64,000 nucleotides of DNA from NCBI RefSeq assembly GCF_028532485.1, contig NZ_CP116942.1, positions 3,410,001-3,474,000 on the forward strand, read 5' to 3'. Source of the DNA: Iamia majanohamensis. Lineage in GTDB: Bacteria > Actinomycetota > Acidimicrobiia > Acidimicrobiales > Iamiaceae. The notes under the pieces were generated by a model that searched no databases, was not told where the DNA came from, and saw nothing but the letters and a program-made list of their open reading frames with translations. A program made the translations under genes and the position numbers. Shown piece by piece: positions 1-64,000 of the stretch. Every line of letters begins with the position of its first letter. The stretch's first letter is position 1.

Positions 1-820
1 TCGTGGAGGCCGGGCGGGGGGCCGCCCACCATCCCCGCCCCGAGCCACTGCTCGGTCGACAGCCGGGCCGCCCCCATCAGCTCGACCGACCGGCTGAAGT
101 CGGTGGGTGGCACCCGGACCGGGCACAGCGGCGGCACGACGCGGATGTCGGCCCGGTCGCCGTACACCTCGAGGTCGTGGGCCAGGCGGCGCTGGACGAG
201 GACGTTCAGGCCCTGCAGCGCCATGGCCAGGGCCGACCCGGGCGGCTCGGCCAGGGAGCAGGCGTACCCGGCCGGCAGGACCCACACGACGGTGGCCCCC
301 AGGGCCACGGCGTGGGAGATCGGGGCGTTGTCGACCACGCCGCCGTCCATGAAGTGACGGCCCCCGATGGCCACCGGCGGGAACACGCCCGGGATGGCGG
401 CACTGGCGAGCACCGCCTCCACCGCCGGGCCCTGGGACAGGGGCACGTCGGCCGAGGTGCAGACGTCGACGGCCACGACCGTCACCGGCACCGGGGCGTC
501 CTCCAGGTTCCGGTAGGGCAGGTGGGTCCGGAGGAGCCGGGCCAGGTTGTCCGGCGCGACCAGGCCCTGGCCCCCGCTCCGGAGGGCCCGCAGCGGAGGG
601 GTGGGGAAGACGTCGCGCCGGTGCAGCCGCCGCCACACCCCGGCCAGGTGCTCGGCGCCGCCGGGCCCGGGGCGTCCCGCCATGTAGGCGGCGTTGACCG
701 CGCCCACCGACGTGCCCACCCAGAGGTCGGGGCGGATGCCGGCCTCGTCGAGGGCCTGGAGCATGCCGACCTGGACGCAGCCGAGGCTCGCTCCCCGGTG
801 AGCACGAAGGCGGTCGTCAC
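1..820 (-). CDS. patatin-like phospholipase, frameshifted near the start, 3' end outside the window
   Basis: Serine lipid acyl hydrolase of the patatin family. The minus strand reads a GxSxG nucleophile elbow (GTSVG, Ser codon at 710-708) followed by AVNAAYMAG, and the catalytic Asp lies in DGGVVDNAP (Asp codon at 347-345), so the dyad is intact. The natural start appears to be GTG at 820 (TTAFVLTG), but this frame and the GASLGCVQVGMLQAL frame differ by one base at the C run at 792-795. The break falls in the glycine-rich oxyanion loop (expected GGASLG). Either a base is missing in the assembly or the gene is broken. The next in-frame ATG (764) would drop the loop. It is divergent from the P450 gene. 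Confidence 0.8.
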
Positions 821-892
821 CAGCAGCGAGTCTGCCGGGCCGGCGCGCGGGCTGCCGGTGGGCCTCGGGCACCGGTCCGGGCGCGCCCGGAC

Positions 893-910
893 GAGAACGC
901 GTTCTAGTGT
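893..910 (+). promoter_or_regulatory. KstR-like operator abutting a -10 box
   Basis: A perfect 12-bp palindrome, AGAACGCGTTCT (894-905), fits the TnnAACnnGTTnnA pattern known for the cholesterol repressor KstR except at the first base (g893). It runs directly into TAGTGT (905-910), a plausible -10 box for the P450 gene starting at 941. The divergent lipase starts 73 bp away on the other side, so one site could serve both genes. Regulation is inferred; no KstR gene is in the window. Confidence 0.6.
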
Positions 911-940
911 GGGTGGCCCGCGATCCCAGGAGCGTCTCCC

Positions 941-2167
941 GTGACCGACACCGTGCTCGACGGCATGGACTTCACCTCACCCGACCTGTACGCGGAGCGG
1001 GTCCCGCTGGAGGAGTTCGCCCTGCTCCGCCGCACCGCCCCGGTGTGGTGGAACGCCCAGAACCGCCAGGACCACAGCTTCGACGACGGGGGCTTCTGGG
1101 TCCTGTCCCGCCACGCCGACGTGAAGGCGGTGTCGACCGCCCGCGAGGGCTGGTCCACCGCCGAGAACGGCTCCCTCATCGCCTTCGAGGGCGACATCGG
1201 CCGTGAGGCCATCGAGCTGCAGCGGTCCCTGCTCATCAACATGGACCCGCCCCACCACACCCAGGTGCGCGGGGTGATCTCCCAGGGGTGCTTCACCCCG
1301 CGGGCCATCGCCAAGCTGGAGGACGGGCTGCGGGAGCGGGCCCACCGCATCGTGGCCGAGGCCCTGGCCCGGGGCGACGGCGACTTCGTGACCGACGTGG
1401 CCTGCGAGCTGCCCCTCCAGGCCCTGTCCGACGTCGTCGGCTTCCCGGAGGAGGACCGGGCCAAGATCTTCGACTGGTCCAACCAGATGATCGGGAGCAC
1501 CGACCCGGACTTCGAGGGCCACGGCGAGGTCGCCGCGGCCGAGCTCATGGCCTACGCCTACGCCATGGGCGAGGAGCGCCGGGCCTGCCCCATGGGCGAC
1601 GTGGCCACCCGCCTGGTCGAGGCCGACTCCCCCGACGGCGCCCTCACGCCCGAGGAGTTCGGCTACTTCGTCCTCATCCTGGCCGTCGCCGGCAACGAGA
1701 CGACCCGCAACGCCATCACCCACGGGATGCAGGCCTTCTTCGACCACCCGGACCAGTGGGAGCGCTTCAAGGCCGAGCGGCCGGCGACCACGGCCGACGA
1801 GATCATCCGCTGGGCCACACCCGTGGTGGCCTTCCAGCGCACCGCCACGGCCGACACCGTGGTCGGCGGCCAGGAGATCCGCGAGGGCCAGCGGGTCGGG
1901 CTCTTCTACGCCTCGGCCAACCGCGACGAGGCCGTGTTCACCGACCCCGACCACTTCGACGTCGGGCGGGACCCGAACCCCCACGTCGGCTTCGGCGGCG
2001 GCGGGGCCCACTACTGCATCGGCGCCAACCTGGCCCGCATGGAGATCAACCTGATGTTCGAGGCCATCGCCGACCAGATGCCCGACATCCGTCCCCTCGG
2101 ACCTCCCAAGCGGCTGCGCCTGGGCTGGCTCAGCGGGGTGAAGGAGCTCCCGGTCGCCTACCGCTGA
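941..2167 (+). CDS. cyp125: cytochrome P450, CYP125-like steroid 26-monooxygenase
   Basis: Heme monooxygenase of 408 residues. It has the I-helix motif AGNETTRNA, the ExxR pair in DEIIRW, and the heme-ligand loop FGGGGAHYCIGANLARME with Cys359. Stretches such as DWSNQMIG, RWATPVVAFQRTA and PNPHVGFGG match what I recall of CYP125, which oxidises the terminal side-chain carbon of cholesterol/cholestenone. Start GTG has AGGAG at 928-932, eight bases upstream. A KstR-like operator lies in the promoter, which agrees with a steroid-degradation role. No ferredoxin or reductase gene is adjacent. P450 assignment is certain; the CYP125 subfamily is likely by remembered similarity. Confidence 0.93.
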   Translation: MTDTVLDGMDFTSPDLYAERVPLEEFALLRRTAPVWWNAQNRQDHSFDDGGFWVLSRHADVKAVSTAREGWSTAENGSLIAFEGDIGREAIELQRSLLINMDPPHHTQVRGVISQGCFTPRAIAKLEDGLRERAHRIVAEALARGDGDFVTDVACELPLQALSDVVGFPEEDRAKIFDWSNQMIGSTDPDFEGHGEVAAAELMAYAYAMGEERRACPMGDVATRLVEADSPDGALTPEEFGYFVLILAVAGNETTRNAITHGMQAFFDHPDQWERFKAERPATTADEIIRWATPVVAFQRTATADTVVGGQEIREGQRVGLFYASANRDEAVFTDPDHFDVGRDPNPHVGFGGGGAHYCIGANLARMEINLMFEAIADQMPDIRPLGPPKRLRLGWLSGVKELPVAYR

Positions 2168-2197
2168 GCGGGCGGCGGGGCCGGCGCCCGCCCCGTG

Positions 2198-2860
2198 TCA
2201 GCCCCGGCCCGCCACGTCGAGGAGGTCGTCGACGTCACCGGCCAGGTCGGCGCGCACGAGGGCGGCGGCGAGGACCGGCAGCCGGCTCCCCTCCACGAGG
2301 GCGGCCACCTCGCCCACGTCGTCGCCGAGGCCCAGCCTCGCCGCCGTGGCCAGCACCTTGTCGTCGAGGAACGGGCGGACCTCGGGCCAGGCGCCCTGGA
2401 CCTCGCGGCAGAAGATGTCGGCACCCACCCCGCCGATGCCCTTGGCCTCCTGGACGAGGGCCCGGACCCGGTCGACGTCGCCGTCGGCCTCGGCCCGCAG
2501 CCGTCGCAGGTCCCCACCCCACCGGTCGAGGAGCATCTCCGCGGTGTCGCCCAGCATGCGGGCCGTGCTCTCGTCGTAGCGGGCGTAGCCGTTCTCGTTG
2601 AGCACCCGGACGCGCTGCTCCCAGGTGGTCGCCGCCATCGAGCGGGCCGACCGCCACCCGGCCGACGACAGGGCCCGGGCCGCCTCCACCGCGGCCTCGG
2701 CCCGGATCCGGGCGCTGAGGAGGGTGGCCAGGCACAGCAGTCGGTACAGGGGCGACGGGGTGGGGTCGCGGGGCAGGCGGATGCGGGCCTCCTCCGCGTA
2801 GGTGCGGCCGTGGCGGTCGAGCAGCGGCCCCAGCACCGTCGGCTCCCGACGGCCGCTCAC
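2198..2860 (-). CDS. HhH-GPD endonuclease III-like protein
   Basis: 220 residues with the layout of a helix-hairpin-helix DNA glycosylase: an LLSARI helix near residue 48 and the hairpin GIGGVGADIF near residue 141. Similar short actinobacterial proteins are annotated as endonucleases. The iron-sulfur cysteine cluster of classical Nth is absent, and I cannot see the Lys/Asp pair with certainty, so catalytic activity is unproven. It converges on the P450 gene with 30 bp between stops, and the GGDEF/EAL/kinase gene lies upstream on the same strand. Confidence 0.75.
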   Translation of the reverse strand: MSGRREPTVLGPLLDRHGRTYAEEARIRLPRDPTPSPLYRLLCLATLLSARIRAEAAVEAARALSSAGWRSARSMAATTWEQRVRVLNENGYARYDESTARMLGDTAEMLLDRWGGDLRRLRAEADGDVDRVRALVQEAKGIGGVGADIFCREVQGAWPEVRPFLDDKVLATAARLGLGDDVGEVAALVEGSRLPVLAAALVRADLAGDVDDLLDVAGRG

Positions 2861-2942
2861 GGCCCCTCTCCTCGACCCGTTCGGTGGGGTGGTGCGTGCA
2901 CGCCCCCGTCCTCCCCGCCCGGCGGCGAGCGACGCAGATCCC

Positions 2943-5606
2943 TCAGGAGGGGGAGGGCAGCCGGATGGTGAACACCGAGCCGTGGTCGGCGTGCCGCCGC
3001 CGGCACAGCACGTCTCCGCCGTGGGCCCGGGCGATGCCCCGGGCCAGGTAGAGGCCGAGGCCGGTCCCCGGGACGGAGCGGTCGGCCCGCCCGTACTTGC
3101 GGAAGACCAGCCCGAGGTCCTCGATCGAGATGCCGGGCCCGTCGTCGAGCACCGAGATGTCGATCCAGCGCCCGGTGCGGGCCACCTGGACCTCCACCGA
3201 GTGACCGGGCGGGGTGAACTTGGCCGCGTTGGTGACCAGGTTGATCAGGGTCTGCTCGATGCGGGCCTCGTCGATGCCCACCGCCGGCACCTCGTCGGCC
3301 ACGGGGCCCAGCACGAGGGGCCGCCCCAGGGTGTCCCGCAGGTCGTCGAGCACCCGCTCGACCATGGCGACCAGGTCGACCTGGCGGATGCTCAGTCGCA
3401 GGGAGCCGGCGTCGACGTTGCTCACGTCGGCCAGGTTGCGGATGAGCCGGTCGATGCGCTCACTGGCGCGCCGGATGCGCACGGCGGCGTCGGCGTCGTC
3501 GGGGTCGGTGGCCCCCTCGAGCAGCGAGGCGTAGCCCATGACGACGGTCAGCGGCGTGCGGATCTCGTGCACCAGGACCCGGAACACCGAGTCGAGGGTC
3601 TCGCCCCCCACCGGGACCTCCTCCAGCTCGTCCTGGGTGATGGCGGCCGGGGGGGCCGGCCCGGCGGGGCGCGCGCCGGCGTCGGCCACGATGGCGCTGT
3701 CGAGGGCGGCCAGGCTGGAGGTCACCAGGGCGGGGATGGCGGACCCCCGCACCGCCCGGCTCCAGAGGTGCCCCTGGCCGAAGCGGCAGCCGAGGCGCCG
3801 CAGCTCGGCCAGCTGCTGCTCGTCCTCGACCCCGACGGCGACGGCCTCGATCCCGAGGGCCTGGGCGACGCTCACCATGGCGTGCACGATGGCGTGGTCC
3901 TCCAGGCTGGCCGGCAGGCCCGCGATGAAGGCCCGGTCGAGCTTGATGCCGTCGACGGGGAAGCGCTTGAGGTGGGCGAGCGAGCTGTGCCCGCTGCCGA
4001 AGTCGTCCACCACGATGCGCACGCCCTGCATCTTCAGCAGCGACAGCTGGCGGGCGGCGCCCACGGGGTCGACCATGAGCGCGCTCTCCGAGACCTCCAG
4101 CACGAGGTGGGACGGCACCAGCCCGGCGCCGTCCAGCTCCCGGCCCACCAGCGCCGCCAGGTCGGGATCGGCGAACTGGCGCTCGGAGATGTTCACCGAG
4201 AGGACGAAGGGCTGCTCGGGCATCGCCTGCTGCCAGCGGGCCCCCCGCTCGCAGGCCTCCTGCAGCACCAGGCGCCCGAGCTCGTAGATCTCGCCGGTCC
4301 GCTCCGCGGCCCGGACGGCGTCGGAGGCCGCCACCGGCTCCCCGCGCCGGTCGACCAGTCGGAGCAGGGCCTCGCCGCCCACCACCACCTCGTCCTTGAG
4401 CCGGACGAGCGGCTGGTAGGCGAGGGGCACGGCCCCCTGGCGCACCGCGTCGCGGACGACCGCGTCCAGCTCGGCCTGGCGGAGCAGCTCCTCGCGGAGG
4501 GCGTCGTCGAACACCGCGGTGCGGTCCCGCCCGGCGTCCACCGCCTGGGCCAGGGCCGTCCCGGCCCGGTCGACCAGGGCCAGCGCGGTGTCACTGGTGG
4601 ACGCCGCCACCGCCACACCGGCGGAGGCCCGCACCTCGAGGCGCGCGCCGCGCACGGACAGCTGGCCCCCCACCGCGGTCCGGAACCCCTCGGCCTCGAT
4701 CCGGGCGGCGTCGGCGTCGACGGGGTGCGGACAGCACACCACGAGCCGATCGCCCGTGGTGCGCCCGACGGTGTCGCCCTCGTGGGCGGCGTGGACGAGC
4801 GCCCGGGCCCGATCGGCCAGCAGCTCGTCGTGGGCGTCGCGGCCCAGGGCGGCGGCGACGCGGGCGAGGTCGTCGACCTCCAGCTTGACGACGGCCACGA
4901 CCCCGACGGTCGGGTCCATGCCCGCCAGCTCGCTCTCCACCCGCTCGACGAGGACGTCGCGCGCCACCAGCCCGGGCCGGGCCAGCCCGTCGGGCCCCCC
5001 GGCGACGGGTCCCAGCTCGTCCAGGAGGGAGTCGGCGGTCGCACCCTCGTCGGCCACGGCCAGCCCGACCTCGGCGCCGAGCACCAGGCCGTCCCCCACC
5101 CCGAGGGGCCGGGCCACGGCTCGGTCGATGCGCGCCGTGACCGCCGACACCGCACCCTGGTCGGCGTCGGGGCAGACGACGACGAGCTCGCCCACGCCCG
5201 TGCGGCACACCAGGTCGCCGCGACGCACGGCACCCTCGGCGCGGGCCGCCACCTCGGACATCGCCTGCTCGACGCCCTCGGCGCCGAGCTCGCGCTCGAC
5301 CGCGTCGAGCCCGGTCACCACGAGCGACAGGAGCGACAGCGGGCCCCGCCCGGCCCGCCCCGAGCGGAGCTCGGCGTCGATGGCGGCGCGCGCCCTCGCC
5401 CGATCGATGCGCACCGGGCCCGGCGCCGCAGGGCGCGACGCAGCGGGGCGCGGCGCCACGGCGTCGGCGGGCCGGCGGGCGGAGGGGGGGATGGCGGTCG
5501 TCTCCGGGGTCGGGGGCGGGGTGGTGGGTCGCGCCCACGCCCCCCAGCCCTGGTGTTCGACGGCGACGGACGTGGCTCCTGCGCGACGGGGCTGGTCGTC
5601 GGTCAC
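2943..5606 (-). CDS. tandem degenerate GGDEF - EAL - histidine kinase fusion
   Basis: 887-residue soluble signalling protein with no membrane segment seen. After a Pro/Ala-rich tail come two GGDEF-like folds whose signature positions read TGVGELVVV and TTGDRLVVC, so neither should make c-di-GMP. An EAL domain follows: GGEALLR, LSVNISERQF, LVLEVSES, DDFGSGHSS, KLDRAF. Its usual EGVE motif is VGVE, which may weaken hydrolysis. The C-terminus is a histidine kinase: H-box HEIRTPLTVV, N-box NLVTNAAKF, DDGPGI and GTGLGLYLA. It probably couples nucleotide sensing to phosphotransfer. The response regulators encoded at 6.9-8.0 kb are possible partners. It is divergent from the DUF4214 gene. Confidence 0.9.
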   Translation of the reverse strand: MTDDQPRRAGATSVAVEHQGWGAWARPTTPPPTPETTAIPPSARRPADAVAPRPAASRPAAPGPVRIDRARARAAIDAELRSGRAGRGPLSLLSLVVTGLDAVERELGAEGVEQAMSEVAARAEGAVRRGDLVCRTGVGELVVVCPDADQGAVSAVTARIDRAVARPLGVGDGLVLGAEVGLAVADEGATADSLLDELGPVAGGPDGLARPGLVARDVLVERVESELAGMDPTVGVVAVVKLEVDDLARVAAALGRDAHDELLADRARALVHAAHEGDTVGRTTGDRLVVCCPHPVDADAARIEAEGFRTAVGGQLSVRGARLEVRASAGVAVAASTSDTALALVDRAGTALAQAVDAGRDRTAVFDDALREELLRQAELDAVVRDAVRQGAVPLAYQPLVRLKDEVVVGGEALLRLVDRRGEPVAASDAVRAAERTGEIYELGRLVLQEACERGARWQQAMPEQPFVLSVNISERQFADPDLAALVGRELDGAGLVPSHLVLEVSESALMVDPVGAARQLSLLKMQGVRIVVDDFGSGHSSLAHLKRFPVDGIKLDRAFIAGLPASLEDHAIVHAMVSVAQALGIEAVAVGVEDEQQLAELRRLGCRFGQGHLWSRAVRGSAIPALVTSSLAALDSAIVADAGARPAGPAPPAAITQDELEEVPVGGETLDSVFRVLVHEIRTPLTVVMGYASLLEGATDPDDADAAVRIRRASERIDRLIRNLADVSNVDAGSLRLSIRQVDLVAMVERVLDDLRDTLGRPLVLGPVADEVPAVGIDEARIEQTLINLVTNAAKFTPPGHSVEVQVARTGRWIDISVLDDGPGISIEDLGLVFRKYGRADRSVPGTGLGLYLARGIARAHGGDVLCRRRHADHGSVFTIRLPSPS

Positions 5607-5658
5607 GCCGAGATGTGCTTCCGCCGTTTCATCGTTCGCTCATCGGCGGGGGCGCAGC

Positions 5659-5722
5659 CTCTCCTGAGTTCCCGAGATCCGGGACCACCAAACACCCCTA
5701 CGGGTGAAGAACGCCGGGAGAG
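5659..5722 (+). promoter_or_regulatory. structured 5' leader (three-way junction masking the SD), class unknown
   Basis: The leader of the DUF4214 gene can fold as a closed three-way junction. P1 pairs CTCTCCTG (5659-5666) with CGGGAGAG (5715-5722). P2 is TCCCG/CGGGA (5670-5674/5680-5684). P3 is CACCC/GGGTG (5693-5697/5702-5706). The joiners are A/C-rich (CCACCAAA and AAGAACGC). The 3' side of P1 is the ribosome-binding site of the ATG at 5727, so folding would hide it. This looks like a cis-regulatory RNA. I could not match it to a known riboswitch consensus. Confidence 0.45.
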
Positions 5723-5726
5723 ACCG

Positions 5727-6788
5727 ATGAACCGCAAGCACACGATCGCCGCCGCCACCCTCGCAGCCGGAGGGATCCTGCTGACGTCGACCGCCGCCGG
5801 GGCGGACCCCTACGTGACCCTGGACTCCGAGGGGGCACCGGCCAGCACCGAGGAGGGCTTCCTCGGCCAGCCGATCCTGGTCGGCGGCGAGGGCTGCACC
5901 AACCCGGCCCCGGGCGAGCCCGCCTACATGGGCCAGTTCGTGTCGACCGCAGGCGACCCGAGCGTCGAGACGGGCACCAAGGAGTACGAGGCGCAGGTCG
6001 ACGTCGGCGGCTCGTTCACCTGGGACACCTCCATCCCCCTCGACCACCCGATGGGAGTCTTCTACTCCCGTTGGTACTGCTCCACGGCCCCTGCGACCAC
6101 GATCGACGACCCGGCCATGCTCTGGGTCTCTCCGCTCTACACCTTCACCATCGACGCAGCCCGGGCGAAGGGAGCCGGATCGGTCGACATCAGCGTCGAT
6201 CCCGAGTCCCTGCCGGCCAAGGACATCATGGGCATCCACGGCGAGACGGCGGCTGCGCTGAAGGCGCGGGTCGACGCCCGCGCCGAGGCCATCGGGTCGG
6301 CCCAGCGCCTCTACACCGCCTTCCTCGGACGGGTCGCCGACCACGACGGCCTCGCCTACTGGACCGCCGAGATCGAGCGGGGCGTCCCGATGTCGACCCT
6401 CGCCCGTCGGTTCGCCGGCACCCCCGAGTTCCGCAACGGTCGGGGTCGGATGGGTGACTCCGCCTTCGTCGACGCGCTCTACAAGAGCGTGCTCGGCCGC
6501 ACGCCCGACGCCGCGGGCCGGGAGTACTGGGCTCACCGCCTGGAGGACGGGACCATCAGCCGCACCTCGATGGTCACCTACTTCGCCCACTCCCGGGAGA
6601 ACGTCGCCCGCACCGCGTCGCACAGCTACGTCGTCGCCGCCTACCAGGTGCTCGGGACCTCGACCCCGACGTCGGACCAGGTGGCCCAGCAGGTGGCCAA
6701 GCTCGACGAAGGCCAGGTGAAGGTGTCCGTCGTCGAGGACATCGCCCTCTCGATCGACGGCGCCGAGGCCTGGATGGCCCGAGGCTGA
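5727..6788 (+). CDS. secreted DUF4214 domain protein
   Basis: 353 residues. A Sec signal peptide (MNRKHTIAAATLAAGGILL, Ala-rich cleavage region TAAGA) is followed by an extracellular beta-type region with two cysteines, then an alpha-helical DUF4214 region from about residue 190. That region carries two repeats of the type YTAFLGRVADHDGLAYW and YKSVLGRTPDAAGREYW. DUF4214 occurs in secreted and surface proteins; its biochemical role is not established. The SD GGGAGAG lies four bases before ATG and takes part in the proposed leader stem. A strong hairpin follows the stop, so it is probably monocistronic. Confidence 0.9.
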   Translation: MNRKHTIAAATLAAGGILLTSTAAGADPYVTLDSEGAPASTEEGFLGQPILVGGEGCTNPAPGEPAYMGQFVSTAGDPSVETGTKEYEAQVDVGGSFTWDTSIPLDHPMGVFYSRWYCSTAPATTIDDPAMLWVSPLYTFTIDAARAKGAGSVDISVDPESLPAKDIMGIHGETAAALKARVDARAEAIGSAQRLYTAFLGRVADHDGLAYWTAEIERGVPMSTLARRFAGTPEFRNGRGRMGDSAFVDALYKSVLGRTPDAAGREYWAHRLEDGTISRTSMVTYFAHSRENVARTASHSYVVAAYQVLGTSTPTSDQVAQQVAKLDEGQVKVSVVEDIALSIDGAEAWMARG

Positions 6789-6814
6789 TCCTTCGCCTCG
6801 TCGGCGTCAGGTGT

Positions 6815-6847
6815 GGCAGGTCCCCGGTCCCGGTCCGGGGACCTGCC
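6815..6847 (+). terminator. hairpin terminator after the DUF4214 gene
   Basis: Perfect 13-bp inverted repeat (GGCAGGTCCCCGG and its complement) with a 7-base loop, 26 bases after the stop codon. No T tract follows, as in other hairpins of this window. Confidence 0.7.
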
Positions 6848-6893
6848 GCGTCCGGGCTCATGGGCTGCGGACGGGTGCCGATGGGGGTGGGCC

Positions 6894-7295
6894 ATGGACC
6901 CCGCACGGCCCGGCCGCCCCCCGACGGTCCTCGTCGTCGACGACGACGTCGACCTCCTCGACCTGACCGTCCGGACCCTGGCGAGGGCCGGGTGGACGGT
7001 CCTGCGGGCCGACGGCGGCGACACCGCGCTGGAGCTGGCGGGTGAGGTCGAGGTCGACGTGGTCCTGACCGACGTGGTGATGCCGGGGACCGACGGCCTC
7101 GCCCTCGTCGAGGTCCTCCGCCGCGCCCGGCCGGCGCTGCCCGTGGTCTTCACCACCGGCCACGACGACCCTGCGATCCACGCCGCCGTGGCCGCCACGG
7201 GGGCGCCGCTCGTGCCCAAGCCCTACACCCCGGCCACCCTGCGCACGGTGCTGCACGAGGCCCTCGCCGGCGACGACGGGGAGGTGGCGGGGTGA
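6894..7295 (+). CDS. single-domain response regulator
   Basis: 133 residues forming one CheY-like receiver domain: acidic pocket VVDDDVD, phospho-acceptor Asp in LTDVVMPG, switch Thr in FTTGHDD and conserved Lys in VPKPY. There is no output domain, so it may act by protein contact or as a phosphate relay. ATG at 6894 puts the first beta strand at the usual place. Its stop overlaps the start of the next gene by four bases (GTGA), so the two are translationally coupled. Confidence 0.9.
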   Translation: MDPARPGRPPTVLVVDDDVDLLDLTVRTLARAGWTVLRADGGDTALELAGEVEVDVVLTDVVMPGTDGLALVEVLRRARPALPVVFTTGHDDPAIHAAVAATGAPLVPKPYTPATLRTVLHEALAGDDGEVAG

Positions 7296-7999
7296 AGGTG
7301 CTCGTCGTCGAGGACGACCCCGACACCACCGAGATGATGCGCGTCATCATGAAGCGGGCCGGGCACGTGGCCGAGACGGCCGCGACCGGTGAGGACGGGC
7401 TCTGGATGGCCACCGAGTTCGCCTTCGACGTGGTCGTGCTCGACTGGGACCTGCCCCAGCCCGACGGGCTCGAGGTGTGCAAGGAGCTGCGGGCGCGAGA
7501 GCGGTGGATGCCGATCCTCATGCTCACCGGCCACGCCGGCATCGACAAGCGCGTCGCCGGCCTCAACGCCGGGGCCGACGACTACCTGACCAAGCCCTTC
7601 GCCCCCCAGGAGCTGACCGCCCGCCTCAACGCCCTCGGGCGCCGGGCGCCGCGCGAGCGCCCCACCGAGATGTCCGCCGGCGACCTCGTCTTCGACCCCG
7701 CGGCGCGCGAGGTGCGCCGGGGCGAGACGACGATCCCGCTGCGTCCCAAGGAGCTCGCCCTCCTCGAGCTGTTCATGCGCCGGCCCGACGAGGTGCTGTC
7801 CCGGGCTGAGATCCTCGACCAGGCGTGGGACATGGCCTACGACGGCATGTCGAACGTGGTCGACGTCCAGATCCGCCAGCTGCGGAAGAAGATCGACGAG
7901 CCCTTCGGACGGGAGACGATCCAGACGGTGCCCCGCGTGGGATACCGGCTCCGCTCCACCACGGCCCCGGCCGGGCCCGAGCCCGTCCCCGCCGGCTGA
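7292..7999 (+). CDS. OmpR/PhoB-family response regulator
   Basis: 235 residues: receiver domain (VVEDDPD, Asp in VLDWDLPQPDG, Lys in LTKPFAPQE) and a C-terminal winged helix (LRPKELALLELFMRRPDEVLS, then VVDVQIRQLRKKID and TVPRVGYRL), the standard DNA-binding output of this family. The first receiver position is reached directly from the GTG start. It is coupled to the preceding single-domain receiver. No dedicated histidine kinase follows. The kinase module of the divergent EAL fusion is the nearest candidate. Confidence 0.95.
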   Translation: MKVLVVEDDPDTTEMMRVIMKRAGHVAETAATGEDGLWMATEFAFDVVVLDWDLPQPDGLEVCKELRARERWMPILMLTGHAGIDKRVAGLNAGADDYLTKPFAPQELTARLNALGRRAPRERPTEMSAGDLVFDPAAREVRRGETTIPLRPKELALLELFMRRPDEVLSRAEILDQAWDMAYDGMSNVVDVQIRQLRKKIDEPFGRETIQTVPRVGYRLRSTTAPAGPEPVPAG

Positions 8000-8026
8000 C
8001 GACCTGACGAGCGGGGCCGGTCAGCC
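7994..8026. terminator. weak bidirectional hairpin between convergent genes
   Basis: GGCTGAC (7994-8000) pairs with GTCAGCC (8020-8026) across a 19-base loop, covering both stop codons of the convergent response-regulator and acyl-CoA ligase genes. It is shorter than the other hairpins here. Confidence 0.35.
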
Positions 8027-9712
8027 CGACGCCGCCACCTGGTCGCGGAGCTCGCGCTTCAGGATCTTCCCGGCCGCGTTGCGGGGGAGGCGCTCGCCCA
8101 CCACCACGACCCGGCTCGGGACCTTGAACGCGGCGAGGCGGTCGGCCACGTGGGCCCGCAGCTCGTCGGCGTCGAGGGGCAGGCCCTCCTTCGGGAGCAC
8201 GGCGACGGCCACCTCCTCGCCCAGGCGCTCGTGGGGCACGCCGAACACGGCGGCCTCGTACACCGCCGGGTGCTCGTAGACCGCGGCCTCGACCTCGGCG
8301 CAGGAGACGTTCTCCCCCGCCCTCAGCACCAGGTCCTTGGCCCGGTCCTCGACGTAGACGAAGCCGTCCTCGTCGACCCGGCCCACGTCGCCGGTGCGCA
8401 GCCACCCGTCGACGAGGGCCTCGGCGGTGGCCTCGGGGCGGTTCCAGTAGCCGCGGATGAGGCTGGGCCCCTTGAACCAGATCTCGCCCTGCTCGCCGGT
8501 CGGCACCTCGACGCCGTCGGGGTCGCGGACCTCGACCAGCAGCGTCGGGAGCGAGCGGCCCGTGCTCGTCGGGTGCGACACGTAGTCGACGCCCGAGTTC
8601 TGGGGCCCGAAGGCGTTGGTCTCGGTCATCCCGTAGCCGATCGAGGGCCGCCCGCGGGCGAAGCCGTCGGCCACCCGGGCCACCAGCGCCGGCGGCGAGG
8701 GGGCCCCGCCCCCGCCCACGCTGACCAGGCTCGAGGTGTCCCGGGCGGCGAACTCGGGCGACTCCATCAGGTCCCAGGACTGGGTCGGGACGCCCACGAA
8801 GTTGGTCACCTGCTCCCGCTCGATCAGCTCCAGGGCCCGCTCCGGGGACCACTTGTGCATCATGACCAGCTTGGTGCCGGAGGCCGCACAGGTGAGCATC
8901 ACGGCCACGCCGCCGGTCACGTGGAACAGGGGCACGACGAGGATGAAGCACGGCGGCAGGGCTGCGGCGGCCTCGGCCTCCTCGGGCCGGCGCAGGCGCT
9001 GGACCGCGGCCCGGGCCCCGAAGGACATGACCGCGTGGACCACGGCCCGGTGGGTGGACACCGCCCCCTTGGGCCGCCCGGTGGTGCCCGAGGTGTAGAG
9101 GATGGTGGCGTCGTCGTCGGGGGCGACGTCGACCGGGGGCAGGGGGAGCGAGGGGTCGACCACATCCTCCCACCGGTCGACCCCCTCCGGGTGGTCCCCG
9201 GCGGGCAGCCGGACGCCGATGGTGGCTACATCCAGGCGCGCCGCCGCGTCGCGGGTGCGCGCCACCCGTTCCGGGTCGGCGACCAGCACCCGGGCCCCGC
9301 TGTCCTCCAGCCCGTACTCGAGCTCGTCGGCGGTCCACCACCCGTTGAGCGAGACGGCCACGGCGCCGACCGAGGTGATCGCTGCGAACGCGACCACCCA
9401 CTCCGGGAGGTTGCGCATGGCGATGGCGACCCGGTCGCCGGGACCGACGCCGTAGCGGTCGACCAGGGCGGCCCCGAGCCCCCCGACCCGTGCCGCCACC
9501 TCGGCGAAGGAGAGGCGCTCGTCCTCGTAGACCAGGAAGAGGGCGTCGCCCCGACCGGCCCAGGTGGAGAAGATCGCCCCCAACGAGGGCGGGGCGTGGG
9601 TGAAGACCGGCATCTCGACGCCGCCGACCTCCGCCGTCCCCAGCTCGAACCGGCCCCCCGGCCCCATCACCTGGGCCACCGCCTCCTCGTAGGTCATCGC
9701 GCTGTCGCTCAT
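8021..9712 (-). CDS. AMP-dependent acyl-CoA synthetase
   Basis: 563 residues of the ANL superfamily, activating a carboxylic acid as acyl-AMP and then acyl-CoA. Motifs in order: P-loop-like ILYTSGTTGRPKGA, YGMTETNAF (A5), GEIWFKGPSLIRGYW, WLRTGDVGRVDEDGFVYVEDRAKDLV (hinge Asp; A7-A8 region) and the C-terminal catalytic Lys in NAAGKILKREL. Substrate cannot be read; a medium/long-chain or steroid-derived acid is plausible next to CYP125. ATG at 9712 is preceded by AGGGTGA and gives a normal N-terminus, so I prefer it to starts further upstream. Confidence 0.93.
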   Translation of the reverse strand: MSDSAMTYEEAVAQVMGPGGRFELGTAEVGGVEMPVFTHAPPSLGAIFSTWAGRGDALFLVYEDERLSFAEVAARVGGLGAALVDRYGVGPGDRVAIAMRNLPEWVVAFAAITSVGAVAVSLNGWWTADELEYGLEDSGARVLVADPERVARTRDAAARLDVATIGVRLPAGDHPEGVDRWEDVVDPSLPLPPVDVAPDDDATILYTSGTTGRPKGAVSTHRAVVHAVMSFGARAAVQRLRRPEEAEAAAALPPCFILVVPLFHVTGGVAVMLTCAASGTKLVMMHKWSPERALELIEREQVTNFVGVPTQSWDLMESPEFAARDTSSLVSVGGGGAPSPPALVARVADGFARGRPSIGYGMTETNAFGPQNSGVDYVSHPTSTGRSLPTLLVEVRDPDGVEVPTGEQGEIWFKGPSLIRGYWNRPEATAEALVDGWLRTGDVGRVDEDGFVYVEDRAKDLVLRAGENVSCAEVEAAVYEHPAVYEAAVFGVPHERLGEEVAVAVLPKEGLPLDADELRAHVADRLAAFKVPSRVVVVGERLPRNAAGKILKRELRDQVAASG

Positions 9713-9763
9713 CGCCGTCACCCTGCCACGTCCGGAGTGCGAGGTGGCCGAGGTCACCGCCCC

Positions 9764-9782
9764 CGGCCCGGAGACCGGGCCG
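9764..9782. repeat. short perfect palindrome between divergent genes
   Basis: CGGCCCGG-AGA-CCGGGCCG, midway between the acyl-CoA synthetase start and the PAS-GGDEF start. It could be an operator for either promoter or a leader hairpin of the GGDEF gene; nothing decides between these. Confidence 0.4.
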
Positions 9783-9825
9783 ATCGACCCATGGACCGGG
9801 GCCCGCAACGTCCGATGGGTGCCCG

Positions 9826-11100
9826 ATGCGAGCGCCGTCACCGACCCCGCCGGCCCCCAGCCCCACCCCCGACCACTGGGGCGCGCCCGAGCCCGCTGCC
9901 GTCCTCGGCTCCCTCCCCGACCCCGTGGTCGTCGTCGACGCCGAGGGGGCCCTGCTGTGGGCGAACCTGCGGGCCGAGCAGGAGCTCGGCTTCTCGGCCG
10001 TCGGGGACCGGGGCCGCTCGGTCGTCGAGCGGGTGCACCCCGACGACCTGGTGACGGCGATGGCCTCGCTGGCCTCGGTCCAGGACAAGGACCTGGGCAC
10101 CTCGATCGACCTGCGCGTCCTCGACCGGAACGGCCGGTGGGTCCACCACGAGGTGCGGGGCTGGTCGGGGCTGCACGACCACCGCGTGCACGGCGTGGTC
10201 CTCGTGCTGCGCCGCCTCGACGACCGGGCCGGGTGGACCGTGGCCGAGGGCGACGCCCGGCGGCGGGCGGCGGTCCTCGACCACTCCCCCGGCCTGACCC
10301 TGCTGCTCGACGACCACAGCCGGCTCCAGGGCGCCAGCCGCACCTTCACCCGGCTCCTGGGCGCCGACCTGGAGTCCTCCCTGGGACGCAGCCTGATCGA
10401 GCTGGCGGCAGAGCCGGAGGACCGGGCCACGGTGCGGGCGGCGCTGGCCGAGCTCCGCACCCGCGGCGGGCAGCGCTCGTTCGAGGCCGCCCTCCGGGCC
10501 CGCCCCGGCGACCCGGCGATCCCCTTCTGGCTGACGGCGTCGGACCTGCTCGACGACGAGGCGGTCCAGGCCGTGGTGGTGAGCGGGGTGGCCATCGCCG
10601 AGCTGGTGGAGGCGCGCACGACGCTGTCGCACCAGGCGACCCACGACCACCTGACCGGGCTGGCCAACCGGCTGCTCCTGCTCGAGCAGCTCGACCAGGC
10701 CCTGCGCCGGTCGGTGGGCACGACGGCCCGGGTCGGGGTCATCTACTGCGACATCGACGGGTTCAAGCAGGTCAACGACAGCCACGGCCACGCCGTCGGC
10801 GACGCCGTCCTGGTGGAGGTGGCGCGCCGCATGCGGGCCGCGCTGTGGACCGAGGACACCGTGGGCCGCATGGGCGGCGACGAGCTGCTCGCCGTCTGCG
10901 TCCGGGACTCGGTCGCCGACGTGGAGCGGGCGATGGCCGCCCTGGTCGCCGCGGCCGAGGAGCCGGTGGCGACCGAGGTGGGCCCGATCGCCATCTCGCT
11001 CAGCACCGGCTGCGCGGTGGCCCGCCGCGGGGCCCGGGCCGACGACATGCTGCGTCGGGCCGACGCCGACATGTACGCCCACAAGCGCGCCCGGCGCTGA
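9826..11100 (+). CDS. PAS-PAS-GGDEF diguanylate cyclase
   Basis: 424 residues. Two PAS-like sensor domains (first from LGSLPDPVVVVDAEGALLW, second from AAVLDHSPGLTLLLDDHSR) precede a GGDEF domain. The cyclase core has DHLTGLANR, CDIDGFKQVNDSHGH and the active-site loop RMGGDELLA. The last Phe of the signature is Leu, a tolerated variant. The inhibitory RxxD site reads WTED, so feedback inhibition by c-di-GMP is probably absent. No membrane segments or signal peptide are seen. It is likely the active cyclase counterpart of the degenerate protein at 2.9-5.6 kb. Confidence 0.9.
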   Translation: MRAPSPTPPAPSPTPDHWGAPEPAAVLGSLPDPVVVVDAEGALLWANLRAEQELGFSAVGDRGRSVVERVHPDDLVTAMASLASVQDKDLGTSIDLRVLDRNGRWVHHEVRGWSGLHDHRVHGVVLVLRRLDDRAGWTVAEGDARRRAAVLDHSPGLTLLLDDHSRLQGASRTFTRLLGADLESSLGRSLIELAAEPEDRATVRAALAELRTRGGQRSFEAALRARPGDPAIPFWLTASDLLDDEAVQAVVVSGVAIAELVEARTTLSHQATHDHLTGLANRLLLLEQLDQALRRSVGTTARVGVIYCDIDGFKQVNDSHGHAVGDAVLVEVARRMRAALWTEDTVGRMGGDELLAVCVRDSVADVERAMAALVAAAEEPVATEVGPIAISLSTGCAVARRGARADDMLRRADADMYAHKRARR

Positions 11101-11107
11101 GCCCGGG

Positions 11108-12004
11108 TCAGCTCTCCAGGGGTCGCACGACGTCGGCCAGGGCGGCCAGCTCGTCGCCCCAGCTGGCCGGCTCCTCCAGCGGGAGCACCACGAACTTCGA
11201 CGCCCCCACCTCGACGAAGGCCTCGAGCCGGGCCCGGAGGGCGTCGAGCCCGGTCGGCACCACCTCGGCGGGGTCGAGGTCCGGGCGTCGGTGGGCCAGC
11301 AGGGCCGCCACCCGCTCGGGGATGGGCCCGTGGCTGTAGGTCACGAGGGCGCCGAGGTGCTCGGGGTCGATCGTGCGCCCGTGGCGCTCGGCCTCGGCGG
11401 TGACGACCTCCCAGCCGGCGCGCACGTCCTCGACGGTGCAGAACGACGGCAGCCACCCGTCGCCCAGGCGACCGCAGCGCCGCAGCTCCGACGGGGCCAC
11501 GCCGCCCAGCCAGACCTCCAGCGGGTCCTGCACCGGGCGGGGCCGGAGGGTCACGCCCTCGACCTGGAAGCGGTCGCCGTCGTGGTGGACGTCGTCCTCG
11601 GTCCACAGCCGTCGCAGGAGGGGCAGGGCCTCGTCGAACCAGGCCGCCCGCTCGCCCCGGGCCACCCCGAAGGCCCGGTGCTCGACCGGCGCCGGCGCGC
11701 CGAGGCCGACCGCCGGCAGCAGGCGGCCGCCGGAGAGGCGGTCGAGCGACGCCAGCTCCTTGGCCAGGACCACGGGGTTGCGACCGGGCAGCACGAGCAC
11801 GCTCGTCCCCAGCCTGAGCCGTGAGGTGCGCCCGGCGGCGAGGGCCAGGGCGACGAGCGGGTCGGGCGCGTCGCCGGTGAGGCGCTCGGAGAGCCAGAGG
11901 GAGTCGAACCCGAGGGCCTCGACGGCCTCGACGTAGGGACCGAACGACGCGGCGTCGTTGGTCAGGGTGTGGGTGCCGAGACCGACGCCGACGCGGACCT
12001 TCAC
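11108..12004 (-). CDS. LLM-class F420-dependent oxidoreductase
   Basis: 298 residues of the luciferase-like monooxygenase TIM-barrel family: KVRVGVGLGTH at strand 1, FDSLWLSERL, LRLGTSVLVLPGRNPVVLAKELASLDRLSGGR and the C-terminal LGDGWLPSF region. In actinobacteria most members use F420 or FMN; cofactor and substrate are not visible. Its GTG overlaps the stop of the preceding GGCT-like gene by four bases, so they form a two-gene operon. It converges on the GGDEF gene with seven bases between stops. Confidence 0.88.
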   Translation of the reverse strand: MKVRVGVGLGTHTLTNDAASFGPYVEAVEALGFDSLWLSERLTGDAPDPLVALALAAGRTSRLRLGTSVLVLPGRNPVVLAKELASLDRLSGGRLLPAVGLGAPAPVEHRAFGVARGERAAWFDEALPLLRRLWTEDDVHHDGDRFQVEGVTLRPRPVQDPLEVWLGGVAPSELRRCGRLGDGWLPSFCTVEDVRAGWEVVTAEAERHGRTIDPEHLGALVTYSHGPIPERVAALLAHRRPDLDPAEVVPTGLDALRARLEAFVEVGASKFVVLPLEEPASWGDELAALADVVRPLES

Positions 12005-12630
12005 GGCGTCGATCCTCGCGCTGCGCCCGCCGCCGTGCCGCCCCGGCCGGGGCGCTCCGCCCGTCCCGCCTCGATCGTGGCCAGGTAGGCCGGGGTGGGC
12101 GCGGTGGCCGGCAGGTCCTGGGCCGTGGTCACGGTGACGGCGCGACGACCCTCCAGGTCGGGCAGCCGGAGCAGCGTGTCGTACCACCCGCCGCCGAGGG
12201 CGAGGGTGGAGCCGGGCGGTCCCAGGCCCGCGAGCAGGGCGGGGTCGGGGTCTCGCGGCAGCCGGGCCTCCTGCCCGGCCAGGCCGACGACCTGGGCCGC
12301 GGTGAGCAGCCAGGCCCGCACCTCGGTGGCCGTCCCCGGGGTGGGGTGCAGGTCGAGGAAGGCCACGCCCCCGCCCCAGCGCCGGGACCGGCCCCGGAAC
12401 GAGACGCGGTGGGCGATGGCGCACCACAGGTCCGCCCGCGGCGGCGTCGGGTCGGGGCCTTCCCGGTGGGGCCCGAAGCGGGCGCTCAGGGGCCCGGGGC
12501 TGTCGGCACCGCCTGCGGCCCCGGCCCGGTCGGGGGCCACGGTGCCGCGCAGGTAGGCCATGAGGCGGTCGCGGCACAGGTTCGAGCCGTAGGCCACGTA
12601 CCAGAGGCCGTCGCGGTCCACGTCCTGCAC
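12001..12630 (-). CDS. GGCT-like (gamma-glutamylcyclotransferase fold) protein
   Basis: 209 residues beginning with WYVAYGSNLCRDRLMAYLRG, the signature of the gamma-glutamylcyclotransferase/AIG2 fold in which YGSN binds the substrate carboxylate. It belongs to an actinobacterial subfamily often mislabelled histone deacetylase (RWGGGVAFLDL region). A catalytic Glu could not be assigned, so activity is unknown. The start could be GTG at 12630 or GTG at 12621. It is the first gene of a coupled pair with the LLM enzyme and divergent from the substrate-binding lipoprotein. Confidence 0.75.
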   Translation of the reverse strand: MQDVDRDGLWYVAYGSNLCRDRLMAYLRGTVAPDRAGAAGGADSPGPLSARFGPHREGPDPTPPRADLWCAIAHRVSFRGRSRRWGGGVAFLDLHPTPGTATEVRAWLLTAAQVVGLAGQEARLPRDPDPALLAGLGPPGSTLALGGGWYDTLLRLPDLEGRRAVTVTTAQDLPATAPTPAYLATIEAGRAERPGRGGTAAGAARGSTP

Positions 12631-12745
12631 CCGTCCCACCGTAGGGAGCGGCGCCGGTGTGCCAGGAGTCTCCCTCGTGACAGGCTCGTCGCGGCCGACA
12701 GGGAGGACCTCCCGTCTCCCCCCTCGTCGTCCCCCGGGAGGGCTC

Positions 12746-14392
12746 GTGCCCCACCACCACACCCGTCGGCTCACCGCCGCCCTGCTCGTCGTCGCCGCCC
12801 TGGCGAGCGGCTGCGGCGGCGGGAAGGCTGCGGCACCGGCGTCCGACGCGGACGCCGGCGACCCCGTCCGCGGCGGCTCGCTCACCTACGGCCTCGAGGC
12901 CGAGACCGGCGACGGCTGGTGCCTGCCCGAGGCCCAGCTGGCCATCTCCGGGATCATGGTGGCCCGCAGCATCTACGACACGCTCACCGCTCCCGACGGC
13001 GACGGGGGCTACGTGCCCTACCTGGCCGAGGCGGTGGAGCCCAACGAGGACTCGACCGAGTGGACCATCACCCTCCGCGACGGGGTGACCTTCCACGACG
13101 GCACCCCCCTCACCGCCGAGGTGGTGAAGGACAACCTCGACGCCTACCGGGGGCAGTACCCCGGGCGCAGCTCGCTGCTGTTCGTGTTCATCCTCGACGC
13201 CATCGACACCGTCGAGGTCACCGGCGACCTCGAGGTCACCGTCACCACCACGGTGCCGTGGGTCGCCTTCCCCGCCTTCCTCTACTCGAGCGGCCGGCTG
13301 GGGATCGTGGGCCAGGCCCAGCTGGACGACCCCGACTCCTGCGACCGGGAGCTGGTGGGGACGGGGCCGTTCCGCCTGGAGAGCTGGCAGCGGGACCGGG
13401 AGCTGGTCGCGGTGCGCAACCCGGACTACTGGCAGGTGGCCCCCGACGGCGAGCCCTACCCCTACCTCGACGAGATCCGCTTCCAGCCCATCGTCGAGTC
13501 CGGGCAGCGGGTCAACGCCCTCGAGGCGGGCGACATCCAGGTGATGCACACCTCGACCCCCGACGAGTTCGTGGCCCTCGACGCCCTCGCCGCCGACGGG
13601 GTCGTCGACCTGCGCGACTCGCAGGACTTCGCCGAGGTCGCCTTCGTGCAGATCAACGCCTCCCACCCCCCGCTCGACGACGTGCGGATCCGCCGGGCCA
13701 TGGCCATGGCCATCGACCGCGACGACTACCAGGAGGTCATCACCCGGGGGCAGTTCACCATGGCCTCGGGCCCGTTCGGGCCCGGGTCGATCGGGTACCT
13801 GGACGACGCCGGCTACCCGAGCCAGGACCTGGAGGAGGCCCGGGCGCTGGTGGCCGCGCACGTGGCCGAGAACGGCCCCCTGCCGACGATCACCTACCTC
13901 GACACGACCGACTCGGGGGCCCGCGACCTCGCCGTCTACCTCCAGCAGTCCTTCGCCGAGGTCGGCATCGACATCGAGCTGGCCACGATCCAGCAGGACG
14001 CCCAGATCGACACCGCCATCAGCGGTGACTACGACCTGACCGGCTTCCGCAACTACCCCGGCGGCGACCCCGACGAGCTGTCCATCTGGTTCCGCAGCGA
14101 CTCCCCGGCCAACTTCGGCCGCATCGACGACCCCGAGGTCGACGCCCTCCTGGCCGAGGGTCGCTCGGAGCCCGACCCCGAGGCCCGGCGGGCCATCTAC
14201 GAGGAGCTGAACCGCCGGTTCGGCGAGGACGTCTGGAACCTGTGGGCCAACTGGACCACGTGGCGGATCGCCTCCGCGCCGGAGGTCCACGGGTACTCCC
14301 TCGACACCCTGCCCCTGCTCCCCGACGGCAGCGCGCCGTTCCCCGGCCTGGCCACCGGCCACCCCACCATGGGGCTCTGGACCACGGCCTGA
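12746..14392 (+). CDS. ABC family 5 substrate-binding lipoprotein (copy 1)
   Basis: 548 residues. A lipoprotein signal peptide (LLVVAALASGC, lipid-modified Cys) precedes an SBP_bac_5 fold: GLEAETGDGWCLPEAQLAIS, WTITLRDGVTFHDGTPLTAEVV, GTGPFRLESW and the C-terminal NRRFGEDVWNLW. The family binds oligopeptides, nickel chelates or other solutes for ABC importers. GTG at 12746 follows GGGAGGG. It is strongly similar to the tandem copy at 14.5 kb and the copy at 23.8 kb. No permease or ATPase gene is linked, so it may act with a distant transporter or as a receptor. Confidence 0.92.
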   Translation: MPHHHTRRLTAALLVVAALASGCGGGKAAAPASDADAGDPVRGGSLTYGLEAETGDGWCLPEAQLAISGIMVARSIYDTLTAPDGDGGYVPYLAEAVEPNEDSTEWTITLRDGVTFHDGTPLTAEVVKDNLDAYRGQYPGRSSLLFVFILDAIDTVEVTGDLEVTVTTTVPWVAFPAFLYSSGRLGIVGQAQLDDPDSCDRELVGTGPFRLESWQRDRELVAVRNPDYWQVAPDGEPYPYLDEIRFQPIVESGQRVNALEAGDIQVMHTSTPDEFVALDALAADGVVDLRDSQDFAEVAFVQINASHPPLDDVRIRRAMAMAIDRDDYQEVITRGQFTMASGPFGPGSIGYLDDAGYPSQDLEEARALVAAHVAENGPLPTITYLDTTDSGARDLAVYLQQSFAEVGIDIELATIQQDAQIDTAISGDYDLTGFRNYPGGDPDELSIWFRSDSPANFGRIDDPEVDALLAEGRSEPDPEARRAIYEELNRRFGEDVWNLWANWTTWRIASAPEVHGYSLDTLPLLPDGSAPFPGLATGHPTMGLWTTA

Positions 14393-14416
14393 TCCCCGGT
14401 CGCCCGGCAGGGAGCC

Positions 14417-14479
14417 GTCCCCCTGTGTCGAAGGTCACCCCCTAGGCTCCGGCCCGCCCGACCACCTCCCCAGGGGGAC
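14417..14479 (+). promoter_or_regulatory. leader inverted repeat covering the SD of copy 2
   Basis: GTCCCCCTG (14417-14425) is complementary to CAGGGGGAC (14471-14479), and the second arm holds the purine-rich ribosome-binding site before GTG 14484. A TAGGCT -10-like box lies between the arms (14443-14448). If that box is used, the first arm is not transcribed with the gene, so a role is uncertain. Confidence 0.25.
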
Positions 14480-14483
14480 CTCC

Positions 14484-16145
14484 GTGACCCAGACCCGCCG
14501 TCGACCCGCGCCCCTCGTCGCCCTCGCCGTGGCGCTGGCCCTCCTCGTCGCCGCCTGCGGTGGGGGGAAGGGGTCCGACGGAGACCCCCAGGCCGCAGAG
14601 GCGGGGGACCCGGTCCGGGGAGGGTCGGTGACCTGGGCCCTGGAGGCCGAGACCGGCGACGGGTGGTGCCTCCCGGAGGCCCAGCTGGCCATCTCCGGCA
14701 TCCAGGTCGCCACCACCATCTACGACACGCTGACCGCACCCGACGGCGAGGGCGAGTTCGTGCCGTACCTGGCCGAGGCGGTGGAGCCGAACGAGGACTC
14801 GACCGAGTGGACCATCACCCTCCGCGACGGGGTGACCTTCCACGACGGCAGCCCCCTCACCGCCGAGGTGGTCAAGAACAACCTCGACGCCTACCGGGGG
14901 CAGTACCCGGCGCGCAGCGCCCTGCTCTACATCTTCGTCCTCGACAACATCGACACCGTCGAGGTCACCGGCGACCTCGAGGTCACCGTCACCACCAAGG
15001 TGCCGTGGGTCGCCTTCCCCGCCTTCCTCCACTCCAGCGGGCGCCTGGGCATGTTGGGCCAGGCCCAGCTCGACGACCCCGACTCCTGCGACCGGGAGCT
15101 GGTCGGGACGGGCCCGTTCCAGCTGGAGAGCTGGGAGAAGAACCGGCAGTTCGTCGCCGTGCGCAACCCCGACTACTGGCAGGAGGCCCCCGACGGCGAG
15201 TCCTACCCCTACCTGGACGAGATCCGCTTCACCCCGGTGGTCGAGGGCGAGCAGCGGGTGAACGGGCTGGAGTCCGGTGACCTCGACCTGGCCTACATCG
15301 GTGCGGCCGAGAACTTCCTCACCCTCGACGACCTGGCCGACGACGGCATCGTGAAGAACCGCGACTCGGACGAGAACGCCGAGGTCACCTTCCTCCAGAT
15401 CAACGCGTCCAAGCCGCCCTTCGACGACATCCGCATCCGTCGGGCCATGGCGCTCGGCGTCGACCGCCAGGACCTCAACGAGGTCATCAACCGGGGCCTG
15501 TTCCAGCTGGCCACCGGGCCCTTCGCCCGGGGCTCGGTGGGCTACCTGGAGGACAGCGGGTTCCCGAGCGAGCCCGACGTCGAGGAGGCCAGGCGCCTGA
15601 TCGCCGAGTACGAGGCCGAGGAGGGCGCCCTGCCCTCGATCACCTACCAGGCGACGCCGGGCAAGACCACCGGCGAGGTGGCGGTGTACCTCCAGCAGGC
15701 GGCGGCGGACATCGGCGTCACCATCGACATCGCGACGGTGCAGCAGGACAAGCTCATCGACAACGCCATCAGCGGGGACTACGACATCATGGGCTTCCGC
15801 AACTACCCCGGCGGCGACCCCGACCAGCTCTACGTCTGGTTCAAGAGCGACTCGCCGGTGAACTTCGGGCGCATCCAGGACCCGGAGATCGACCGGCTCC
15901 TCGACGAGGGCCGCTCCGAGCCCGACCCCGAGGCCCGCAGGGAGATCTACGAGGAGATGAACCGCCGCTTCGGCGAGCAGATCTGGAGCATCTGGACCAC
16001 CGACGTCACCTGGCGGGTCTCCTCGGCCCCCGAGGTGTTCGGCTACACGGTCGACACCCTCCCGGACCTGCCCGACGGCAGCGCCCCGTTCGAGGGCCTG
16101 GCCACGGGGTTCCCGGCCATGGGCCTCTGGACCACCGAGGGCTGA
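14484..16145 (+). CDS. ABC family 5 substrate-binding lipoprotein (copy 2)
   Basis: 553 residues. Lipobox LLVAAC follows a hydrophobic signal; the mature protein starts with a Gly/Asp-rich linker and then the SBP_bac_5 fold shared with its neighbours (WTITLRDGVTFHDGSPLTAE, VPWVAFPAFLHSSGRL, FRNYPGGDPDQLYVWF). It is closest to the upstream copy, starting 91 bases after that stop, so a tandem duplication is likely. The three copies differ mostly around residues 250-330 and 370-410, where ligand contacts are expected, so the ligands may have diverged. A strong hairpin ends the unit. Confidence 0.92.
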   Translation: MTQTRRRPAPLVALAVALALLVAACGGGKGSDGDPQAAEAGDPVRGGSVTWALEAETGDGWCLPEAQLAISGIQVATTIYDTLTAPDGEGEFVPYLAEAVEPNEDSTEWTITLRDGVTFHDGSPLTAEVVKNNLDAYRGQYPARSALLYIFVLDNIDTVEVTGDLEVTVTTKVPWVAFPAFLHSSGRLGMLGQAQLDDPDSCDRELVGTGPFQLESWEKNRQFVAVRNPDYWQEAPDGESYPYLDEIRFTPVVEGEQRVNGLESGDLDLAYIGAAENFLTLDDLADDGIVKNRDSDENAEVTFLQINASKPPFDDIRIRRAMALGVDRQDLNEVINRGLFQLATGPFARGSVGYLEDSGFPSEPDVEEARRLIAEYEAEEGALPSITYQATPGKTTGEVAVYLQQAAADIGVTIDIATVQQDKLIDNAISGDYDIMGFRNYPGGDPDQLYVWFKSDSPVNFGRIQDPEIDRLLDEGRSEPDPEARREIYEEMNRRFGEQIWSIWTTDVTWRVSSAPEVFGYTVDTLPDLPDGSAPFEGLATGFPAMGLWTTEG

Positions 16146-16155
16146 CGGACCCCGA

Positions 16156-16190
16156 CGCCCGACCCCACCCTCAGCGGGCGGGGTCGGGCG
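16156..16190. terminator. bidirectional hairpin terminator
   Basis: Perfect 11-bp stem (CGCCCGACCCC and complement) with a 13-base loop that contains the stop codon of the convergent enoyl-CoA hydratase. It starts 11 bases after the stop of the substrate-binding protein. Confidence 0.65.
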
Positions 16191-17010
16191 GGAACCGGGG
16201 GGTGCGCCGCCCCTGCCACGCGGCCACCCCCTCGGCGAAGTCCGGGCCGGCCACCATCTCGTCGAGGAGGTCCTCGCTGCGCGCCACCGCGGTGCCGACG
16301 TCGCCGTGGAGGTCGGCGTAGAGCTGCGCCTTGGCCGTGCGCACCGCGACGGGCGAGACCTCGGTGGCCAGCGTGCGGGCGTAGGAGAGCGCCGCGGGCA
16401 GCACCTCCTCGGGCGGCAGGACCCGGTTGACGAGGCCCATGGTGGCGGCCTCCTCGGCCCGGACGACCCGCGACGAGAGGAGGAGGTCGGCGGCGTGGCC
16501 GATGCCCACCAGGCGGGGCAGCACCCAGGACAGGCCGTACTCGGCGGGGAGGCCGAGCCGGGGCGCCGAGGTCGTCAGCTTGGCCCCGGCCGCGGCGAAG
16601 CGGAGGTCGCAGTAGCAGGCGAGGACCAGGCCCACGCCGGCCGCAGGGCCGTTGACCGCGGCGATGACCGGCACCCGCAGGCCGTAGTGCCAGGCGAAGG
16701 CGTGGTCGTACTCGGCCCGCACGCCGTGGCCGGGGGTGGCCATGTCGTCGGGGGTCCCCGGGTCGTAGCCGCCCGCCTCGACGTGGCCGGAGAGGGCGGT
16801 GGCGTCGGCCCCGGCGCAGAAGGCCCGGCCCGCTCCGGTGACCACCACCGCCCGGACGTCGGGGTCGGCGTCGGCCCAGGACAGGGCGGCCCGGTGCTCG
16901 GCGTGCATCCGCCCCGTCCACGCGTTCATCCGGTGGGGCCGGTCGAGGGTGACGGTGGCGACGTGGTCGGCCACCTCGTAGCGGACGACCTTCAGCTCGG
17001 AGGGCTCCAT
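16171..17010 (-). CDS. enoyl-CoA hydratase/isomerase family protein
   Basis: 279-residue crotonase: VATVTLDRPHRMNAWTGRM, oxyanion-hole strand VVVTGAGRAFCAGADATAL, and the second motif VNGPAAGVGLVLACYCDLRFAAAGAKL followed by LGLPAEYGLSWVLPRLVG. The second catalytic Glu is present in PAEYGLSW, so hydratase activity is plausible, in fatty acid or steroid side-chain beta-oxidation. ATG at 17010 gives the standard N-terminus; longer versions would overlap the divergent DGPF gene. It stands alone with no beta-oxidation partner beside it. Confidence 0.9.
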   Translation of the reverse strand: MEPSELKVVRYEVADHVATVTLDRPHRMNAWTGRMHAEHRAALSWADADPDVRAVVVTGAGRAFCAGADATALSGHVEAGGYDPGTPDDMATPGHGVRAEYDHAFAWHYGLRVPVIAAVNGPAAGVGLVLACYCDLRFAAAGAKLTTSAPRLGLPAEYGLSWVLPRLVGIGHAADLLLSSRVVRAEEAATMGLVNRVLPPEEVLPAALSYARTLATEVSPVAVRTAKAQLYADLHGDVGTAVARSEDLLDEMVAGPDFAEGVAAWQGRRTPRFPPDPAR

Positions 17011-17143
17011 GGCGGCATCCTCGCAGCCGACCCCGCGGCCCGGCGCGAAGATCCGGGTCGCGACGTCGAGGACGGGCCGGTGGCTCCGACGTCTCCCCCG
17101 AGCGGCACCCGCACGGGGTGCCACCGAGCACCGGAGGTGCGGA

Positions 17144-17502
17144 GTGAAGTACATGCTGATGATCTACGGGAACACCGAGCTCTGGGAGTCCCTCGCCCCC
17201 GAGGACATGGAGGCGCTGGTGCGCGAGACCGACGCCCACAACACGGCGCTGGTGCGCTCGGGCGAGATGGTGGGGGCCTACGGCGTGGCCGACCAGGCCC
17301 AGGCCCGGCAGGTGCACGTCGTCGACGGCTCCCCCGTCGTGACCGACGGCCCCTACATCGAGGCCAAGGAGTACCTGGGCAGCTTCACCATCGTCGACTG
17401 CGAGAGCGAGGAGCGGGCCCTCGAGCTCGCGGCCGCCAACCCCTTCGCCCGCCTCGGCCAGATCGAGGTGCGCCCGCTGCTCCACGAGGCCCCCACCGAC
17501 CT

Positions 17503-17506
<4 letters not shown>
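17144..17506 (+). CDS. YCII-related (DGPF) protein
   Basis: 120 residues of the DGPF/YCII family: KYMLMIYGN at the start, and the eponymous DGP motif in VVTDGPYIEAKEYLGSFTIVD. Its function is not established. These small proteins are encoded with ECF42-type sigma factors, as here: the stop overlaps the sigma-factor GTG by four bases. GTG at 17144 has GGAGG upstream and puts the first beta strand at the N-terminus. Confidence 0.92.
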
Positions 17507-18750
<1,244 letters not shown>

Positions 18751-18762
18751 CGGCCATCGCTC

Positions 18763-18806
18763 CTCGCGACGAATCCGACACGGATGTGTGTCGGATCCGT
18801 CGCGAG
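18763..18806. terminator. bidirectional terminator, 19-bp stem
   Basis: CTCGCGACGAATCCGACAC (18763-18781) pairs with 18788-18806 across a 6-base loop with a single mismatch (A versus C at the tenth pair). It lies between the convergent sigma-factor and oxidoreductase genes. Flanking CCAT/ATGG can extend the stem after an internal loop. Confidence 0.75.
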
Positions 18807-18823
18807 ATGGGCGGAGGCCGGGC

Positions 18824-19816
18824 TCAGACGAGGTCGGAGCCGGGGAGGTGGATGCCCACCTCGGTGCGGATGCGGTCGAGGGTGCCCATGGTCGAGAGGG
18901 TCTCGTCCAGGGCCATGACGTCGCTCTCCCGGCGGCCCTCGCGCAGGCAGCGGTGGACCTCGGGGACCTGGTAGCGGAGGCCCTGGCCCTCGATCGGGAG
19001 GTCGAGGTCCTCGATGCCCGAGGCGGAGACCACCCGGAGGGCGCCGGGGCAGTGCATCATCGCCGGGAGCTCGACGACCCCCTCGGTGCCGGCGATGCGC
19101 GCCGTGGAGGCCATCGGAGTGCGGACCGCGGCCTTCACCACCCCGACGGCGCCGCCGGGGTGGCCGAGCACGGCCGCGACCTGCTCGTCCACCCCGGAGG
19201 GCCCGACGTGGCCGACGGCGCCCACGCGGTCCGGGACCCCCAGGACCAGCGAGCACAGCTGCACCGGGTACACGCCGAGGTCGAGGAGCCCCCCGCCGCC
19301 GAGGTCGGGGTCGAGCAGCCGGTGGCCCGTCGCCTCGTCGGGGAGCCGGAACCCGAAGTCGGCCTCCACCAGCCGCGGCTCGCCGATGCGCCCCTCCGCC
19401 AGCAGCTCCCGCAGCCGCACGTAGGCGGGCAGGAAGCGGGACCACATGGCCTCCATGAGGAACACGTCCCGGGCCCGCGCCGCCTCGACCATGCGGGTGG
19501 CCTGCGCCCGGTCGAGGGCGAAGGGCTTCTCGCAGAGGACGGCCCGCCCGGCGTCGAGGAACAGCAGGACGTCGTCCACGTGGCGGGACTGGGGGGAGGC
19601 CACGTAGACGACGTCGACGCCGTCGTCGTCGGCCAGCGCGGCGTAGCTGCTGTGCCGCCGGGGCACGGCGAAGCGATCACCGAAGGCGTCGGCCCGCTCC
19701 TGGCTGCGGGACGCCACCGCCACGAGCTCGGCGTCGGGCGTCTGGGCCAGGCCCTCGGCGAAGGAGGCGGCGATGCCCCCGGTGGCGGCGATGCCCCAGC
19801 GGATCCGGTCGGTCAT
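18824..19816 (-). CDS. Gfo/Idh/MocA-family oxidoreductase
   Basis: 330 residues. N-terminal Rossmann fold (IRWGIAATGGIAASFAEGL, VVYVASPQSRH, then the family EKP motif in AVLCEKPFAL) and the C-terminal alpha/beta domain (GGGGLLDLGVYPVQL with the usual aromatic/acid positions). The family oxidises or reduces sugars, cyclitols or related polyols with NAD(P)H; the substrate cannot be told. The gene stands alone, separated from the divergent LLM gene by about 100 bp. Confidence 0.92.
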   Translation of the reverse strand: MTDRIRWGIAATGGIAASFAEGLAQTPDAELVAVASRSQERADAFGDRFAVPRRHSSYAALADDDGVDVVYVASPQSRHVDDVLLFLDAGRAVLCEKPFALDRAQATRMVEAARARDVFLMEAMWSRFLPAYVRLRELLAEGRIGEPRLVEADFGFRLPDEATGHRLLDPDLGGGGLLDLGVYPVQLCSLVLGVPDRVGAVGHVGPSGVDEQVAAVLGHPGGAVGVVKAAVRTPMASTARIAGTEGVVELPAMMHCPGALRVVSASGIEDLDLPIEGQGLRYQVPEVHRCLREGRRESDVMALDETLSTMGTLDRIRTEVGIHLPGSDLV

Positions 19817-19914
19817 GTCCCGGATGGTGCCACCCGGGCGAGGTCGGCCGGCCCGGCCCCCTCGGCTCCCGCCTCCGCGGCCGGGTGCGGGCCCACCGGC
19901 CAGACTCGGCGGTC

Positions 19915-20904
19915 GTGGCCCTGCTCGTCGTCCGCTTCGACCTCCGCAACCCGGCCTCCGCCGGCGTCACGGCCACGGCCCGGTACCGGGCCGCGCTCGA
20001 GATGGCCGAGTGGGCCGACCGCCACGCCGTGGCCGTCATCCTCTCCGAGCACCACGGCAGCGACGACGGCTACCTGCCCAGCGCCCTGACCATGGCCGCC
20101 GCGGTGGCGGCCCGCACCGAGGCGGTGCAGATCGTCGTGTCCGCCATCCCCGCGCCGCTGCACGAGCCGCTGCACCTGGCCGAGGAGGCGACCGTCGTCG
20201 ACCTGCTGAGCGGCGGCCGGCTCACCGTCGTGCTGGCCAACGGGTACGTCCCCTCGGAGCTGGCCCTCTTCGACGTGGACGGGGCCGAGCGGGCGGCGCG
20301 CACGACCGAGGCGGTGGAGGTGCTGCGGGCCAGCCGCACCGGCGAGCCCTTCCCCTTCCGGGGCCGCACCGTGCACCTCACCCCCGCCCCCGAGGGGCCC
20401 GAGGGGCGGGCCGGGCCCACGGTGCTGCTCGGCGGCAGCGGACCGGCTGCGGCCCGCCGGGCGGCCCGGATCGCCGACGGGTTCCAGCCGAGCACCGAGG
20501 CCGCCTGGGAGGCCTACCGCGAGGAGCGCCTGGCCCTGGGCCGGCGGGATCCCGGTCCGCCGACCACCGCGCCGACGGGATCGCTCCACGTGGCGCGCGA
20601 CCCCGACGCGGCCTGGTCGGTGCTCGGGCCCCACCTGCTCCATGAGGCCCGCTCCTACGCCCGCTGGGCCGAGGAGGCGGGCCTGGGCGACGCGACCGGC
20701 TACCCGGCGGTCGACGACGTGGACGCCTTGCGGGCCACCGGGCGCTACCCGATCGTGACACCGGACGAGCTGGTCGCACGCCTCCGGGCGGCCCCCGACG
20801 AGGTGGTGGTGCTCAACCCCATGGTCGGGGGCGCACCGCCCGAGGTCGCCTGGGAGGGCCTGCACCTCGTCGAGACCGAGGTCCTCCCCCGCCTCCCCGT
20901 CTGA
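19915..20904 (+). CDS. LLM-class flavin/F420-dependent oxidoreductase
   Basis: 329 residues of the bacterial luciferase-like barrel: LLVVRFDLRNP, a conserved SEHHG motif (VILSEHHGSDDGYLPS), LAEEATVVDLLSGGRLTVVLANGY, then GPTVLLGGSGPAAARRAARIADGF. SEHHG is seen in many LLM enzymes near the cofactor. Substrate unknown. I chose GTG 19915 because it directly precedes the first beta strand; GTG 19885 is an alternative. It converges on the TetR gene. Confidence 0.85.
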   Translation: MALLVVRFDLRNPASAGVTATARYRAALEMAEWADRHAVAVILSEHHGSDDGYLPSALTMAAAVAARTEAVQIVVSAIPAPLHEPLHLAEEATVVDLLSGGRLTVVLANGYVPSELALFDVDGAERAARTTEAVEVLRASRTGEPFPFRGRTVHLTPAPEGPEGRAGPTVLLGGSGPAAARRAARIADGFQPSTEAAWEAYREERLALGRRDPGPPTTAPTGSLHVARDPDAAWSVLGPHLLHEARSYARWAEEAGLGDATGYPAVDDVDALRATGRYPIVTPDELVARLRAAPDEVVVLNPMVGGAPPEVAWEGLHLVETEVLPRLPV

Positions 20905-20915
20905 CGCCGCCGGAC

Positions 20916-20933
20916 CGCCGGGCGCGCCCGGCG
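20916..20933. terminator. perfect palindrome between convergent genes
   Basis: An 18-bp self-complementary GC block (CGCCGGGCG and complement) lies in the 49-bp gap between the stops of the LLM gene and the TetR gene; probable bidirectional terminator. Confidence 0.5.
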
Positions 20934-20953
20934 CGGCCGCAGCCCGAGGCGGG

Positions 20954-21487
20954 TCAGCGGGGCGCCGGGGCCCAGGTGTCGACGAAGCGGTGGAGGGCCT
21001 CGGTGGCGGGACCGACGTCACCGGTCACGACCACGTCGACGAGCAGGCCCCGGGTCACGGCGACGCCGAGGCGGAGCTCGGCCGGGTCGAGCTCCAGGCC
21101 GAGGGCGGCGGCCGCGTCCCGGCTGTCGTCGAGCCAGGGCCCGGTGAGGGCGTCGCGGCCCGTCCCCGCGGTGGCCGCCACCGCCTCGAAGAACAGGCGC
21201 ACGAAGGGGCGCAGCTCGGGTGACGACACCTGCGCCCACAGGGCGAGGACGAGGTCCCGGGGCGCGGACGCCTCGGCCGCCAGGGACAGCATCAGCTCCC
21301 GCTGCGACCTCTCCACCGCGGCCACGATCGCCTGCACCAGGCCCTCCCGGGACCCGAAGTGGTACAGCACCATCCGGTGGCTCGACCCCACCGCGGTGGC
21401 GATGTCGCGGAGGCTGCGGTCGGCCAGCCCGTGGGCGGCCACGTCGGCCACGATCCGGTCGAGCAGCTCGGTCCGTGCGTCGCCCAC
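20954..21487 (-). CDS. TetR-family transcriptional regulator
   Basis: 177 residues. The N-terminal helix-turn-helix reads LADRSLRDIATAVGSSHRMVLYHFGSREGLVQAI, the standard TetR DNA-binding domain; the rest is the helical ligand/dimer domain, on the short side. The start region (GTG 21487) is preceded by TAGGGT on the minus strand, and the palindrome at 21509-21524 lies just upstream, so autoregulation and control of the divergent SRPBCC gene are likely. Ligand unknown. Confidence 0.93.
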   Translation of the reverse strand: MGDARTELLDRIVADVAAHGLADRSLRDIATAVGSSHRMVLYHFGSREGLVQAIVAAVERSQRELMLSLAAEASAPRDLVLALWAQVSSPELRPFVRLFFEAVAATAGTGRDALTGPWLDDSRDAAAALGLELDPAELRLGVAVTRGLLVDVVVTGDVGPATEALHRFVDTWAPAPR

Positions 21488-21508
21488 CCCGCCACCCTAG
21501 CCGGACCG

Positions 21509-21524
21509 TGTACCAGTTGGTACA
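21509..21524. promoter_or_regulatory. TetR operator between divergent genes
   Basis: Perfect 7+2+7 inverted repeat TGTACCA-GT-TGGTACA. The right arm overlaps TACAGT (21521-21526), a -10 box only six bases before the SRPBCC ATG, and the site also covers the upstream promoter region of the TetR gene. Binding would block both promoters. Confidence 0.75.
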
Positions 21525-21532
21525 GTCGCCGC

Positions 21533-21973
21533 ATGCACCTCGCGCACACCACCCACATCGACGCCCCGGTGGCCCGGGTCTGGGCCCTCACCCTCGACGT
21601 CGAGTCGTGGCCCGACACCACGTCGACCATGACCGCGATCGAGCGCCTCGACGACGGCCCCCTGGCCCCCGGCAGCACCGCCCGGGTGCGCCAGCCGGCC
21701 CAGCGGGCCCGGGTCTGGACGGTCACCGCGGTCGAGCCCGAGCACCGCTTCGCCTGGGCCACCCGGGCCCTGGGCGGCCGCCTCACCGGCACCCACACCC
21801 TGGCGGCCGACGACGACGGCACCGCCAACACCCTCGCCCTCGACACCGAGGGCCGCCTCGCCGGCGTGCTCGGGCGCCTGCTGGCGCCCGTCCTGCGGCG
21901 GTCGCTGGCCGAGGAGAACGCCGGCTTCAAGGCCGCGGCCGAGGCCACCCCCGCCCCCGCCCCCTCGGCCTGA
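21533..21973 (+). CDS. SRPBCC-family protein
   Basis: 146 residues with the START/Bet v1-like helix-grip fold: HTTHIDAPVARVWALTLDVESWP at the start, GSTARVRQP in the middle and the long C-terminal helix LLAPVLRRSLAEENAGFKAAAE. Such proteins bind small hydrophobic ligands or act as cyclases/hydrolases. The very short leader (six bases after the -10 box) suggests a near-leaderless transcript. Control by the divergent TetR regulator is indicated by the shared operator. Confidence 0.88.
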   Translation: MHLAHTTHIDAPVARVWALTLDVESWPDTTSTMTAIERLDDGPLAPGSTARVRQPAQRARVWTVTAVEPEHRFAWATRALGGRLTGTHTLAADDDGTANTLALDTEGRLAGVLGRLLAPVLRRSLAEENAGFKAAAEATPAPAPSA

Positions 21974-22088
21974 CCCCCGAGGACCGCAGCCCTCCCGGGC
22001 GCGTGCCGCCCACCCGGGCGGCGGTCCCCGCCGATGTGGGTGCACGCGGGGTGCACGAACCGGGCGCGCGGGTGGCAAGGTTGGGGAC

Positions 22089-23579
22089 GTGGACCACGTC
22101 GACGTGCTCGTCGTCGGGGCCGGGATCTCCGGCATCGGCGCCGGCCACCACCTCCAGCAGCTCTGCCCCGACCGGACCTACGCCATCCTCGAGGGCCGCG
22201 ACGCCATCGGGGGCACCTGGGACCTGTTCCGGTACCCGGGGGTCCGCTCGGACAGCGACATGCACACCCTCGGCTACTCGTTCAAGCCGTGGACGGCCGA
22301 GCGGTCGATCGCCGACGGGCCGTCGATCCTCGAGTACGTGCAGGAGACGGCGCGGGAGGAGGGCATCGACCGCCACATCCGCTTCGGCCACCGGGTGACC
22401 CGGGCCGAGTGGTCGAGCGACGACGCCACCTGGACGGTCACCGCCGAGCGCACCGACACGGGCGAGACGGTCACCCTCACCTGCGGCTACCTGTTCATGT
22501 GCTCGGGCTACTACAGCTACCGCGGCGGCTACACCCCCACCTTCCCGGGCCGCGACCGGTTCCGGGGCGAGGTCGTCCACCCCCAGGCGTGGCCCGAGGA
22601 CCTCGACGTCGACGGCCGGCGGGTGGTGGTCATCGGCTCGGGCGCCACCGCCATGACCCTCGTGCCGGCCCTGGTCGACCAGGGCGCGCAGGTCACCATG
22701 CTCCAGCGCTCCCCCACCTACGTGGTGTCCCGGCCCGACAAGGACGCCCTCGCCAACCGGCTCCGCAAGGTGCTCCCCGACCGGTGGGCCTACGCCGTCA
22801 CCCGCTGGAAGAACGTGCGGCTCCAGCAGTGGCTGTACCGCAAGACCCGCACCGACCCGGGCAAGGTGCGCAAGGTCCTGCTCGACAAGGTCCGCGAGGA
22901 GCTGGGGCCCGACTACGACGTCGACACCCACTTCACCCCCTCCTACGACCCGTGGGACCAGCGCCTCTGCCTGGTGCCCAACAGCGACCTGTTCGCCGCC
23001 ATCCGCTCGGGGCGGGCCGAGGTGGTCACCGACCACATCGCCACCTTCACCGAGGACGGCATCGAGCTCACCTCCGGCGACGCCCTCGAGGCCGACGTCA
23101 TCGTCACCGCCACCGGCCTGCAGCTGGTCACCCTGGGCGAGATGGACTTCGTGGTCGACGGCGAGCCCGTCGACTTCTCCCGCACCTGGACCTACAAGGG
23201 GCTGGCCTACTCCGACGTGCCCAACCTGGCCTCGTCGTTCGGCTACGTGAACGCGTCGTGGACCCTGCGGGCCGACCTCACCTGCGAGTGGGTGTGCCGG
23301 GTGCTGAACCACATGCGGGCCACCGGCACCGACACCTCCGTGCCCCGGCTGCGCCCGTCGGACCGCGCCATGCCCGAGCGACCGTGGATCGACGACTTCT
23401 CCGCCGGCTACATGCAGCGGATGATGCCCATGCTCCCCAAGCAGGGCGACCGGGAGCCGTGGGTGAACACCCAGCGCTACGACGCCGACAGGAAGCTGAT
23501 CGCCAAGGCGCCGGTCGACGACGGCGTCCTGCGGTTCACGCACTCCCGGGTGCGCGGCCGGGCCACCACGCCGGCCTGA
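22089..23579 (+). CDS. EthA-like Baeyer-Villiger flavin monooxygenase
   Basis: 496 residues. FAD-binding GAGISG near residue 10, IGGTWDLFRYPGVRSDSDM, the Baeyer-Villiger fingerprint FxGxxxHxxxW (FRGEVVHPQAW) near residue 160, and the NADPH-binding GSGATAMTL. Length and segments such as YNAS-like GYVNASWTLRADL resemble mycobacterial EthA, which converts ketones to esters and can activate thioamides. The natural substrate here is unknown. GTG 22089 gives the start just before strand 1. A 9-bp-stem hairpin lies a few bases past the stop. Confidence 0.93.
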   Translation: MDHVDVLVVGAGISGIGAGHHLQQLCPDRTYAILEGRDAIGGTWDLFRYPGVRSDSDMHTLGYSFKPWTAERSIADGPSILEYVQETAREEGIDRHIRFGHRVTRAEWSSDDATWTVTAERTDTGETVTLTCGYLFMCSGYYSYRGGYTPTFPGRDRFRGEVVHPQAWPEDLDVDGRRVVVIGSGATAMTLVPALVDQGAQVTMLQRSPTYVVSRPDKDALANRLRKVLPDRWAYAVTRWKNVRLQQWLYRKTRTDPGKVRKVLLDKVREELGPDYDVDTHFTPSYDPWDQRLCLVPNSDLFAAIRSGRAEVVTDHIATFTEDGIELTSGDALEADVIVTATGLQLVTLGEMDFVVDGEPVDFSRTWTYKGLAYSDVPNLASSFGYVNASWTLRADLTCEWVCRVLNHMRATGTDTSVPRLRPSDRAMPERPWIDDFSAGYMQRMMPMLPKQGDREPWVNTQRYDADRKLIAKAPVDDGVLRFTHSRVRGRATTPA

Positions 23580-23582
23580 CCC

Positions 23583-23607
23583 GCCGCCGTCCCCGCTCGA
23601 CGGCGGC
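23583..23607 (+). terminator. hairpin after the monooxygenase gene
   Basis: GCCGCCGTC (23583-23591) pairs with GACGGCGGC (23599-23607) around a 7-base loop, four bases after the stop codon. Confidence 0.55.
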
Positions 23608-23680
23608 CGACCCCCGGACCCGACCGGCGACGCCCCACCGCGCGCCCGGGCTCGTGGGCCGGCGGCCCCCACCCGCACCC

Positions 23681-23703
23681 CGCCACCCGCCGGGCGGGTG
23701 GCG
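23681..23703. repeat. perfect 23-bp palindrome upstream of substrate-binding protein copy 3
   Basis: CGCCACCCGCC, a single G, then its complement. It lies about 26 bases upstream of TAGGGT (23729-23734), a -10-like box for the next gene, so it covers the -35 area. The same 10-mer arms recur, in opposite order, in the non-coding block at 62.0 kb. Operator or general genomic palindrome cannot be decided. Confidence 0.45.
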
Positions 23704-23809
23704 CCCCCGGTGGGCGCGCGCCCGCATGTAGGGTCCTCCGCCACGTGACGCCCGGCACACCGCTCGCCGCAGCTCTCGGCGGCGACACGACCACCACAGA
23801 GGACCGCCG

Positions 23810-25471
23810 ATGACCTCCACCCGCCACCGTCCCGCCCGCCTGCTGGGCGCCCTCGCGGTCGTGCTCCTGCTGCTCGCCTCGTGCGGGGGCAAGTCCGACG
23901 ACGACAGCGGGGCGCCGACGGCCGAGGACGCAGGTGAGCCCGTGCGCGGCGGCTCGGTCACCTACGGGCTGGAGGCCGAGACGGGCGACGGCTGGTGCCT
24001 CCAGGAGTCCCAGCTGGCGATCTCCGGGATCATGGTGGCGCGGAGCATCTACGACACCCTGACCGCCCCCAACGCCGAGGGCGAGTACGTCCCCTACCTG
24101 GCCGAGGCGGTGGAGCCGAACGACGACTTCACCGAGTGGACCATCACCCTCCGCGACGGCGTCACCTTCCACGACGGCTCCCCCCTCACCGCCGAGGTGG
24201 TCAAGAACAACCTCGACGCCTACCGCGGCCAGTACGAGGGCCGGGCCTCGCTGCTCTTCGTCTTCGTCCTCGACAACATCGACACCGTCGAGGCCACCGG
24301 TGACCTCGAGGTCACCGTCACCACCGAGGTCCCGTGGGTCGCCTTCCCCGCCTTCCTGCACTCCAGCGGCCGGCTCGGCATCACCGCCCAGGCCCAGCTC
24401 GACGACGCCGAGGCCTGCGACCGGGACCTGATCGGCACCGGCCCGTTCTCCCTGGAGTCGTGGGACCAGGACCGCGAGCTGGTGGCCGTGAAGAACCCGG
24501 ACTACTGGCAGGAGGCCCCCGACGGCGAGCCCTACCCCTACCTCGACGAGATCCGCTTCGCCCCGATCGTCGAGGCCGAGCAGCGGGTCAACGCCCTCGA
24601 GGCCGGCCAGCTCGACCTGCTCCACGCCAGCGACGCGCCGAGCTTCCTCTCCCTCGACGACCTGGCCGAGGCCGGGGTCGTCACCAACCGCGACTCGACC
24701 GCCTTCGCCGAGGTCGGCTTCACCCAGATCAACACGTCCAAGCCGCCCTTCGACGACGAGCGGGTGCGGCAGGCCCTGGTCCTCGCCATCGACCGGGAGG
24801 ACTACAAGGAGGTCATCAACCGGGGCCTGTTCACCCGGGCCACGGGGCCGTTCGCCGAGGGGTCGATCGGCTACCTCGACGACGCCGGCTACCCCACCGA
24901 GCAGGACCTGGAGGCGGCGAGGGACCTCATCGCCGAGTACGAGGCGGAGGAGGGCGCCCTCCCCACCATCACCTTCCAGACCGGCACCACCGCCCAGGGC
25001 CAGCAGATCGCCGTCTACCTCCAGCAGGCCTACGAGGACATCGGCGTCCGCATGGACATCGCCAACCTGCAGCAGGACAAGCTCATCGACAACGCCATCT
25101 CCGGCGACTTCGACATGCAGGCCTTCCGCAACTACCCGGGCGGCGACCCCGACGAGCTCTACGTCTGGTGGAAGAGCGGGTCGCCGGTGAACTTCGGCCG
25201 CATCGACGACCCCGAGATCGACCGCCTCCTCGACGAGGGCCGGTCCGAGCCCGACCCCGAGGCGCGGGCGCAGATCTACCAGGACCTCAACCGCCGCTTC
25301 GGCGAGCAGCTGTGGAGCTTCTGGTCGAGCTGGACGACCTGGAGGATCGCGTCGAGCCCGGACGTGTTCGGCTACACCCTCGACACCCTGCCGAAGCTGC
25401 CGGACGGGAGCGACCCGTTCCCCGGCCTGGCCACCGGCCACCCGACCCTCGGGCTCTGGACGACCAGCTGA
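23810..25471 (+). CDS. ABC family 5 substrate-binding lipoprotein (copy 3)
   Basis: 553 residues with lipobox LLLLASC and the SBP_bac_5 fold. It shares the long near-identical block GLEAETGDGWCL, WTITLRDGVTFHDGSPLTAE and VPWVAFPAFLHSSGRLG with the two copies at 12.7-16.1 kb, and is closest to copy 2 in the C-terminal half (NRGLF, EYEAEEGALP, LQQDKLIDNAISGD). It stands alone with a 76-base leader after a TAGGGT box and no transporter genes nearby. A dispersed duplicate is the simplest reading. Confidence 0.92.
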   Translation: MTSTRHRPARLLGALAVVLLLLASCGGKSDDDSGAPTAEDAGEPVRGGSVTYGLEAETGDGWCLQESQLAISGIMVARSIYDTLTAPNAEGEYVPYLAEAVEPNDDFTEWTITLRDGVTFHDGSPLTAEVVKNNLDAYRGQYEGRASLLFVFVLDNIDTVEATGDLEVTVTTEVPWVAFPAFLHSSGRLGITAQAQLDDAEACDRDLIGTGPFSLESWDQDRELVAVKNPDYWQEAPDGEPYPYLDEIRFAPIVEAEQRVNALEAGQLDLLHASDAPSFLSLDDLAEAGVVTNRDSTAFAEVGFTQINTSKPPFDDERVRQALVLAIDREDYKEVINRGLFTRATGPFAEGSIGYLDDAGYPTEQDLEAARDLIAEYEAEEGALPTITFQTGTTAQGQQIAVYLQQAYEDIGVRMDIANLQQDKLIDNAISGDFDMQAFRNYPGGDPDELYVWWKSGSPVNFGRIDDPEIDRLLDEGRSEPDPEARAQIYQDLNRRFGEQLWSFWSSWTTWRIASSPDVFGYTLDTLPKLPDGSDPFPGLATGHPTLGLWTTS

Positions 25472-25504
25472 CGGTGCCCCCGGCAGGCCGCCCTCGGACG
25501 TTCG

Positions 25505-26569
25505 TCAGGCGGTGCGGGCGAGCGGCGTCCGCAGGGAGGAGGTGCCGGCGTCCCAGGAGCGCAGGAGGTGCGCCGCCAGGCGGGCCTCGGCCCGGCTGAG
25601 GGCGGCCGCCCCGAGCACCACGTCGGGACCGAGCTCGGGGGCGGCCGCCACCATGGGGCGGACCATGCCGTCGAGGGCGAGGCGGGCGTGGTGCTCGTCG
25701 ACCTCGACGTGGACCCGGTAGAAGCGCTCGAGGGCGGGCAGGCCGCCGATGCGGCGCGCCGCGGCCAGGTAGCGCCCCATCGGGACGACGGAGCACATCT
25801 CGAACAGGGCCAGGTGGCCGACGAGCGCCCCCCGGAGCCGGCGGTGCAGGCCGAACATGCTGACCAGGTTGTCGGTGGCGAGGGTGACGCCGGGCAGCTG
25901 GCCGACGTAGGCGGCCTCGTCCGACGACAGGCCCAGCTCGTCCATGGCTGCGGCGAACAGCTCGCAGTGGGCCTCGCCGGGGACGCCGTCGCCGTACTCG
26001 TCGGCCTGGATCTCGACCATGGCGGCCCGGCCCGGGCCCCGGAGGCGGGGCAGGCCGAAGGTGTGGGGGTCCGCCTCCTTCAGCTGGTAGGCGGAGCGGT
26101 GGACGGCGAACTCCCGCAGGTGGTCGAGGGTGCCCTCCTCCTCCACCGTGCGCGCCAGGGGCGGCCCGGCCCAGGTCCGGAGCTCCTCCAGGGCGGCCAC
26201 GGCGTCCGCAGGGAGGGCGGCGGCGTCGTGCTCGGCCCGCAGGGCACCCTCGAAGGCGGCCTCCAGCCGGGCGCGGAAGCCGAGCGTGGCCGGGTCCCAC
26301 TCGAGGTCGTCGTCGACGCCCGCCAGGCCCCCGTAGTGGAGCTGGTAGCAGGCCCAGAGGGCGAGGTGGAGGTCGTCGTCGACCAGCGGGTCGATGCCCG
26401 CCAGGTGCCGGGCGGTGCGGGCCGCAGGCTCGACCTCGGCGCCGTCGGAGCGCCCGTCCCACCAGGCGAAGAGCACCCGGCTGAGGGGACCGCGGGCCGA
26501 AGGGCGGGAGGGGCGGGCCCCGGCTGTCGGCCGGCGGTCGGTGAGGTCGAGCACGAGGTCGGGGGTCAT
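25505..26569 (-). CDS. iron-containing redox enzyme family protein (heme-oxygenase-like fold)
   Basis: 354 residues, mostly helical. Typical metal-ligand motifs of heme-oxygenase-like di-iron enzymes are visible: ACYQLHYGG near residue 80, VEIQADEYGDGVPGEAH near residue 185 and FYRVHVEVDEHH near residue 285. Family members oxidise or decarboxylate small substrates with a di-iron centre; the reaction here is unknown. ATG 26569 was preferred to an upstream in-frame ATG because it removes a short charged tail. The 205 bp before it is shared with the end of katG. Confidence 0.8.
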   Translation of the reverse strand: MTPDLVLDLTDRRPTAGARPSRPSARGPLSRVLFAWWDGRSDGAEVEPAARTARHLAGIDPLVDDDLHLALWACYQLHYGGLAGVDDDLEWDPATLGFRARLEAAFEGALRAEHDAAALPADAVAALEELRTWAGPPLARTVEEEGTLDHLREFAVHRSAYQLKEADPHTFGLPRLRGPGRAAMVEIQADEYGDGVPGEAHCELFAAAMDELGLSSDEAAYVGQLPGVTLATDNLVSMFGLHRRLRGALVGHLALFEMCSVVPMGRYLAAARRIGGLPALERFYRVHVEVDEHHARLALDGMVRPMVAAAPELGPDVVLGAAALSRAEARLAAHLLRSWDAGTSSLRTPLARTA

Positions 26570-26694
26570 GGGGTCCTTCGCGCCCCGGCGCGGCACCGGG
26601 ATCGATCGGGTCCGCCGCTGCCCCCGACCCCGGGCCGGAAACCCGCATCACCCGGTGACGTGATGACACCCGTCACCCCGCGGCTCGGGCCGAT

Positions 26695-26747
26695 CGCCCC
26701 CCGGGACCGGGGGGCGCGGCGGGGGCCGGGCCTGGCGGCCCGGCCCC
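26695..26747 (-). terminator. double hairpin downstream of katG
   Basis: Two consecutive GC hairpins: CGCCCCCCGG/CCGGGGGGCG (26695-26716, 2-base loop) and GGGGCCGGGCC/GGCCCGGCCCC (26722-26747, 4-base loop). They lie 28-80 bases past the katG stop. The upstream part (26646-26676) also holds short interleaved repeats (CATCAC/GTGATG and GTGACG/CGTCAC) that may belong to the promoter of the leftward gene. Confidence 0.65.
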
Positions 26748-26774
26748 TGCGCGCACCGATGTCCGGCCGGCGGA

Positions 26775-28982
26775 TCAGGTGTGGAGGTCGAAGCGGTCGT
26801 TCTCCATGACCTTGACCCAGCCCCGGACGAAGGCGTCGAGCATCAGCTCCTCGCCCCCGGCCGCGGCGTACTCCTCGGCGATGGCCCGGAGCTGGCTGTT
26901 GGCGCCGAACACGAGGTCGACGCGGGTCGCCTTCCACCGGGGCTCGCCGGTCTCCCGGTCGACGCCCTCGTAGGTGTCCTCGTCCTCGTCGAGCGGGGCC
27001 CACCTCGTGCCCATGTCGATGAGGTTCACGAAGAAGTCGTTGGTGAGCTGGCCCTTGCGGTCGGTGAGCTCGCCGTAGCCCTCGTCGCCGACGTTGGCGC
27101 CCAGCACGCGGAGCCCGCCGACCATGGCGGTCATCTCCGGCGCGGTGAGGTTGAGCATGAACGCCTTGTCGATGAGCAGGTGCTCGGTGGGGATGGCCCC
27201 CAGCTTGGCCACGTAGCTCCGGAACCCGTCGGCCCTGGGCTCCAGCCACTGGAAGGAGTCCACCTCCACCTCGTCCTGGGTGGAGTCGGTGCGACCGGGG
27301 GTGAACGGCACGCTGATGTCGTGGCCGGCGGCCTGGGCCGCGGCCTCGACCGCGGCGGTGCCGCCGAGCACGATGAGGTCGGCGACCGACACCTGGGCGC
27401 CGCCGGCGGCGTTGAACTCGGCCTGGATCTCCTCGAGCCTGGAGATCACCGACGGCACGCCGGACTGCACGTTGGCGTCCCACTCGCTCATGGGCGAGAG
27501 GCGGATGCGAGCGCCGTTGGCGCCGCCCCGGAAGTCCGTGCGCCGGTAGGTCGAGGCCGAGGCCCACGCCGTCTTGACCAGCTGCTCGGTGGTGAGCCCG
27601 GAGCCGAGGATGGTCTCCTTCAGGCGGGCGATGTCGGCGTCGCCGATGACCTCGCCCTCCTGGACGGGCACGTTGTCCTGCCAGAGGAACCGCTCCTCGG
27701 GCACCTGGGGCCCGGCGTAGCGCGCCGCGGGGCCCATGTCGCGGTGGAGGAGCTTGAACCAGGCCTTGGCGAAGGCGTCGGCCAGCTGCTCGGGGTCCTC
27801 GTGGAACCGCTTCGAGATCTCCAGGTAGGCCGGGTCGGTGATCATGGCCATGTCGGCGGTGGACATGGTGGGCTTGGTCTCGGGAGCGCCGGGCTGCACC
27901 GGCGGGACCATGTAGCCCTCCCTCACCTCCTTGGGCTGCCACTGGTTGGCACCGGCCGGCGACTGCACCAGCTCCCACTCGTGGGCGAAGATCGTGTCGA
28001 GGTAGCTGTTGTCCCACTGGGTGGGCGTCGGGGTCCACGCCCCCTCCAGCCCGGAGGTCAGCGTGTACTCGCCGAAGCCGGTCTCGTGGGAGTTGGCCCA
28101 GCCGAAGCCCTGGTCGTGGAGACCGGAGCCCTCGGGCTCGGGACCGTTGGACTCGGGGGGCACGGCGCCGTGCATCTTGCCAAAGGTGTGGCCGCCGACG
28201 GTGAGGGCCACGGTCTCCTCGTCGTTCATGGCCATGCGGCTGAAGGTCTCGCGGATGTCCTGGGCGGACCTCAGCGCGTCGGGGACGCCGTTCGGGCCCT
28301 CGGGGTTCACGTAGATGAGGCCCATCTGGACCGCGGCGAGGGGGTTGTCGAGGGTGCGGTTGCCGTCCTCGAACGAGCCCGTGTAGCGCTCGTCGTGCTC
28401 GGCCAGCCACTCGTTCTCGGGACCCCAGTAGATGTCGTCCTCGGGGGCCCAGATGTCGGCCCGGCCGAAGGCGAAGCCGAGGGTCCGGAAGCCCATCGTC
28501 TCGAGGGCGCGGTTGCCGGCGAAGACGAAGAGGTCGGCCCAGGAGATGTCCTTCCCGTACTTCTGCTTGATCGGCAGCAGGAGGCGGCGGGCCTTGTCGA
28601 GGTTGCCGTTGTCGGGCCAGGAGTTGAGCGGGGCGTAGCGCTGGGCGCCGGTGCCGGCCCCGCCCCGCCCGTCGCTCACCCGGTAGGTGCCGGCCGCGTG
28701 CCAGCTCATGCGGATGAAGAACCCGCCGTAGTGGCCCCAGTCGGCGGGCCACCAGGCCTGCGAGTCGGTCATCAGCGCGTCGACGTCACGGGTGAGCTCG
28801 TCCACGTCGATGTGCGAGAAGGCCTCGCGGTAGTCGAAGTCGGGCCCGAAGGGGCTCGAGTCCGGGTGGGACTGGTGGAGCATGCGCAGGTTCAGCGCGT
28901 TGGGCCACCACTTCTCGTTGGACTGGAACTCGGCGGAGGTGAGGGCGCCCCACTCGGGGCCGTCCTTGTGCTCGTCGGGCAT
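26775..28982 (-). CDS. katG: catalase-peroxidase KatG
   Basis: 735 residues, the usual bacterial KatG length. It degrades hydrogen peroxide by both catalase and peroxidase routes. Distal site [11 protein letters not shown] (Arg, Trp, His), proximal heme ligand in [12 protein letters not shown], and all three residues of the Met-Tyr-Trp adduct are present (Trp in SWHAAG, Tyr in [11 protein letters not shown], Met in [10 protein letters not shown]). The duplicated C-terminal domain is complete. ATG has AGGAG ten bases upstream. It follows furA by 58 bases on the same strand, the classical furA-katG operon. Confidence 0.97.
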
Positions 28983-29040
28983 GGGTTGCTGCTCCTGGTC
29001 AGTGGGGGGTTGGGGGTGGGTCTCGGGGGCGGGTGGGGGG

Positions 29041-29496
29041 TCAGGTCTCGGTCGGGTCCCCGTCGCGGGCCGCGACCAGGCAGTCGGGGCAGCGGCCCCA
29101 GTAGACGACCTCGGCCTCGTCGATCTCGAAGCCCCGGTCGTCGTCCGCGGTCAGGCAGGGCACCTCGCCCGCGGCGCAGTCGACGTCGTCCATGCGTCCG
29201 CAGACCCGGCAGACCACGTGGTGGTGGTTGTCGCCGACGCGGTCCTCGTAGCGGGCGACGGAGCCGGCGGGCTGGATGCGACGGAGCAGGCCCGTGTCGG
29301 TGAGGACGCGGAGGGCGTCGTACACGGCCTGGCGGGACACGGCGCCGATGGCCCTGCGGACCGCGGCGTCGGCCTGCTCGGTCGTGCAGTGCGGCTGGTC
29401 GGCCACGGCCCGGAGCACGGCGACCCGGGGGGCGGTGACGCGCACGCCGTGGGTCCGGAGGAGGTCGGCGGGTTCGAGGGGGGCTCTCGGGGTCAC
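29041..29496 (-). CDS. furA: FurA-type (Fur/PerR family) regulator
   Basis: 151 residues. Winged helix ([46 protein letters not shown]), then the metal-binding domain with [12 protein letters not shown] and a second CPDC pair forming the structural zinc site. Its place just upstream of katG marks it as the peroxide-sensing FurA type, which represses katG until oxidised. GTG 29496 is chosen; GTG 29514 would add six residues. Neither has a clear SD. A palindromic operator lies about 40 bases upstream. Confidence 0.9.
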
Positions 29497-29536
29497 GGCT
29501 GCGCCACAGGTCACAGGGGGAAGATCAGATCGCTTC

Positions 29537-29551
29537 CTGGAACCGTTCCAG
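29537..29551. promoter_or_regulatory. probable FurA operator
   Basis: CTGGAAC-C-GTTCCAG, a perfect 7+1+7 inverted repeat; with one mismatch it extends to TT...AA (29534-29554). It lies in the shared region between furA-katG (leftward) and the DUF899 gene (rightward). The surrounding bases are unusually AT-rich for this genome, as expected for a promoter. Autoregulation by FurA is inferred from position. Confidence 0.6.
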
Positions 29552-29752
29552 AAACGATGCCCTCTTTGTACGCCTCCGGGGGATGCTCCGCAACCCCTTC
29601 GTCGGCCTCGCGGCGCGACGGCCGGCCCCGGCCGATGAGTCCACGGCCCGGGCCCCGTCGACACGTACCGGACCCTCGGCGGCCCGTGGGCCGCGGCCCA
29701 CGCCCCCGCCTGCGAGGGTCTCCCCCGCCGCCCCCCACCCCTGGAGGCACCG

Positions 29753-30457
29753 ATGACCACCACCCCACCCACCCGGCCGGCACCGCTCCCCCCGGTCGTC
29801 GACGAGGCCACCTGGCGCCAGGCCCTCGACGACCTGCGGGCCCGGGAGAAGGCCGCGACCCGCGAGCTCGACGCCATCGCCGCCCAGCGGCGCCGGCTCC
29901 CGGCGGTGGCCATGCCCGACTACACCCTGGAGGGCCCCGACGGGCCCGTGCGCCTCGCGGAGGTCTTCGCCGGGCGCCGCCAGCTGGTCGTCTACAACCA
30001 CATGTGGTTCCCCGCCGAGACCTGGCAGTGCGGGGGCTGCACCAGCTTCACCGCCCAGTTCGCCCGCCTCGACTTCCTCGAGCCCTACGACGCCCGCTTC
30101 GTCGTCGTCACGCAGGGGCCGATCGACGAGGCCCTCGCCTACAAGCGGCGGGTGGGCAACCAGATGGACTGGTACTCCACGGCCGACAGCCCCTTCGGCA
30201 CCGACGTCGGGGCGCCCCCCGGCGGCGGCTTCGCCGTCAACGTGTTCCTCCGGGGCGACGACGACGCCGTCTACCGCACCTGGCACACCGACGGCCGGGG
30301 CACCGAGCAGCTGTCGCACACCTTCCCGCTCGTGGACGTGCTCCCCTACGGCCGCCAGGAGGAGTGGCAGGACGCCCCCGACGGCTGGCCCCAGGGCCCG
30401 GCCTACGCGGGCTGGCTCGACTCGCCCGACATCGCCGAGCTCTACGGCGAGGGGTGA
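29753..30457 (+). CDS. DUF899 (thioredoxin-like) family protein
   Basis: 234 residues of DUF899, a thioredoxin-fold family. [30 protein letters not shown] at the start is followed by [22 protein letters not shown], where a CGGC motif resembles a redox pair. Role not established; detoxification or redox roles are guesses. It is divergent from furA-katG, and the intervening 256 bp contain the FurA-like palindrome plus an 18-bp palindrome CGTGGGCC-GC-GGCCCACG at 29685-29702. Control by peroxide is possible. Confidence 0.85.
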
Positions 30458-30536
30458 GGCCGGCGGCGACGGGCGGGTGCGCCGTCGACGTCGGGACGGA
30501 CGACCCCCACGTGGCACGCTGGCCGGGCCAGCACCA

Positions 30537-30612
30537 GCCCTCGTAGCTCAGGGGATAGAGCGTCGGTTTCCTAAACCGTGCGTCGCAGGTTCGAATCCTG
30601 CCGGGGGCGCCA
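30537..30612 (+). tRNA. tRNA-Arg (anticodon CCU)
   Basis: 76 nt including an encoded CCA. The acceptor stem GCCCTCG/CGGGGGC has one G-T pair, the D arm is GCTC...GAGC, and the anticodon loop TTCCTAA gives anticodon CCT, which reads AGG. The T arm is GCAGG-TTCGAAT-CCTGC. The first anticodon-stem pair is a T-T mismatch. No repeat of its 3' end was seen nearby, so there is no sign of an integrated element. Confidence 0.97.
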
Positions 30613-30738
30613 GCCGGACCAGGTGCGTCGCCCTCGGCCGGGGGCCGCTGCCGGGCCGACGGTCCGGTGACCATCCCGGGGGTAGCGTCGGGCGGGCGGC
30701 CGGACGGCGGCCCGTCAATGACCGACGGAGGTGCCCCG

Positions 30739-31077
30739 GTGGCCGACGACGAGGAGCTGGCCGGCCGCCTGCGCGACCTGGTGGCCGAGGCCGGCCACGA
30801 GGTGACCGAGAGGCGCATGTTCGGCGGCCTGGCCTTCATGGTCGCCGGGTCCATGGCCGTCGCCGTCAGCGGGCAGGGCGGGATCATGGTGCGGGTCGAG
30901 CCCGACGAGGTCGACCACCTCCTCGCCACGACGCCGGCGACGCAGATGGAGATGCGAGGCCGCCCGATGACCGGCTGGGTGCGCGTCGCCGCGGAGCACC
31001 TCACCACCGACGACGAGCTGGAGCCCTGGGTGCGGCGGGGCACGGCCCGGGCCCTCGCCGTGGCCGACGGGGCCTGA
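30739..31077 (+). CDS. TfoX/Sxy N-terminal domain protein
   Basis: 112 residues. The motif RRMFGGLAFMVAGSMAVAVSGQGGIMVRV is the TfoX N-terminal domain, with DEVDHLL and the C-terminal WVRRGTARALA helix. In competent gammaproteobacteria the domain is linked to competence regulation; in actinobacteria stand-alone copies have unknown function. I chose GTG 30739 because GGAGG sits seven bases upstream (30727-30731); ATG 30718 would include that SD within the coding region. TAGCGT at 30683-30688 is a likely -10 box. Confidence 0.85.
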   Translation: MADDEELAGRLRDLVAEAGHEVTERRMFGGLAFMVAGSMAVAVSGQGGIMVRVEPDEVDHLLATTPATQMEMRGRPMTGWVRVAAEHLTTDDELEPWVRRGTARALAVADGA

Positions 31078-31083
31078 GGCCCT
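31069..31083. terminator. small hairpin between convergent genes
   Basis: GGGCC-TGA-GGCCC with a flanking G-T pair. It spans the TfoX stop codon and touches the DUF3291 stop. Confidence 0.35.
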
Positions 31084-31564
31084 ACGCCGGGCAGACGTCC
31101 CGGTCGTCGCCCGGCACCACCGTCTCCTCGCCGGGGTCGAAGCGGTGGCGGAAGGTGAAGGCGGTCGGCGTCGGGCCGTGGGCCCGCAGGTGCTCGAGGC
31201 GGACGACGGCGTCGTCGATGGCCGGGATGGTGCCCTCGGGCACCCACCACAGGCAGAGGATGGGCTGGCTGGGCGCCTCGAACCACTCCCGCCGGCGGCG
31301 CAGGAAGGCGGTGTGGCCGGTGCGGTAGACGAAGTCGGCCAGGGCCTCGACCGACTCCCACACGGTCAGGTTGACGATCTCCAGGTCGTCGTCGAAGACC
31401 TTGATGCCGGTGGCGTCGCCGGCCTCGTCCTGGAGGCGCCACACGAACCCCGGGCTGGCCTCGGCCAGGGCGTTGACGGGTTCCAGGTTCTCCCGGAAGT
31501 CGTCGATGAGCGGGTCCTCCATCGGCGCCCGCAGGCGACCGACGTTGAGCTGCGCCAGGTGCAT
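31082..31564 (-). CDS. DUF3291 family protein
   Basis: 160 residues. MHLAQLNVGRLRAPMEDPLIDDFRENLEPVNALAE and FVWRLQDEAG are characteristic of DUF3291, a ferredoxin-like/ABM-type small domain also containing the conserved WESVEALADFVYRTGH and RRREWFE. The activity is not known. The gene is divergent from the methyltransferase gene; the start ATG 31564 gives the conserved N-terminus without the upstream Arg-rich stretch. Confidence 0.88.
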   Translation of the reverse strand: MHLAQLNVGRLRAPMEDPLIDDFRENLEPVNALAEASPGFVWRLQDEAGDATGIKVFDDDLEIVNLTVWESVEALADFVYRTGHTAFLRRRREWFEAPSQPILCLWWVPEGTIPAIDDAVVRLEHLRAHGPTPTAFTFRHRFDPGEETVVPGDDRDVCPA

Positions 31565-31641
31565 CCGGCCATGGTGCCAGCCCGACGTCGCCCCCGCCCG
31601 GCGAGGCCCTCGGGGCTGGGGCGACCGGCCACACTGGGCGG

Positions 31642-32502
31642 ATGACCGCACCTGCCCACGGGGCCGAGGAGGCCCTCCGCGCCCTGGGCGACGGCGAGCC
31701 GGAGCGGGCCCTCGCCCTGGCCGCCGACGGGGCCGGGGAGGACCCGCTGGCCGCCGCCCTGGCCGCCCACCTGGGGGACCTGACCGCCGATCCGTACCGG
31801 GAGCCGACGGCGTTCGCCGCGTTCATCGACCACGGCGACAACCCCGCCCTCTACGGCCAGGTCATCGCCGCCGTGGCCGAGAGCCACGCAGCCCTGGCGC
31901 CGGCCCGGGTCCTCGACGTGGGGTGCGGCGACGGCCGGGTCACGGCGGCGACGCTGACCGGCGCCACCGCGACCGTCGACCTGGTGGAGCCCTCGGCCGA
32001 CCTCCTGGCCCGGGCCGAGGGTGCGCTCGCGAGCACGGACGTCGAGGTGCGCCCCCACCCCCAGGGCGTGGTCGACTTCCTCCAGGAGGGCGACGACGAC
32101 GTGCGGTGGGACCTGGTCCAGTCGACCTTCGCCCTCCACACCCTGGACCCGGCCGACCGGACCCGCACCCTGGCCGCGCTCGCAGCCCGGACCGACCACC
32201 TGCTCGTCGCCGAGTTCGACGTCCCCGCCCTGCCGGAGCGCTCCCCCGCCCACCTGGCCCACCTGGCCGACCGCTACCGGCGGGGGCTGGCGACCTACCG
32301 CGACCACCCCGAGGTGGTGACCGGGTTCCTGCTGCCCGTGCTCGTCGGCCAGCTCGACCCGGCCCGACCCCGCCTCACCCACGAGCAGACCAAGGAGGCC
32401 TGGGCCGAGGAGCTGGTCGAGGCCGGGTGGGGCGTCGTCACCATCCGCTCGCTCTTCGCCCACTGGTGGGCACCTGCGGTGCTGCTCCACGCCAGCCGCT
32501 GA
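31642..32502 (+). CDS. class I SAM-dependent methyltransferase
   Basis: 286 residues. Motif I ARVLDVGCGDGRVTAATL (about residue 92) and motif II-like VDLVEPSADLLARAEG define the Rossmann methyltransferase fold, preceded by a 90-residue helical N-terminal part. Motif IV WDLVQSTFALHTLDPADR lacks a clear catalytic signature. Substrate unknown. It is likely monocistronic. Confidence 0.85.
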   Translation: MTAPAHGAEEALRALGDGEPERALALAADGAGEDPLAAALAAHLGDLTADPYREPTAFAAFIDHGDNPALYGQVIAAVAESHAALAPARVLDVGCGDGRVTAATLTGATATVDLVEPSADLLARAEGALASTDVEVRPHPQGVVDFLQEGDDDVRWDLVQSTFALHTLDPADRTRTLAALAARTDHLLVAEFDVPALPERSPAHLAHLADRYRRGLATYRDHPEVVTGFLLPVLVGQLDPARPRLTHEQTKEAWAEELVEAGWGVVTIRSLFAHWWAPAVLLHASR

Positions 32503-32598
32503 CCGCGCCACCGGCCGGGCCGCGGATCCACTCCCGTCACCGCGATGACCCCGGTCGCGGGACGCCCCGGATCACCGCGGCTCCGGGTGGCAGAGGGG

Positions 32599-33042
32599 TC
32601 AGAGGTCGAGGGTGTAGGTCAGGTGGTGGGAGAGGTCGCCGACCTGGTCGACGAGGAAGCACCGCTCGGTGAAGTGCCACCCGTCGGGGCCCGGGGCGAA
32701 CCGGTCGCGGTAGCGGCCGCTGATGATGGGCTGGAGCGGCAGCCCCGGTGCGGCCTGGAGCACGACGTAGCTGGAGCGCACCGAGGCCCCCCGGCCGTCG
32801 GGGTCGAGGTCGATGATCGAGCCCGAGGTGACGTGGCGGGTGCCGGGGCTGCCGTCTTGGAGCCGGGTGCCGCCCTCGTAGAGGGCCTGCACCGCCTCGG
32901 CCCCCTCGGCCACCACGTGGCCGTGCTCCTCGGTCAGGCGGGCGCGGGCGAACAGCGCCCCGACGGCCGGCCAGTCGGCGCCGTCCATGGCCTCGCAGTA
33001 GCGACCGAGCAGGTTGCGGATCTCCTCGTGCGCCTCGGCCAC
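32599..33042 (-). CDS. SnoaL/NTF2-like nuclear transport factor domain protein
   Basis: 147 residues with the NTF2-like cone fold: AHEEIRNLLGRYCEAMDGADWPAVGALFA, then ISGRYRDRFAPGPDGWHFTERCFLVD. Such proteins bind hydrophobic ligands or act as isomerases/dehydratases, often on steroid-like or aromatic substrates; catalytic residues could not be fixed. GTG 33042 was selected. It lies 34 bases downstream of the MBL-fold gene on the same strand, so co-transcription is likely. Confidence 0.8.
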   Translation of the reverse strand: MAEAHEEIRNLLGRYCEAMDGADWPAVGALFARARLTEEHGHVVAEGAEAVQALYEGGTRLQDGSPGTRHVTSGSIIDLDPDGRGASVRSSYVVLQAAPGLPLQPIISGRYRDRFAPGPDGWHFTERCFLVDQVGDLSHHLTYTLDL

Positions 33043-33076
33043 GGCCGGACCGTAGGGCGGTTCGGGGCCGGTCGGG

Positions 33077-33901
33077 TCACGGGGCCCCGGCGAGGGCCGC
33101 CTCGAGGGCGGCCTGGTCGGGGTGCGGGGGCGGCACGGTCCTGGGCAGCGCCGCCAGGTGGTCGAACGCCGTGGCCACCGACGGACCGGTGATGGCCGGG
33201 GTGTGGGCCGCCACCACCACCTCGGCGTCGAGGGCGCGCAGGGCTCGCACCTCGGCTGCGTAGGCGTCGTGGTCCACCATCGAGAGCCACGGCGCCAGGG
33301 CGTGGTGGTGGAACATGGCGAAGCCCTCCGCCCACATCGGCGGCGGGATCTCGGCCACGTCGTCAACCGGCTCGGCCGGCATCGGGGTGGCGAAGGTGTC
33401 CGAGGCCCAGAGCACCCCGGTCGTGGGGTCGTACAGCGCCCGGGTGGTGGGGCTGTCATACACCGGGGGCCGTATCGCCAGCAGGGTCCGATCGCCGACG
33501 TCGAGGCGGCCCCCGGGGTCGACCCACCTCAGCCGCTCGGGCGGCACCGCCACGGAGCACGCGCTGCGCTCGGTCAGCGCCCAGCTCATCACCACGGTGG
33601 CGGCAGGGCACAGCTCCAGCACCTGGGCCAGGTTCCCGGTGTGGTCCTCGTCATCGTGGGAGATGAAGATCCAGCGCACGTCGGCGGGGTCGACCAGCGA
33701 GGTCAGGTCCTCGAGCCACGCGTCCCGGTTGGCCACCGTGCTCGTGTCCACGACCACCGGCTCCTCGCCTCGGATGACGAGCGAGTTGAGCGACACCGAC
33801 AGCGGTGCGCCGAGCGCCGGCTGCGCGCTGCGCAGGAGGAAGGTGTCCGGTGCGATCTCTCGCGGGTCCAAGCGGATCGGGAGGTGCGGTGCGAAGCCCA
33901 T
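33077..33901 (-). CDS. MBL-fold metallohydrolase
   Basis: 274 residues. The metal-binding signature is SHDDEDHTGN, with the first His, two Asp and the last His of the HxHxDH pattern but Asp in place of the middle His, as in flavodiiron-type beta-lactamase domains. Later ligands fit SDTFATPMP and AAHTPAITG. It therefore more closely resembles an oxygen-reducing/ODP-type domain than a beta-lactamase; no flavodoxin domain is attached. ATG 33901 starts MGFAPHLPIRLDP. It is divergent from the LuxR regulator. Confidence 0.85.
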   Translation of the reverse strand: MGFAPHLPIRLDPREIAPDTFLLRSAQPALGAPLSVSLNSLVIRGEEPVVVDTSTVANRDAWLEDLTSLVDPADVRWIFISHDDEDHTGNLAQVLELCPAATVVMSWALTERSACSVAVPPERLRWVDPGGRLDVGDRTLLAIRPPVYDSPTTRALYDPTTGVLWASDTFATPMPAEPVDDVAEIPPPMWAEGFAMFHHHALAPWLSMVDHDAYAAEVRALRALDAEVVVAAHTPAITGPSVATAFDHLAALPRTVPPPHPDQAALEAALAGAP

Positions 33902-34010
33902 GGGACGACGGTACCGACGGTCCGCAACGGCGGGAATCCCGCGTGCAGGGGAGGCGGCCCCCTCGTTTTTGGGGGTGGCCCACGTCAGGCTCCCGGGGTA
34001 CCGTCGCTTC

Positions 34011-35096
34011 GTGGGCGTGGGGGCCGTCGCGAGGGCACGCACCGTGCTGCTGGCCGCGCGTGAGGCCGACCTCCGTCCGGGTGAGCTGTGCGAGGAGGTC
34101 ATTCGGGCCGTCCGGTCGGTCGCCGACTTCCACTGGTGCGCCCTCATGACCACCGATCCCGCCACCCTGCTGCCCTCCGGCGGGGTGGTCCACGGCTTCC
34201 CCCGCGAGGCGTGCGCGCCCTACTGGGACAACGAGCTGCTCGACCCGGACTTCAACAAGTTCGTCGACCTGGCCCGCCGGGTGGACCCGGTGGCCACCCT
34301 GGTCGAGGCCGTCGACGGTGACCTCACCCGCAGCCCCCGGGTGACCGGGCTGTACGCCTCCCTCGGCATCGCCGACGAGCTGCGGGTGGTCTTCGTCGCG
34401 GGGTCCTCGTGCCTCGCCACCGGGACCTTCGTCCGGCCCGCGCACCTCGGCCCGTTCACAGCCGAGGAGCTCACCGACGTCCGGGCCCTCGTCCCCGTCG
34501 CCACCAGCGCCCTCCGGGCTTCGCTGGGCAGCCCCCACGTCACCGCCCCGCAGGCCCCGCCGGCCGTCGTGCTTCTCGACGGCGAGGGTGCTGTCACTGC
34601 GATGACCGAGGGGGCGAGCGCCCTGCTCGACGACCTCCGCGTGAGCGTCGACGGTGAGCTCCCCGGCGTGCTCTCCATCGCCGCCACCAAGGCACGGTGG
34701 AGCCGCGCCGGCACCACCGTCACCACCCGGGTGCGGGGCCGCAGCGGGCGTTGGCTGCGCCTCCACGTCGCACCCCTGGCCGGCGATCCGTCGACCGTGG
34801 CCGCGACCCTCGACGCGGCCCGCCCCGACGACACCGCCCAGATCCTGCTCGACTCCTACGGGCTGACCGAGCGGGAGACCGAGATCGTGCTGTGGCTGTG
34901 CCGCGGGCTCTCGGCCAAGGAGGTGGCGAGCGAGCTGCTGATCTCGCCCCACACGGTGCGCGACCACATCAAGGCCATCTACGAGAAGGCGGGCGTGAAC
35001 AGCCGAGGCGCGCTGGTGGCGGGCCTGTTCTCCGACCACCTCCTCGACCGGTTCCACGACGAGGTGTCCCACATGGACGACCTCGCGACGAACTGA
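34011..35096 (+). CDS. LuxR-family transcriptional regulator
   Basis: 361 residues. The C-terminal 65 residues are the LuxR helix-turn-helix: LTERETEIVLWLCRGLSAKE, then ELLISPHTVRDHIKAIYEKAG. The N-terminal 170 residues look like a GAF-type sensor domain, followed by a PAS-like segment (AVVLLDGEGAVTAMTEGASALLDD). No receiver domain. A GTG start at 34011 leaves an upstream gap of 109 bp with a run of five T (33966-33970) that is rare here and probably belongs to the promoter region. Target genes may include the divergent MBL operon. Confidence 0.9.
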   Translation: MGVGAVARARTVLLAAREADLRPGELCEEVIRAVRSVADFHWCALMTTDPATLLPSGGVVHGFPREACAPYWDNELLDPDFNKFVDLARRVDPVATLVEAVDGDLTRSPRVTGLYASLGIADELRVVFVAGSSCLATGTFVRPAHLGPFTAEELTDVRALVPVATSALRASLGSPHVTAPQAPPAVVLLDGEGAVTAMTEGASALLDDLRVSVDGELPGVLSIAATKARWSRAGTTVTTRVRGRSGRWLRLHVAPLAGDPSTVAATLDAARPDDTAQILLDSYGLTERETEIVLWLCRGLSAKEVASELLISPHTVRDHIKAIYEKAGVNSRGALVAGLFSDHLLDRFHDEVSHMDDLATN

Positions 35097-35123
35097 GGCC
35101 CCATCGCCCCGGGCGCGGTTCCC

Positions 35124-36800
35124 TCAGGGGACGTGGCGGTGGGCGTGGCGGTGGCGTCGGGTGCGGTGCCGGCCCGCCGGTGGGTCGGTCCCGGACCGGT
35201 CGTGGGCCGGGTCGGCGGCGTCGCCGCGGTCGACGTCGCGGCCGAGGCGCGACAGCGGGCCCCCGACCCGGGTGAGCACCAGGCCCACCCCCACCAGCGC
35301 CAGCACCGCGTCGAAGGTGAAGGCCACCCGCACGCCGTCGACGAAGGCGTCGCGCACCACCTCGGTGAGGGCGCGGGCGTCCTCGGGGTGGGCCGCCTGC
35401 ACGGCGGCTGAGCTCTCCGTGCCGACCAGCACGCCCTGGAGGTCGCGCACCTCCTCGTCCGAGAGCTCCACGCCGACGTCGGAGGCGGCGTCGCGCACCC
35501 CGGCATCGGCGCTGGCGAGGAAGAGCACGGTGGTGAGGCCCAGGCCGACCGCGCCGCCCCCGATCTGGAACATGTAGAGCAGCCCGCCGGCCAGGCTCGA
35601 CCGCGACGGGTCGACGGCGGTGAGCCCGGCCGTGGTCGCGGCCGAGAAGAACAGGCCCACCCCGACGCCGAGGACGACCATGCCGGGCACCAGGCGGAGG
35701 TAGGCGGCCTGGTCGTCGAGCAGGAGGACGAAGAGGACCGGCCCGGCCACCACGCAGACCGCGCCCAGGCTGACCACCGCCTTGAGCCCGATCTTGCCCA
35801 GCAGCCACGTCTCGGTGAACGACGCCAGGGCGAACACGGCCACGAAGGGCAGCAGCTTCACGCCGGCGGTCATGGTGCCCTCGCCCTGGATCTTCTGGAA
35901 CAGCTGGGGCAGGTAGAGCAGGGAGGCGAAGAACGTGGCCGACATGCACAGGGCGGCCAGGCAGGCGGCCAGGAACGGGCCGTTGCGGATCACGCTGGGC
36001 GGGACCAGGCCGTCCTCCCCGGTGCTGCGCTCGCGCAGGACGAAGCCGACCATCAGCACCACCGCGGCCACCAGGCCGCCGACCACCAGCGGGTCGGCCC
36101 ACCCCTGGGTGGGGGCGACGGTCAGCGCCCCGAGGAGCGCACCCAGGCTGAGCGACAGCAGGGCGGACCCGGCGTAGTCGATCGGCTCCCGCTCGGTGGC
36201 CTCGTCGCGGGGCACGGTCCGCCACGTGACGACGAGGGCGATGAGGGCGATGGGGATGTTGAGGAAGAAGATCCACCGCCAGCTGGCCAGGGCCAGGGCC
36301 CCGGCGATCAGGGGGCCGGTGGCGTTGCCGATGCCGGCCACGCCGATGACGAGGCCGCCGGCCAGCCCGGCCTTGCTCTCGGGCAGCAGCCCGTAGATGA
36401 GGCCCAGGATGGCGGGCCACATGAGCGCCCCGCCGACGGCCATCAGCACCCGCGCCGCGATCAGCAGGCCCACGTTCGGCGCCAGCCCGCCGAGGAACGA
36501 GAAGGCGGCGAAGAGCGCGGCGCCGATGCAGAGCATGCGGGACCGGCCGTAGACGTCGGCCAGGCGCCCGCCGGGCACGATGAGCACGCCGAAGACCAGG
36601 GCGTAGCCGTTCACCACCCACTGGACCGCGGAGAGGCTCGAGTCGAGGTCGCCCTCGATGGTGGGCAGGACCACGTTCATGGCCGTGAAGTCGTTGGCGA
36701 TGGCCAGCACGGCCAGGGCCATGGCGCCCATGGCCACCCACGTGGAGCGGGGGATCACATCGCCGTCTGCTGCGGTGGCGCTCGCCTCACCGACCCCCAT
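35124..36800 (-). CDS. MFS transporter, DHA2 (14-TM) type
   Basis: 558 residues with about 14 hydrophobic segments, the size of the DHA2 drug/proton antiporter group. Motif A is PGGRLADVYGRSRM after TM2, and NVVLPTIEGDL in the first loop is typical of EmrB/QacA relatives. The His/Arg-rich C-terminal tail (HRTRRHRHAHRHV) is unusual and cytosolic. The substrate is unknown. It lies 154 bp downstream of the lactose/galactose operon on the same strand, but drug-efflux kinship argues against a sugar role. Confidence 0.9.
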   Translation of the reverse strand: MGVGEASATAADGDVIPRSTWVAMGAMALAVLAIANDFTAMNVVLPTIEGDLDSSLSAVQWVVNGYALVFGVLIVPGGRLADVYGRSRMLCIGAALFAAFSFLGGLAPNVGLLIAARVLMAVGGALMWPAILGLIYGLLPESKAGLAGGLVIGVAGIGNATGPLIAGALALASWRWIFFLNIPIALIALVVTWRTVPRDEATEREPIDYAGSALLSLSLGALLGALTVAPTQGWADPLVVGGLVAAVVLMVGFVLRERSTGEDGLVPPSVIRNGPFLAACLAALCMSATFFASLLYLPQLFQKIQGEGTMTAGVKLLPFVAVFALASFTETWLLGKIGLKAVVSLGAVCVVAGPVLFVLLLDDQAAYLRLVPGMVVLGVGVGLFFSAATTAGLTAVDPSRSSLAGGLLYMFQIGGGAVGLGLTTVLFLASADAGVRDAASDVGVELSDEEVRDLQGVLVGTESSAAVQAAHPEDARALTEVVRDAFVDGVRVAFTFDAVLALVGVGLVLTRVGGPLSRLGRDVDRGDAADPAHDRSGTDPPAGRHRTRRHRHAHRHVP

Positions 36801-36818
36801 CGTCGGTGACCGTAGCCC

Positions 36819-36836
36819 CGCCCGGACCTCCGGGCG
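36819..36836. terminator. palindrome downstream of the galactose operon
   Basis: CGCCCGGA-CC-TCCGGGCG lies between the FGGY-kinase stop and the MFS start, 19 bases before the latter. It may end the operon transcript or act as an operator for the transporter. Confidence 0.4.
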
Positions 36837-36954
36837 ACGACCCCGCTCCGGTCGACGCCGCCGCTCCCCGGGACCGGCAGACCGACCGGTCGTCGGCGGT
36901 GGCCCACGCGCCGACAGGGCGGGCACCGGACCTCGCCCGGACGTCGGGCGGCAC

Positions 36955-38559
36955 TCAGCGCCCCAGGCGCTGCCGCCAGGTGGGCGGGGTCCCGGGTCGG
37001 CGGTTGAGCCGGTGGAAGAGGGGCCGGGTGCGACGGAAGGCCTCGGCGAAGGCCTCCGCCCGCTCGCCGTAGAGCTCCTCCAGGTCGGGGTCGGGCTCGT
37101 ACACCCCGCGGACCCTCGGGATGCCGGCGACGTCGTCGACGTCGACCAGGCCCAGGTGGACCAGCCCGAACAGGCCGGCGCCGAGGCTGTTGGCGTGGCT
37201 CGGCTCGTCGAGCTGGCGCACGGGCACCCGGAGGACGTCGGCCATCACCTGGGCCCACAGGTCGCTGCGCGCCCCGCCCCCGTAGAAGGTGAAGGCGGCG
37301 ATGTCGCGTCCCGAGAAGGACTCGACCGGCCCCTTCAGTCGCCGGGCGTTGAGGGCGATGCCCTCGAACAGGGCGCGCGTCAGGTCCTGGCGGGTGGTGC
37401 CCAGGCCCACGTTGAGGAAGCCGCCGCGGACCTTCCCGTCGACCGTCGGCGCCAGCGAGCCCTTCAGCCACGGGAGGAAGAGCACCCGACCGGCCCCGGG
37501 CGACGCCGCCGCGGCGGCGGCCTCCAGGGCGGCGTAGGCGTCGTCGGGCCGAGGTCCGGCGGCCAGGGCGTCGTCGGGGTAGACGAGCTGGTCGAGGAAG
37601 TGGTCGACGTCGACGCCGGCCACGCCGTTCTCCGCGGTGACGAGGTAGGTGTCGCCGAGCGGGCTGGGGACGGTGAACAGCGTGGTCCGGGGATCGGTCT
37701 TCTTCCGTGCCACGTGGGCGGCGATCACCGCGGTGGTGCCCACGGCCAGGCCGGCCCCGGCCCCCTGGAACGCGCCGGCCGCCACCGCCCCCGCCTGGGT
37801 GTCGTTGATCCCGCTCAGCACCGGCGTGGACGGGGCCAGGCCCAGGGCCTCGGCCACGTCCGGCAGGAGGGGGCCGACCTCGGACCCGGCCGCGACCAGC
37901 TCCGGCAGCCGGTCCCGGTCGATGTGGGAGCGGGCCAGGAGGCCCTCGTCCCAGTCGGTCGCGCCCAGGGTCCGGTTGTCGGTGAGCAGCATCATGTAGG
38001 CGGTCGACTGGTTGGCCGTGGCCCGGCCGGTGAGCCGCAGGGCCAGGTAGTCCATGGGCTCGAGGAACGCCGCGGTCCGGTCGTAGACCTCGGGCCGGGC
38101 GAACCGGAACCAGCGCATGTGGGTCAGCGACATGCCGCCCCCGAGCGGCGCCAGACCGTGGACCCGCACCCAGTGGAGCAGGGCGGCGGGCGAGTCCCGG
38201 GACGGGCCCCCGGGCAGGCGGGCCAGCTTCTTCGCCGCGCCCCGCCCGTCCATCCACAGGACCATGTCGGCGAGGGGCCGGCCCCCGGCGTCGACCGGCA
38301 CGATCGACGAGTACTGGCTCGACGGCACCACCGCGACCACGTCGCCGGCGTCGACGCCGGATGCGGCCAGGGCGCGGGTCGCGCTGTCGAGACAGGTGGA
38401 CCACACCTCCTCGGGGTCCTGCTCCACCCCCCCGTCGTCGGTGAAGCGCAGGGCCAGGCGGGCCTGGGCGGACCCGGCGATGCGCCCGGTGCGGCTCACG
38501 ACCGCGGCCTTCGGCCCGCTGGTGCCGAGGTCGATGGTGAGGATGTGGGGTTCGGTCAT
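36955..38559 (-). CDS. FGGY-family carbohydrate kinase (xylulokinase-like)
   Basis: 534 residues. Phosphate-1 motif ILTIDLGTSGPKAAVV, a DQ-like sugar region (LWMDGRGAAKKL), second-domain GINDTQAGAVAAGAF and the adenosine motif FYGGGARSDLWAQVMADVLRVPV identify an FGGY sugar kinase of xylulokinase type. The expected substrate is a ketose or polyol, different from the Leloir pathway. It is the last gene of the lacZ-galT-galK unit (19 bases after galK; GGAGG before the ATG), so it may phosphorylate another sugar taken up with galactosides. Confidence 0.9.
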   Translation of the reverse strand: MTEPHILTIDLGTSGPKAAVVSRTGRIAGSAQARLALRFTDDGGVEQDPEEVWSTCLDSATRALAASGVDAGDVVAVVPSSQYSSIVPVDAGGRPLADMVLWMDGRGAAKKLARLPGGPSRDSPAALLHWVRVHGLAPLGGGMSLTHMRWFRFARPEVYDRTAAFLEPMDYLALRLTGRATANQSTAYMMLLTDNRTLGATDWDEGLLARSHIDRDRLPELVAAGSEVGPLLPDVAEALGLAPSTPVLSGINDTQAGAVAAGAFQGAGAGLAVGTTAVIAAHVARKKTDPRTTLFTVPSPLGDTYLVTAENGVAGVDVDHFLDQLVYPDDALAAGPRPDDAYAALEAAAAAASPGAGRVLFLPWLKGSLAPTVDGKVRGGFLNVGLGTTRQDLTRALFEGIALNARRLKGPVESFSGRDIAAFTFYGGGARSDLWAQVMADVLRVPVRQLDEPSHANSLGAGLFGLVHLGLVDVDDVAGIPRVRGVYEPDPDLEELYGERAEAFAEAFRRTRPLFHRLNRRPGTPPTWRQRLGR

Positions 38560-38578
38560 CGGGGCCTCCGGTGGGGGG

Positions 38579-39586
38579 TCACGGTCGGTCGGCATCGAGG
38601 CGGCGGGCCCCGTCCACGGCGCGCAGCACCCACCCCTCGTCGAGGGCGCCCCGCTCGCACAGGGCGAGGACGCACCCGCCGAAGCCGGCGCCGGTGAGGC
38701 GGGCGCCGACCACGCCCGGGGTGGTGGCGAGCCGCTCCACGAGGGCGTCGATCGTCGGCGTGGACACCTCGAAGTCGTCGCGCAGCGAGCGGTGGCCCTC
38801 GGCCAGGAGAGCACCGAGGGTGGGCCGGTCGTCGGCCCGCAGGGCGGCGACGAAGGCGTGGACCCGGGCCTCCTCGGTCACCACGTGGCGGGCCCGGCGG
38901 CGGGCCTCGGGCTCGGCGATGCCCTCCACGTCGGCCGGGGCGGCGTCGCGCAGGGGCCCCACGACCTCGGCGGCCCGGTCGCACGCCGCCCGGCGGGCGG
39001 CGTAGGCGGAGCCGGCCAGGGCCCGGGGCTGGCCGGAGTGGACGGCGACGACGTCGAGGCCCTCGGGGAGGGCCACGGGCTCGACGGCCAGGGTGGTGCA
39101 GTCGACCAGCAGGGCGTGGCCGGCGACGCCGTGGACCGAGGCCATCTGGTCCATCACGCCGCAGGGCACGCCCGACGCCCGCTGCTCGGCCCGCTGGCAG
39201 GCCAGGGCCAGCTCGGTCGGCGGGCCCTCGAACCCGAGGGCGAGGGCCACCGCCACCTCGAGGGCCGCGCTGGACGACAGCCCGGCCCCGACCGGGAGGG
39301 TGGTGGCCACCGTGCCCCGCCCGCCGACGGCGGGGTGCACCTCGGCCGCCACCCCGGCGACGTAGCGCGCCCACGCGGGGGTCGCGACCGCCGGGTCGCC
39401 GCCGTCGAGGGCGACGTCGGCCGGCTCGGGCTCCTCGGCCGAGGCGAGCACGATGCGGTCGCCGCCCGGCTCGAGGGTGACGGTGGTGCCCAGGTGCACG
39501 GCGACGGGCAGCACCGACCCGCCGGCGACGTCGGTGTACTCCCCGATCAGGTTCACCCGCCCCGGGGCGAACGCCCGCACCGTCAC
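38579..39586 (-). CDS. galK: galactokinase
   Basis: 335 residues, GHMP kinase phosphorylating galactose at C1. Galactokinase signature GRVNLIGEYTDVAGGSVLP at the N-terminus, ATP-binding LPVGAGLSSSAALEVAVAL, GVMDQMASVHG with the catalytic Asp region, and motif 3 LTGAGFGGCVLAL. It is slightly short compared with E. coli GalK (about 380). GTG 39586 has GGGGAG upstream. It follows galT after 67 bp that contain a large palindrome. Confidence 0.95.
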   Translation of the reverse strand: MTVRAFAPGRVNLIGEYTDVAGGSVLPVAVHLGTTVTLEPGGDRIVLASAEEPEPADVALDGGDPAVATPAWARYVAGVAAEVHPAVGGRGTVATTLPVGAGLSSSAALEVAVALALGFEGPPTELALACQRAEQRASGVPCGVMDQMASVHGVAGHALLVDCTTLAVEPVALPEGLDVVAVHSGQPRALAGSAYAARRAACDRAAEVVGPLRDAAPADVEGIAEPEARRRARHVVTEEARVHAFVAALRADDRPTLGALLAEGHRSLRDDFEVSTPTIDALVERLATTPGVVGARLTGAGFGGCVLALCERGALDEGWVLRAVDGARRLDADRP

Positions 39587-39598
39587 CTCCGCTCCCCG

Positions 39599-39629
39599 CC
39601 GACGGGTGGTGCCTGGCACCACCCGTCGG
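39599..39629. repeat. 31-bp perfect palindrome between galT and galK
   Basis: Two 15-base arms (CCGACGGGTGGTGCC and its complement) with a single central T, fully self-complementary. It occupies most of the 67-bp gap between the galT stop and the galK start. A transcript would form a very stable hairpin 12 bases before the galK start codon. It could act as an attenuator or RNA-stability element, or as a protein site. Confidence 0.75.
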
Positions 39630-39653
39630 GGTGGCCGGGGGCGGGTCGGGCGG

Positions 39654-40541
39654 TCATGCGTCGCGGAGGGCGGCGGCGGCCTCCGCGGGTGCCACCGGGT
39701 TGAAGAACACGCCGCTGCCCAGCTCGCCGGCGGCGACGAAGCGGGGCGTGCCCGGCGACCGCAGCAGGGGGGCCACGTGGGCGTGGAGGTGGGCGCCGGG
39801 CCAGGCGCCCCCGTCGGTGGGCCGCTGGTGCCACCACCACATGAGGGGCATGGGGGCGTCGAAGAGGCGGTCGAGGCGGCCGAACACCTCGACCAGCAGG
39901 GCGGCCAGCTCGCCGTGGGACGGCGCCGCCGCGGGCAGGTCGGCCACGTGGTCCGCCGGGGCGAGGAGCAGGGCGTAGGGCCAGGTGGCGGCGGCAGGCA
40001 CCCACGCCCGCCAGCCCCCCGCCTCGGCCACGAGGCGGTCGCCCGGGTCCTCGGCGCACAGCGGGCACGCACCGGCGGTCCCGTCGTCGCCGGGGTCGAG
40101 CTCGGCCCGGACCGCGGGCGGGACCTCGTCGAAGGCGTACACCTGGCCGTGGGGGTGGGCGATGGTGGCGCCCACCTCGGGGCCCCGGTTCTCGAACACG
40201 AGCACGTAGGCGACGTCGTCGCGGGCCCCCAGGGCCGCGGTGCGCTCGGCCCACAGCGCCACCAGTCGCGCCACCCGCTCGGGCGGCAGCGACCCCAGGG
40301 TCACGTCGTGCTCGGGGGCGTACAGGACCACCTCGGCCCGACCGTCGGGGAGGGGCGGCCACCGGTTGGGGAACCAGCGCACGTCGTAGGGCTCGGGGGC
40401 CTCGCGCCCGCCGGGGCAGAAGGGGCACCCGTCGGCGGGCAGGTTGGGCCGGGCCTGGCGGCTGCCCACGATCACCACCTCGTCGCCGGTGAGGGGGTCG
40501 ATGCGGGCCTCGGTGCTCGGCCCCGTCGGGACGTCGACCAT
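39654..40541 (-). CDS. galT: galactose-1-phosphate uridylyltransferase
   Basis: 295 residues. The HIT-like active site is AHPHGQVYAF (nucleophilic His in HPHGQ), with the zinc cysteines CPFCPGG near residue 40 and GRAEVVLYAPEHD after them. A second CPLC pair lies in the linker, and HLHAHVAPL closes the fold. It transfers UMP from UDP-glucose to galactose-1-phosphate. It is shorter than E. coli GalT (348), as in many actinobacteria. Its ATG overlaps the lacZ stop by one base (TGATG), so translation is coupled. Confidence 0.94.
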   Translation of the reverse strand: MVDVPTGPSTEARIDPLTGDEVVIVGSRQARPNLPADGCPFCPGGREAPEPYDVRWFPNRWPPLPDGRAEVVLYAPEHDVTLGSLPPERVARLVALWAERTAALGARDDVAYVLVFENRGPEVGATIAHPHGQVYAFDEVPPAVRAELDPGDDGTAGACPLCAEDPGDRLVAEAGGWRAWVPAAATWPYALLLAPADHVADLPAAAPSHGELAALLVEVFGRLDRLFDAPMPLMWWWHQRPTDGGAWPGAHLHAHVAPLLRSPGTPRFVAAGELGSGVFFNPVAPAEAAAALRDA

Positions 40542-43447
40542 CAGCGCACCCGGTAGGACCAGCGGTACGGCCCGGGGCCGACCCGGTGCTCGGGGGACAC
40601 GTCGGGCCCCACCGCGCCGGAGCCGACGCCGCGGTGGCGCGCGTCGATCCACACGTAGCACTCGTCGCGGACGGGCAGGTCCTCGAGGTGGCCGGCGGCG
40701 GCCACCTCCTCGTCGGTCCAGCGGGCCACGGTGACGTCGAGGCCGTCGAGGTGGTCGATGACCACCAGCGGGGCGCCGGAGGCGTCGAGGAGGCGCAGCC
40801 AGCGCACGTCGGTGCGGTTGCCGCTGGCCTGGGGGTGCACGTAGGGCACGGGCCAGTCGTCGACCGGCGTGAACCACCAGCCCACCCGGGTGCCCTCCCT
40901 CCGGTCGGCGTAGCCCTCGTGGGGGCCACGGCCGAGCCACTCGACGGTGCGGATGCCGGGACCGAGCCGCAGCCGGACCCCGACCCGGGGGATGTCGTCG
41001 AGGTCGGCGGGCACGTCGACCCGGTGGGTGACGACCTCTCCCCCACCGTCGGCGGCCACCACCTCGGTGGTCATCCCGACCCGGGCCGCGGCGTCCCGGA
41101 GGCCCATGGCCTCCCACCGCTCGGCGTGCGACGTCCCCACCGCGGGGCCGAAGGTCTCGTTGTCGATCGGCGCCCGCCACAGGGCGAGGGTGGGCTCCAG
41201 GGCGGCGTGGCCCCGGGCCGCTTCGGGCGCCGGGCCCGGGGCCACCGACGGTCCCGGACGGCGGTCCAGCTCGACCTGCTCCCACGCCACCACGTGGCCG
41301 GCGCGGGCCCAGGGCAGGTCCTCCCGGGTCCGGAAAGTGAGGGTGAGCTGGGCGGCCTGGCCCGGCGCCAGGTCGGGCGCAGGGACCGGGAGCCGCAGCT
41401 CGTCGCGGGCCCCGGCGGCCAGGTCGAGGGGCGCCAGCTCGCCGGAGGCCACCACCTCGCCGTCGACGTCGACGGTCCACGACGGGGTGAGCCAGGCCAG
41501 GTCGGCGAAGGAGTGCTCGTTGTGCACCTCGAGCACGCCCCGCGCCGGGTCGACGGCCCGGACCCGCACCGGCGCCACCACCTTGGCCATCTCCAGCAGC
41601 GACGGGTGGGGGGTGCGGTCGGCGGCGACGAGGCCGTTGCAGCAGAAGGGGCCGTCGTTCGGCTCGTCGCCGAAGTCGCCGCCGTAGGCCAGGCGCTCGG
41701 TGCCGTCGGGCAGGGTCTGCACGAGGGCCTGGTCGACCCAGTCCCAGGCGAAGCCGCCCTGGAGCCCGGGGTGGGTGCGGATGGCCTCCCAGTAGTCGGC
41801 CAGGCCCCCGCAGGAGTTGCCCATGGCGTGGATGTACTCGCACATCACGAGCGGCCGGTCGGGGGTGGCCCGCGTGGCCCAGTCGGTGATGTCCTCGACC
41901 GACGGGTACATGGGGGCGACGACGTCGGAGTCGGGGGTGGGCCGGTGCAGCAGCTCGCCCATGGCGGGGAAGGTGCCCCCGGCGATGTCGGTGAACAGGG
42001 CGAAGCCGATGCTGCCCTCGTAGTGGACCGGGCGGGACGGGTCGAAGGCCCGCAGCCACTCGGCCGCGGCCTGCAGGATCGGGGCCGAGCCGCTCTCGTT
42101 GCCGAGCGACCACATGACGATCGACGGGTGGGCCTTGTCCCGCTGGGCCATGCGCACGACCCGCTCGAGGATCGCGGAGGCCCAGCGGGGGTCGCGGGTG
42201 AGGCTGCGGAGGTGGGCGTGGGTCTCCAGGTCGGCCTCGTCGACGACGTACATCCCCAGCCGGTCGCACACGTCGTAGAGGTGGCTGTCGTTGGGGTAGT
42301 GCGAGGTGCGCACCGCGTTGAGCCCGTGGCGCTTCATGAGCACGACGTCGCGCTCGATCGACGCCGCGGTCACGGCCTTGCCCCGGCGGGGGTCGTGGTC
42401 GTGGCGGTTCACCCCCTTCACGAGCACCGGGCGGCCGTTGACCTGCAGCTCGGCGCCGACCACCTCCACCCGGCGGAAGCCGACGGCGACCACGGCCTCG
42501 TCGACGACCTCGCCCTCGGCGTCGCGCAGCGTGACGGTCAGGTCGTGGAGGTGCGGGGCCTCGGCCGACCAGGGGGCCACGTCGGGGACGTCGAGGGCGA
42601 GGGTGGCACCGCGCCCCTCGAACAGCAGCCACGTGGCCATGACGTCGGTCGGGTGCTCGAAGTGGACCGGCGCCTCGGCCCGGTGCCCGGCGACCTCGGC
42701 CCGCACCGTCCAGCCCCGCGGGCCGGGGCCCTCGGCCTCGACGCCCACCCGGAGGTCGAGGCGGCCGTGACCGGTGGCCGGGTCGCGGTCGGCCGTGGGG
42801 TGGACATCCGCGATGCGGACAGGTGGGGTGGAGCGGAGCACGACGGAGCGGTGCAGCCCGGCGTGGTGCCAGTGGTCCTGGTCCTCCAGGTAGGTGGCGT
42901 CGGACCAGCGCACGACGGTGAGGGCGAGGGTGGCGGGCCGGCCGGGCTCGACCAGGTCGGTGAGGTCGAACACCTGGGGCAGGCGGGAGTCCTTGCCCAT
43001 CCCCACCGGCACCCCGTCGAGGTGGACGTAGAGCACGGACTCGGCCCCGCCCACCTCCAGGGTGGTGCGCCGCCCCCGCCACGCCTCGGGCACCGTCAGG
43101 GTGGTCCGGTGGACGCCGGTGGGGTTGGCCTCCGGCACCCGGGGCGGCGGCCCCGGGAAGGGCATCTGGACGTTGGTGTACTGCGGGCGGTCGAAGCCCT
43201 GCACGGTCCAGCACCCGGGGACCTCGACCGTGTCCCAGCCGTCGGTGGGGCCGACCAGGTCCTCGGCGGTGACGTCCTCGGGGCGAGCCCGCAGCGCGAA
43301 CGCCCAGCGCCCGTCGAGGCGGACCTCGTCCGGGCGCCCGAGGGGCGTGCCCAGCGGCTCGCGCCCGACCCCGGTGACCTCGGGTCGGGCCCACGACCGG
43401 GGCCCGAGCGCCTCGAGCGGTCCGGGTGGGGTGGTCGCCGGGGGCAC
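40541..43447 (-). CDS. lacZ: beta-galactosidase, GH2 (LacZ type)
   Basis: 968 residues, close to E. coli LacZ (1024). Domain order is sugar-binding (WTVQGFDRPQYTNVQMPF), beta-sandwich, TIM barrel and the C-terminal Bgal small chain (IRTVEWLGRGPHEGYADR). The acid/base Glu lies in IVMWSLGNESG and the nucleophile in PLVMCEYIHAMGNS. There is no signal peptide, so it cleaves imported beta-galactosides in the cytosol. First gene of the operon. GTG 43447 was chosen; the 168-bp gap upstream separates it from the divergent lipase and shows no clear operator. Confidence 0.96.
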   Translation of the reverse strand: MPPATTPPGPLEALGPRSWARPEVTGVGREPLGTPLGRPDEVRLDGRWAFALRARPEDVTAEDLVGPTDGWDTVEVPGCWTVQGFDRPQYTNVQMPFPGPPPRVPEANPTGVHRTTLTVPEAWRGRRTTLEVGGAESVLYVHLDGVPVGMGKDSRLPQVFDLTDLVEPGRPATLALTVVRWSDATYLEDQDHWHHAGLHRSVVLRSTPPVRIADVHPTADRDPATGHGRLDLRVGVEAEGPGPRGWTVRAEVAGHRAEAPVHFEHPTDVMATWLLFEGRGATLALDVPDVAPWSAEAPHLHDLTVTLRDAEGEVVDEAVVAVGFRRVEVVGAELQVNGRPVLVKGVNRHDHDPRRGKAVTAASIERDVVLMKRHGLNAVRTSHYPNDSHLYDVCDRLGMYVVDEADLETHAHLRSLTRDPRWASAILERVVRMAQRDKAHPSIVMWSLGNESGSAPILQAAAEWLRAFDPSRPVHYEGSIGFALFTDIAGGTFPAMGELLHRPTPDSDVVAPMYPSVEDITDWATRATPDRPLVMCEYIHAMGNSCGGLADYWEAIRTHPGLQGGFAWDWVDQALVQTLPDGTERLAYGGDFGDEPNDGPFCCNGLVAADRTPHPSLLEMAKVVAPVRVRAVDPARGVLEVHNEHSFADLAWLTPSWTVDVDGEVVASGELAPLDLAAGARDELRLPVPAPDLAPGQAAQLTLTFRTREDLPWARAGHVVAWEQVELDRRPGPSVAPGPAPEAARGHAALEPTLALWRAPIDNETFGPAVGTSHAERWEAMGLRDAAARVGMTTEVVAADGGGEVVTHRVDVPADLDDIPRVGVRLRLGPGIRTVEWLGRGPHEGYADRREGTRVGWWFTPVDDWPVPYVHPQASGNRTDVRWLRLLDASGAPLVVIDHLDGLDVTVARWTDEEVAAAGHLEDLPVRDECYVWIDARHRGVGSGAVGPDVSPEHRVGPGPYRWSYRVR

Positions 43448-43615
43448 CGACGCAGTCTGGCCCAGCACCCGGCGTCGGCGCGACGGGTGGGCGCCTGACA
43501 CGGGGGTCGCCGTCGGGGCAGGACCTCCCGCCCCGGCGCCGAACCTGTCGCGTAGGGTGCGGGGCGTCACGTCGGTCGCCACCCGCACCGACCCTGACCC
43601 GAGGGGGAGACACCA

Positions 43616-44494
43616 GTGCGCAGCATCCGTCCTCGCCGCCTGAGCGCGGCCGCCGCCGTCGTCGTCGTGATGGTGAGCGCAGCCCTGTCCGGCTGCACGC
43701 CGCCGCCCGACACCTACGTCGCCCTGGGCGACAGCTTCGTGGCCGGACCCCTCATCCCCAACCAGTCGCTCTCCCCGCTCGGCTGCCTGCGCTCCGATCG
43801 CAACTACCCGGCCCTCACCCGGCCCCGGATCAAGGTCACCAAGTTCAAGGACGTCAGCTGCTCGGGCGCCCAGACCGACGACTTCTACGCCGCCCAGGAC
43901 GTCACGCCCGGCCCGCCCAACGCGCCCCAGCTCACCGCCCTCGACAGCCAGACCAAGGTCGTCACCGTGGGCATAAGCGGCAACGACATCGGCTTCACCG
44001 ACATCGTGAAGACCTGCGCCCTCCAGAACCCCTTCGGCGATGGCTGCAAGGCCGACTACGTCCGCAACGGGCGCGACGAGCTGCGGGAGCGCATCGCCGC
44101 CGTCGCCCCCGACGTCCTGCGCTCGTTCCGCGACATCAAGGCCCGGGCCCCCCGGGCCGAGGTGTTCGTCGTCGGCTACCCCACCGTCGTCCCCGCCTCC
44201 GGCAACGGCTGCTACCCGGTCGTGCCCATCCTGCCCACCGACATCCCCTACCTCCGGGGCGTGGCCCAGGCGCTCAACACCATGATCGCCCAGCAGGCGG
44301 CCACCGCCGGGGCCCGCTACGTCGACATCGCGGGGCCAAGCGTGGGCCACGACTTCTGCGCCAGCGCCACCCAGAGGTGGGTGGAGGGCATCGTGCCGAA
44401 CTCGCCGGCGGCGCCGGTGCACCCGAACGGCAAGGGCATGGCCGCCTACGCCGACGTGGTGACCACGGCGATCAACCGGGTCGTCACCGCCTAG
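43616..44494 (+). CDS. SGNH/GDSL-family hydrolase, probable lipoprotein
   Basis: 292 residues. A signal peptide with a lipobox-like ALSGC precedes the GDSL block: VALGDSFVAGP (nucleophile Ser), the Gly of block II, GISGNDIGF (Asn of block III) and the His in PVHPNGKGM (block V; Asp three residues earlier is replaced by Pro-Val). Six further cysteines suggest disulfides outside the cell. Related actinobacterial enzymes are lipases/esterases. GTG 43616 follows GAGGGGGA; TAGGGT at 43553 is a likely -10 box. A palindromic hairpin follows the stop at once. Confidence 0.9.
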   Translation: MRSIRPRRLSAAAAVVVVMVSAALSGCTPPPDTYVALGDSFVAGPLIPNQSLSPLGCLRSDRNYPALTRPRIKVTKFKDVSCSGAQTDDFYAAQDVTPGPPNAPQLTALDSQTKVVTVGISGNDIGFTDIVKTCALQNPFGDGCKADYVRNGRDELRERIAAVAPDVLRSFRDIKARAPRAEVFVVGYPTVVPASGNGCYPVVPILPTDIPYLRGVAQALNTMIAQQAATAGARYVDIAGPSVGHDFCASATQRWVEGIVPNSPAAPVHPNGKGMAAYADVVTTAINRVVTA

Positions 44495-44497
44495 TCC

Positions 44498-44515
44498 GGC
44501 CGGGTCGACCCGGCC
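44498..44515 (+). terminator. hairpin after the GDSL gene
   Basis: An 18-bp perfect palindrome GGCCGGGTCGACCCGGCC begins four bases after the TAG stop. Confidence 0.55.
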
Positions 44516-44685
44516 CGCCGATGAGCGAGGCGGTCCCGTGCCGTCTCCCCTGGTGCGCGACGGCTCCGACCCTGCGAGGACACTCGACGTGGACGCCCTG
44601 ATCCCCACCCCCCTGCACCCCCTCGTGACCCCCCGGGCCCGGCCACGGGTGCGACGAGGGGTCGTCGCGGGCGAGACTGTCTGAC

Positions 44686-45600
44686 ATGCCGTCGACAGCA
44701 TGGTCAGGGTCCATCAGCTTCGGGCTGGTCTCGATCCCGGTGAAGCTCTACTCCGCGGTCAGCCGCAAGACCGTCCGCTTCCACCAGGTCGACACCCGCA
44801 CGGGGGCCCGCGTGCGCCAGAAGCGCGTCTCCGCGGCCGACGGCTCCGAGGTGGCCTGGGACGACATCGCCAAGGGCTACGAGCAGAGCGACGGCGAGTA
44901 CGTGATCCTCACCGACTCGGACCTCTCGGCCCTCGACCCCAAGGCCACCAAGACCATCGAGATCGAGCAGTTCGTCGACCTCACCGAGATCGACCCGATC
45001 ATGTACGACTCGGCCTACAACGTGGTCCCCGACCCGTCGACGCCGAAGCCCTACAAGCTGCTCCTCGAGGCCATGGAGTCGTCCGGCAAGGTGGCCATCG
45101 CCCGGTTCGTGATGCGCACCAAGGAGCACATCGCCGCCCTCCGCCCCCTCGACGGGCGCCTGGTGCTGTCGACCATGGTCTACGCCGACGAGGTCAACGA
45201 CCCGTCGGAGTTCGAGGCCCTGGAGGCGGTGTCCGACGTCGACGTGTCGGCCAAGGAGCGCAAGGTGGCCGAGGCCCTGATCGACAGCCTCACCGAGGAC
45301 TACGACCCGGCCGAGTACACCGACCAGTACCGGGAGAAGGTCCTCGAGCTCATCGAGTCCAAGGCCAGCGGCGCCACCGAGATCGTCGAGGGCGAGCCCG
45401 AGGAGGAGGACGACGACAAGGTCGTCGACATCATGGCCGCCCTCGAGGCCAGCATCGCCGAGGCCAAGAAGGCCCGGAAGCGCCACCCCTCCCAGAAGGG
45501 GAAGGACGACGAGGCCGACGAGGACGACGAGAAGCCGGCCAAGGCGAGGAAGACCACCAAGAAGGCGGCCAAGAAGACCTCGGGGCGCAAGGCCAGCTGA
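44686..45600 (+). CDS. ku: Ku protein, NHEJ end-binding
   Basis: 304 residues. The core MPSTAWSGSISFGLVSIPVKLYSAV and HQVDTRTGARVRQKRVSAADG through DVDVSAKERKVAEALIDSLTEDYDP is the bacterial Ku ring that binds DNA ends. The tail after residue 240 is first acidic (EEEDDDK), then alternates basic and acidic blocks and ends KKAAKKTSGRKAS, a Lys-rich DNA-binding extension. No LigD gene is adjacent; the partner ligase must be elsewhere. No SD precedes the ATG, so a short-leader transcript is possible. Confidence 0.96.
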   Translation: MPSTAWSGSISFGLVSIPVKLYSAVSRKTVRFHQVDTRTGARVRQKRVSAADGSEVAWDDIAKGYEQSDGEYVILTDSDLSALDPKATKTIEIEQFVDLTEIDPIMYDSAYNVVPDPSTPKPYKLLLEAMESSGKVAIARFVMRTKEHIAALRPLDGRLVLSTMVYADEVNDPSEFEALEAVSDVDVSAKERKVAEALIDSLTEDYDPAEYTDQYREKVLELIESKASGATEIVEGEPEEEDDDKVVDIMAALEASIAEAKKARKRHPSQKGKDDEADEDDEKPAKARKTTKKAAKKTSGRKAS

Positions 45601-45610
45601 CCGCCGGGGC

Positions 45611-45635
45611 GGGCGGGGCCGGGAGCGCCCCGCCC
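45611..45635. terminator. bidirectional hairpin between ku and the hydrolase
   Basis: GGGCGGGGC pairs with GCCCCGCCC around a 7-base loop in the 39-bp gap between the convergent stop codons. Confidence 0.6.
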
Positions 45636-45639
45636 GGCC

Positions 45640-46626
45640 TCAGGCGGAGGCGGCGGGCGCGGCCCCGGTGGGCCCGGCCGCGGCCCGACCGGTGCGGAGC
45701 CGCTCGCTCCAGATGTCCGCGTCGAACGCCGCGGGCTCGGTGCCGGCGACGAAGTCGGTGAGCAGGTCGAGGAACCGCTGGGGCTCGGCGTGGTGGGGGA
45801 AGTGGCCGGCGCCGGCGAAGACCTCCAGCCGGCTGCCGGGCATGGCCTCGTGGGCCCGGTGGCCGTGGGCGACGGGGATCACCCCGTCGCGGTCGCCCCA
45901 GACAAGAAGGCTCGGCATGTCGCCGGCCAGGTAGCAGCGGTCGAGCATGGTGACCAGCTGGCCCCGCCAGTCGACGACCGACCGCAGCGTGCGGGTGAAG
46001 CTCTTGCGGGCGGGGCCGGACGGCAGGCCGTCGAACACGCGGAGCAGGTCGTCGGCGTCGCGACCCAGGGCCAGGGGCGTGCGCTTGGCCACCTCGGCCA
46101 CGCCCCGTCCGACCAGGCGGGCGCCCGGGACCTGGGTGAGCGGCAGGGTCAGCTCGGCGTACGGGGCCGAGAGCAGGCGGAGGAAGGGGCTCACCTCCCG
46201 GGCCACGCCGCCGCTCGACACCAGCACCAGGCGCTCCACCCGGTGGGGGTACTGGTAGGCGGTCTGGGCCGCGACCCCGCCCCCGAGGGAGTGGCCCACG
46301 ACGGTGGCCCGGTCGATGCCGAGCACGTCGAGGAGGTCGCGCACCCCATTGGCGTAGGCGGCCACCGAGTAGTCGGCGCGGGGCTTGTCCGACGCGCCGT
46401 GGCCCAGCAGGTCGGGGGCGAGCACGGTGAAGTCCCGGCCCAGGGCGGGCAGGAGCGGGGCCCACGACTCCGAGGAGTCACCGATGCCGTGCAGCAGCAC
46501 CAGGGCGGGGCCGGAGCCGCAGCGCCGGAAGGCCCGCCGGTACCCGTGGATCGTGACGTGCTCGACGGCGGGGCCGTCGGCCGGTCCGGTGGTCGCCTCC
46601 GCCTCGGTGGGCACGGGCCGCAGCAT
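45640..46626 (-). CDS. alpha/beta-fold hydrolase
   Basis: 328 residues. Oxyanion region LVLLHGIGDSSESWAPLLPAL, nucleophile elbow VVGHSLGGGVA, acid in VWGDRDGVIPVAHG and His in AGHFPHHAEP complete the triad. There is no signal peptide; it is likely a cytosolic esterase or C-C hydrolase with unknown substrate. The C-terminal Ala/Pro-rich tail is non-conserved. It is divergent from nothing and lies 103 bp downstream of the SRPBCC/ArsR operon on the same strand. Confidence 0.92.
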   Translation of the reverse strand: MLRPVPTEAEATTGPADGPAVEHVTIHGYRRAFRRCGSGPALVLLHGIGDSSESWAPLLPALGRDFTVLAPDLLGHGASDKPRADYSVAAYANGVRDLLDVLGIDRATVVGHSLGGGVAAQTAYQYPHRVERLVLVSSGGVAREVSPFLRLLSAPYAELTLPLTQVPGARLVGRGVAEVAKRTPLALGRDADDLLRVFDGLPSGPARKSFTRTLRSVVDWRGQLVTMLDRCYLAGDMPSLLVWGDRDGVIPVAHGHRAHEAMPGSRLEVFAGAGHFPHHAEPQRFLDLLTDFVAGTEPAAFDADIWSERLRTGRAAAGPTGAAPAASA

Positions 46627-46715
46627 GCGCTCTCCTCCCGGGCGGCCCCGTGGCCGGGCGCCCGGGACGATCTGACCACGCCGCCGCGACCGCGCGCCAG
46701 GGACGTGAACGCCGT

Positions 46716-46733
46716 CTGAACCCGGGGGTTCAG
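46716..46733 (-). terminator. hairpin at the end of the SRPBCC gene
   Basis: CTGAACCC-GG-GGGTTCAG overlaps the stop codon of the SRPBCC gene. It probably ends the ArsR-SRPBCC transcript; an operator role for the hydrolase promoter further on is the alternative. Confidence 0.5.
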
Positions 46734-47569
46734 TCCTCGCCGGCGCCGGCCCAGGTCACGGAGGGGTCGGCGACGTCCTCCACGCCCATGGCGGGGAAGC
46801 GCTCCCCCAGCCACGAGGTCCACGCCGCGCCGGTGTCGGCCACGTCGTCGCCGTAGAGGTAGAGGTAGCCGCTGCCCGCCACCTGGTCGCCGTCGCCCTC
46901 GGCGGCCAGGAACGCGGTGCCGGGGGCGGGGGCGTCGAGGACGAGCAGGTAGGCGGTGGCCCCGGGGCCGTCGACGACCTCCTCCACCACGCCGGCCAGG
47001 GCCGGGGCATCCCCCGAGGTGGACACCCGGTCGCCGGGCCGGGCGTCGGGGGCGATGCCGAGCTCGCCGAGCAGCCGGGCCCAGGCCGCGGGCCGGGGAC
47101 CGTCGAGCACGACGGTCGGGATGGCGGCGTGGGCCCGTCGCCCGCGGAAGTGGGTGAGCTGGAGCCGCAGGTTGGCCAGGAAGATCTTCCACCCCTGGCT
47201 CATGCCGTGGTACTGCCCGTCCCACTCCTCGCCCTCGCCGAAGCCGCTGTTGACCAGGCGCACCACGCACGAGCCGCCGGCGCGGGCCTCGACGAGCCAC
47301 TCGAAGGCCAGGGCCTGCTCGTCACGACCCCGGAACACCACGCGGTGGGGCGCGTCCCAGGCGACCACGTCGGCGGTCTCCCGGCCGAAGGACCCCCAGT
47401 CCATGAGCACCTCACCGCCGGCGCGCTCCTCGACCTCCATGGGGATGAACCAGGAGGTGATGCCGGGACCGGTGGCGACGGCCTCCCACACCTCCTCGAC
47501 GGTGCCGGGGACCTCGACCTCGAGCTCGATGGCGCGGCCGCGGTCGTCGGTGGGCTGGGGGTCGGTCAC
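46730..47569 (-). CDS. SRPBCC/AHSA1-like domain protein
   Basis: 279 residues. The first half is an AHSA1-type SRPBCC domain (IELEVEVPGTVEEVWEAVATGPGITSWFIPMEVE, then HGMSQGWKIFLANLRLQL). The second half is a smaller domain with a repeated SRPBCC-like ending (GSGYLYLYGDDVADTGAAWTSWLG). These proteins are commonly paired with an ArsR-like regulator, as here: the GTG start overlaps the regulator stop by four bases (GTGA). Ligand unknown. Confidence 0.88.
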   Translation of the reverse strand: MTDPQPTDDRGRAIELEVEVPGTVEEVWEAVATGPGITSWFIPMEVEERAGGEVLMDWGSFGRETADVVAWDAPHRVVFRGRDEQALAFEWLVEARAGGSCVVRLVNSGFGEGEEWDGQYHGMSQGWKIFLANLRLQLTHFRGRRAHAAIPTVVLDGPRPAAWARLLGELGIAPDARPGDRVSTSGDAPALAGVVEEVVDGPGATAYLLVLDAPAPGTAFLAAEGDGDQVAGSGYLYLYGDDVADTGAAWTSWLGERFPAMGVEDVADPSVTWAGAGED

Positions 47570-48168
47570 GGGGAGTCCTCCGGGGGTCGGGGGTGGGCGA
47601 GGGCGACGACGCGGTACCAGCGCCCGTCGGGGGCGGCCTCGTCGTGGTGGCGGGCGGCCAGGGCCACGACCGCGGCGTCGAGGTCGCGGGCGAAGGCGGC
47701 CCGGGCGGCCGGGGTGGCGAAGCGGATCGACGTGTCGACGGTGAGGGTCGGCAGGGGCTGGCCGGCGGCGCGCGCCCCGCGCACGAGGCCACCGACCTCC
47801 CGCAGGGCGCGGGCGGCCACCGCCAGGAGGTAGGAGGCGGACAAGCGGTCACGGACCCGGGCCGGGTCGGCGGCGGCCTCGCCCAGGGCGGCGGGCGACA
47901 CCACGTAGGACGCCGCGCTCGGGGCGTAGAGGCGCTCGGTCAACCCGCCGTGGGTCCGCTGGTCGACCTCGACGACCAGCCCGTGCCGAGCCAGGGCCCC
48001 GAGGTGGTAGGTGACCCGCTGCCGGGTGGTGCCGACCGCAGCAGCGAGCGTGGCCGCCGAGGCCGGCTCCCGGACCAGCAGGGCCAGCAGCCGCGACCGC
48101 AGCGGGTCGAGGGCGACCACCGCGGCGGCGGGGTCGTCGAGCACGTCGAGGGCCTCCACGGCCGCCAT
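47566..48168 (-). CDS. ArsR-like winged-helix regulator
   Basis: 200 residues. The winged helix is LRSRLLALLVREPASAATLAAAVG, then TTRQRVTYHLGALARHGLVVEV, with the wing TERLYA. ATG 48168 is preferred to the TTG nine codons upstream, because those codons lie within the inverted repeat of the putative operator. No metal-binding Cys motif is seen, so it is not a metal sensor of the classical kind. It is the first gene of a two-gene operon with the SRPBCC protein. Confidence 0.88.
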   Translation of the reverse strand: MAAVEALDVLDDPAAAVVALDPLRSRLLALLVREPASAATLAAAVGTTRQRVTYHLGALARHGLVVEVDQRTHGGLTERLYAPSAASYVVSPAALGEAAADPARVRDRLSASYLLAVAARALREVGGLVRGARAAGQPLPTLTVDTSIRFATPAARAAFARDLDAAVVALAARHHDEAAPDGRWYRVVALAHPRPPEDSP

Positions 48169-48175
48169 CCTCGCC

Positions 48176-48195
48176 TTGACAACCTTGTTTGTCAA
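48176..48195. promoter_or_regulatory. operator-like inverted repeat before the ArsR-type gene
   Basis: TTGACAA-CCTTGT-TTGTCAA, perfect 7-bp arms, in an AT-rich patch seven bases upstream of the ATG. Its arms contain TTGACA-type -35 hexamers in both directions. Placement directly before the regulator gene suggests autoregulation. Confidence 0.55.
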
Positions 48196-48309
48196 TGACG
48201 ATCACGGCACCCGCCGTCGGGGGTCGGCGCCGCCGCGCTCCCCGCCGGAACCCAGGCCCGACAGACCCCGGCCCCGGGCGACGGCGGATCGACGACGACC
48301 TGTGCCCCA

Positions 48310-48325
48310 CGGCCCGACCGGGCCG
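48310..48325 (-). terminator. hairpin before the ketopantoate-reductase-like stop
   Basis: CGGCCC-GACC-GGGCCG lies 10 bases past the stop of the leftward gene; likely its terminator. Confidence 0.45.
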
Positions 48326-48334
48326 CGGGTCCGG

Positions 48335-49330
48335 TCAGGCGTCGCGGGCGGCGAGGACCTCGGCGGGGGTGACGGCGCCGGGCCGCCAGCCCTCCCGGGC
48401 GGCCCGGCCGACCAGCTGCTGGAGGCGCACGTTGAGCGGCGCCTCCACGCCGTGGAGCCGGGCCAGGAGGGCGATCTCGCCGTTGAGGGTGTCGCCCTCG
48501 GCGGTGCCCTGGCCCCGGGTGAGGCTCTGCCAGGTCGAGCCCCCGCCCCGGTCCACGCCCTCCACCTCGCCGATGCGGAACACGTCGCCCCGTCGCACCG
48601 CGTCCTCCTCGGTCGAGGCCACGTCGACCCCGGCGGCCGCCAGCACGGCCTCGCCCTCGGCCGCGACCGCGCCGAGCAGCTCGCCCCCGGCGTCGGTGGC
48701 GAGGGCGTCGGTGCCGCACAGGGCGACCACTGCGTTGGCCAGGTTCATCACCAGCTTGCGGTGCTTGGCCCGCAGGATCGCCGGGTGCGGGTGGGACGAG
48801 AACCCGGCCGCGGCGAGGTCGGCGGCCACCTCCTCGTCGAGGGCGTCGGTGCCAGACGGGACGCGCCCGAGGTCGAGGATGCCGGGGGCGGGGTCGCCGA
48901 ACGCCGCCACCACGCCGGGCTCCAGGTGCACCGCGGGCAGCATCACGCACATGCCGTGGACGTCGGCGAACCGGCGCAGGGCCCGACGCTCGTTGGCCAC
49001 CCCGTTCTGGGCGCACACGACGGGCAGGGAGGGATCGGCGTGGGCGACGAGGTCGTCGAGCAGGGCCTCGGTGTCCTGGCCCTTCACGGCCAGCACAGCC
49101 ACGTCGCCCGGCCGCCACCCGACCTCGGCGACCGAGCCCACGGCGGGGAGGGGCACGGTCCACGACCCGAGCGGGGTGCGGAGGTCGAGGCCGCCGGCCT
49201 GCAGCGCCTCCAGGTGGGGACCCCGGGCCACGGCCACCACGTCGCGACCAGCCCGGGCGAGGAGGCCGGCGATGGTGCCCCCCACCGCACCGGCGCCGAC
49301 GACCACGTAGCGGCGTCCGCCCCCGGTCAC
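48335..49330 (-). CDS. ketopantoate reductase-like (ApbA/PanE family) protein
   Basis: 331 residues. Rossmann motif YVVVGAGAVGGTIAGLLARAG, VLAVKGQDTEALLDDL, CAQNGVANE, the Lys-bearing LRAKHRKLVMNLANAV and the C-terminal GEIALLARLHGVEAPLN all fit the ApbA/PanE fold that reduces ketopantoate with NADPH. Whether it serves pantothenate synthesis or another 2-keto acid is not decided; no panB or panC is nearby. GTG 49330 overlaps the upstream hydrolase stop by four bases, so it is in an operon. Confidence 0.88.
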   Translation of the reverse strand: MTGGGRRYVVVGAGAVGGTIAGLLARAGRDVVAVARGPHLEALQAGGLDLRTPLGSWTVPLPAVGSVAEVGWRPGDVAVLAVKGQDTEALLDDLVAHADPSLPVVCAQNGVANERRALRRFADVHGMCVMLPAVHLEPGVVAAFGDPAPGILDLGRVPSGTDALDEEVAADLAAAGFSSHPHPAILRAKHRKLVMNLANAVVALCGTDALATDAGGELLGAVAAEGEAVLAAAGVDVASTEEDAVRRGDVFRIGEVEGVDRGGGSTWQSLTRGQGTAEGDTLNGEIALLARLHGVEAPLNVRLQQLVGRAAREGWRPGAVTPAEVLAARDA

Positions 49331-50229
49331 CGGTCGGCCCACAGCGCGTCGAGGCTGGCGACGATGTCCTCGGAGACGCCCAGGCCCCCCAGGTGGCTCT
49401 CGCCGGCGAGGACGGTGAGCTCGGCGTCGGGCAGGCGCGCGACGCAGTGGCGCCCGTGGGCGAAGGGGACGATGTGGTCCTCGTCGCCGTGCCACCAGCG
49501 CACCGGGACGGCCACGTCGGCCAGGTCGAAGCCCCAGTGCCGGCCGAACAGGAGGATGTCGGCGAACGGCGCCGCCAGCTGACGACGGCTGCCGGTGAAC
49601 AGGTCGTCAAGGAACATGGCCTTGAACTCGGGTCGGCGGAGGAGGGCACGATCGCCGGCGGGCGACAGCCGGGCGTAGAGGTCGAGCGCCGGCGAGGCGA
49701 TCGGCCGGGACAGGCGCATGGCCGCGGTGAGGCCGTAGCCGGAGGGCACCCGGGTGAGGGAGACCAGCGGCGCCATGCGCTTGCCCAGGGCGACGAGGCC
49801 GCCGGCGACGGCGTCGGGCCCGACGGTGGGGGCGACGCCGCCGAGGACGACCACCCCCACGACCCGGTCGGGCATCCCGGCGCCGGCGGCCAGCGCGTAC
49901 GGGCCACCGCCGGAGAGGCCGATGACCGCGATCCGCTCGAGGCCCAGCCCGTCGGCGAGGGCGGAGAGGTCGTCGGTGAACCCGGCCACCGAGGCGTGCA
50001 GGTGCGAGGTCGACCGCCCGATCCCGGGCCGGTCCACGCCGATCAGGCGCAGGCCCCGCTCGATGGCCAGGGCCCGGGCCTCGACCGGGATCTGCCGGCG
50101 GGAGCCGGGGGTCCCGTGCAGCCAGACGACCGGCCGCCCGTCGGGGGCGCCGAACTCGGCGAAGCTCAGGTGGCGGTCGTCGCCGACGTGGACGGTGCCC
50201 TCCAGGCGCGGGGGCAGGATCTCGGTCAC
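49327..50229 (-). CDS. alpha/beta-fold hydrolase
   Basis: 300 residues. HGTPGSRRQIPVEARALA at the oxyanion loop, GVDRPGIGRST, nucleophile elbow AVIGLSGGGPYALAAGAG and the catalytic acid in GDEDHIVPFAHG with His in ESHLGG. It resembles proline-iminopeptidase-like or haloperoxidase-like hydrolases but the substrate is unknown. First gene of a coupled pair with the ketopantoate-reductase-like gene. Confidence 0.9.
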   Translation of the reverse strand: MTEILPPRLEGTVHVGDDRHLSFAEFGAPDGRPVVWLHGTPGSRRQIPVEARALAIERGLRLIGVDRPGIGRSTSHLHASVAGFTDDLSALADGLGLERIAVIGLSGGGPYALAAGAGMPDRVVGVVVLGGVAPTVGPDAVAGGLVALGKRMAPLVSLTRVPSGYGLTAAMRLSRPIASPALDLYARLSPAGDRALLRRPEFKAMFLDDLFTGSRRQLAAPFADILLFGRHWGFDLADVAVPVRWWHGDEDHIVPFAHGRHCVARLPDAELTVLAGESHLGGLGVSEDIVASLDALWADR

Positions 50230-50269
50230 GCCCGCAGCCTGTCACCTCCCGACCCGGCGGTGGCCGGAG

Positions 50270-50404
50270 ACCCGCACCTCACCGTCCCGGGGCAGGGACC
50301 CGTCGCCAGGACGACGCCGATCGGCCCCAGAACCCGCACCTCACCGTTCCGGGGCGGGAACCCGTCGCCAGGACGACGCCGATCGGCCCCAGAACCCGCA
50401 CCTC
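50270..50404. repeat. 62-bp structured tandem repeat (two copies and a partial third)
   Basis: The unit begins ACCCGCACCTCACC and is repeated at 50270-50331 and 50332-50393, with the first 11 bases again at 50394-50404. Each unit holds two 5-bp/6-base-loop hairpins and the palindrome GCCGATCGGC. In copy 1 the first hairpin is GTCCC/GGGAC and in copy 2 GTTCC/GGAAC: both sides of one pair changed together. The repeat fills the gap between the hydrolase start and the DUF4262 stop. Function unknown. Confidence 0.9.
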
Positions 50405-50409
50405 GGGGC

Positions 50410-50931
50410 TCAGGCCGTGGGCGGGTCGCCGAGGAGGAGCTGGACGGGGGCCAGGTCGGGGGCGAAGCCGGGCTCCCAGGGCAGCACGCCGGCCGGGTCG
50501 GGCCAGGCCAGCTGGACCATGCGGAAGGCGTCGGCCGCCTCCCGGGCCAGGGTGTGGTGCTCGGCCAGGGCCGGGAACATCCCCACGCTCACGGCGGCGT
50601 CGACGGGGAGCAGGGCGCAGGGCTGGCCGCCGTCGAGGAGGCCGATGAAGGGCTGGCCCACGGGCAGGTCGCTGCCCCCCTCGAGGGCCCCCGCCACCAG
50701 GCCGAACAGGCCCCGGCAGGCCACCGGGGAGAGCCCGAAGAGACACACCTCGGGGAAGCCGAAGCGGTCCTCGAAGCCGATGGTGTAGGCGTAGCGGGGC
50801 AGGGGCGGGTCGATGTCGGTGCGGGGCGGCACCGCGTCGAGGGCCCAGCCCTCGCGCTCGAGCATGAACTCGACCTTGTCGCGGTGGCTCATGTCGCGGT
50901 CGGGGAAGACGTCCTCGCTGCCCTCGCTCAC
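50410..50931 (-). CDS. DUF4262 family protein
   Basis: 173 residues. YAYTIGFEDRFGFPEVCLFGLS matches the DUF4262 signature (YTIGL...PE...G), followed by ACRGLFGLVAGALEGG. No function is known. GTG 50931 overlaps the previous gene's stop by four bases, so it is translated with the uncharacterised gene upstream. The repeat array starts five bases past its stop, so the array may lie at the end of this transcript. Confidence 0.85.
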   Translation of the reverse strand: MSEGSEDVFPDRDMSHRDKVEFMLEREGWALDAVPPRTDIDPPLPRYAYTIGFEDRFGFPEVCLFGLSPVACRGLFGLVAGALEGGSDLPVGQPFIGLLDGGQPCALLPVDAAVSVGMFPALAEHHTLAREAADAFRMVQLAWPDPAGVLPWEPGFAPDLAPVQLLLGDPPTA

Positions 50932-51416
50932 GGACGGTGGACCTCCGCCAGCCAGGCCCCGGTGGTGCGGATCGGGCACAGCGCCGTCGCCGCCTGCAGG
51001 GCCCAGGCGATGGCCTGGGCGGCGTCGACCGGGTCCTCGAGCTTCAGCACCACCCCCCGGCGGACGTGGTCCTGCACCACCGACCAGCCCTCCGGGAGGA
51101 CGACGCCCTCCGAGGCCAGGCGGCCGACCACCCGGGTGCCCACACCGTGGGTGAGGCCCACCTGGGCCGGCACGTCGCCCCGGCGGCCGGCCTTGGGCGC
51201 GATGAGCGTCGCCTGCGGGATCGGCGGGCCCGGGGCCCGGAACAGGGCGGCGACCGGCGAGGGGGTGACGGCCCGGGCCTCGTCCTCCTCGACCTCGGGC
51301 AGCAGGTTCACCCAGCCGCCCTCGCGCTCGCCCACCAGGGCGGCGAAGGCCTCGACGGCGGGCTCGGGGGCACCGATGCCGAGCTCGATCTGGTCGGGGT
51401 GGGGGCGGCGGGGCAC
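50928..51416 (-). CDS. uncharacterised protein
   Basis: 162 residues; I recognise no domain. It has a central segment WVNLLPEVEEDEARA, a Pro-rich PGPPIPQATLIAPKAGRRGDVP and a C-terminal helix (AAQAIAWALQAATALC). Predicted soluble, no signal peptide. GTG 51416 is the most likely start, as it gives the unbroken conserved-looking N-terminus PRRPHPDQIELGIG. It is coupled to the DUF4262 gene. The 113 bp upstream show no clear signal. Confidence 0.65.
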   Translation of the reverse strand: MPRRPHPDQIELGIGAPEPAVEAFAALVGEREGGWVNLLPEVEEDEARAVTPSPVAALFRAPGPPIPQATLIAPKAGRRGDVPAQVGLTHGVGTRVVGRLASEGVVLPEGWSVVQDHVRRGVVLKLEDPVDAAQAIAWALQAATALCPIRTTGAWLAEVHRP

Positions 51417-51529
51417 GTCAGCGACCCGCCGAGGGCACGTCCCGGCCGGTGCGGGCGCCGGGCGGGGGGCAGGGGTCGACCACGCCGCCAGCGTGGCAGG
51501 TCGACGGGTCTGGAGGGGACCGGGGACGC

Positions 51530-52894
51530 TCAGCCCGCGGCCAGCACCTCGTTGGCGGCGCGCTCGCCGCTGCGGACGGCACCGTCCATGTACCCGTTCC
51601 ACACCGCCGCCGTCTCGGTGCCGGCCCAGTGCACCCGGCCCCACGGCTCCCGGAGCAGGTCCCCGAACGAGGACCACACGCCGGGGGCGAGGTGGGCCCC
51701 GTAGCAGCCGCGGGTCCACTCCTCGGCGGCCCAGTCCCGCTCGGCGTAGTCGACCGGGCTCGAGGCGCGGGGACCGAAGAAGCGGGCCAGGGACCGGGTG
51801 ACCAGCAGCTCGCGCTCCCGGGGCGACAGCTCGGCGGCGCGACGGGCGTGGTCGCCCTCGAGGAAGGCGACGATCACGCCGGGGGCGCCCTCGGTGGGGA
51901 GCGTGTTGTCGAAGGTGATGGTGACGGGGTCCTCGAGCGACGCCACCTGGCCGCACAGGCCCTCGTCGCGCCAGAAGGGCTCGTCGTAGACGACGAGGCA
52001 CTTGGTGACGCTCCCCATGGGCACCTTCTGCAGCAGCTGGTCGCGCCGGGCGGGCAGGAGGGGGCTCCAGCGGATGCGCCCGGCCAGGGTCGGGGGCACG
52101 GCGACCACGGCCCGGCCGGCGCGCACCTCCCCCCCGTCGTGGCGCACCACGACGGCGTCGTCGCCCTGCTCCACCGCCCGCACCGGCGCCCCCAGCCGGA
52201 TCTCGACGCCCTCGTGGCGCAGCCGGTCGGCCAGCCGCTCGGCGAGGACCACGCTGCCGCCGGCGATGCGGTCCTGCTGGGCCCCCCGCCGGGTGCCGAG
52301 CAGCCGCTCCAGGGAGCCGCCGGAGCCGATGTAGAAGGCGACGTGGAGCAGCGAGATGTCGCGGGGCTCGGCCGCGAACACGGCCTCCACGGCGAGGCGC
52401 CAGAAGGCGCGGGCGGTCTCGGTGCGGTGGTGGCGCCGGATCCAGGTCTCGAAGGTCTGGGCGTCGAGGGCGTCGGCGCCCCGGGTGGCCCAGGGCGAGT
52501 CCAGGTCGACCCGGCGGGCGATGCGCTCCAGCCGGGGCTGGGACACGGCGATCTCGGCCACCGCCGCCGGCGGGAGGCCGAAGGTGGGGCTGCGGTGGCG
52601 GACGACCCGGCCGCTCCGCACGGTGAGCAGCGCGCCGGTGTCGTAGGTGGGGTAGGTGGCGGCCTCCACCTCGGCCGCCAGGGCCAGGACCCGGTCCTGG
52701 GTTGGCCCCACCCACTGGCCGCCGATCTCCACCTCGGAGCCGTCGGCGAAGCGGTGGTTCACGATCCGGCCGCCGACGCGGTCGCGGGCCTCGACCACCA
52801 CCACCGACCGCCCGGCCCGGGACAGGTCGCGCGCCGCGGCCAGCCCGGCCAGCCCGGCGCCGACCACGACGACGTCGACCACGTCCTCAGCCAC
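51530..52894 (-). CDS. flavin monoamine oxidase-family protein
   Basis: 454 residues. Dinucleotide-binding VVVVGAGLAGLAAARDLSRAG, then GGRIVNHRFADGSEVEIGGQWVG (GG doublet typical of the amine-oxidase family), and C-terminal FAD-contact block GRVHWAGTETAAVWNGYMDGAVRSGERAA. It oxidises amines with release of hydrogen peroxide. It may alternatively be a related demethylase/desaturase; substrate unknown. No Sec signal. It overlaps the AI-2E-family gene start region by eight bases on the same strand. Confidence 0.92.
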   Translation of the reverse strand: MAEDVVDVVVVGAGLAGLAAARDLSRAGRSVVVVEARDRVGGRIVNHRFADGSEVEIGGQWVGPTQDRVLALAAEVEAATYPTYDTGALLTVRSGRVVRHRSPTFGLPPAAVAEIAVSQPRLERIARRVDLDSPWATRGADALDAQTFETWIRRHHRTETARAFWRLAVEAVFAAEPRDISLLHVAFYIGSGGSLERLLGTRRGAQQDRIAGGSVVLAERLADRLRHEGVEIRLGAPVRAVEQGDDAVVVRHDGGEVRAGRAVVAVPPTLAGRIRWSPLLPARRDQLLQKVPMGSVTKCLVVYDEPFWRDEGLCGQVASLEDPVTITFDNTLPTEGAPGVIVAFLEGDHARRAAELSPRERELLVTRSLARFFGPRASSPVDYAERDWAAEEWTRGCYGAHLAPGVWSSFGDLLREPWGRVHWAGTETAAVWNGYMDGAVRSGERAANEVLAAG

Positions 52895-54116
52895 GGTCGC
52901 CCTCCTCGGGGGTCCGCCGACCCCTGACCCGTGCGACCAGCCTGCGCAGCGGCGCCGGGAGGCGGTCGACCAGGCGGGTGGGGGCGGGCGGGGCCTCGCC
53001 GAAGCGGGCCTCCTGGTACACGGCCTTCACCGTGCCGCAGAGCGGGGTGGCGGCCAGGGCCCCGGGCACGCCGGCGGCGGCCCCGCCGACGAGGGCGGCG
53101 AGCATGGTGACCGGCGGGGAGAGGTCGACGGCCTCGCCGACGATGGCCGGGGTGATGACGTAGTTCTCGAGGTTCATGTAGGCCACCACCAGCACGAGCA
53201 CGATGAGGGCGGGGACCACCCCCTGGGTCAGGGCCAGGAGGGTCACGAAGGACGTGCCGAGGAACCCACCGACCTGGGGGATGAGCGACACCACGGCGTA
53301 CCAGACGGCCGCGACCGGTGCGAGGGGCACGCCCACGGCGAGCCCCACGACGAGCACCCACGTGCCGCCGATGGTGGCCACCAGCAGCGAGCCGGCGAAG
53401 TAGGTGCCCACGACCCGGTAGAAGACCCGCCCCACGGCGTCGGCCCGCTCGCGGTGCTCCTCGGGCACCACCAGCCGCAGCCGGTCGACCAGCCGGGGCC
53501 CGTCGAGCAGGACCACGACGGCGACGAACAGGGCCCCCAGCCCGTTGAGGGCGCCGTTGAGCACCCCGCGGGCGGCGTCGCTGATCCCGTCGGCGTCGAT
53601 CCGGCCGGGGAGGTCGTCGATGCGCTGCTCCACGCGGGAGGCGAAGTCGGCCTCGGCCAGGCGGTCGCCCACGACCGGGAGGGACTCGATCTCGGTGAGG
53701 GTCCGGGGCAGCTCGTCGCCGAAGTCCTGGGCCTGGCGCACCGCGGCCGGTCCGACCAGCAGGGCCAGGGCCACGAACACGGCGACGAGGGCGGCGCCCA
53801 CGACCCCGACGGCCACCCCCCGGGACGCGCCGGTCCGCCGCTGCACGCCGAGGACGAGGGGCTCGACCGCGAAGGCGAGGAGCACGCCGACGCCGATCAC
53901 GGTGAGGGACCGGACCGTGGACTCCAGGAACGCGGCCCCCACGAAGAGGGCGAGGAGGGCGAGCACGAGCCAGATGGCCGAGCGGGGGTCGATGCTGACC
54001 GTGAGGCGCTCGTGGGCCTCGTCGCCGGGGGCGGACGGGTCGGCCCCCACCACCGCGGCGCCGAGGTCCGGGGGCCGGCCCTCGCCCGGCCCGGGGTCGT
54101 CGCGGGCGTCGGGCAC
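52887..54116 (-). CDS. AI-2E family membrane protein (leftward copy)
   Basis: 409 residues with about eight hydrophobic segments of the AI-2E/PerM superfamily (VVSLIPQVGGFLGTSFVTLLALTQG, NLENYVITPAIVGEAVDLSP). Family members export small solutes or act as ion antiporters; the name reflects one studied case. The first 40 residues are hydrophilic, so GTG at about 53999 (SIDPRSAIWLVLALL) is an alternative start. As annotated it lies only 20 bp from the divergent homologous gene. C-terminal tail is Arg-rich. Its stop overlaps the amine oxidase gene. Confidence 0.88.
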   Translation of the reverse strand: MPDARDDPGPGEGRPPDLGAAVVGADPSAPGDEAHERLTVSIDPRSAIWLVLALLALFVGAAFLESTVRSLTVIGVGVLLAFAVEPLVLGVQRRTGASRGVAVGVVGAALVAVFVALALLVGPAAVRQAQDFGDELPRTLTEIESLPVVGDRLAEADFASRVEQRIDDLPGRIDADGISDAARGVLNGALNGLGALFVAVVVLLDGPRLVDRLRLVVPEEHRERADAVGRVFYRVVGTYFAGSLLVATIGGTWVLVVGLAVGVPLAPVAAVWYAVVSLIPQVGGFLGTSFVTLLALTQGVVPALIVLVLVVAYMNLENYVITPAIVGEAVDLSPPVTMLAALVGGAAAGVPGALAATPLCGTVKAVYQEARFGEAPPAPTRLVDRLPAPLRRLVARVRGRRTPEEGDRG

Positions 54117-54136
54117 GGTCGGTACGGTACGTCGCC

Positions 54137-55183
54137 GTGGACCGCCGGGTGCGCCTCACCATCGGTCCCGCCGCCCTGGCGGTGGTGTTCGCGGCCATCG
54201 TCGGCGCCCTCGTCCTGCGCAACGTGCTGGAGGCGGGCCGGCGGCCCCTCGGCTGGGCCCTGGCCGCGGTCGTGGCCGCCGCCGCCCTCGAGCCGGTCGT
54301 GTCGCTGGCCAGCCGGCAGGTGCGGCGCAGCGTGGCCCTCGTCGTCACCGTCGTCCCCCTCCTCGCCCTGGTCGGGCTGGTGACGTGGGCGTCGGTGCGC
54401 GACCTCGACGCCCAGGTGCAGATCCTCCAACGGGACATCCCGGAGGTGGCCCAGGACATCCAGGACTCCGAGCGCTTCGGCGACGCGGCCACGGAGTTCG
54501 ACCTCGTCGGCAAGGCCGAGGCCTTCGCCGACGACCTGCGCCGGCCGTCCAGCCGGGTGGGCGAGGAGGCCCGGGGCGGGGCCTCCACCTGGGCCCTCAC
54601 CCTGATCCTCACGCTCTTCGCCCTGGGCTGGGGGCCGCGCTTCAGCGAGGCCGCCCAGCGCCAGGTCCGCGACCCGGCGACGCGGGACCGGCTCACCCGC
54701 GTGGTGGGCCGCGCCTTCGAGCGGAGCCAGGTCTACGTCGATGTCGCCGTCCTGCTCGCCCTGGCCACCGGCCTCCTCGCGTGGGTCGCCTTCACCCTCA
54801 TCGACCTCCCCGCCCCCACCCCCCTCGCCCTGCTGGTCGGGGTGGCCAGCCTGGTCCCGTCGCTCGGCGTCGCGGTGGCGACCGTCCCGGTGGCCGTGCT
54901 CGCCTGGGGCGTGGTGTCGCCCGGCGCCGGCCTGGCCCTGCTCGTCGGCGGGATCGTGCTCCAGGTCCTGCACCGGCTGGTGCTCAACCGGGCCACCCGG
55001 GGCGCCGCCCACCCGGGGGCGGCGGTGATCGTCATCTCCTTCATCCTCGGCTACGAGCTCTACGGCGTGGGCGGCGCCGTGGTCGGGGTGGCCCTCGCCG
55101 TCTTCGCCGCCGCCGTGGCCGACTCCGTCGCCGAGGAGCGCGCCGGACCCGTGGAGCCCACCCCCGACGCGCCCGGTGTGTGA
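54137..55183 (+). CDS. AI-2E family membrane protein (rightward copy)
   Basis: 348 residues, distant paralogue of the divergent protein, with hydrophobic segments at LAVVFAAIVGALVL, VALVVTVVPLLALVGLV and a C-terminal block VSLVPSLGVAV and LILTLFALGW. The superfamily signature PQ(V/I)G is replaced by VPSLGVAVAT. The middle part (VQILQRDIPEVAQDIQDSERFGD) is periplasmic helical as usual. Role unknown. The pair may form a hetero-oligomer or be alternative transporters; inference only. Confidence 0.8.
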   Translation: MDRRVRLTIGPAALAVVFAAIVGALVLRNVLEAGRRPLGWALAAVVAAAALEPVVSLASRQVRRSVALVVTVVPLLALVGLVTWASVRDLDAQVQILQRDIPEVAQDIQDSERFGDAATEFDLVGKAEAFADDLRRPSSRVGEEARGGASTWALTLILTLFALGWGPRFSEAAQRQVRDPATRDRLTRVVGRAFERSQVYVDVAVLLALATGLLAWVAFTLIDLPAPTPLALLVGVASLVPSLGVAVATVPVAVLAWGVVSPGAGLALLVGGIVLQVLHRLVLNRATRGAAHPGAAVIVISFILGYELYGVGGAVVGVALAVFAAAVADSVAEERAGPVEPTPDAPGV

Positions 55184-55234
55184 TCGGGCCCCGCTCCGGG
55201 CAGGGTGGGCCGCCCACCCCCGATCGGAGCGCCC

Positions 55235-55540
55235 ATGACCACCACCACGACGAACGTCCCCGAGGAGCAGCGCTGGGAGCTGCGGGTCGACGGCGACCTG
55301 GCCGTGGTGGCCGAGTACCGCCTCGACGACGACCGCATCACCTTCACCCACACCCGCACCGAGCCCGACCACCGGGGCGAGGGCCTGGCCCGCCAGCTGG
55401 TCGACGCCGCCCTGGCCGACGCCCGCGACCGGGGCCTCGCCGTGGTGCCCGAGTGCCCCTACGTGCGCAAGGTGGTCGGCGAGGACGCCGACCTGGTGGC
55501 CCTCGTGCCCGCCGACGACCGGGATCGGCTGGGCCTGTGA
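55235..55540 (+). CDS. small GNAT-type N-acetyltransferase (copy 1)
   Basis: 101 residues, the YjdJ-like mini-GNAT fold: [63 protein letters not shown]. The acetyl-CoA loop is RGEGLARQL. Substrate unknown. The stop overlaps the next gene start by four bases. The next protein is a paralogue, so this is a coupled tandem pair. Confidence 0.88.
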
Positions 55541-55890
55541 CCGGGGCGGGACCCGACGGGGCGATGCGACGCGGAGAGGGGTCGGAGGTCATCGAGGTGA
55601 CCGACCACGACGACGCCGACCGCTACGAGGTGCACGTCGACGGCGCCCTGGCCGGCTACGCCGACCGGCACGTGGCCGACGGGACGATGGTGCTGCCCCA
55701 CACCGTCGTCGATCCGCGCTTCCGGGGTCGCGGGCTGGCCGCCCGGCTGGTGCGCCGGGCCCTCGACGACGCCCGGGCGCGCGACCTGGCGGTGGCCCCG
55801 GCCTGCTCCTACGTGGCCGACTTCCTGGCCCACCACCCCGACGACCTCGACCTGGTGCCCGCGCCCGAACGCCCCCGGTACGGCCTCTGA
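55537..55890 (+). CDS. small GNAT-type N-acetyltransferase (copy 2)
   Basis: 117 residues, the same fold with [41 protein letters not shown]. The acetyl-CoA loop is [12 protein letters not shown] 55537 overlaps the upstream stop; ATG 55564 is an alternative that omits a nine-residue tail. Similar length and order of motifs to copy 1 suggest tandem duplication. Confidence 0.85.
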
Positions 55891-55949
55891 CGGGAGGGCC
55901 GGGACCTCCGTCCCTGGTCCGGGGGCTGCGCCCGTGCCAGGCTCCGGCC

Positions 55950-56828
55950 ATGGACGAGACAGCGCGCATCGTGGTCGGCATCGACGGGTCCGAGGGGTCC
56001 CTGGCGGCCCTGGCCGTGGCCCGCCAGGAGGCCGCGCTGCTCGGTGCGCCGGTGGAGGCGGTCATGGCCTGGGACCACCTCGACCAGCCCGGCCCGGAGC
56101 CGTTCGACCCCCACTACTCGGCCGAGAAGGCCCAGGCCTGGCTGGACGCCGTCCTCGCCCGGGCCGTCACCGACGAGGGCCCGGCTGTCACCGGGCGGGC
56201 GGTGTGCGGCCACCCGGCCACCGTCCTGCTCGACGCCGGCGCCGGCGCCGACCTCCTCGTGGTGGGGGCCCGGGGCCACGGCGGCTTCCTCGGCCTCCGC
56301 CTGGGCTCGGTGAGCCACAAGGTGCTCCACCACGCCCCCTGCCCCGTGCTCGTGTGCCGGGAGCGGGCGGCGGGCGAGGTGCCGAGCACCGACGGCCGCC
56401 CCGTGGTCGTCGGCGCCGACGGCTCGGCGCCCTCGCGGCGGGCGATGGTGTGGGCCGCCGAGGAGGCCGTCCGGCGGGGCGTCACCCTCGTCGCCGTCCA
56501 CGGGTGGGGCCTGCCCTCCGCCGCCTCGGGCCCCCTCGCGGATCCCTCCGCCTTCAGCCTGAGCGAGGCCTTCTCCGAGGCGGCGCTGGAGCTGGTCACC
56601 GAGGAGGCGGCCCGGGTCCGCAAGGAGGTCCCCGCCGTCGAGGTCGAGGTCCGCTCCGACGGCACCGGTGCCGCCCCCGCCGTGCTCGACGCCGCGGAGG
56701 GCGCCGCCCTGGTCGTGGTCGGGTCCCGGGGGCGGGGCGGCTTCGCCGGCCTGGTGCTGGGGTCGATCAGCCAGCAGGTCGCCCAGCACGCGCCGTGCCC
56801 GGTGGTGGTCGTCCCCGACGCGGACTGA
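55950..56828 (+). CDS. universal stress protein, two USP domains
   Basis: 292 residues with two UspA domains in tandem. Each has the ATP-binding signature G-x2-G-x9-[20 protein letters not shown] in domain 1 and [17 protein letters not shown] in domain 2; the starts [15 protein letters not shown] and [15 protein letters not shown] align with each other. Two-domain ATP-binding USPs are common in actinobacteria and accompany hypoxia or starvation responses. The target is unknown. It stands alone, with the convergent thiolase starting 18 bp after its stop. Confidence 0.94.
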
Positions 56829-56845
56829 GCGCCGGGGGCGGGCGG

Positions 56846-58048
56846 CTAGGCGGAGGGCTCGGTGCCCACGATGCCGACGAAGCTCACCATCTCCCCCGGG
56901 TAGCCCCCGAGGTTGTGGGTGAGGGCCAGGGTGCGGCCCGCATCGACGGTGGCCACCTGGCGCTCGGCCGGCGCCTCCCGCCGCAGCTGCAGCCACGCCT
57001 CGTACATCATGCGGAGGCCGCTGGCCCCGACGGGGTGGCCGAAGCTCTTGAGCCCGCCGTCGGGGTTGACCGGCAGCTCCCCGTCGAGGTCGAAGGTGCC
57101 CTTCTCGCAGTCGGTCCACGCCTCGCCCCGGGCCGAGAAGCCGAGGTCCTCCATCAGCACCAGCTCGGTGGGCGTGAAGCAGTCGTGCACCTCGGCCAGG
57201 GCCAGCTCGCCGCGGGGGTCGGTGATGCCGGCCTGGGCGTAGGCGTCGGCGCCGGCGGCCTCGATCTCGGGGAACGTCGTGTAGTCGTAGGACGGGTCGA
57301 TGAGCCCCGAGCCGTTGCCGGCGACGAGCGAAAGGGCCTTCACGAAGAGGGGGGAGTCGGTGTAGCGGTGGGCGTCCTCGGCCCGGCACACGACGGCTGC
57401 GGCGGCGCCGTCGGCCACCCCGGCGCAGTCGAAGACGCCGAGCTGGCCGGCCACGGCCGGCATGTCGCAGATGGCGTCGACCGACATCTCCCGGCGGAAC
57501 TGGGCCTTGGGGTTCTTGGCCCCGTTGGCGTGGTTCTTGCTGGCGATGCGGGCCGCGACCCGGCGCAGCTGGTCGGGGTCGACGCCGTAGCGCTCGGCGT
57601 AGGCGGGCAGGACCATGGAGAACATGGCCGCCGCGGTGAGCGTGCGGTTGGTGCCGTCGGTGGGGATCGGGAAGGCGTTGAGGCCCTGGTAGCCGGAGTC
57701 CTTGACCTTCTCCACGCCCACGGCCACGGCCAGGTCGTAGGCACCGGAGGCGACCGCGTAGGACGCGGCCCGCAGGGCCTCGGAGCCGGTGGCGCACATG
57801 TTCTCGACGCGGGTGACCGGCGCCCCCTCGAGCTGGAGGGCCTTGGCCAGCATGATGCCGCTCATGCCCGACTGGGCCGTGCCCACCCACCAGGCGTCGG
57901 CGTCGGCCCGGGTGATGCCGGCGCCGTCGAGGGCCTCGGTGGTGGCCTCCACCATCAGGTCGTCGAGGCCCTTGTCGAAGTGCTCGGCGAAGGGCGTGCA
58001 GCCCATGCCGACGATGGCGACCCGGTCGCGGATGCCGTGCGATCCCAT
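56846..58048 (-). CDS. SCP-x-type thiolase
   Basis: 400 residues. The nucleophile is in VENMCATGSEALRAA (Cys85), the SCP-x motif is EVHDCFTPTELVLMEDLGF, and the C-terminal GHPVGASGLRMMYEAW carries the active-site His. This subgroup cleaves 3-ketoacyl-CoA or, as in steroid-degrading Ltp2, acts as a retro-aldolase with a DUF35 partner. The next gene upstream encodes a DUF35 domain, which favours such a complex. It follows that gene by 14 bases in one operon. Confidence 0.92.
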   Translation of the reverse strand: MGSHGIRDRVAIVGMGCTPFAEHFDKGLDDLMVEATTEALDGAGITRADADAWWVGTAQSGMSGIMLAKALQLEGAPVTRVENMCATGSEALRAASYAVASGAYDLAVAVGVEKVKDSGYQGLNAFPIPTDGTNRTLTAAAMFSMVLPAYAERYGVDPDQLRRVAARIASKNHANGAKNPKAQFRREMSVDAICDMPAVAGQLGVFDCAGVADGAAAAVVCRAEDAHRYTDSPLFVKALSLVAGNGSGLIDPSYDYTTFPEIEAAGADAYAQAGITDPRGELALAEVHDCFTPTELVLMEDLGFSARGEAWTDCEKGTFDLDGELPVNPDGGLKSFGHPVGASGLRMMYEAWLQLRREAPAERQVATVDAGRTLALTHNLGGYPGEMVSFVGIVGTEPSA

Positions 58049-58062
58049 GGCGTGGTCCTCTC

Positions 58063-59514
58063 TCAGCCGGCCTCGGCCGCGGCGGCACGGACGACGGTGC
58101 CGTCGGCGTCCCTGACGGGCCGGGCCTTCCAGAAGTAGTTGGCGATGCCGTCGGCGGTGAACAGCCGGCGGAAGGTCATCTCGACGCGGACGCCGATGCC
58201 GACCTCGGCCGCGTCGCAGTCGGTCAGCTCGACCGGCACCCGGCCCCCGCCGTCGAAGTCGACGATGGCGAACACGATGGGCGGGCTGGGCGAGTAGGCC
58301 AGGCGGTCGATGGTGGAGGTGACCACCGTCCCGGTGGCGTCGGCCATGGGCCGGGGCTCCATGTCGTCGATGGGCCCGCCGTGCATGGCGGCCCGGGCCG
58401 GGGGCATGTGCACCGCGCCCGACGTGCGGTCCTCGGAGGCCACGTAGCCGAACTTCCACTCCGCGCTGCGGGCCGCGGCCGACGCCGACGGCCGGGCCGG
58501 CTCGGGCCGCCGGGGCGGCTCGGTGGCGAGCAGCCCCCGCCAGCGCAGGTAGGTGGGGTACTCGACCGGCGCGCCGGCCGCGACCTGGTCGGCCACGGGC
58601 CGGGCCGACGGCGTCGCCGCGACCTCGTCGGTGGCCCGGAACACGAGGGCGTCGGCCCCGTCGGCCAGCGACACCAGGGCGATGAGGTCGCCCGGCGCGG
58701 CCTCCTCGAGGGCGGCGACGAGGAGGAGCAGCGGCTGGGTGGCCCCCGGGTTGCCGACGGTGCTCCCCAGGTCGTCGCCCACGACCTCCGGGGCGACGCC
58801 CAGCTTGCGCCCCGCGCTGCGGGCGGCCCGGGCGTGGGGGCTGGCCACCAGCACCCGGTCGAGGTCGCCCGCCTCCAGGCCGGCCTCGGCGAGGGCGGCG
58901 TCGAGCGCGGCCCGGCCGAGGGGCACGTAGCGCTGCTCGCCGAAGCGGTCCTCCCACTGGCGGGTGCGGGCGTCGCCCGGGGTGCGCCAGCGGTCGAGGA
59001 ACTCCTCGGTGCGGGCCCCGGCCCCGACCAGCTCGGCCCGGACGGGCAGCGCGTCGGTCCCCTCGCCCACGAGCAGAGCGGCGGCGGCGTCGCCCCCGGC
59101 GGCCTCGTCGGGGCTCCCCGGCAGCCCGGGGCGCACGTCGGCCGCCACCACCAGCGTGGGCCCGCCGCCGGCCAGGGCGGCGCGCAGGGCGACCACCGAG
59201 GAGCGGGCGGCGCCGGCGAAGTCGGCCGCGACGGCGTGGTCCGGGAGGCGCAGGGCGGCGTGGACCGCGGTGGCGTTGGTCTTGTCGGCGTAGGTGGGGG
59301 TGGTGGTGGAGAACCACAGCGCGGCGGGCGCGGCGTCGGGGTGCGGGCGCAGCGCGGTGCGGCCGGCCTCGACCGCGAGGGTGGTGGCGTCCTCGTCGTA
59401 GCCGGCCACCGTGCGGGTGCCCCTGCCCCCTCCCCCGCCGGCCACCGCGGCGATGTCCCGCCGGTCGAGGCGTCGGTGCGGGAGGTGGGCGCCGAGGGCG
59501 AGGATGCCGCGCAT
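58063..59514 (-). CDS. KAS III/HMG-CoA synthase-like protein fused to a DUF35 OB-fold domain
   Basis: 483 residues. Residues 1-310 form a thiolase-like fold (ILALGAHLPHRRLDRRDIA, VAADFAGAARSSVVALRAAL, VGDDLGSTVGNPGATQPLLL). The usual catalytic Cys position reads Ala (AGAARSS), so condensing activity is doubtful. From about residue 350 a zinc-less DUF35 OB-fold follows (FAIVDFDGGGRVPVELTDCDAAEVGIGVRVEMTFRRLF, ANYFWKARP), known to shuttle acyl-CoA to SCP-x thiolases. ATG 59514 is seven bases after TAGGCT, so the message is nearly leaderless. First gene of the operon. Confidence 0.85.
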   Translation of the reverse strand: MRGILALGAHLPHRRLDRRDIAAVAGGGGGRGTRTVAGYDEDATTLAVEAGRTALRPHPDAAPAALWFSTTTPTYADKTNATAVHAALRLPDHAVAADFAGAARSSVVALRAALAGGGPTLVVAADVRPGLPGSPDEAAGGDAAAALLVGEGTDALPVRAELVGAGARTEEFLDRWRTPGDARTRQWEDRFGEQRYVPLGRAALDAALAEAGLEAGDLDRVLVASPHARAARSAGRKLGVAPEVVGDDLGSTVGNPGATQPLLLLVAALEEAAPGDLIALVSLADGADALVFRATDEVAATPSARPVADQVAAGAPVEYPTYLRWRGLLATEPPRRPEPARPSASAAARSAEWKFGYVASEDRTSGAVHMPPARAAMHGGPIDDMEPRPMADATGTVVTSTIDRLAYSPSPPIVFAIVDFDGGGRVPVELTDCDAAEVGIGVRVEMTFRRLFTADGIANYFWKARPVRDADGTVVRAAAAEAG

Positions 59515-59530
59515 GGGCCGAGCCTACGGG

Positions 59531-59555
59531 GAGATCTGACGGGGTGTCAGATCTC
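59531..59555. promoter_or_regulatory. operator inverted repeat IR1
   Basis: Perfect 10-bp arms GAGATCTGAC-GGGGT-GTCAGATCTC. It lies five bases upstream of the TAGGCT -10 box (59526-59521, minus strand) of the KAS/thiolase operon, so it covers the -35. A further half-site GATCTGAC occurs at 59579-59586, toward the DUF4436 promoter. The core ATCTGAC-N5-GTCAG is shared with IR2. Confidence 0.75.
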
Positions 59556-59624
59556 GGTCGCGTGACGGACGTGACGGCGATCTGACCCGCTCCCCCGACG
59601 CCCCGCCCCTAGCGTGGTCCGGCC

Positions 59625-60653
59625 GTGGACCCCGACCGCCCACCTCCCCCGCCGCCGTCCCACCCGGGCGCCGAGCTGCCCGAGGACGCCGCCCTGCGGC
59701 GTCGTCGGGCCGAGCGGGCCCGCGAGGCGCTGGCCTCGCCCTGGTCGGCCTCCCGTGCCCGGCACCTCCGGATCATCGCCCTCGTCCTGGTCGTCGTCGG
59801 GCCCGTGATCGGCACGCTCTTCGCCCTGGTGCTGATCCCGGCCGAGCCCTCCGACGTGGTCACCGCCGAACCCCCGGACCCGCCGCTGCTCGACGCCACC
59901 GCCACGGTGCGCAACATCGACCCGACCACCAACGAGATGACCCTGCGGTTGGTGCTGTCCGAGCCGGTCTCCGGGTCCGGGAGCGACCTGGAGGACCCGG
60001 GCCTCTTCGACGGCGGGGTCCTGAGCGAGCCCGTCGCCGTGGTGGTGAACGACTCCGCCGGGGAGAACGTGCGCCTGCTGCCCGGGGGTCAGGCGCCGGG
60101 ATCGATCGGACTCACGCTGCCGCTCTCGAGCTCGCGCGTCACCCGCTACCCGGTCGACCGGTACGACACGACCCTGCTCGTCCAGGCCCGGCGGGGCAGC
60201 ATCGACGGCGACCCCGTCCCGGTGCGCCTGACGGTGCGCTCCAACGACCCCCTCTTCACCACGGTGGCGACCGAGGCCGAGGCCACCCCGATGGCCGCCG
60301 CGACCGACCTCCGGGTCCAGCGCCGGTGGACGGTGGTCGGCTGGGCCGTCTTCTTCGTCATCCTCTGCTGGATGCTCGCCATCTCGGCCGCCTCGGTCGG
60401 GTGGATCACCGTGGTCCACGGCCTGAGCTCGCCGTTCTGGTGCTGGGGCTTCCTCGTCGGCGTGCTCTTCGCCCTGCCCCCCCTGCGCACCGCCCTGCCC
60501 GGCAACCCACCGGGTGGCTCGCTGGTGGACTTCGCCGCCTTCTACTGGGCCGTCGGCATCGTGGCCCTCACGATGGTGGCCATGATCGGGTCGTGGAACG
60601 TCCGGGTCCGACGGTGGCCCGACAACCCCGACGCCCCCCGCCCTCCCATCTGA
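59625..60653 (+). CDS. DUF4436 membrane protein
   Basis: 342 residues. An N-terminal hydrophilic arm, one membrane helix (LRIIALVLVVVGPVIGTLFALVL), an extracytoplasmic domain with RYPVDRYDTTLLVQARRG, then three further helices (VFFVILCWMLAISAASVGWITVV, FWCWGFLVGVLFALPPLRTALPG, IVALTMVAMIGSW). DUF4436 has no known function. GTG 59625 lies ten bases after TAGCGT, so the leader is very short. Its stop codon lies inside IR2 of the following gene. Confidence 0.88.
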   Translation: MDPDRPPPPPPSHPGAELPEDAALRRRRAERAREALASPWSASRARHLRIIALVLVVVGPVIGTLFALVLIPAEPSDVVTAEPPDPPLLDATATVRNIDPTTNEMTLRLVLSEPVSGSGSDLEDPGLFDGGVLSEPVAVVVNDSAGENVRLLPGGQAPGSIGLTLPLSSSRVTRYPVDRYDTTLLVQARRGSIDGDPVPVRLTVRSNDPLFTTVATEAEATPMAAATDLRVQRRWTVVGWAVFFVILCWMLAISAASVGWITVVHGLSSPFWCWGFLVGVLFALPPLRTALPGNPPGGSLVDFAAFYWAVGIVALTMVAMIGSWNVRVRRWPDNPDAPRPPI

Positions 60654-60664
60654 CGCACCGTCAG
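60650..60664. promoter_or_regulatory. operator inverted repeat IR2
   Basis: CTGACG-CAC-CGTCAG, part of a longer match ATCTGAC-N5-GTCAGGT to IR1. It lies 20 bases upstream of TACGCT (60685-60690), the likely -10 box of the CaiB gene, so it occupies the -35, and overlaps the DUF4436 stop codon. Confidence 0.65.
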
Positions 60665-60696
60665 GTCCTCGCCCCCTGCGGGCCTACGCTCCGGGC

Positions 60697-61938
60697 ATGC
60701 TGCTCGGAGACGTGATCGACCCCGACGCCCTGGCCCACGGCAAGCCCCTGGACGGCGTCCGCATCCTCGCCCTGGAGCAGATGCAGGCCCTCCCCTGGGC
60801 CACCCAGCTCCTGGCCCGCCTCGGCGCGGACGTGGTGAAGGTGGAGGCCATCGGCACCGGCGACCAGGGCCGGGGGTCCCTGCCGGCGATGACCGACCCC
60901 GAGGGCCGCCGGGTCGGCGCCACCTTCCTCCGCACCAACCTGGGCAAGCGCAGCACCTGCATCGACCTCCGCTCGGAGCGCGGCCGCCAGCTGGTGCTCG
61001 ACATGGCCCCGCAGTTCGACGTGGTGGCCGAGAACTTCCGCACCGGCGCCCTGGCCCGCCTGGGCCTGGCCTACGACGACGTGGCCGCCGTCCACCCGGC
61101 CGTCGTCTACCTCTCGGTCAGCGGCTTCGGCCACTCGGGCTCGCCCTACGGCGACATGCCCGCCTTCGCCCCCGTCGTCGAGGCCATGTCGGGCATCTAC
61201 GAGATGAAGCGGGAGGGCGACGAGCCGCCGCTCGTGGCCCCCGTGGGCGCCCTCGGCGACATCGGCACCGCCCTCTTCGGCGTCATCGGCGTGCTGGCCG
61301 GGCTGCGCCAGCGGGACCGCACCGGACGGGGCACCCACGTCGACGTGGCCATGCTCGACGCCATGGTCGCCATGACCGACATCGTCACCAACTTCTGGTC
61401 CATGGGGCTCCGCGGCGGCGAGCTCGGGCCGCTGCTGATGCACGGGTTCAGGGCCTCCGACGGGTGGTTCATCGTCCAGGTCGGCCGCGAGCACCAGTTC
61501 GCCCGGCTGGTGGAGGAGGTGGGCCACCCGGAGTGGGCCGACGACCCCCGCTTCGCCACCCGCCAGGGCTGGCTCGACCACCTCGAGGACGTGCTCCGCC
61601 CCGCCATCGAGGGCTGGGCCGCGGACAAGACCTCGCTCGAGGCCAGCCGGGCCCTCGGCGCCGTCGGCGTCGCCGCCGGCCCCTGCCTCTCCGACGAGCA
61701 GGTGGTGGCCGACCCCCACGTGGCCGCCCGGGACATGCTCGTCGAGGTGCCCCGCACCGACGACGTCGACCAGCCCGTCCTCGTCCCCGGCAACCCCGTG
61801 AAGATGAGCGGCGTGGCCCAGGGCCCCGAGACCCGCGTGCCCTGGCTGGGCGAGCACACCGACGAGGTCCTGGCCGCCGAGCTGGGCCTCGACGCAGAGG
61901 CCCTCGCCGCCCTCCGCGCCGACGGGGTCATCGGCTAG
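60697..61938 (+). CDS. CaiB/BaiF-type CoA-transferase
   Basis: 413 residues of the type III CoA-transferase family: LEQMQALPWATQLLARLGADVVKVE (nucleotide-like N-terminus), GRGSLPAMTDPEGRRVGATFLRTNLGKRS, DVVAENFRTGALARLGLAYDDV with the catalytic Asp position expected in the TGxLxxLGL block, and AIQVGREHQF-like segment. It moves CoA between carboxylic acids, or acts as a racemase in the related MCR group. ATG is six bases after the -10 box, so it is nearly leaderless. Control by the same repressor as the thiolase operon is inferred from IR2. Confidence 0.9.
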   Translation: MLLGDVIDPDALAHGKPLDGVRILALEQMQALPWATQLLARLGADVVKVEAIGTGDQGRGSLPAMTDPEGRRVGATFLRTNLGKRSTCIDLRSERGRQLVLDMAPQFDVVAENFRTGALARLGLAYDDVAAVHPAVVYLSVSGFGHSGSPYGDMPAFAPVVEAMSGIYEMKREGDEPPLVAPVGALGDIGTALFGVIGVLAGLRQRDRTGRGTHVDVAMLDAMVAMTDIVTNFWSMGLRGGELGPLLMHGFRASDGWFIVQVGREHQFARLVEEVGHPEWADDPRFATRQGWLDHLEDVLRPAIEGWAADKTSLEASRALGAVGVAAGPCLSDEQVVADPHVAARDMLVEVPRTDDVDQPVLVPGNPVKMSGVAQGPETRVPWLGEHTDEVLAAELGLDAEALAALRADGVIG

Positions 61939-62184
61939 TGGTTTCGTCGTCGTTCGCTCGCTGCGCTCGCTCCACTCCGACGAGCTGGTCGTGCGGCCTG
62001 CGGCCGCGCTGAGCGATCCCGGCGGGTGGCGGCTCGTCCCTCGCAGCCACCCGCCTCTGCGGGGGGAGACCCCCCGCACCCCCCAGCGGCTGCGCCGGGC
62101 TGCTGTCCTCGCAGGGCTCAGCTGCCTCGCGAGCGCCGTTCGCTGAGGCCTCGTCTCCGCTGCGCGATGTCCCGGGGGGTGGGT
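61939..62184. repeat. inverted-repeat-rich non-coding block
   Basis: 246 bp without a supported gene, between the CaiB and methyltransferase stops. It contains GGCGGGTGGC/GCCACCCGCC (62021-62055), TGCGGGGGG-AGA-CCCCCCGCA (62058-62078), GGCC-TGC-GGCC, and repeated CGCTCGCTGCG-like words. The second palindrome is a very stable hairpin that could terminate both convergent genes. The remainder looks like a dispersed genomic repeat. Confidence 0.7.
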
Positions 62185-62820
62185 TCAGGCCGGGGCTGTC
62201 GCGGTGCCGCGGATGGTGGGGCGGACGAGGGGGCTGGCCTTGCGGGCGCTCTCGTGGGTGACCTCGCCCAGGGCGAAGCCGGCCCCGGCGATGGCCGCCT
62301 CGGTCCGGCGGGTGAGGTGGCAGCCGGCGCAGGCGAAGGACCACGGCCGGTCGAGGCGGCGCTGCCACTTCAACCGGTCGGGCCGGTCCTCGGCGGCCAC
62401 GTGCTCCAGGAAGAGCAGCCGCCCCCCGGGGCGCAGCACCCGGCGGGCCTCGGCCAGCACCGCGGCCTGGTCGGGCACCGAGCACAGCACGAGGGTGGTG
62501 ACCACGGCGTCGGCCTCGTCGTCGCCCACCGGCAGGGAGGAGGCCGAGGCCCGGTGGACCTCGACGTCGATGCCCGGGTCGACGCGATCGAGGTGGTCGC
62601 GCAGCTGGCGCAGCATGGCGGGGGTGGGCTCGGTGAGGACCAGCCGCTCGACCGCCGCCGGGTAGTGGGACAGGTTGGCCCCGGTGCCGGCGCCGACCTC
62701 CACGACGGTGCCGGACAGGCCGGCCAGGAGGTCGGCCCGCCAGTCTTGGAAGCAGGCCTCCTCGGCCGGGGCCACGGCCCGGTCGTAGACGCGGGCGAAC
62801 AGGGCGTCGCGCAGGCTCAT
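62185..62820 (-). CDS. class I SAM-dependent methyltransferase
   Basis: 211 residues. Motif I VVEVGAGTGANLSHYP, VLTEPTPAMLRQLRDHL, DAVVTTLVLCSV (motif IV) and VLRPGGRLLFLEHV (motif V) define a UbiE/Methyltransf_11 type enzyme. Near the C-terminus, a CAGCHLTRRTEAAIAGAGF segment carries two cysteines and recalls METTL7/arsenic-methyltransferase-like relatives. Substrate unknown. The IS begins 43 bp upstream of its start, so its promoter may lie partly in or next to the element. Confidence 0.9.
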   Translation of the reverse strand: MSLRDALFARVYDRAVAPAEEACFQDWRADLLAGLSGTVVEVGAGTGANLSHYPAAVERLVLTEPTPAMLRQLRDHLDRVDPGIDVEVHRASASSLPVGDDEADAVVTTLVLCSVPDQAAVLAEARRVLRPGGRLLFLEHVAAEDRPDRLKWQRRLDRPWSFACAGCHLTRRTEAAIAGAGFALGEVTHESARKASPLVRPTIRGTATAPA

Positions 62821-62862
62821 GGGGCCAGTGCAGCAGACCCCGGGCGCCTCGGCCGCCCCCGG

Positions 62863-63840
62863 GCGTCACGAGTGCCAGGAGGCCGCGCGGATTGGTGACC
62901 ATCCCCGGGTCGGAGCGGTGGCTCGCGTTTGATGGCGAGTGCGCCCAACACAACCGACCAGGGGAGGTCCCTCCCATGATGCGCGCGCTCGATCCCGAAG
63001 TCAGCGATGCGGTCTTCGTCACCCTCGAAGCCCTGCTGCCGGCGCCTCCCACGCACCGCATCGGAGGTGGACGACCAAGGGTCCCTGACCGGCTCATCTT
63101 CCGTGGTCTGCTGCAACGGATCGTCACCGGGGCCGCCTGGGAGACCATCGAGTTCCTGCTGGACCACCAGGTCTCTGACACCACCCTTCGAGCTCGCCGC
63201 GACGAATGGGTGCACGCCGGAGTCTTTGACCGGCTCGCCGCACAAGCCCGCGCCGCCTACGACACGATCATCGGTCTCGACACCGGCCACGTCGTCATCG
63301 ACGGCAGCAACCACCTCGCTCCCTGCGGCGGCCCCGGCACCGGTGTCGGCCCAGGTCAGAAGGGCCGCCTCGGCTGGAAGTGGTGCACCGGCGTCGACGC
63401 CGCAGGCATCCCGCTGGCCTGGACCATCGACGGCGCGAACCGCAACGACTACAAGATGCTCGGCCCCACCCTGGACGCCATCGCCGCCGATCCGAACCAC
63501 CTCAAGATCGGCACCCTGCACCTCGACCGAGGCTTCGGCTACGCCTCACTGCCCGACCGCCTCGCCGGCTACGACATCACCGCAGTCGACGTGATCCCCC
63601 GCAACCACCCCGGCCAAGGCCGGACCCCACTGGTCGGCTTCGGACACCGCTGGGTCGTCGAGCGGACCAACTCCTGGCTGTCGAACTTCGGACAGCTCCG
63701 CCGCAACACCGACCGACGCACCGAGCACCGTCACGCCGCCCTCTGCCTCGCCACCACCCTGCTCATCACCGCCAAGCTCATCGACCACCGCAACCACCAC
63801 ACCCGACCAATCCGCTGAGCCTCCAGGCACCTCGTGACGC
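62863..63840 (+). mobile_element. IS5-type insertion sequence
   Basis: 978-bp element. The terminal inverted repeats (62863-62896 and 63806-63840) are imperfect: both begin GCGTCACGAG at the outer ends and both contain GCGGATTGGT at the inner end. A single transposase gene lies between. No direct target duplication was seen: bases outside the repeats are CCCGG on the left and ACCCAC on the right, so the end may be a few bases off or the duplication short. Confidence 0.8.
62976..63818 (+). CDS. IS5-family DDE transposase
   Basis: 280 residues. The N-terminal part RPRVPDRLIFRGLLQRIVTG carries the DNA-binding region, then DDE catalytic blocks VVIDGSNHLAPCGGPG (first Asp), GTLHLDRGFGY (second Asp) and VVERTNSWLSNFGQLRRNTDRR (Glu of the Y-R-K/E signature). 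The start at ATG 62976 has GGGGAGG nine bases upstream; an ATG follows at once (MMRAL). It appears intact. The base composition is slightly less GC-rich than its neighbours, as expected for a transferred element. Confidence 0.93.
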   Translation: MMRALDPEVSDAVFVTLEALLPAPPTHRIGGGRPRVPDRLIFRGLLQRIVTGAAWETIEFLLDHQVSDTTLRARRDEWVHAGVFDRLAAQARAAYDTIIGLDTGHVVIDGSNHLAPCGGPGTGVGPGQKGRLGWKWCTGVDAAGIPLAWTIDGANRNDYKMLGPTLDAIAADPNHLKIGTLHLDRGFGYASLPDRLAGYDITAVDVIPRNHPGQGRTPLVGFGHRWVVERTNSWLSNFGQLRRNTDRRTEHRHAALCLATTLLITAKLIDHRNHHTRPIR

Positions 63841-63875
63841 ACCCACCTCTCGGCAGGGGCGGCACCGGCCGTGGC

Positions 63876-64000
63876 TCAGCTGCCGGGGGCCTCCAGCGCG
63901 GTGCGGAGGCGGGCGGCGACCTCGTCGGCCTCGCCCTCGGCGTAGGACGTGCGGGGCCAGAAGAACCCCCGGAGGCCGTCACCCTTGGTGCGGGGGACGA
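63876..64000 (-). CDS. partial CDS, C-terminus only
   Basis: The window ends inside this gene. The visible 41 codons read VPRTKGDGLRGFFWPRTSYA and then a helix EGEADEVAARLRTALEAPGS before the stop. The frame is open to the window edge and its codon usage is normal. The family could not be named from so little sequence. It lies 36 bp beyond the IS end. Confidence 0.6.
   Translation of the reverse strand, partial: VPRTKGDGLRGFFWPRTSYAEGEADEVAARLRTALEAPGS

Follow-up and report, generated by a model that had tools for sequence, protein, structure and literature searches.

Autoregulated TetR regulons of acyl-CoA genes, such as those of KstR2 and BkaR, are a well-known kind of bacterial control system, and EthR of M. 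tuberculosis acts at a monooxygenase gene. The operator of KstR2, which belongs to steroid-ring catabolism in mycobacteria and Rhodococcus, is given as AnCAAGnnCTTGnT, with three sites near the gene (PMC3068626); that of BkaR is written GTTA-N-T-N4-A-N-TAAC (PMC3920632), that of MftR T-N2-GGCA-N5-TGCC-N2-A (PMC8728441) and that of SCO3201 TGGCAGATTCTGCCA (PMC7324645).

Here we have followed up two near-identical inverted repeats, IR1 and IR2, in a 64-kb window (the whole stretch of DNA analysed), both beside genes of acyl-CoA metabolism. Computed directly were the motif itself, where it lies relative to promoters genome-wide, how well it is conserved, and its association with a TetR, both as co-occurrence and, in relatives, as adjacency to the gene. 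We consider it likely that IR1 and IR2 belong to a single dispersed regulon, with about 22 operators in all, run by a TetR_C_38 protein, for which we infer binding, repression, autoregulation and a ligand from the sequence patterns set out below.

Two inverted repeats and the genes around them

The repeats, their predicted promoters and the neighbouring genes are, in window coordinates:

56846..58048, minus strand: SCP-x-type thiolase, 400 aa, gene 2 of the KAS-DUF35 operon
58063..59514, minus strand: KAS-III/HMG-CoA-synthase-like + DUF35 (OB_ChsH2_C) fusion, 483 aa, the putative IR1 target
59521-59526, minus strand: predicted -10 of the KAS-DUF35/thiolase operon, TAGGCT, a sequence reading, 6 bp before the ATG
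59531..59555, no strand: IR1, perfect 10-bp inverted repeat with a 5-bp centre; core 59536-59550 = CTGACGGGGTGTCAG
59625..60653, plus strand: DUF4436 membrane protein gene, between IR1 and IR2, with its own -10 TAGCGT at 59610-59615
60648..60666, no strand: IR2, predicted operator ATCTGACGCACCGTCAGGT; core 60650-60664
60685-60690, plus strand: predicted -10 of the CaiB promoter, TACGCT, a sequence reading, 6 bp before the ATG
60697..61938, plus strand: CaiB-type (family III) CoA-transferase, 413 aa, the putative IR2 target

Further out lie two AI-2E-type transporter genes (52887-55183), divergent neighbours on opposite strands; two adjoining small frames with similar acetyltransferase-like sequences (55205-55890), apparently a tandem duplicate; and an IS4/5-type transposase gene (DUF4096 + DDE_Tnp_1, 62973-63818), which follows the CaiB gene at a distance of about 1 kb.

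IR1 reads GAGATCTGAC-GGGGT-GTCAGATCTC, and the core of IR2 is CTGAC-GCACC-GTCAG (CTGACGCACCGTCAG), preceded by AT and followed by GT. The shared word ATCTGAC-N5-GTCAG is real, both repeats being as the first-pass annotation described them, and its exact form has no third place in the window. One-mismatch matches number 4 against 2.9 expected, with at least 4 in 38 of 100 shuffles, a count so near chance that the window by itself is weak proof. The proposal that the sites lie over the -35 region is supported at both predicted promoters: CTGACA (59545-59550), the distal half of IR1, would sit at the -35 of the KAS-DUF35 promoter with an 18-bp spacer, and the predicted CaiB -35 position (about 60661-60667) is overlapped by the 3' edge of IR2. 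The -10-to-ATG spacing would be compatible with leaderless KAS-DUF35 and CaiB messages.

The DUF4436 gene, which the first-pass annotation had counted as a pathway partner, loses that place. In 8 other genomes it is absent from between KAS-DUF35 and CaiB, which diverge directly from each other at 65-193 bp, and its own -10 lies 59 bp past IR1, so that membership of the regulon is not supported. By tblastn across 61 loci (L172-L231 and L253, to about 1.5 kb past the match), DUF4436 was found in the window genome's two loci only; it was therefore probably inserted there between KAS-DUF35 and CaiB. Its stop codon (TGA, 60651-60653) falls inside the first half of IR2. A lone half-site, ATCTGACC, is also present in the DUF4436 promoter region at 59580-59587, 22 bp ahead of the DUF4436 -10.

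Distribution of the motif and a candidate regulator

A whole-genome search of the kind that had been proposed yields 23 copies of CTGAC-N5-GTCAG on the 4.58-Mb chromosome, against 0 for the reversed control pattern; 19 are CTGACGNNNCGTCAG, three are CTGACGGGGTGTCAG or its complement (including IR1) and one is CTGACCAGCAGTCAG. Judged on our own gene calls from a simple codon model, gene bodies hold none of the 23, chance occurrence in coding regions having been named beforehand as grounds for refutation, and 22 closely precede the start of one or more genes, mainly of acyl-CoA type; the distance is 51 bp or less for 21 of them and 102 bp for site 291464. A local two-promoter regulon, as first suggested, is thereby ruled out, the 22 promoter sites being spread over the chromosome. 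IR2 and site 3608641 each also meet the 3' end of the gene next to them. The exact site at 2516768 (CTGACCAGCAGTCAG) lies between convergent gene ends and was discounted as a chance match or a terminator. Looser matches are less telling: sites with two mismatches number 216 genome-wide against 275 for the reversed control, which is uninformative, and among eight further one-mismatch sites two are inside genes and four between or at convergent gene ends. One-mismatch site 943511 lies 35 bp before a DUF3105 gene. Another, CTGATGGGCCGTCAG (L061:13377-13391, genome position 3612876), stands between divergent genes, one of them an SDR, and is probably a further regulon member.

The candidate regulator is one of 51 TetR_N hits in the genome, that is, itself and 50 others:

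2886279-2886962, genome position, 583 kb from the window sites: candidate regulator, TetR_N + TetR_C_38 (PF19352)

Its TetR_C_38 domain scores 153.1 bits against a Pfam cut-off of 23.9 (244.1 bits in a Streptomyces relative), and its TetR_N helix-turn-helix domain 28.6 bits against a cut-off of 24. The model of a relative 85% identical to it (L092) has the TetR fold, with nine helices and a pLDDT of 93.2. EthR is the best solved relative by profile (E ~5e-11) and by fold, EthR entries giving the best matches of that model (TM-score 0.75-0.80 of query), yet at an identity of only ~18%; FadR, FasR and DesT are the next-nearest structures, and several of these regulators have been solved with acyl-CoA.

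The distance of 583 kb agrees with the earlier observation that no regulator gene adjoins the window sites, and the related expectation, that a TetR gene should carry the same site, held in some relatives and failed in the window genome. There the site nearest the candidate gene, 2889821, heads its run, 3 kb upstream: a tight series that starts 15 bp from the site and encodes an isochorismatase-like hydrolase, a FadD3-family ligase, an HvfX/DoxX-like protein (below cut-off) and, fourth, the TetR. Sites with up to one mismatch come no nearer than 2.8 kb to any TetR hit of this genome, so the link in the window genome rests on the gene run. Among 29 relatives, nine have a site with up to one mismatch in the 150 bp ahead of the TetR match, where 104 kb of sequence holds 12 such sites altogether, and 20 have none within 150 bp of the gene. 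In Aquihabitans sp. G128 the same frame layout recurs (for the two middle frames the match is one of layout only), with a site preceding the isochorismatase homologue as well as one at the TetR.

Co-occurrence and conservation across genomes

Across 148 genomes of the order, at least three exact sites occur in 28 of the 42 with a TetR orthologue (above 120 bits; four genomes with only weaker hits are counted as lacking it) as against 1 of the 106 without. Counted by family, the figures are 17 of 23 and 0 of 38, and in nine mixed families site count tracks the TetR in most. Fewer than three sites are carried by 14 of the 42 TetR-positive genomes, four of these 14 carrying none. Conversely, one genome (G077) has six exact sites and no TetR_C_38 orthologue even by profile search (best 36.5 bits; assembly ~90% complete); either the orthologue is missing from the assembly or the motif is used there by another regulator. 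As a control we took the TetR near site 2256783 (presence above 140 bits), which was rejected as the regulator, with at least three sites in 15 of 58 genomes against 14 of 90 (p=0.14); a rank test is weakly positive (p=0.02), so that some of the association comes from relatedness and genome size.

Orthologous promoters follow the same division. For KAS-DUF35, among the best 30 of 80 matches, a site with up to one mismatch no more than 110 bp upstream is present in 15 of 24 TetR-positive loci (including the window genome) and in none of six TetR-negative ones; in one further TetR-positive locus a two-mismatch site is found close to the start. For CaiB, among the best 30 of 37 matches, an upstream site with up to one mismatch is found in 7 of 23 (including the window genome) and 0 of 7, respectively, and in one genome (G002) a single operator is common to both genes. 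Sites kept at orthologous promoters with the TetR and missing without it, G077 being the exception in the counts, are what one regulon under TetR_C_38 would predict. Furthermore, of the 49 exact sites considered in six relatives, 40 have a tblastn homologue of a window-genome target no more than 200 bp away, some of these matches being only 31-49% identical; the 49 comprise 14 of 15 sites in G133, 14 of 16 in G101, 7 of 7 in both G095 and G127, 4 of 7 in G005 and three, at one locus, in Aquihabitans sp. G128. Of the other nine, genes were scanned at six: two SDR, a MaoC, an FAD oxidase, a PNPOx and one without a Pfam match.

The pairing seems to reach further still, as in other actinobacteria, too, relatives of TetR_C_38 appear from sequence to recognise this word. 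TSPATFYQYF is invariant in 23 aligned relatives from several families (Streptomycetaceae, Frankiaceae and Actinomadura keep it), and the motif with up to one mismatch is found at 48 of 56 TetR-relative loci in Streptomycetaceae, 3 of 3 in Frankiaceae, 3 of 3 in Actinomadura and 16 of 18 Acidimicrobiia-like ones, a count in which L094, L095, L099, L104 and L111 are, judged by length, the same contigs as other loci. The Streptomycetaceae loci hold 123 matches against a mean of 6.5 for 20 same-composition control palindromes (one control reached 52); the loci are closely related, so these represent few independent events. In S. coeruleorubidus two sites with up to one mismatch occupy the gap from which acyl-CoA dehydrogenase and thiolase genes diverge. 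CTGATG variants of the motif also recur in Streptomyces loci.

A single TetR-type regulator for acyl-CoA genes, as the first-pass annotation had posited, is thus supported by TetR_C_38 co-occurrence, adjacency in relatives and the footprints, and it has to be weighed against other accounts. That the likeness of IR1 and IR2 is chance or plain promoter sequence could draw on the similarity of CTGACA/CTGACG to a -35 hexamer and on the chance-level one-mismatch count in the window; with 23 copies genome-wide against 0, placed at gene starts, and orthologous promoters keeping the site only in TetR-positive genomes, we find this scarcely believable. A weightier concern is that the operators are real but bound by another regulator that merely tends to co-occur with the TetR_C_38 gene. 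The six sites of G077 would be explained at once, as would the lack of a site adjacent to the TetR gene in the window genome, where 50 other TetR_N hits could supply the protein. We nevertheless judge it unlikely, given that the TetR gene is directly preceded by a site in 9 of 29 relatives, that site count tracks the TetR in most mixed families and that the TetR_C_38 protein is the only regulator among some 40 target proteins scanned. It is also conceivable that the same TetR is an activator, or a repressor at some promoters and an activator at others, since some targets have 20-31 bp between the end of the operator and the -10 downstream of it, with room for an activator and with ~10-bp phasing; with many operators covering the -35 or the -10/-35 spacer (1-11 bp), and the nearest solved structures, e.g., EthR, FadR and DesT, being repressors, we give this idea very little credence. 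We therefore retain repression by the TetR_C_38 protein as the preferred reading.

Targets, proposed mechanism and comparison with known systems

Where a -10 can be placed, operator-to-minus-10 distances are 1 (four times), 3, 8, 9, 9, 10, 10, 10, 11, 20, 21, 30 and 31 bp, with four more at 40-59 bp. The geometry set comprises 28 of 32 target starts, leaving out the transketolase, an 87-aa frame, a 186-aa frame and the GHMP kinase. TAnnnT was located at 20 of the 28 starts, three of the 20 overlapping the called start codon, which makes some starts doubtful; it follows the operator within 30 bp at 14 of the 28, against a shuffled mean of 1.8. The 16 of the 20 within 32 bp show steps of ~10 bp (R=0.79 at period 10; p ~2e-4 at 10.5), a pattern noticed post hoc, with the period chosen after looking. 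Coverage of the promoters by the operator fits repression, in which the TetR_C_38 protein would bind (AT)CTGACGNNNCGTCAG(AT), presumably as a dimer, over or beside the -35/-10 region of acyl-CoA-type catabolic promoters. The same protein would also control its own gene run, from the isochorismatase-like hydrolase through the FadD3-like CoA ligase and HvfX/DoxX-like protein to the TetR itself. RNA polymerase would be excluded as long as the TetR stays bound; a ligand, which is most likely an acyl-CoA of the pathway, would free the TetR from the DNA.

By Pfam, the targets include acyl-CoA dehydrogenases (3), AMP-binding CoA ligases (2), CaiB (2), an enoyl-CoA hydratase, thiolases, DUF35 proteins, luciferase-like oxidoreductases (3), Amidohydro_2 (2) and Amidohydro_3, as well as an SDR, an alpha/beta hydrolase, a Liv-type binding protein, an isochorismatase-like hydrolase, a flavin reductase, an aldehyde dehydrogenase and an FMO-like protein. 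Poorer-fitting neighbours are a transketolase, a molybdopterin oxidoreductase, a pirin and a GHMP kinase, all of which diverge from another target, and a DUF4214 gene, which is the sole gene at its site.

Several targets hint at the substrate. One CoA ligase is nearest to cyclohexanecarboxylate-CoA ligase, far under the cut-off (350 of 792 bits), and one acyl-CoA dehydrogenase matches Tcur3483 and 4x28, which we take to have a steroid role. The HMG-CoA-synthase-like domain, the DUF35 domain and the thiolase of the window operon each match a chain of 6ESQ, an acetoacetyl-CoA thiolase/HMG-CoA synthase/DUF35 complex with the same three parts, with which PhlA is grouped; unlike in 6ESQ and PhlA, the synthase-like and DUF35 parts are fused in the window protein, which scores 133.6 of the 244 bits set for the HMG-CoA synthase NCBIfam equivalog. 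One of the two Amidohydro_2 targets resembles the amidohydrolase-fold enzymes DitZ (1.9e-60) and PtmU3 (5e-34) in sequence and in aligned metal-ligand positions (Asp-x-His, His, Glu, Asp-x-x-His(-x-Asp/Glu)); PtmU3 is described as a diiron beta-hydroxylase accepting CoA-ligated substrates (PMC7782822). These likenesses suggest, as a lead only, cyclic acids as pathway substrates. Perhaps, and here we are speculating beyond what we would expect to hold, TetR_C_38 acts as master repressor over a pathway that is widespread in actinobacteria but undescribed, and in which cyclic carboxylic acids, terpenoid- or steroid-like, are degraded in the form of CoA thioesters by amidohydrolase-fold diiron hydroxylases together with luciferase-like oxidoreductases and a module of HMG-CoA-synthase-like, DUF35 and thiolase parts. 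It would sense a pathway acyl-CoA, with its operators set in 10-bp helical steps so that polymerase is always met from the same face.

In the open-access literature searched, the operator strings (including CGTCAGAT with topic words) gave no match, and no paper was found for TetR_C_38/PF19352 by Pfam name. The outcome is a proposed operator and regulon for the TetR subfamily PF19352. The pair seems to span genomes from the Acidimicrobiia type to Streptomyces and Frankia, which makes it testable in cultivable strains, and tying some 22 scattered promoters with no assigned substrate into one set makes the underlying catabolic programme addressable.

Among known systems, EthR offers a parallel in that one target in the window genome is FMO-like. 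BkaR, MftR and SCO3201 resemble the candidate as actinobacterial TetR proteins with palindromic operators and acyl-CoA or lipid targets or ligands (PMC3920632, PMC8728441, PMC7324645); as the regulator type they were rejected along with KstR2, the operators given in these sources differing from CTGACGNNNCGTCAG. KstR2 shares a good deal with the candidate: this TetR repressor regulates itself, acts on divergent promoters and lipid-type targets, and uses a short palindrome that lies 22-82 bp from most starts (PMC3068626). It differs in the operator word and in reach, with three sites near its gene, whereas the TetR_C_38 candidate would act through 22 sites across the chromosome.
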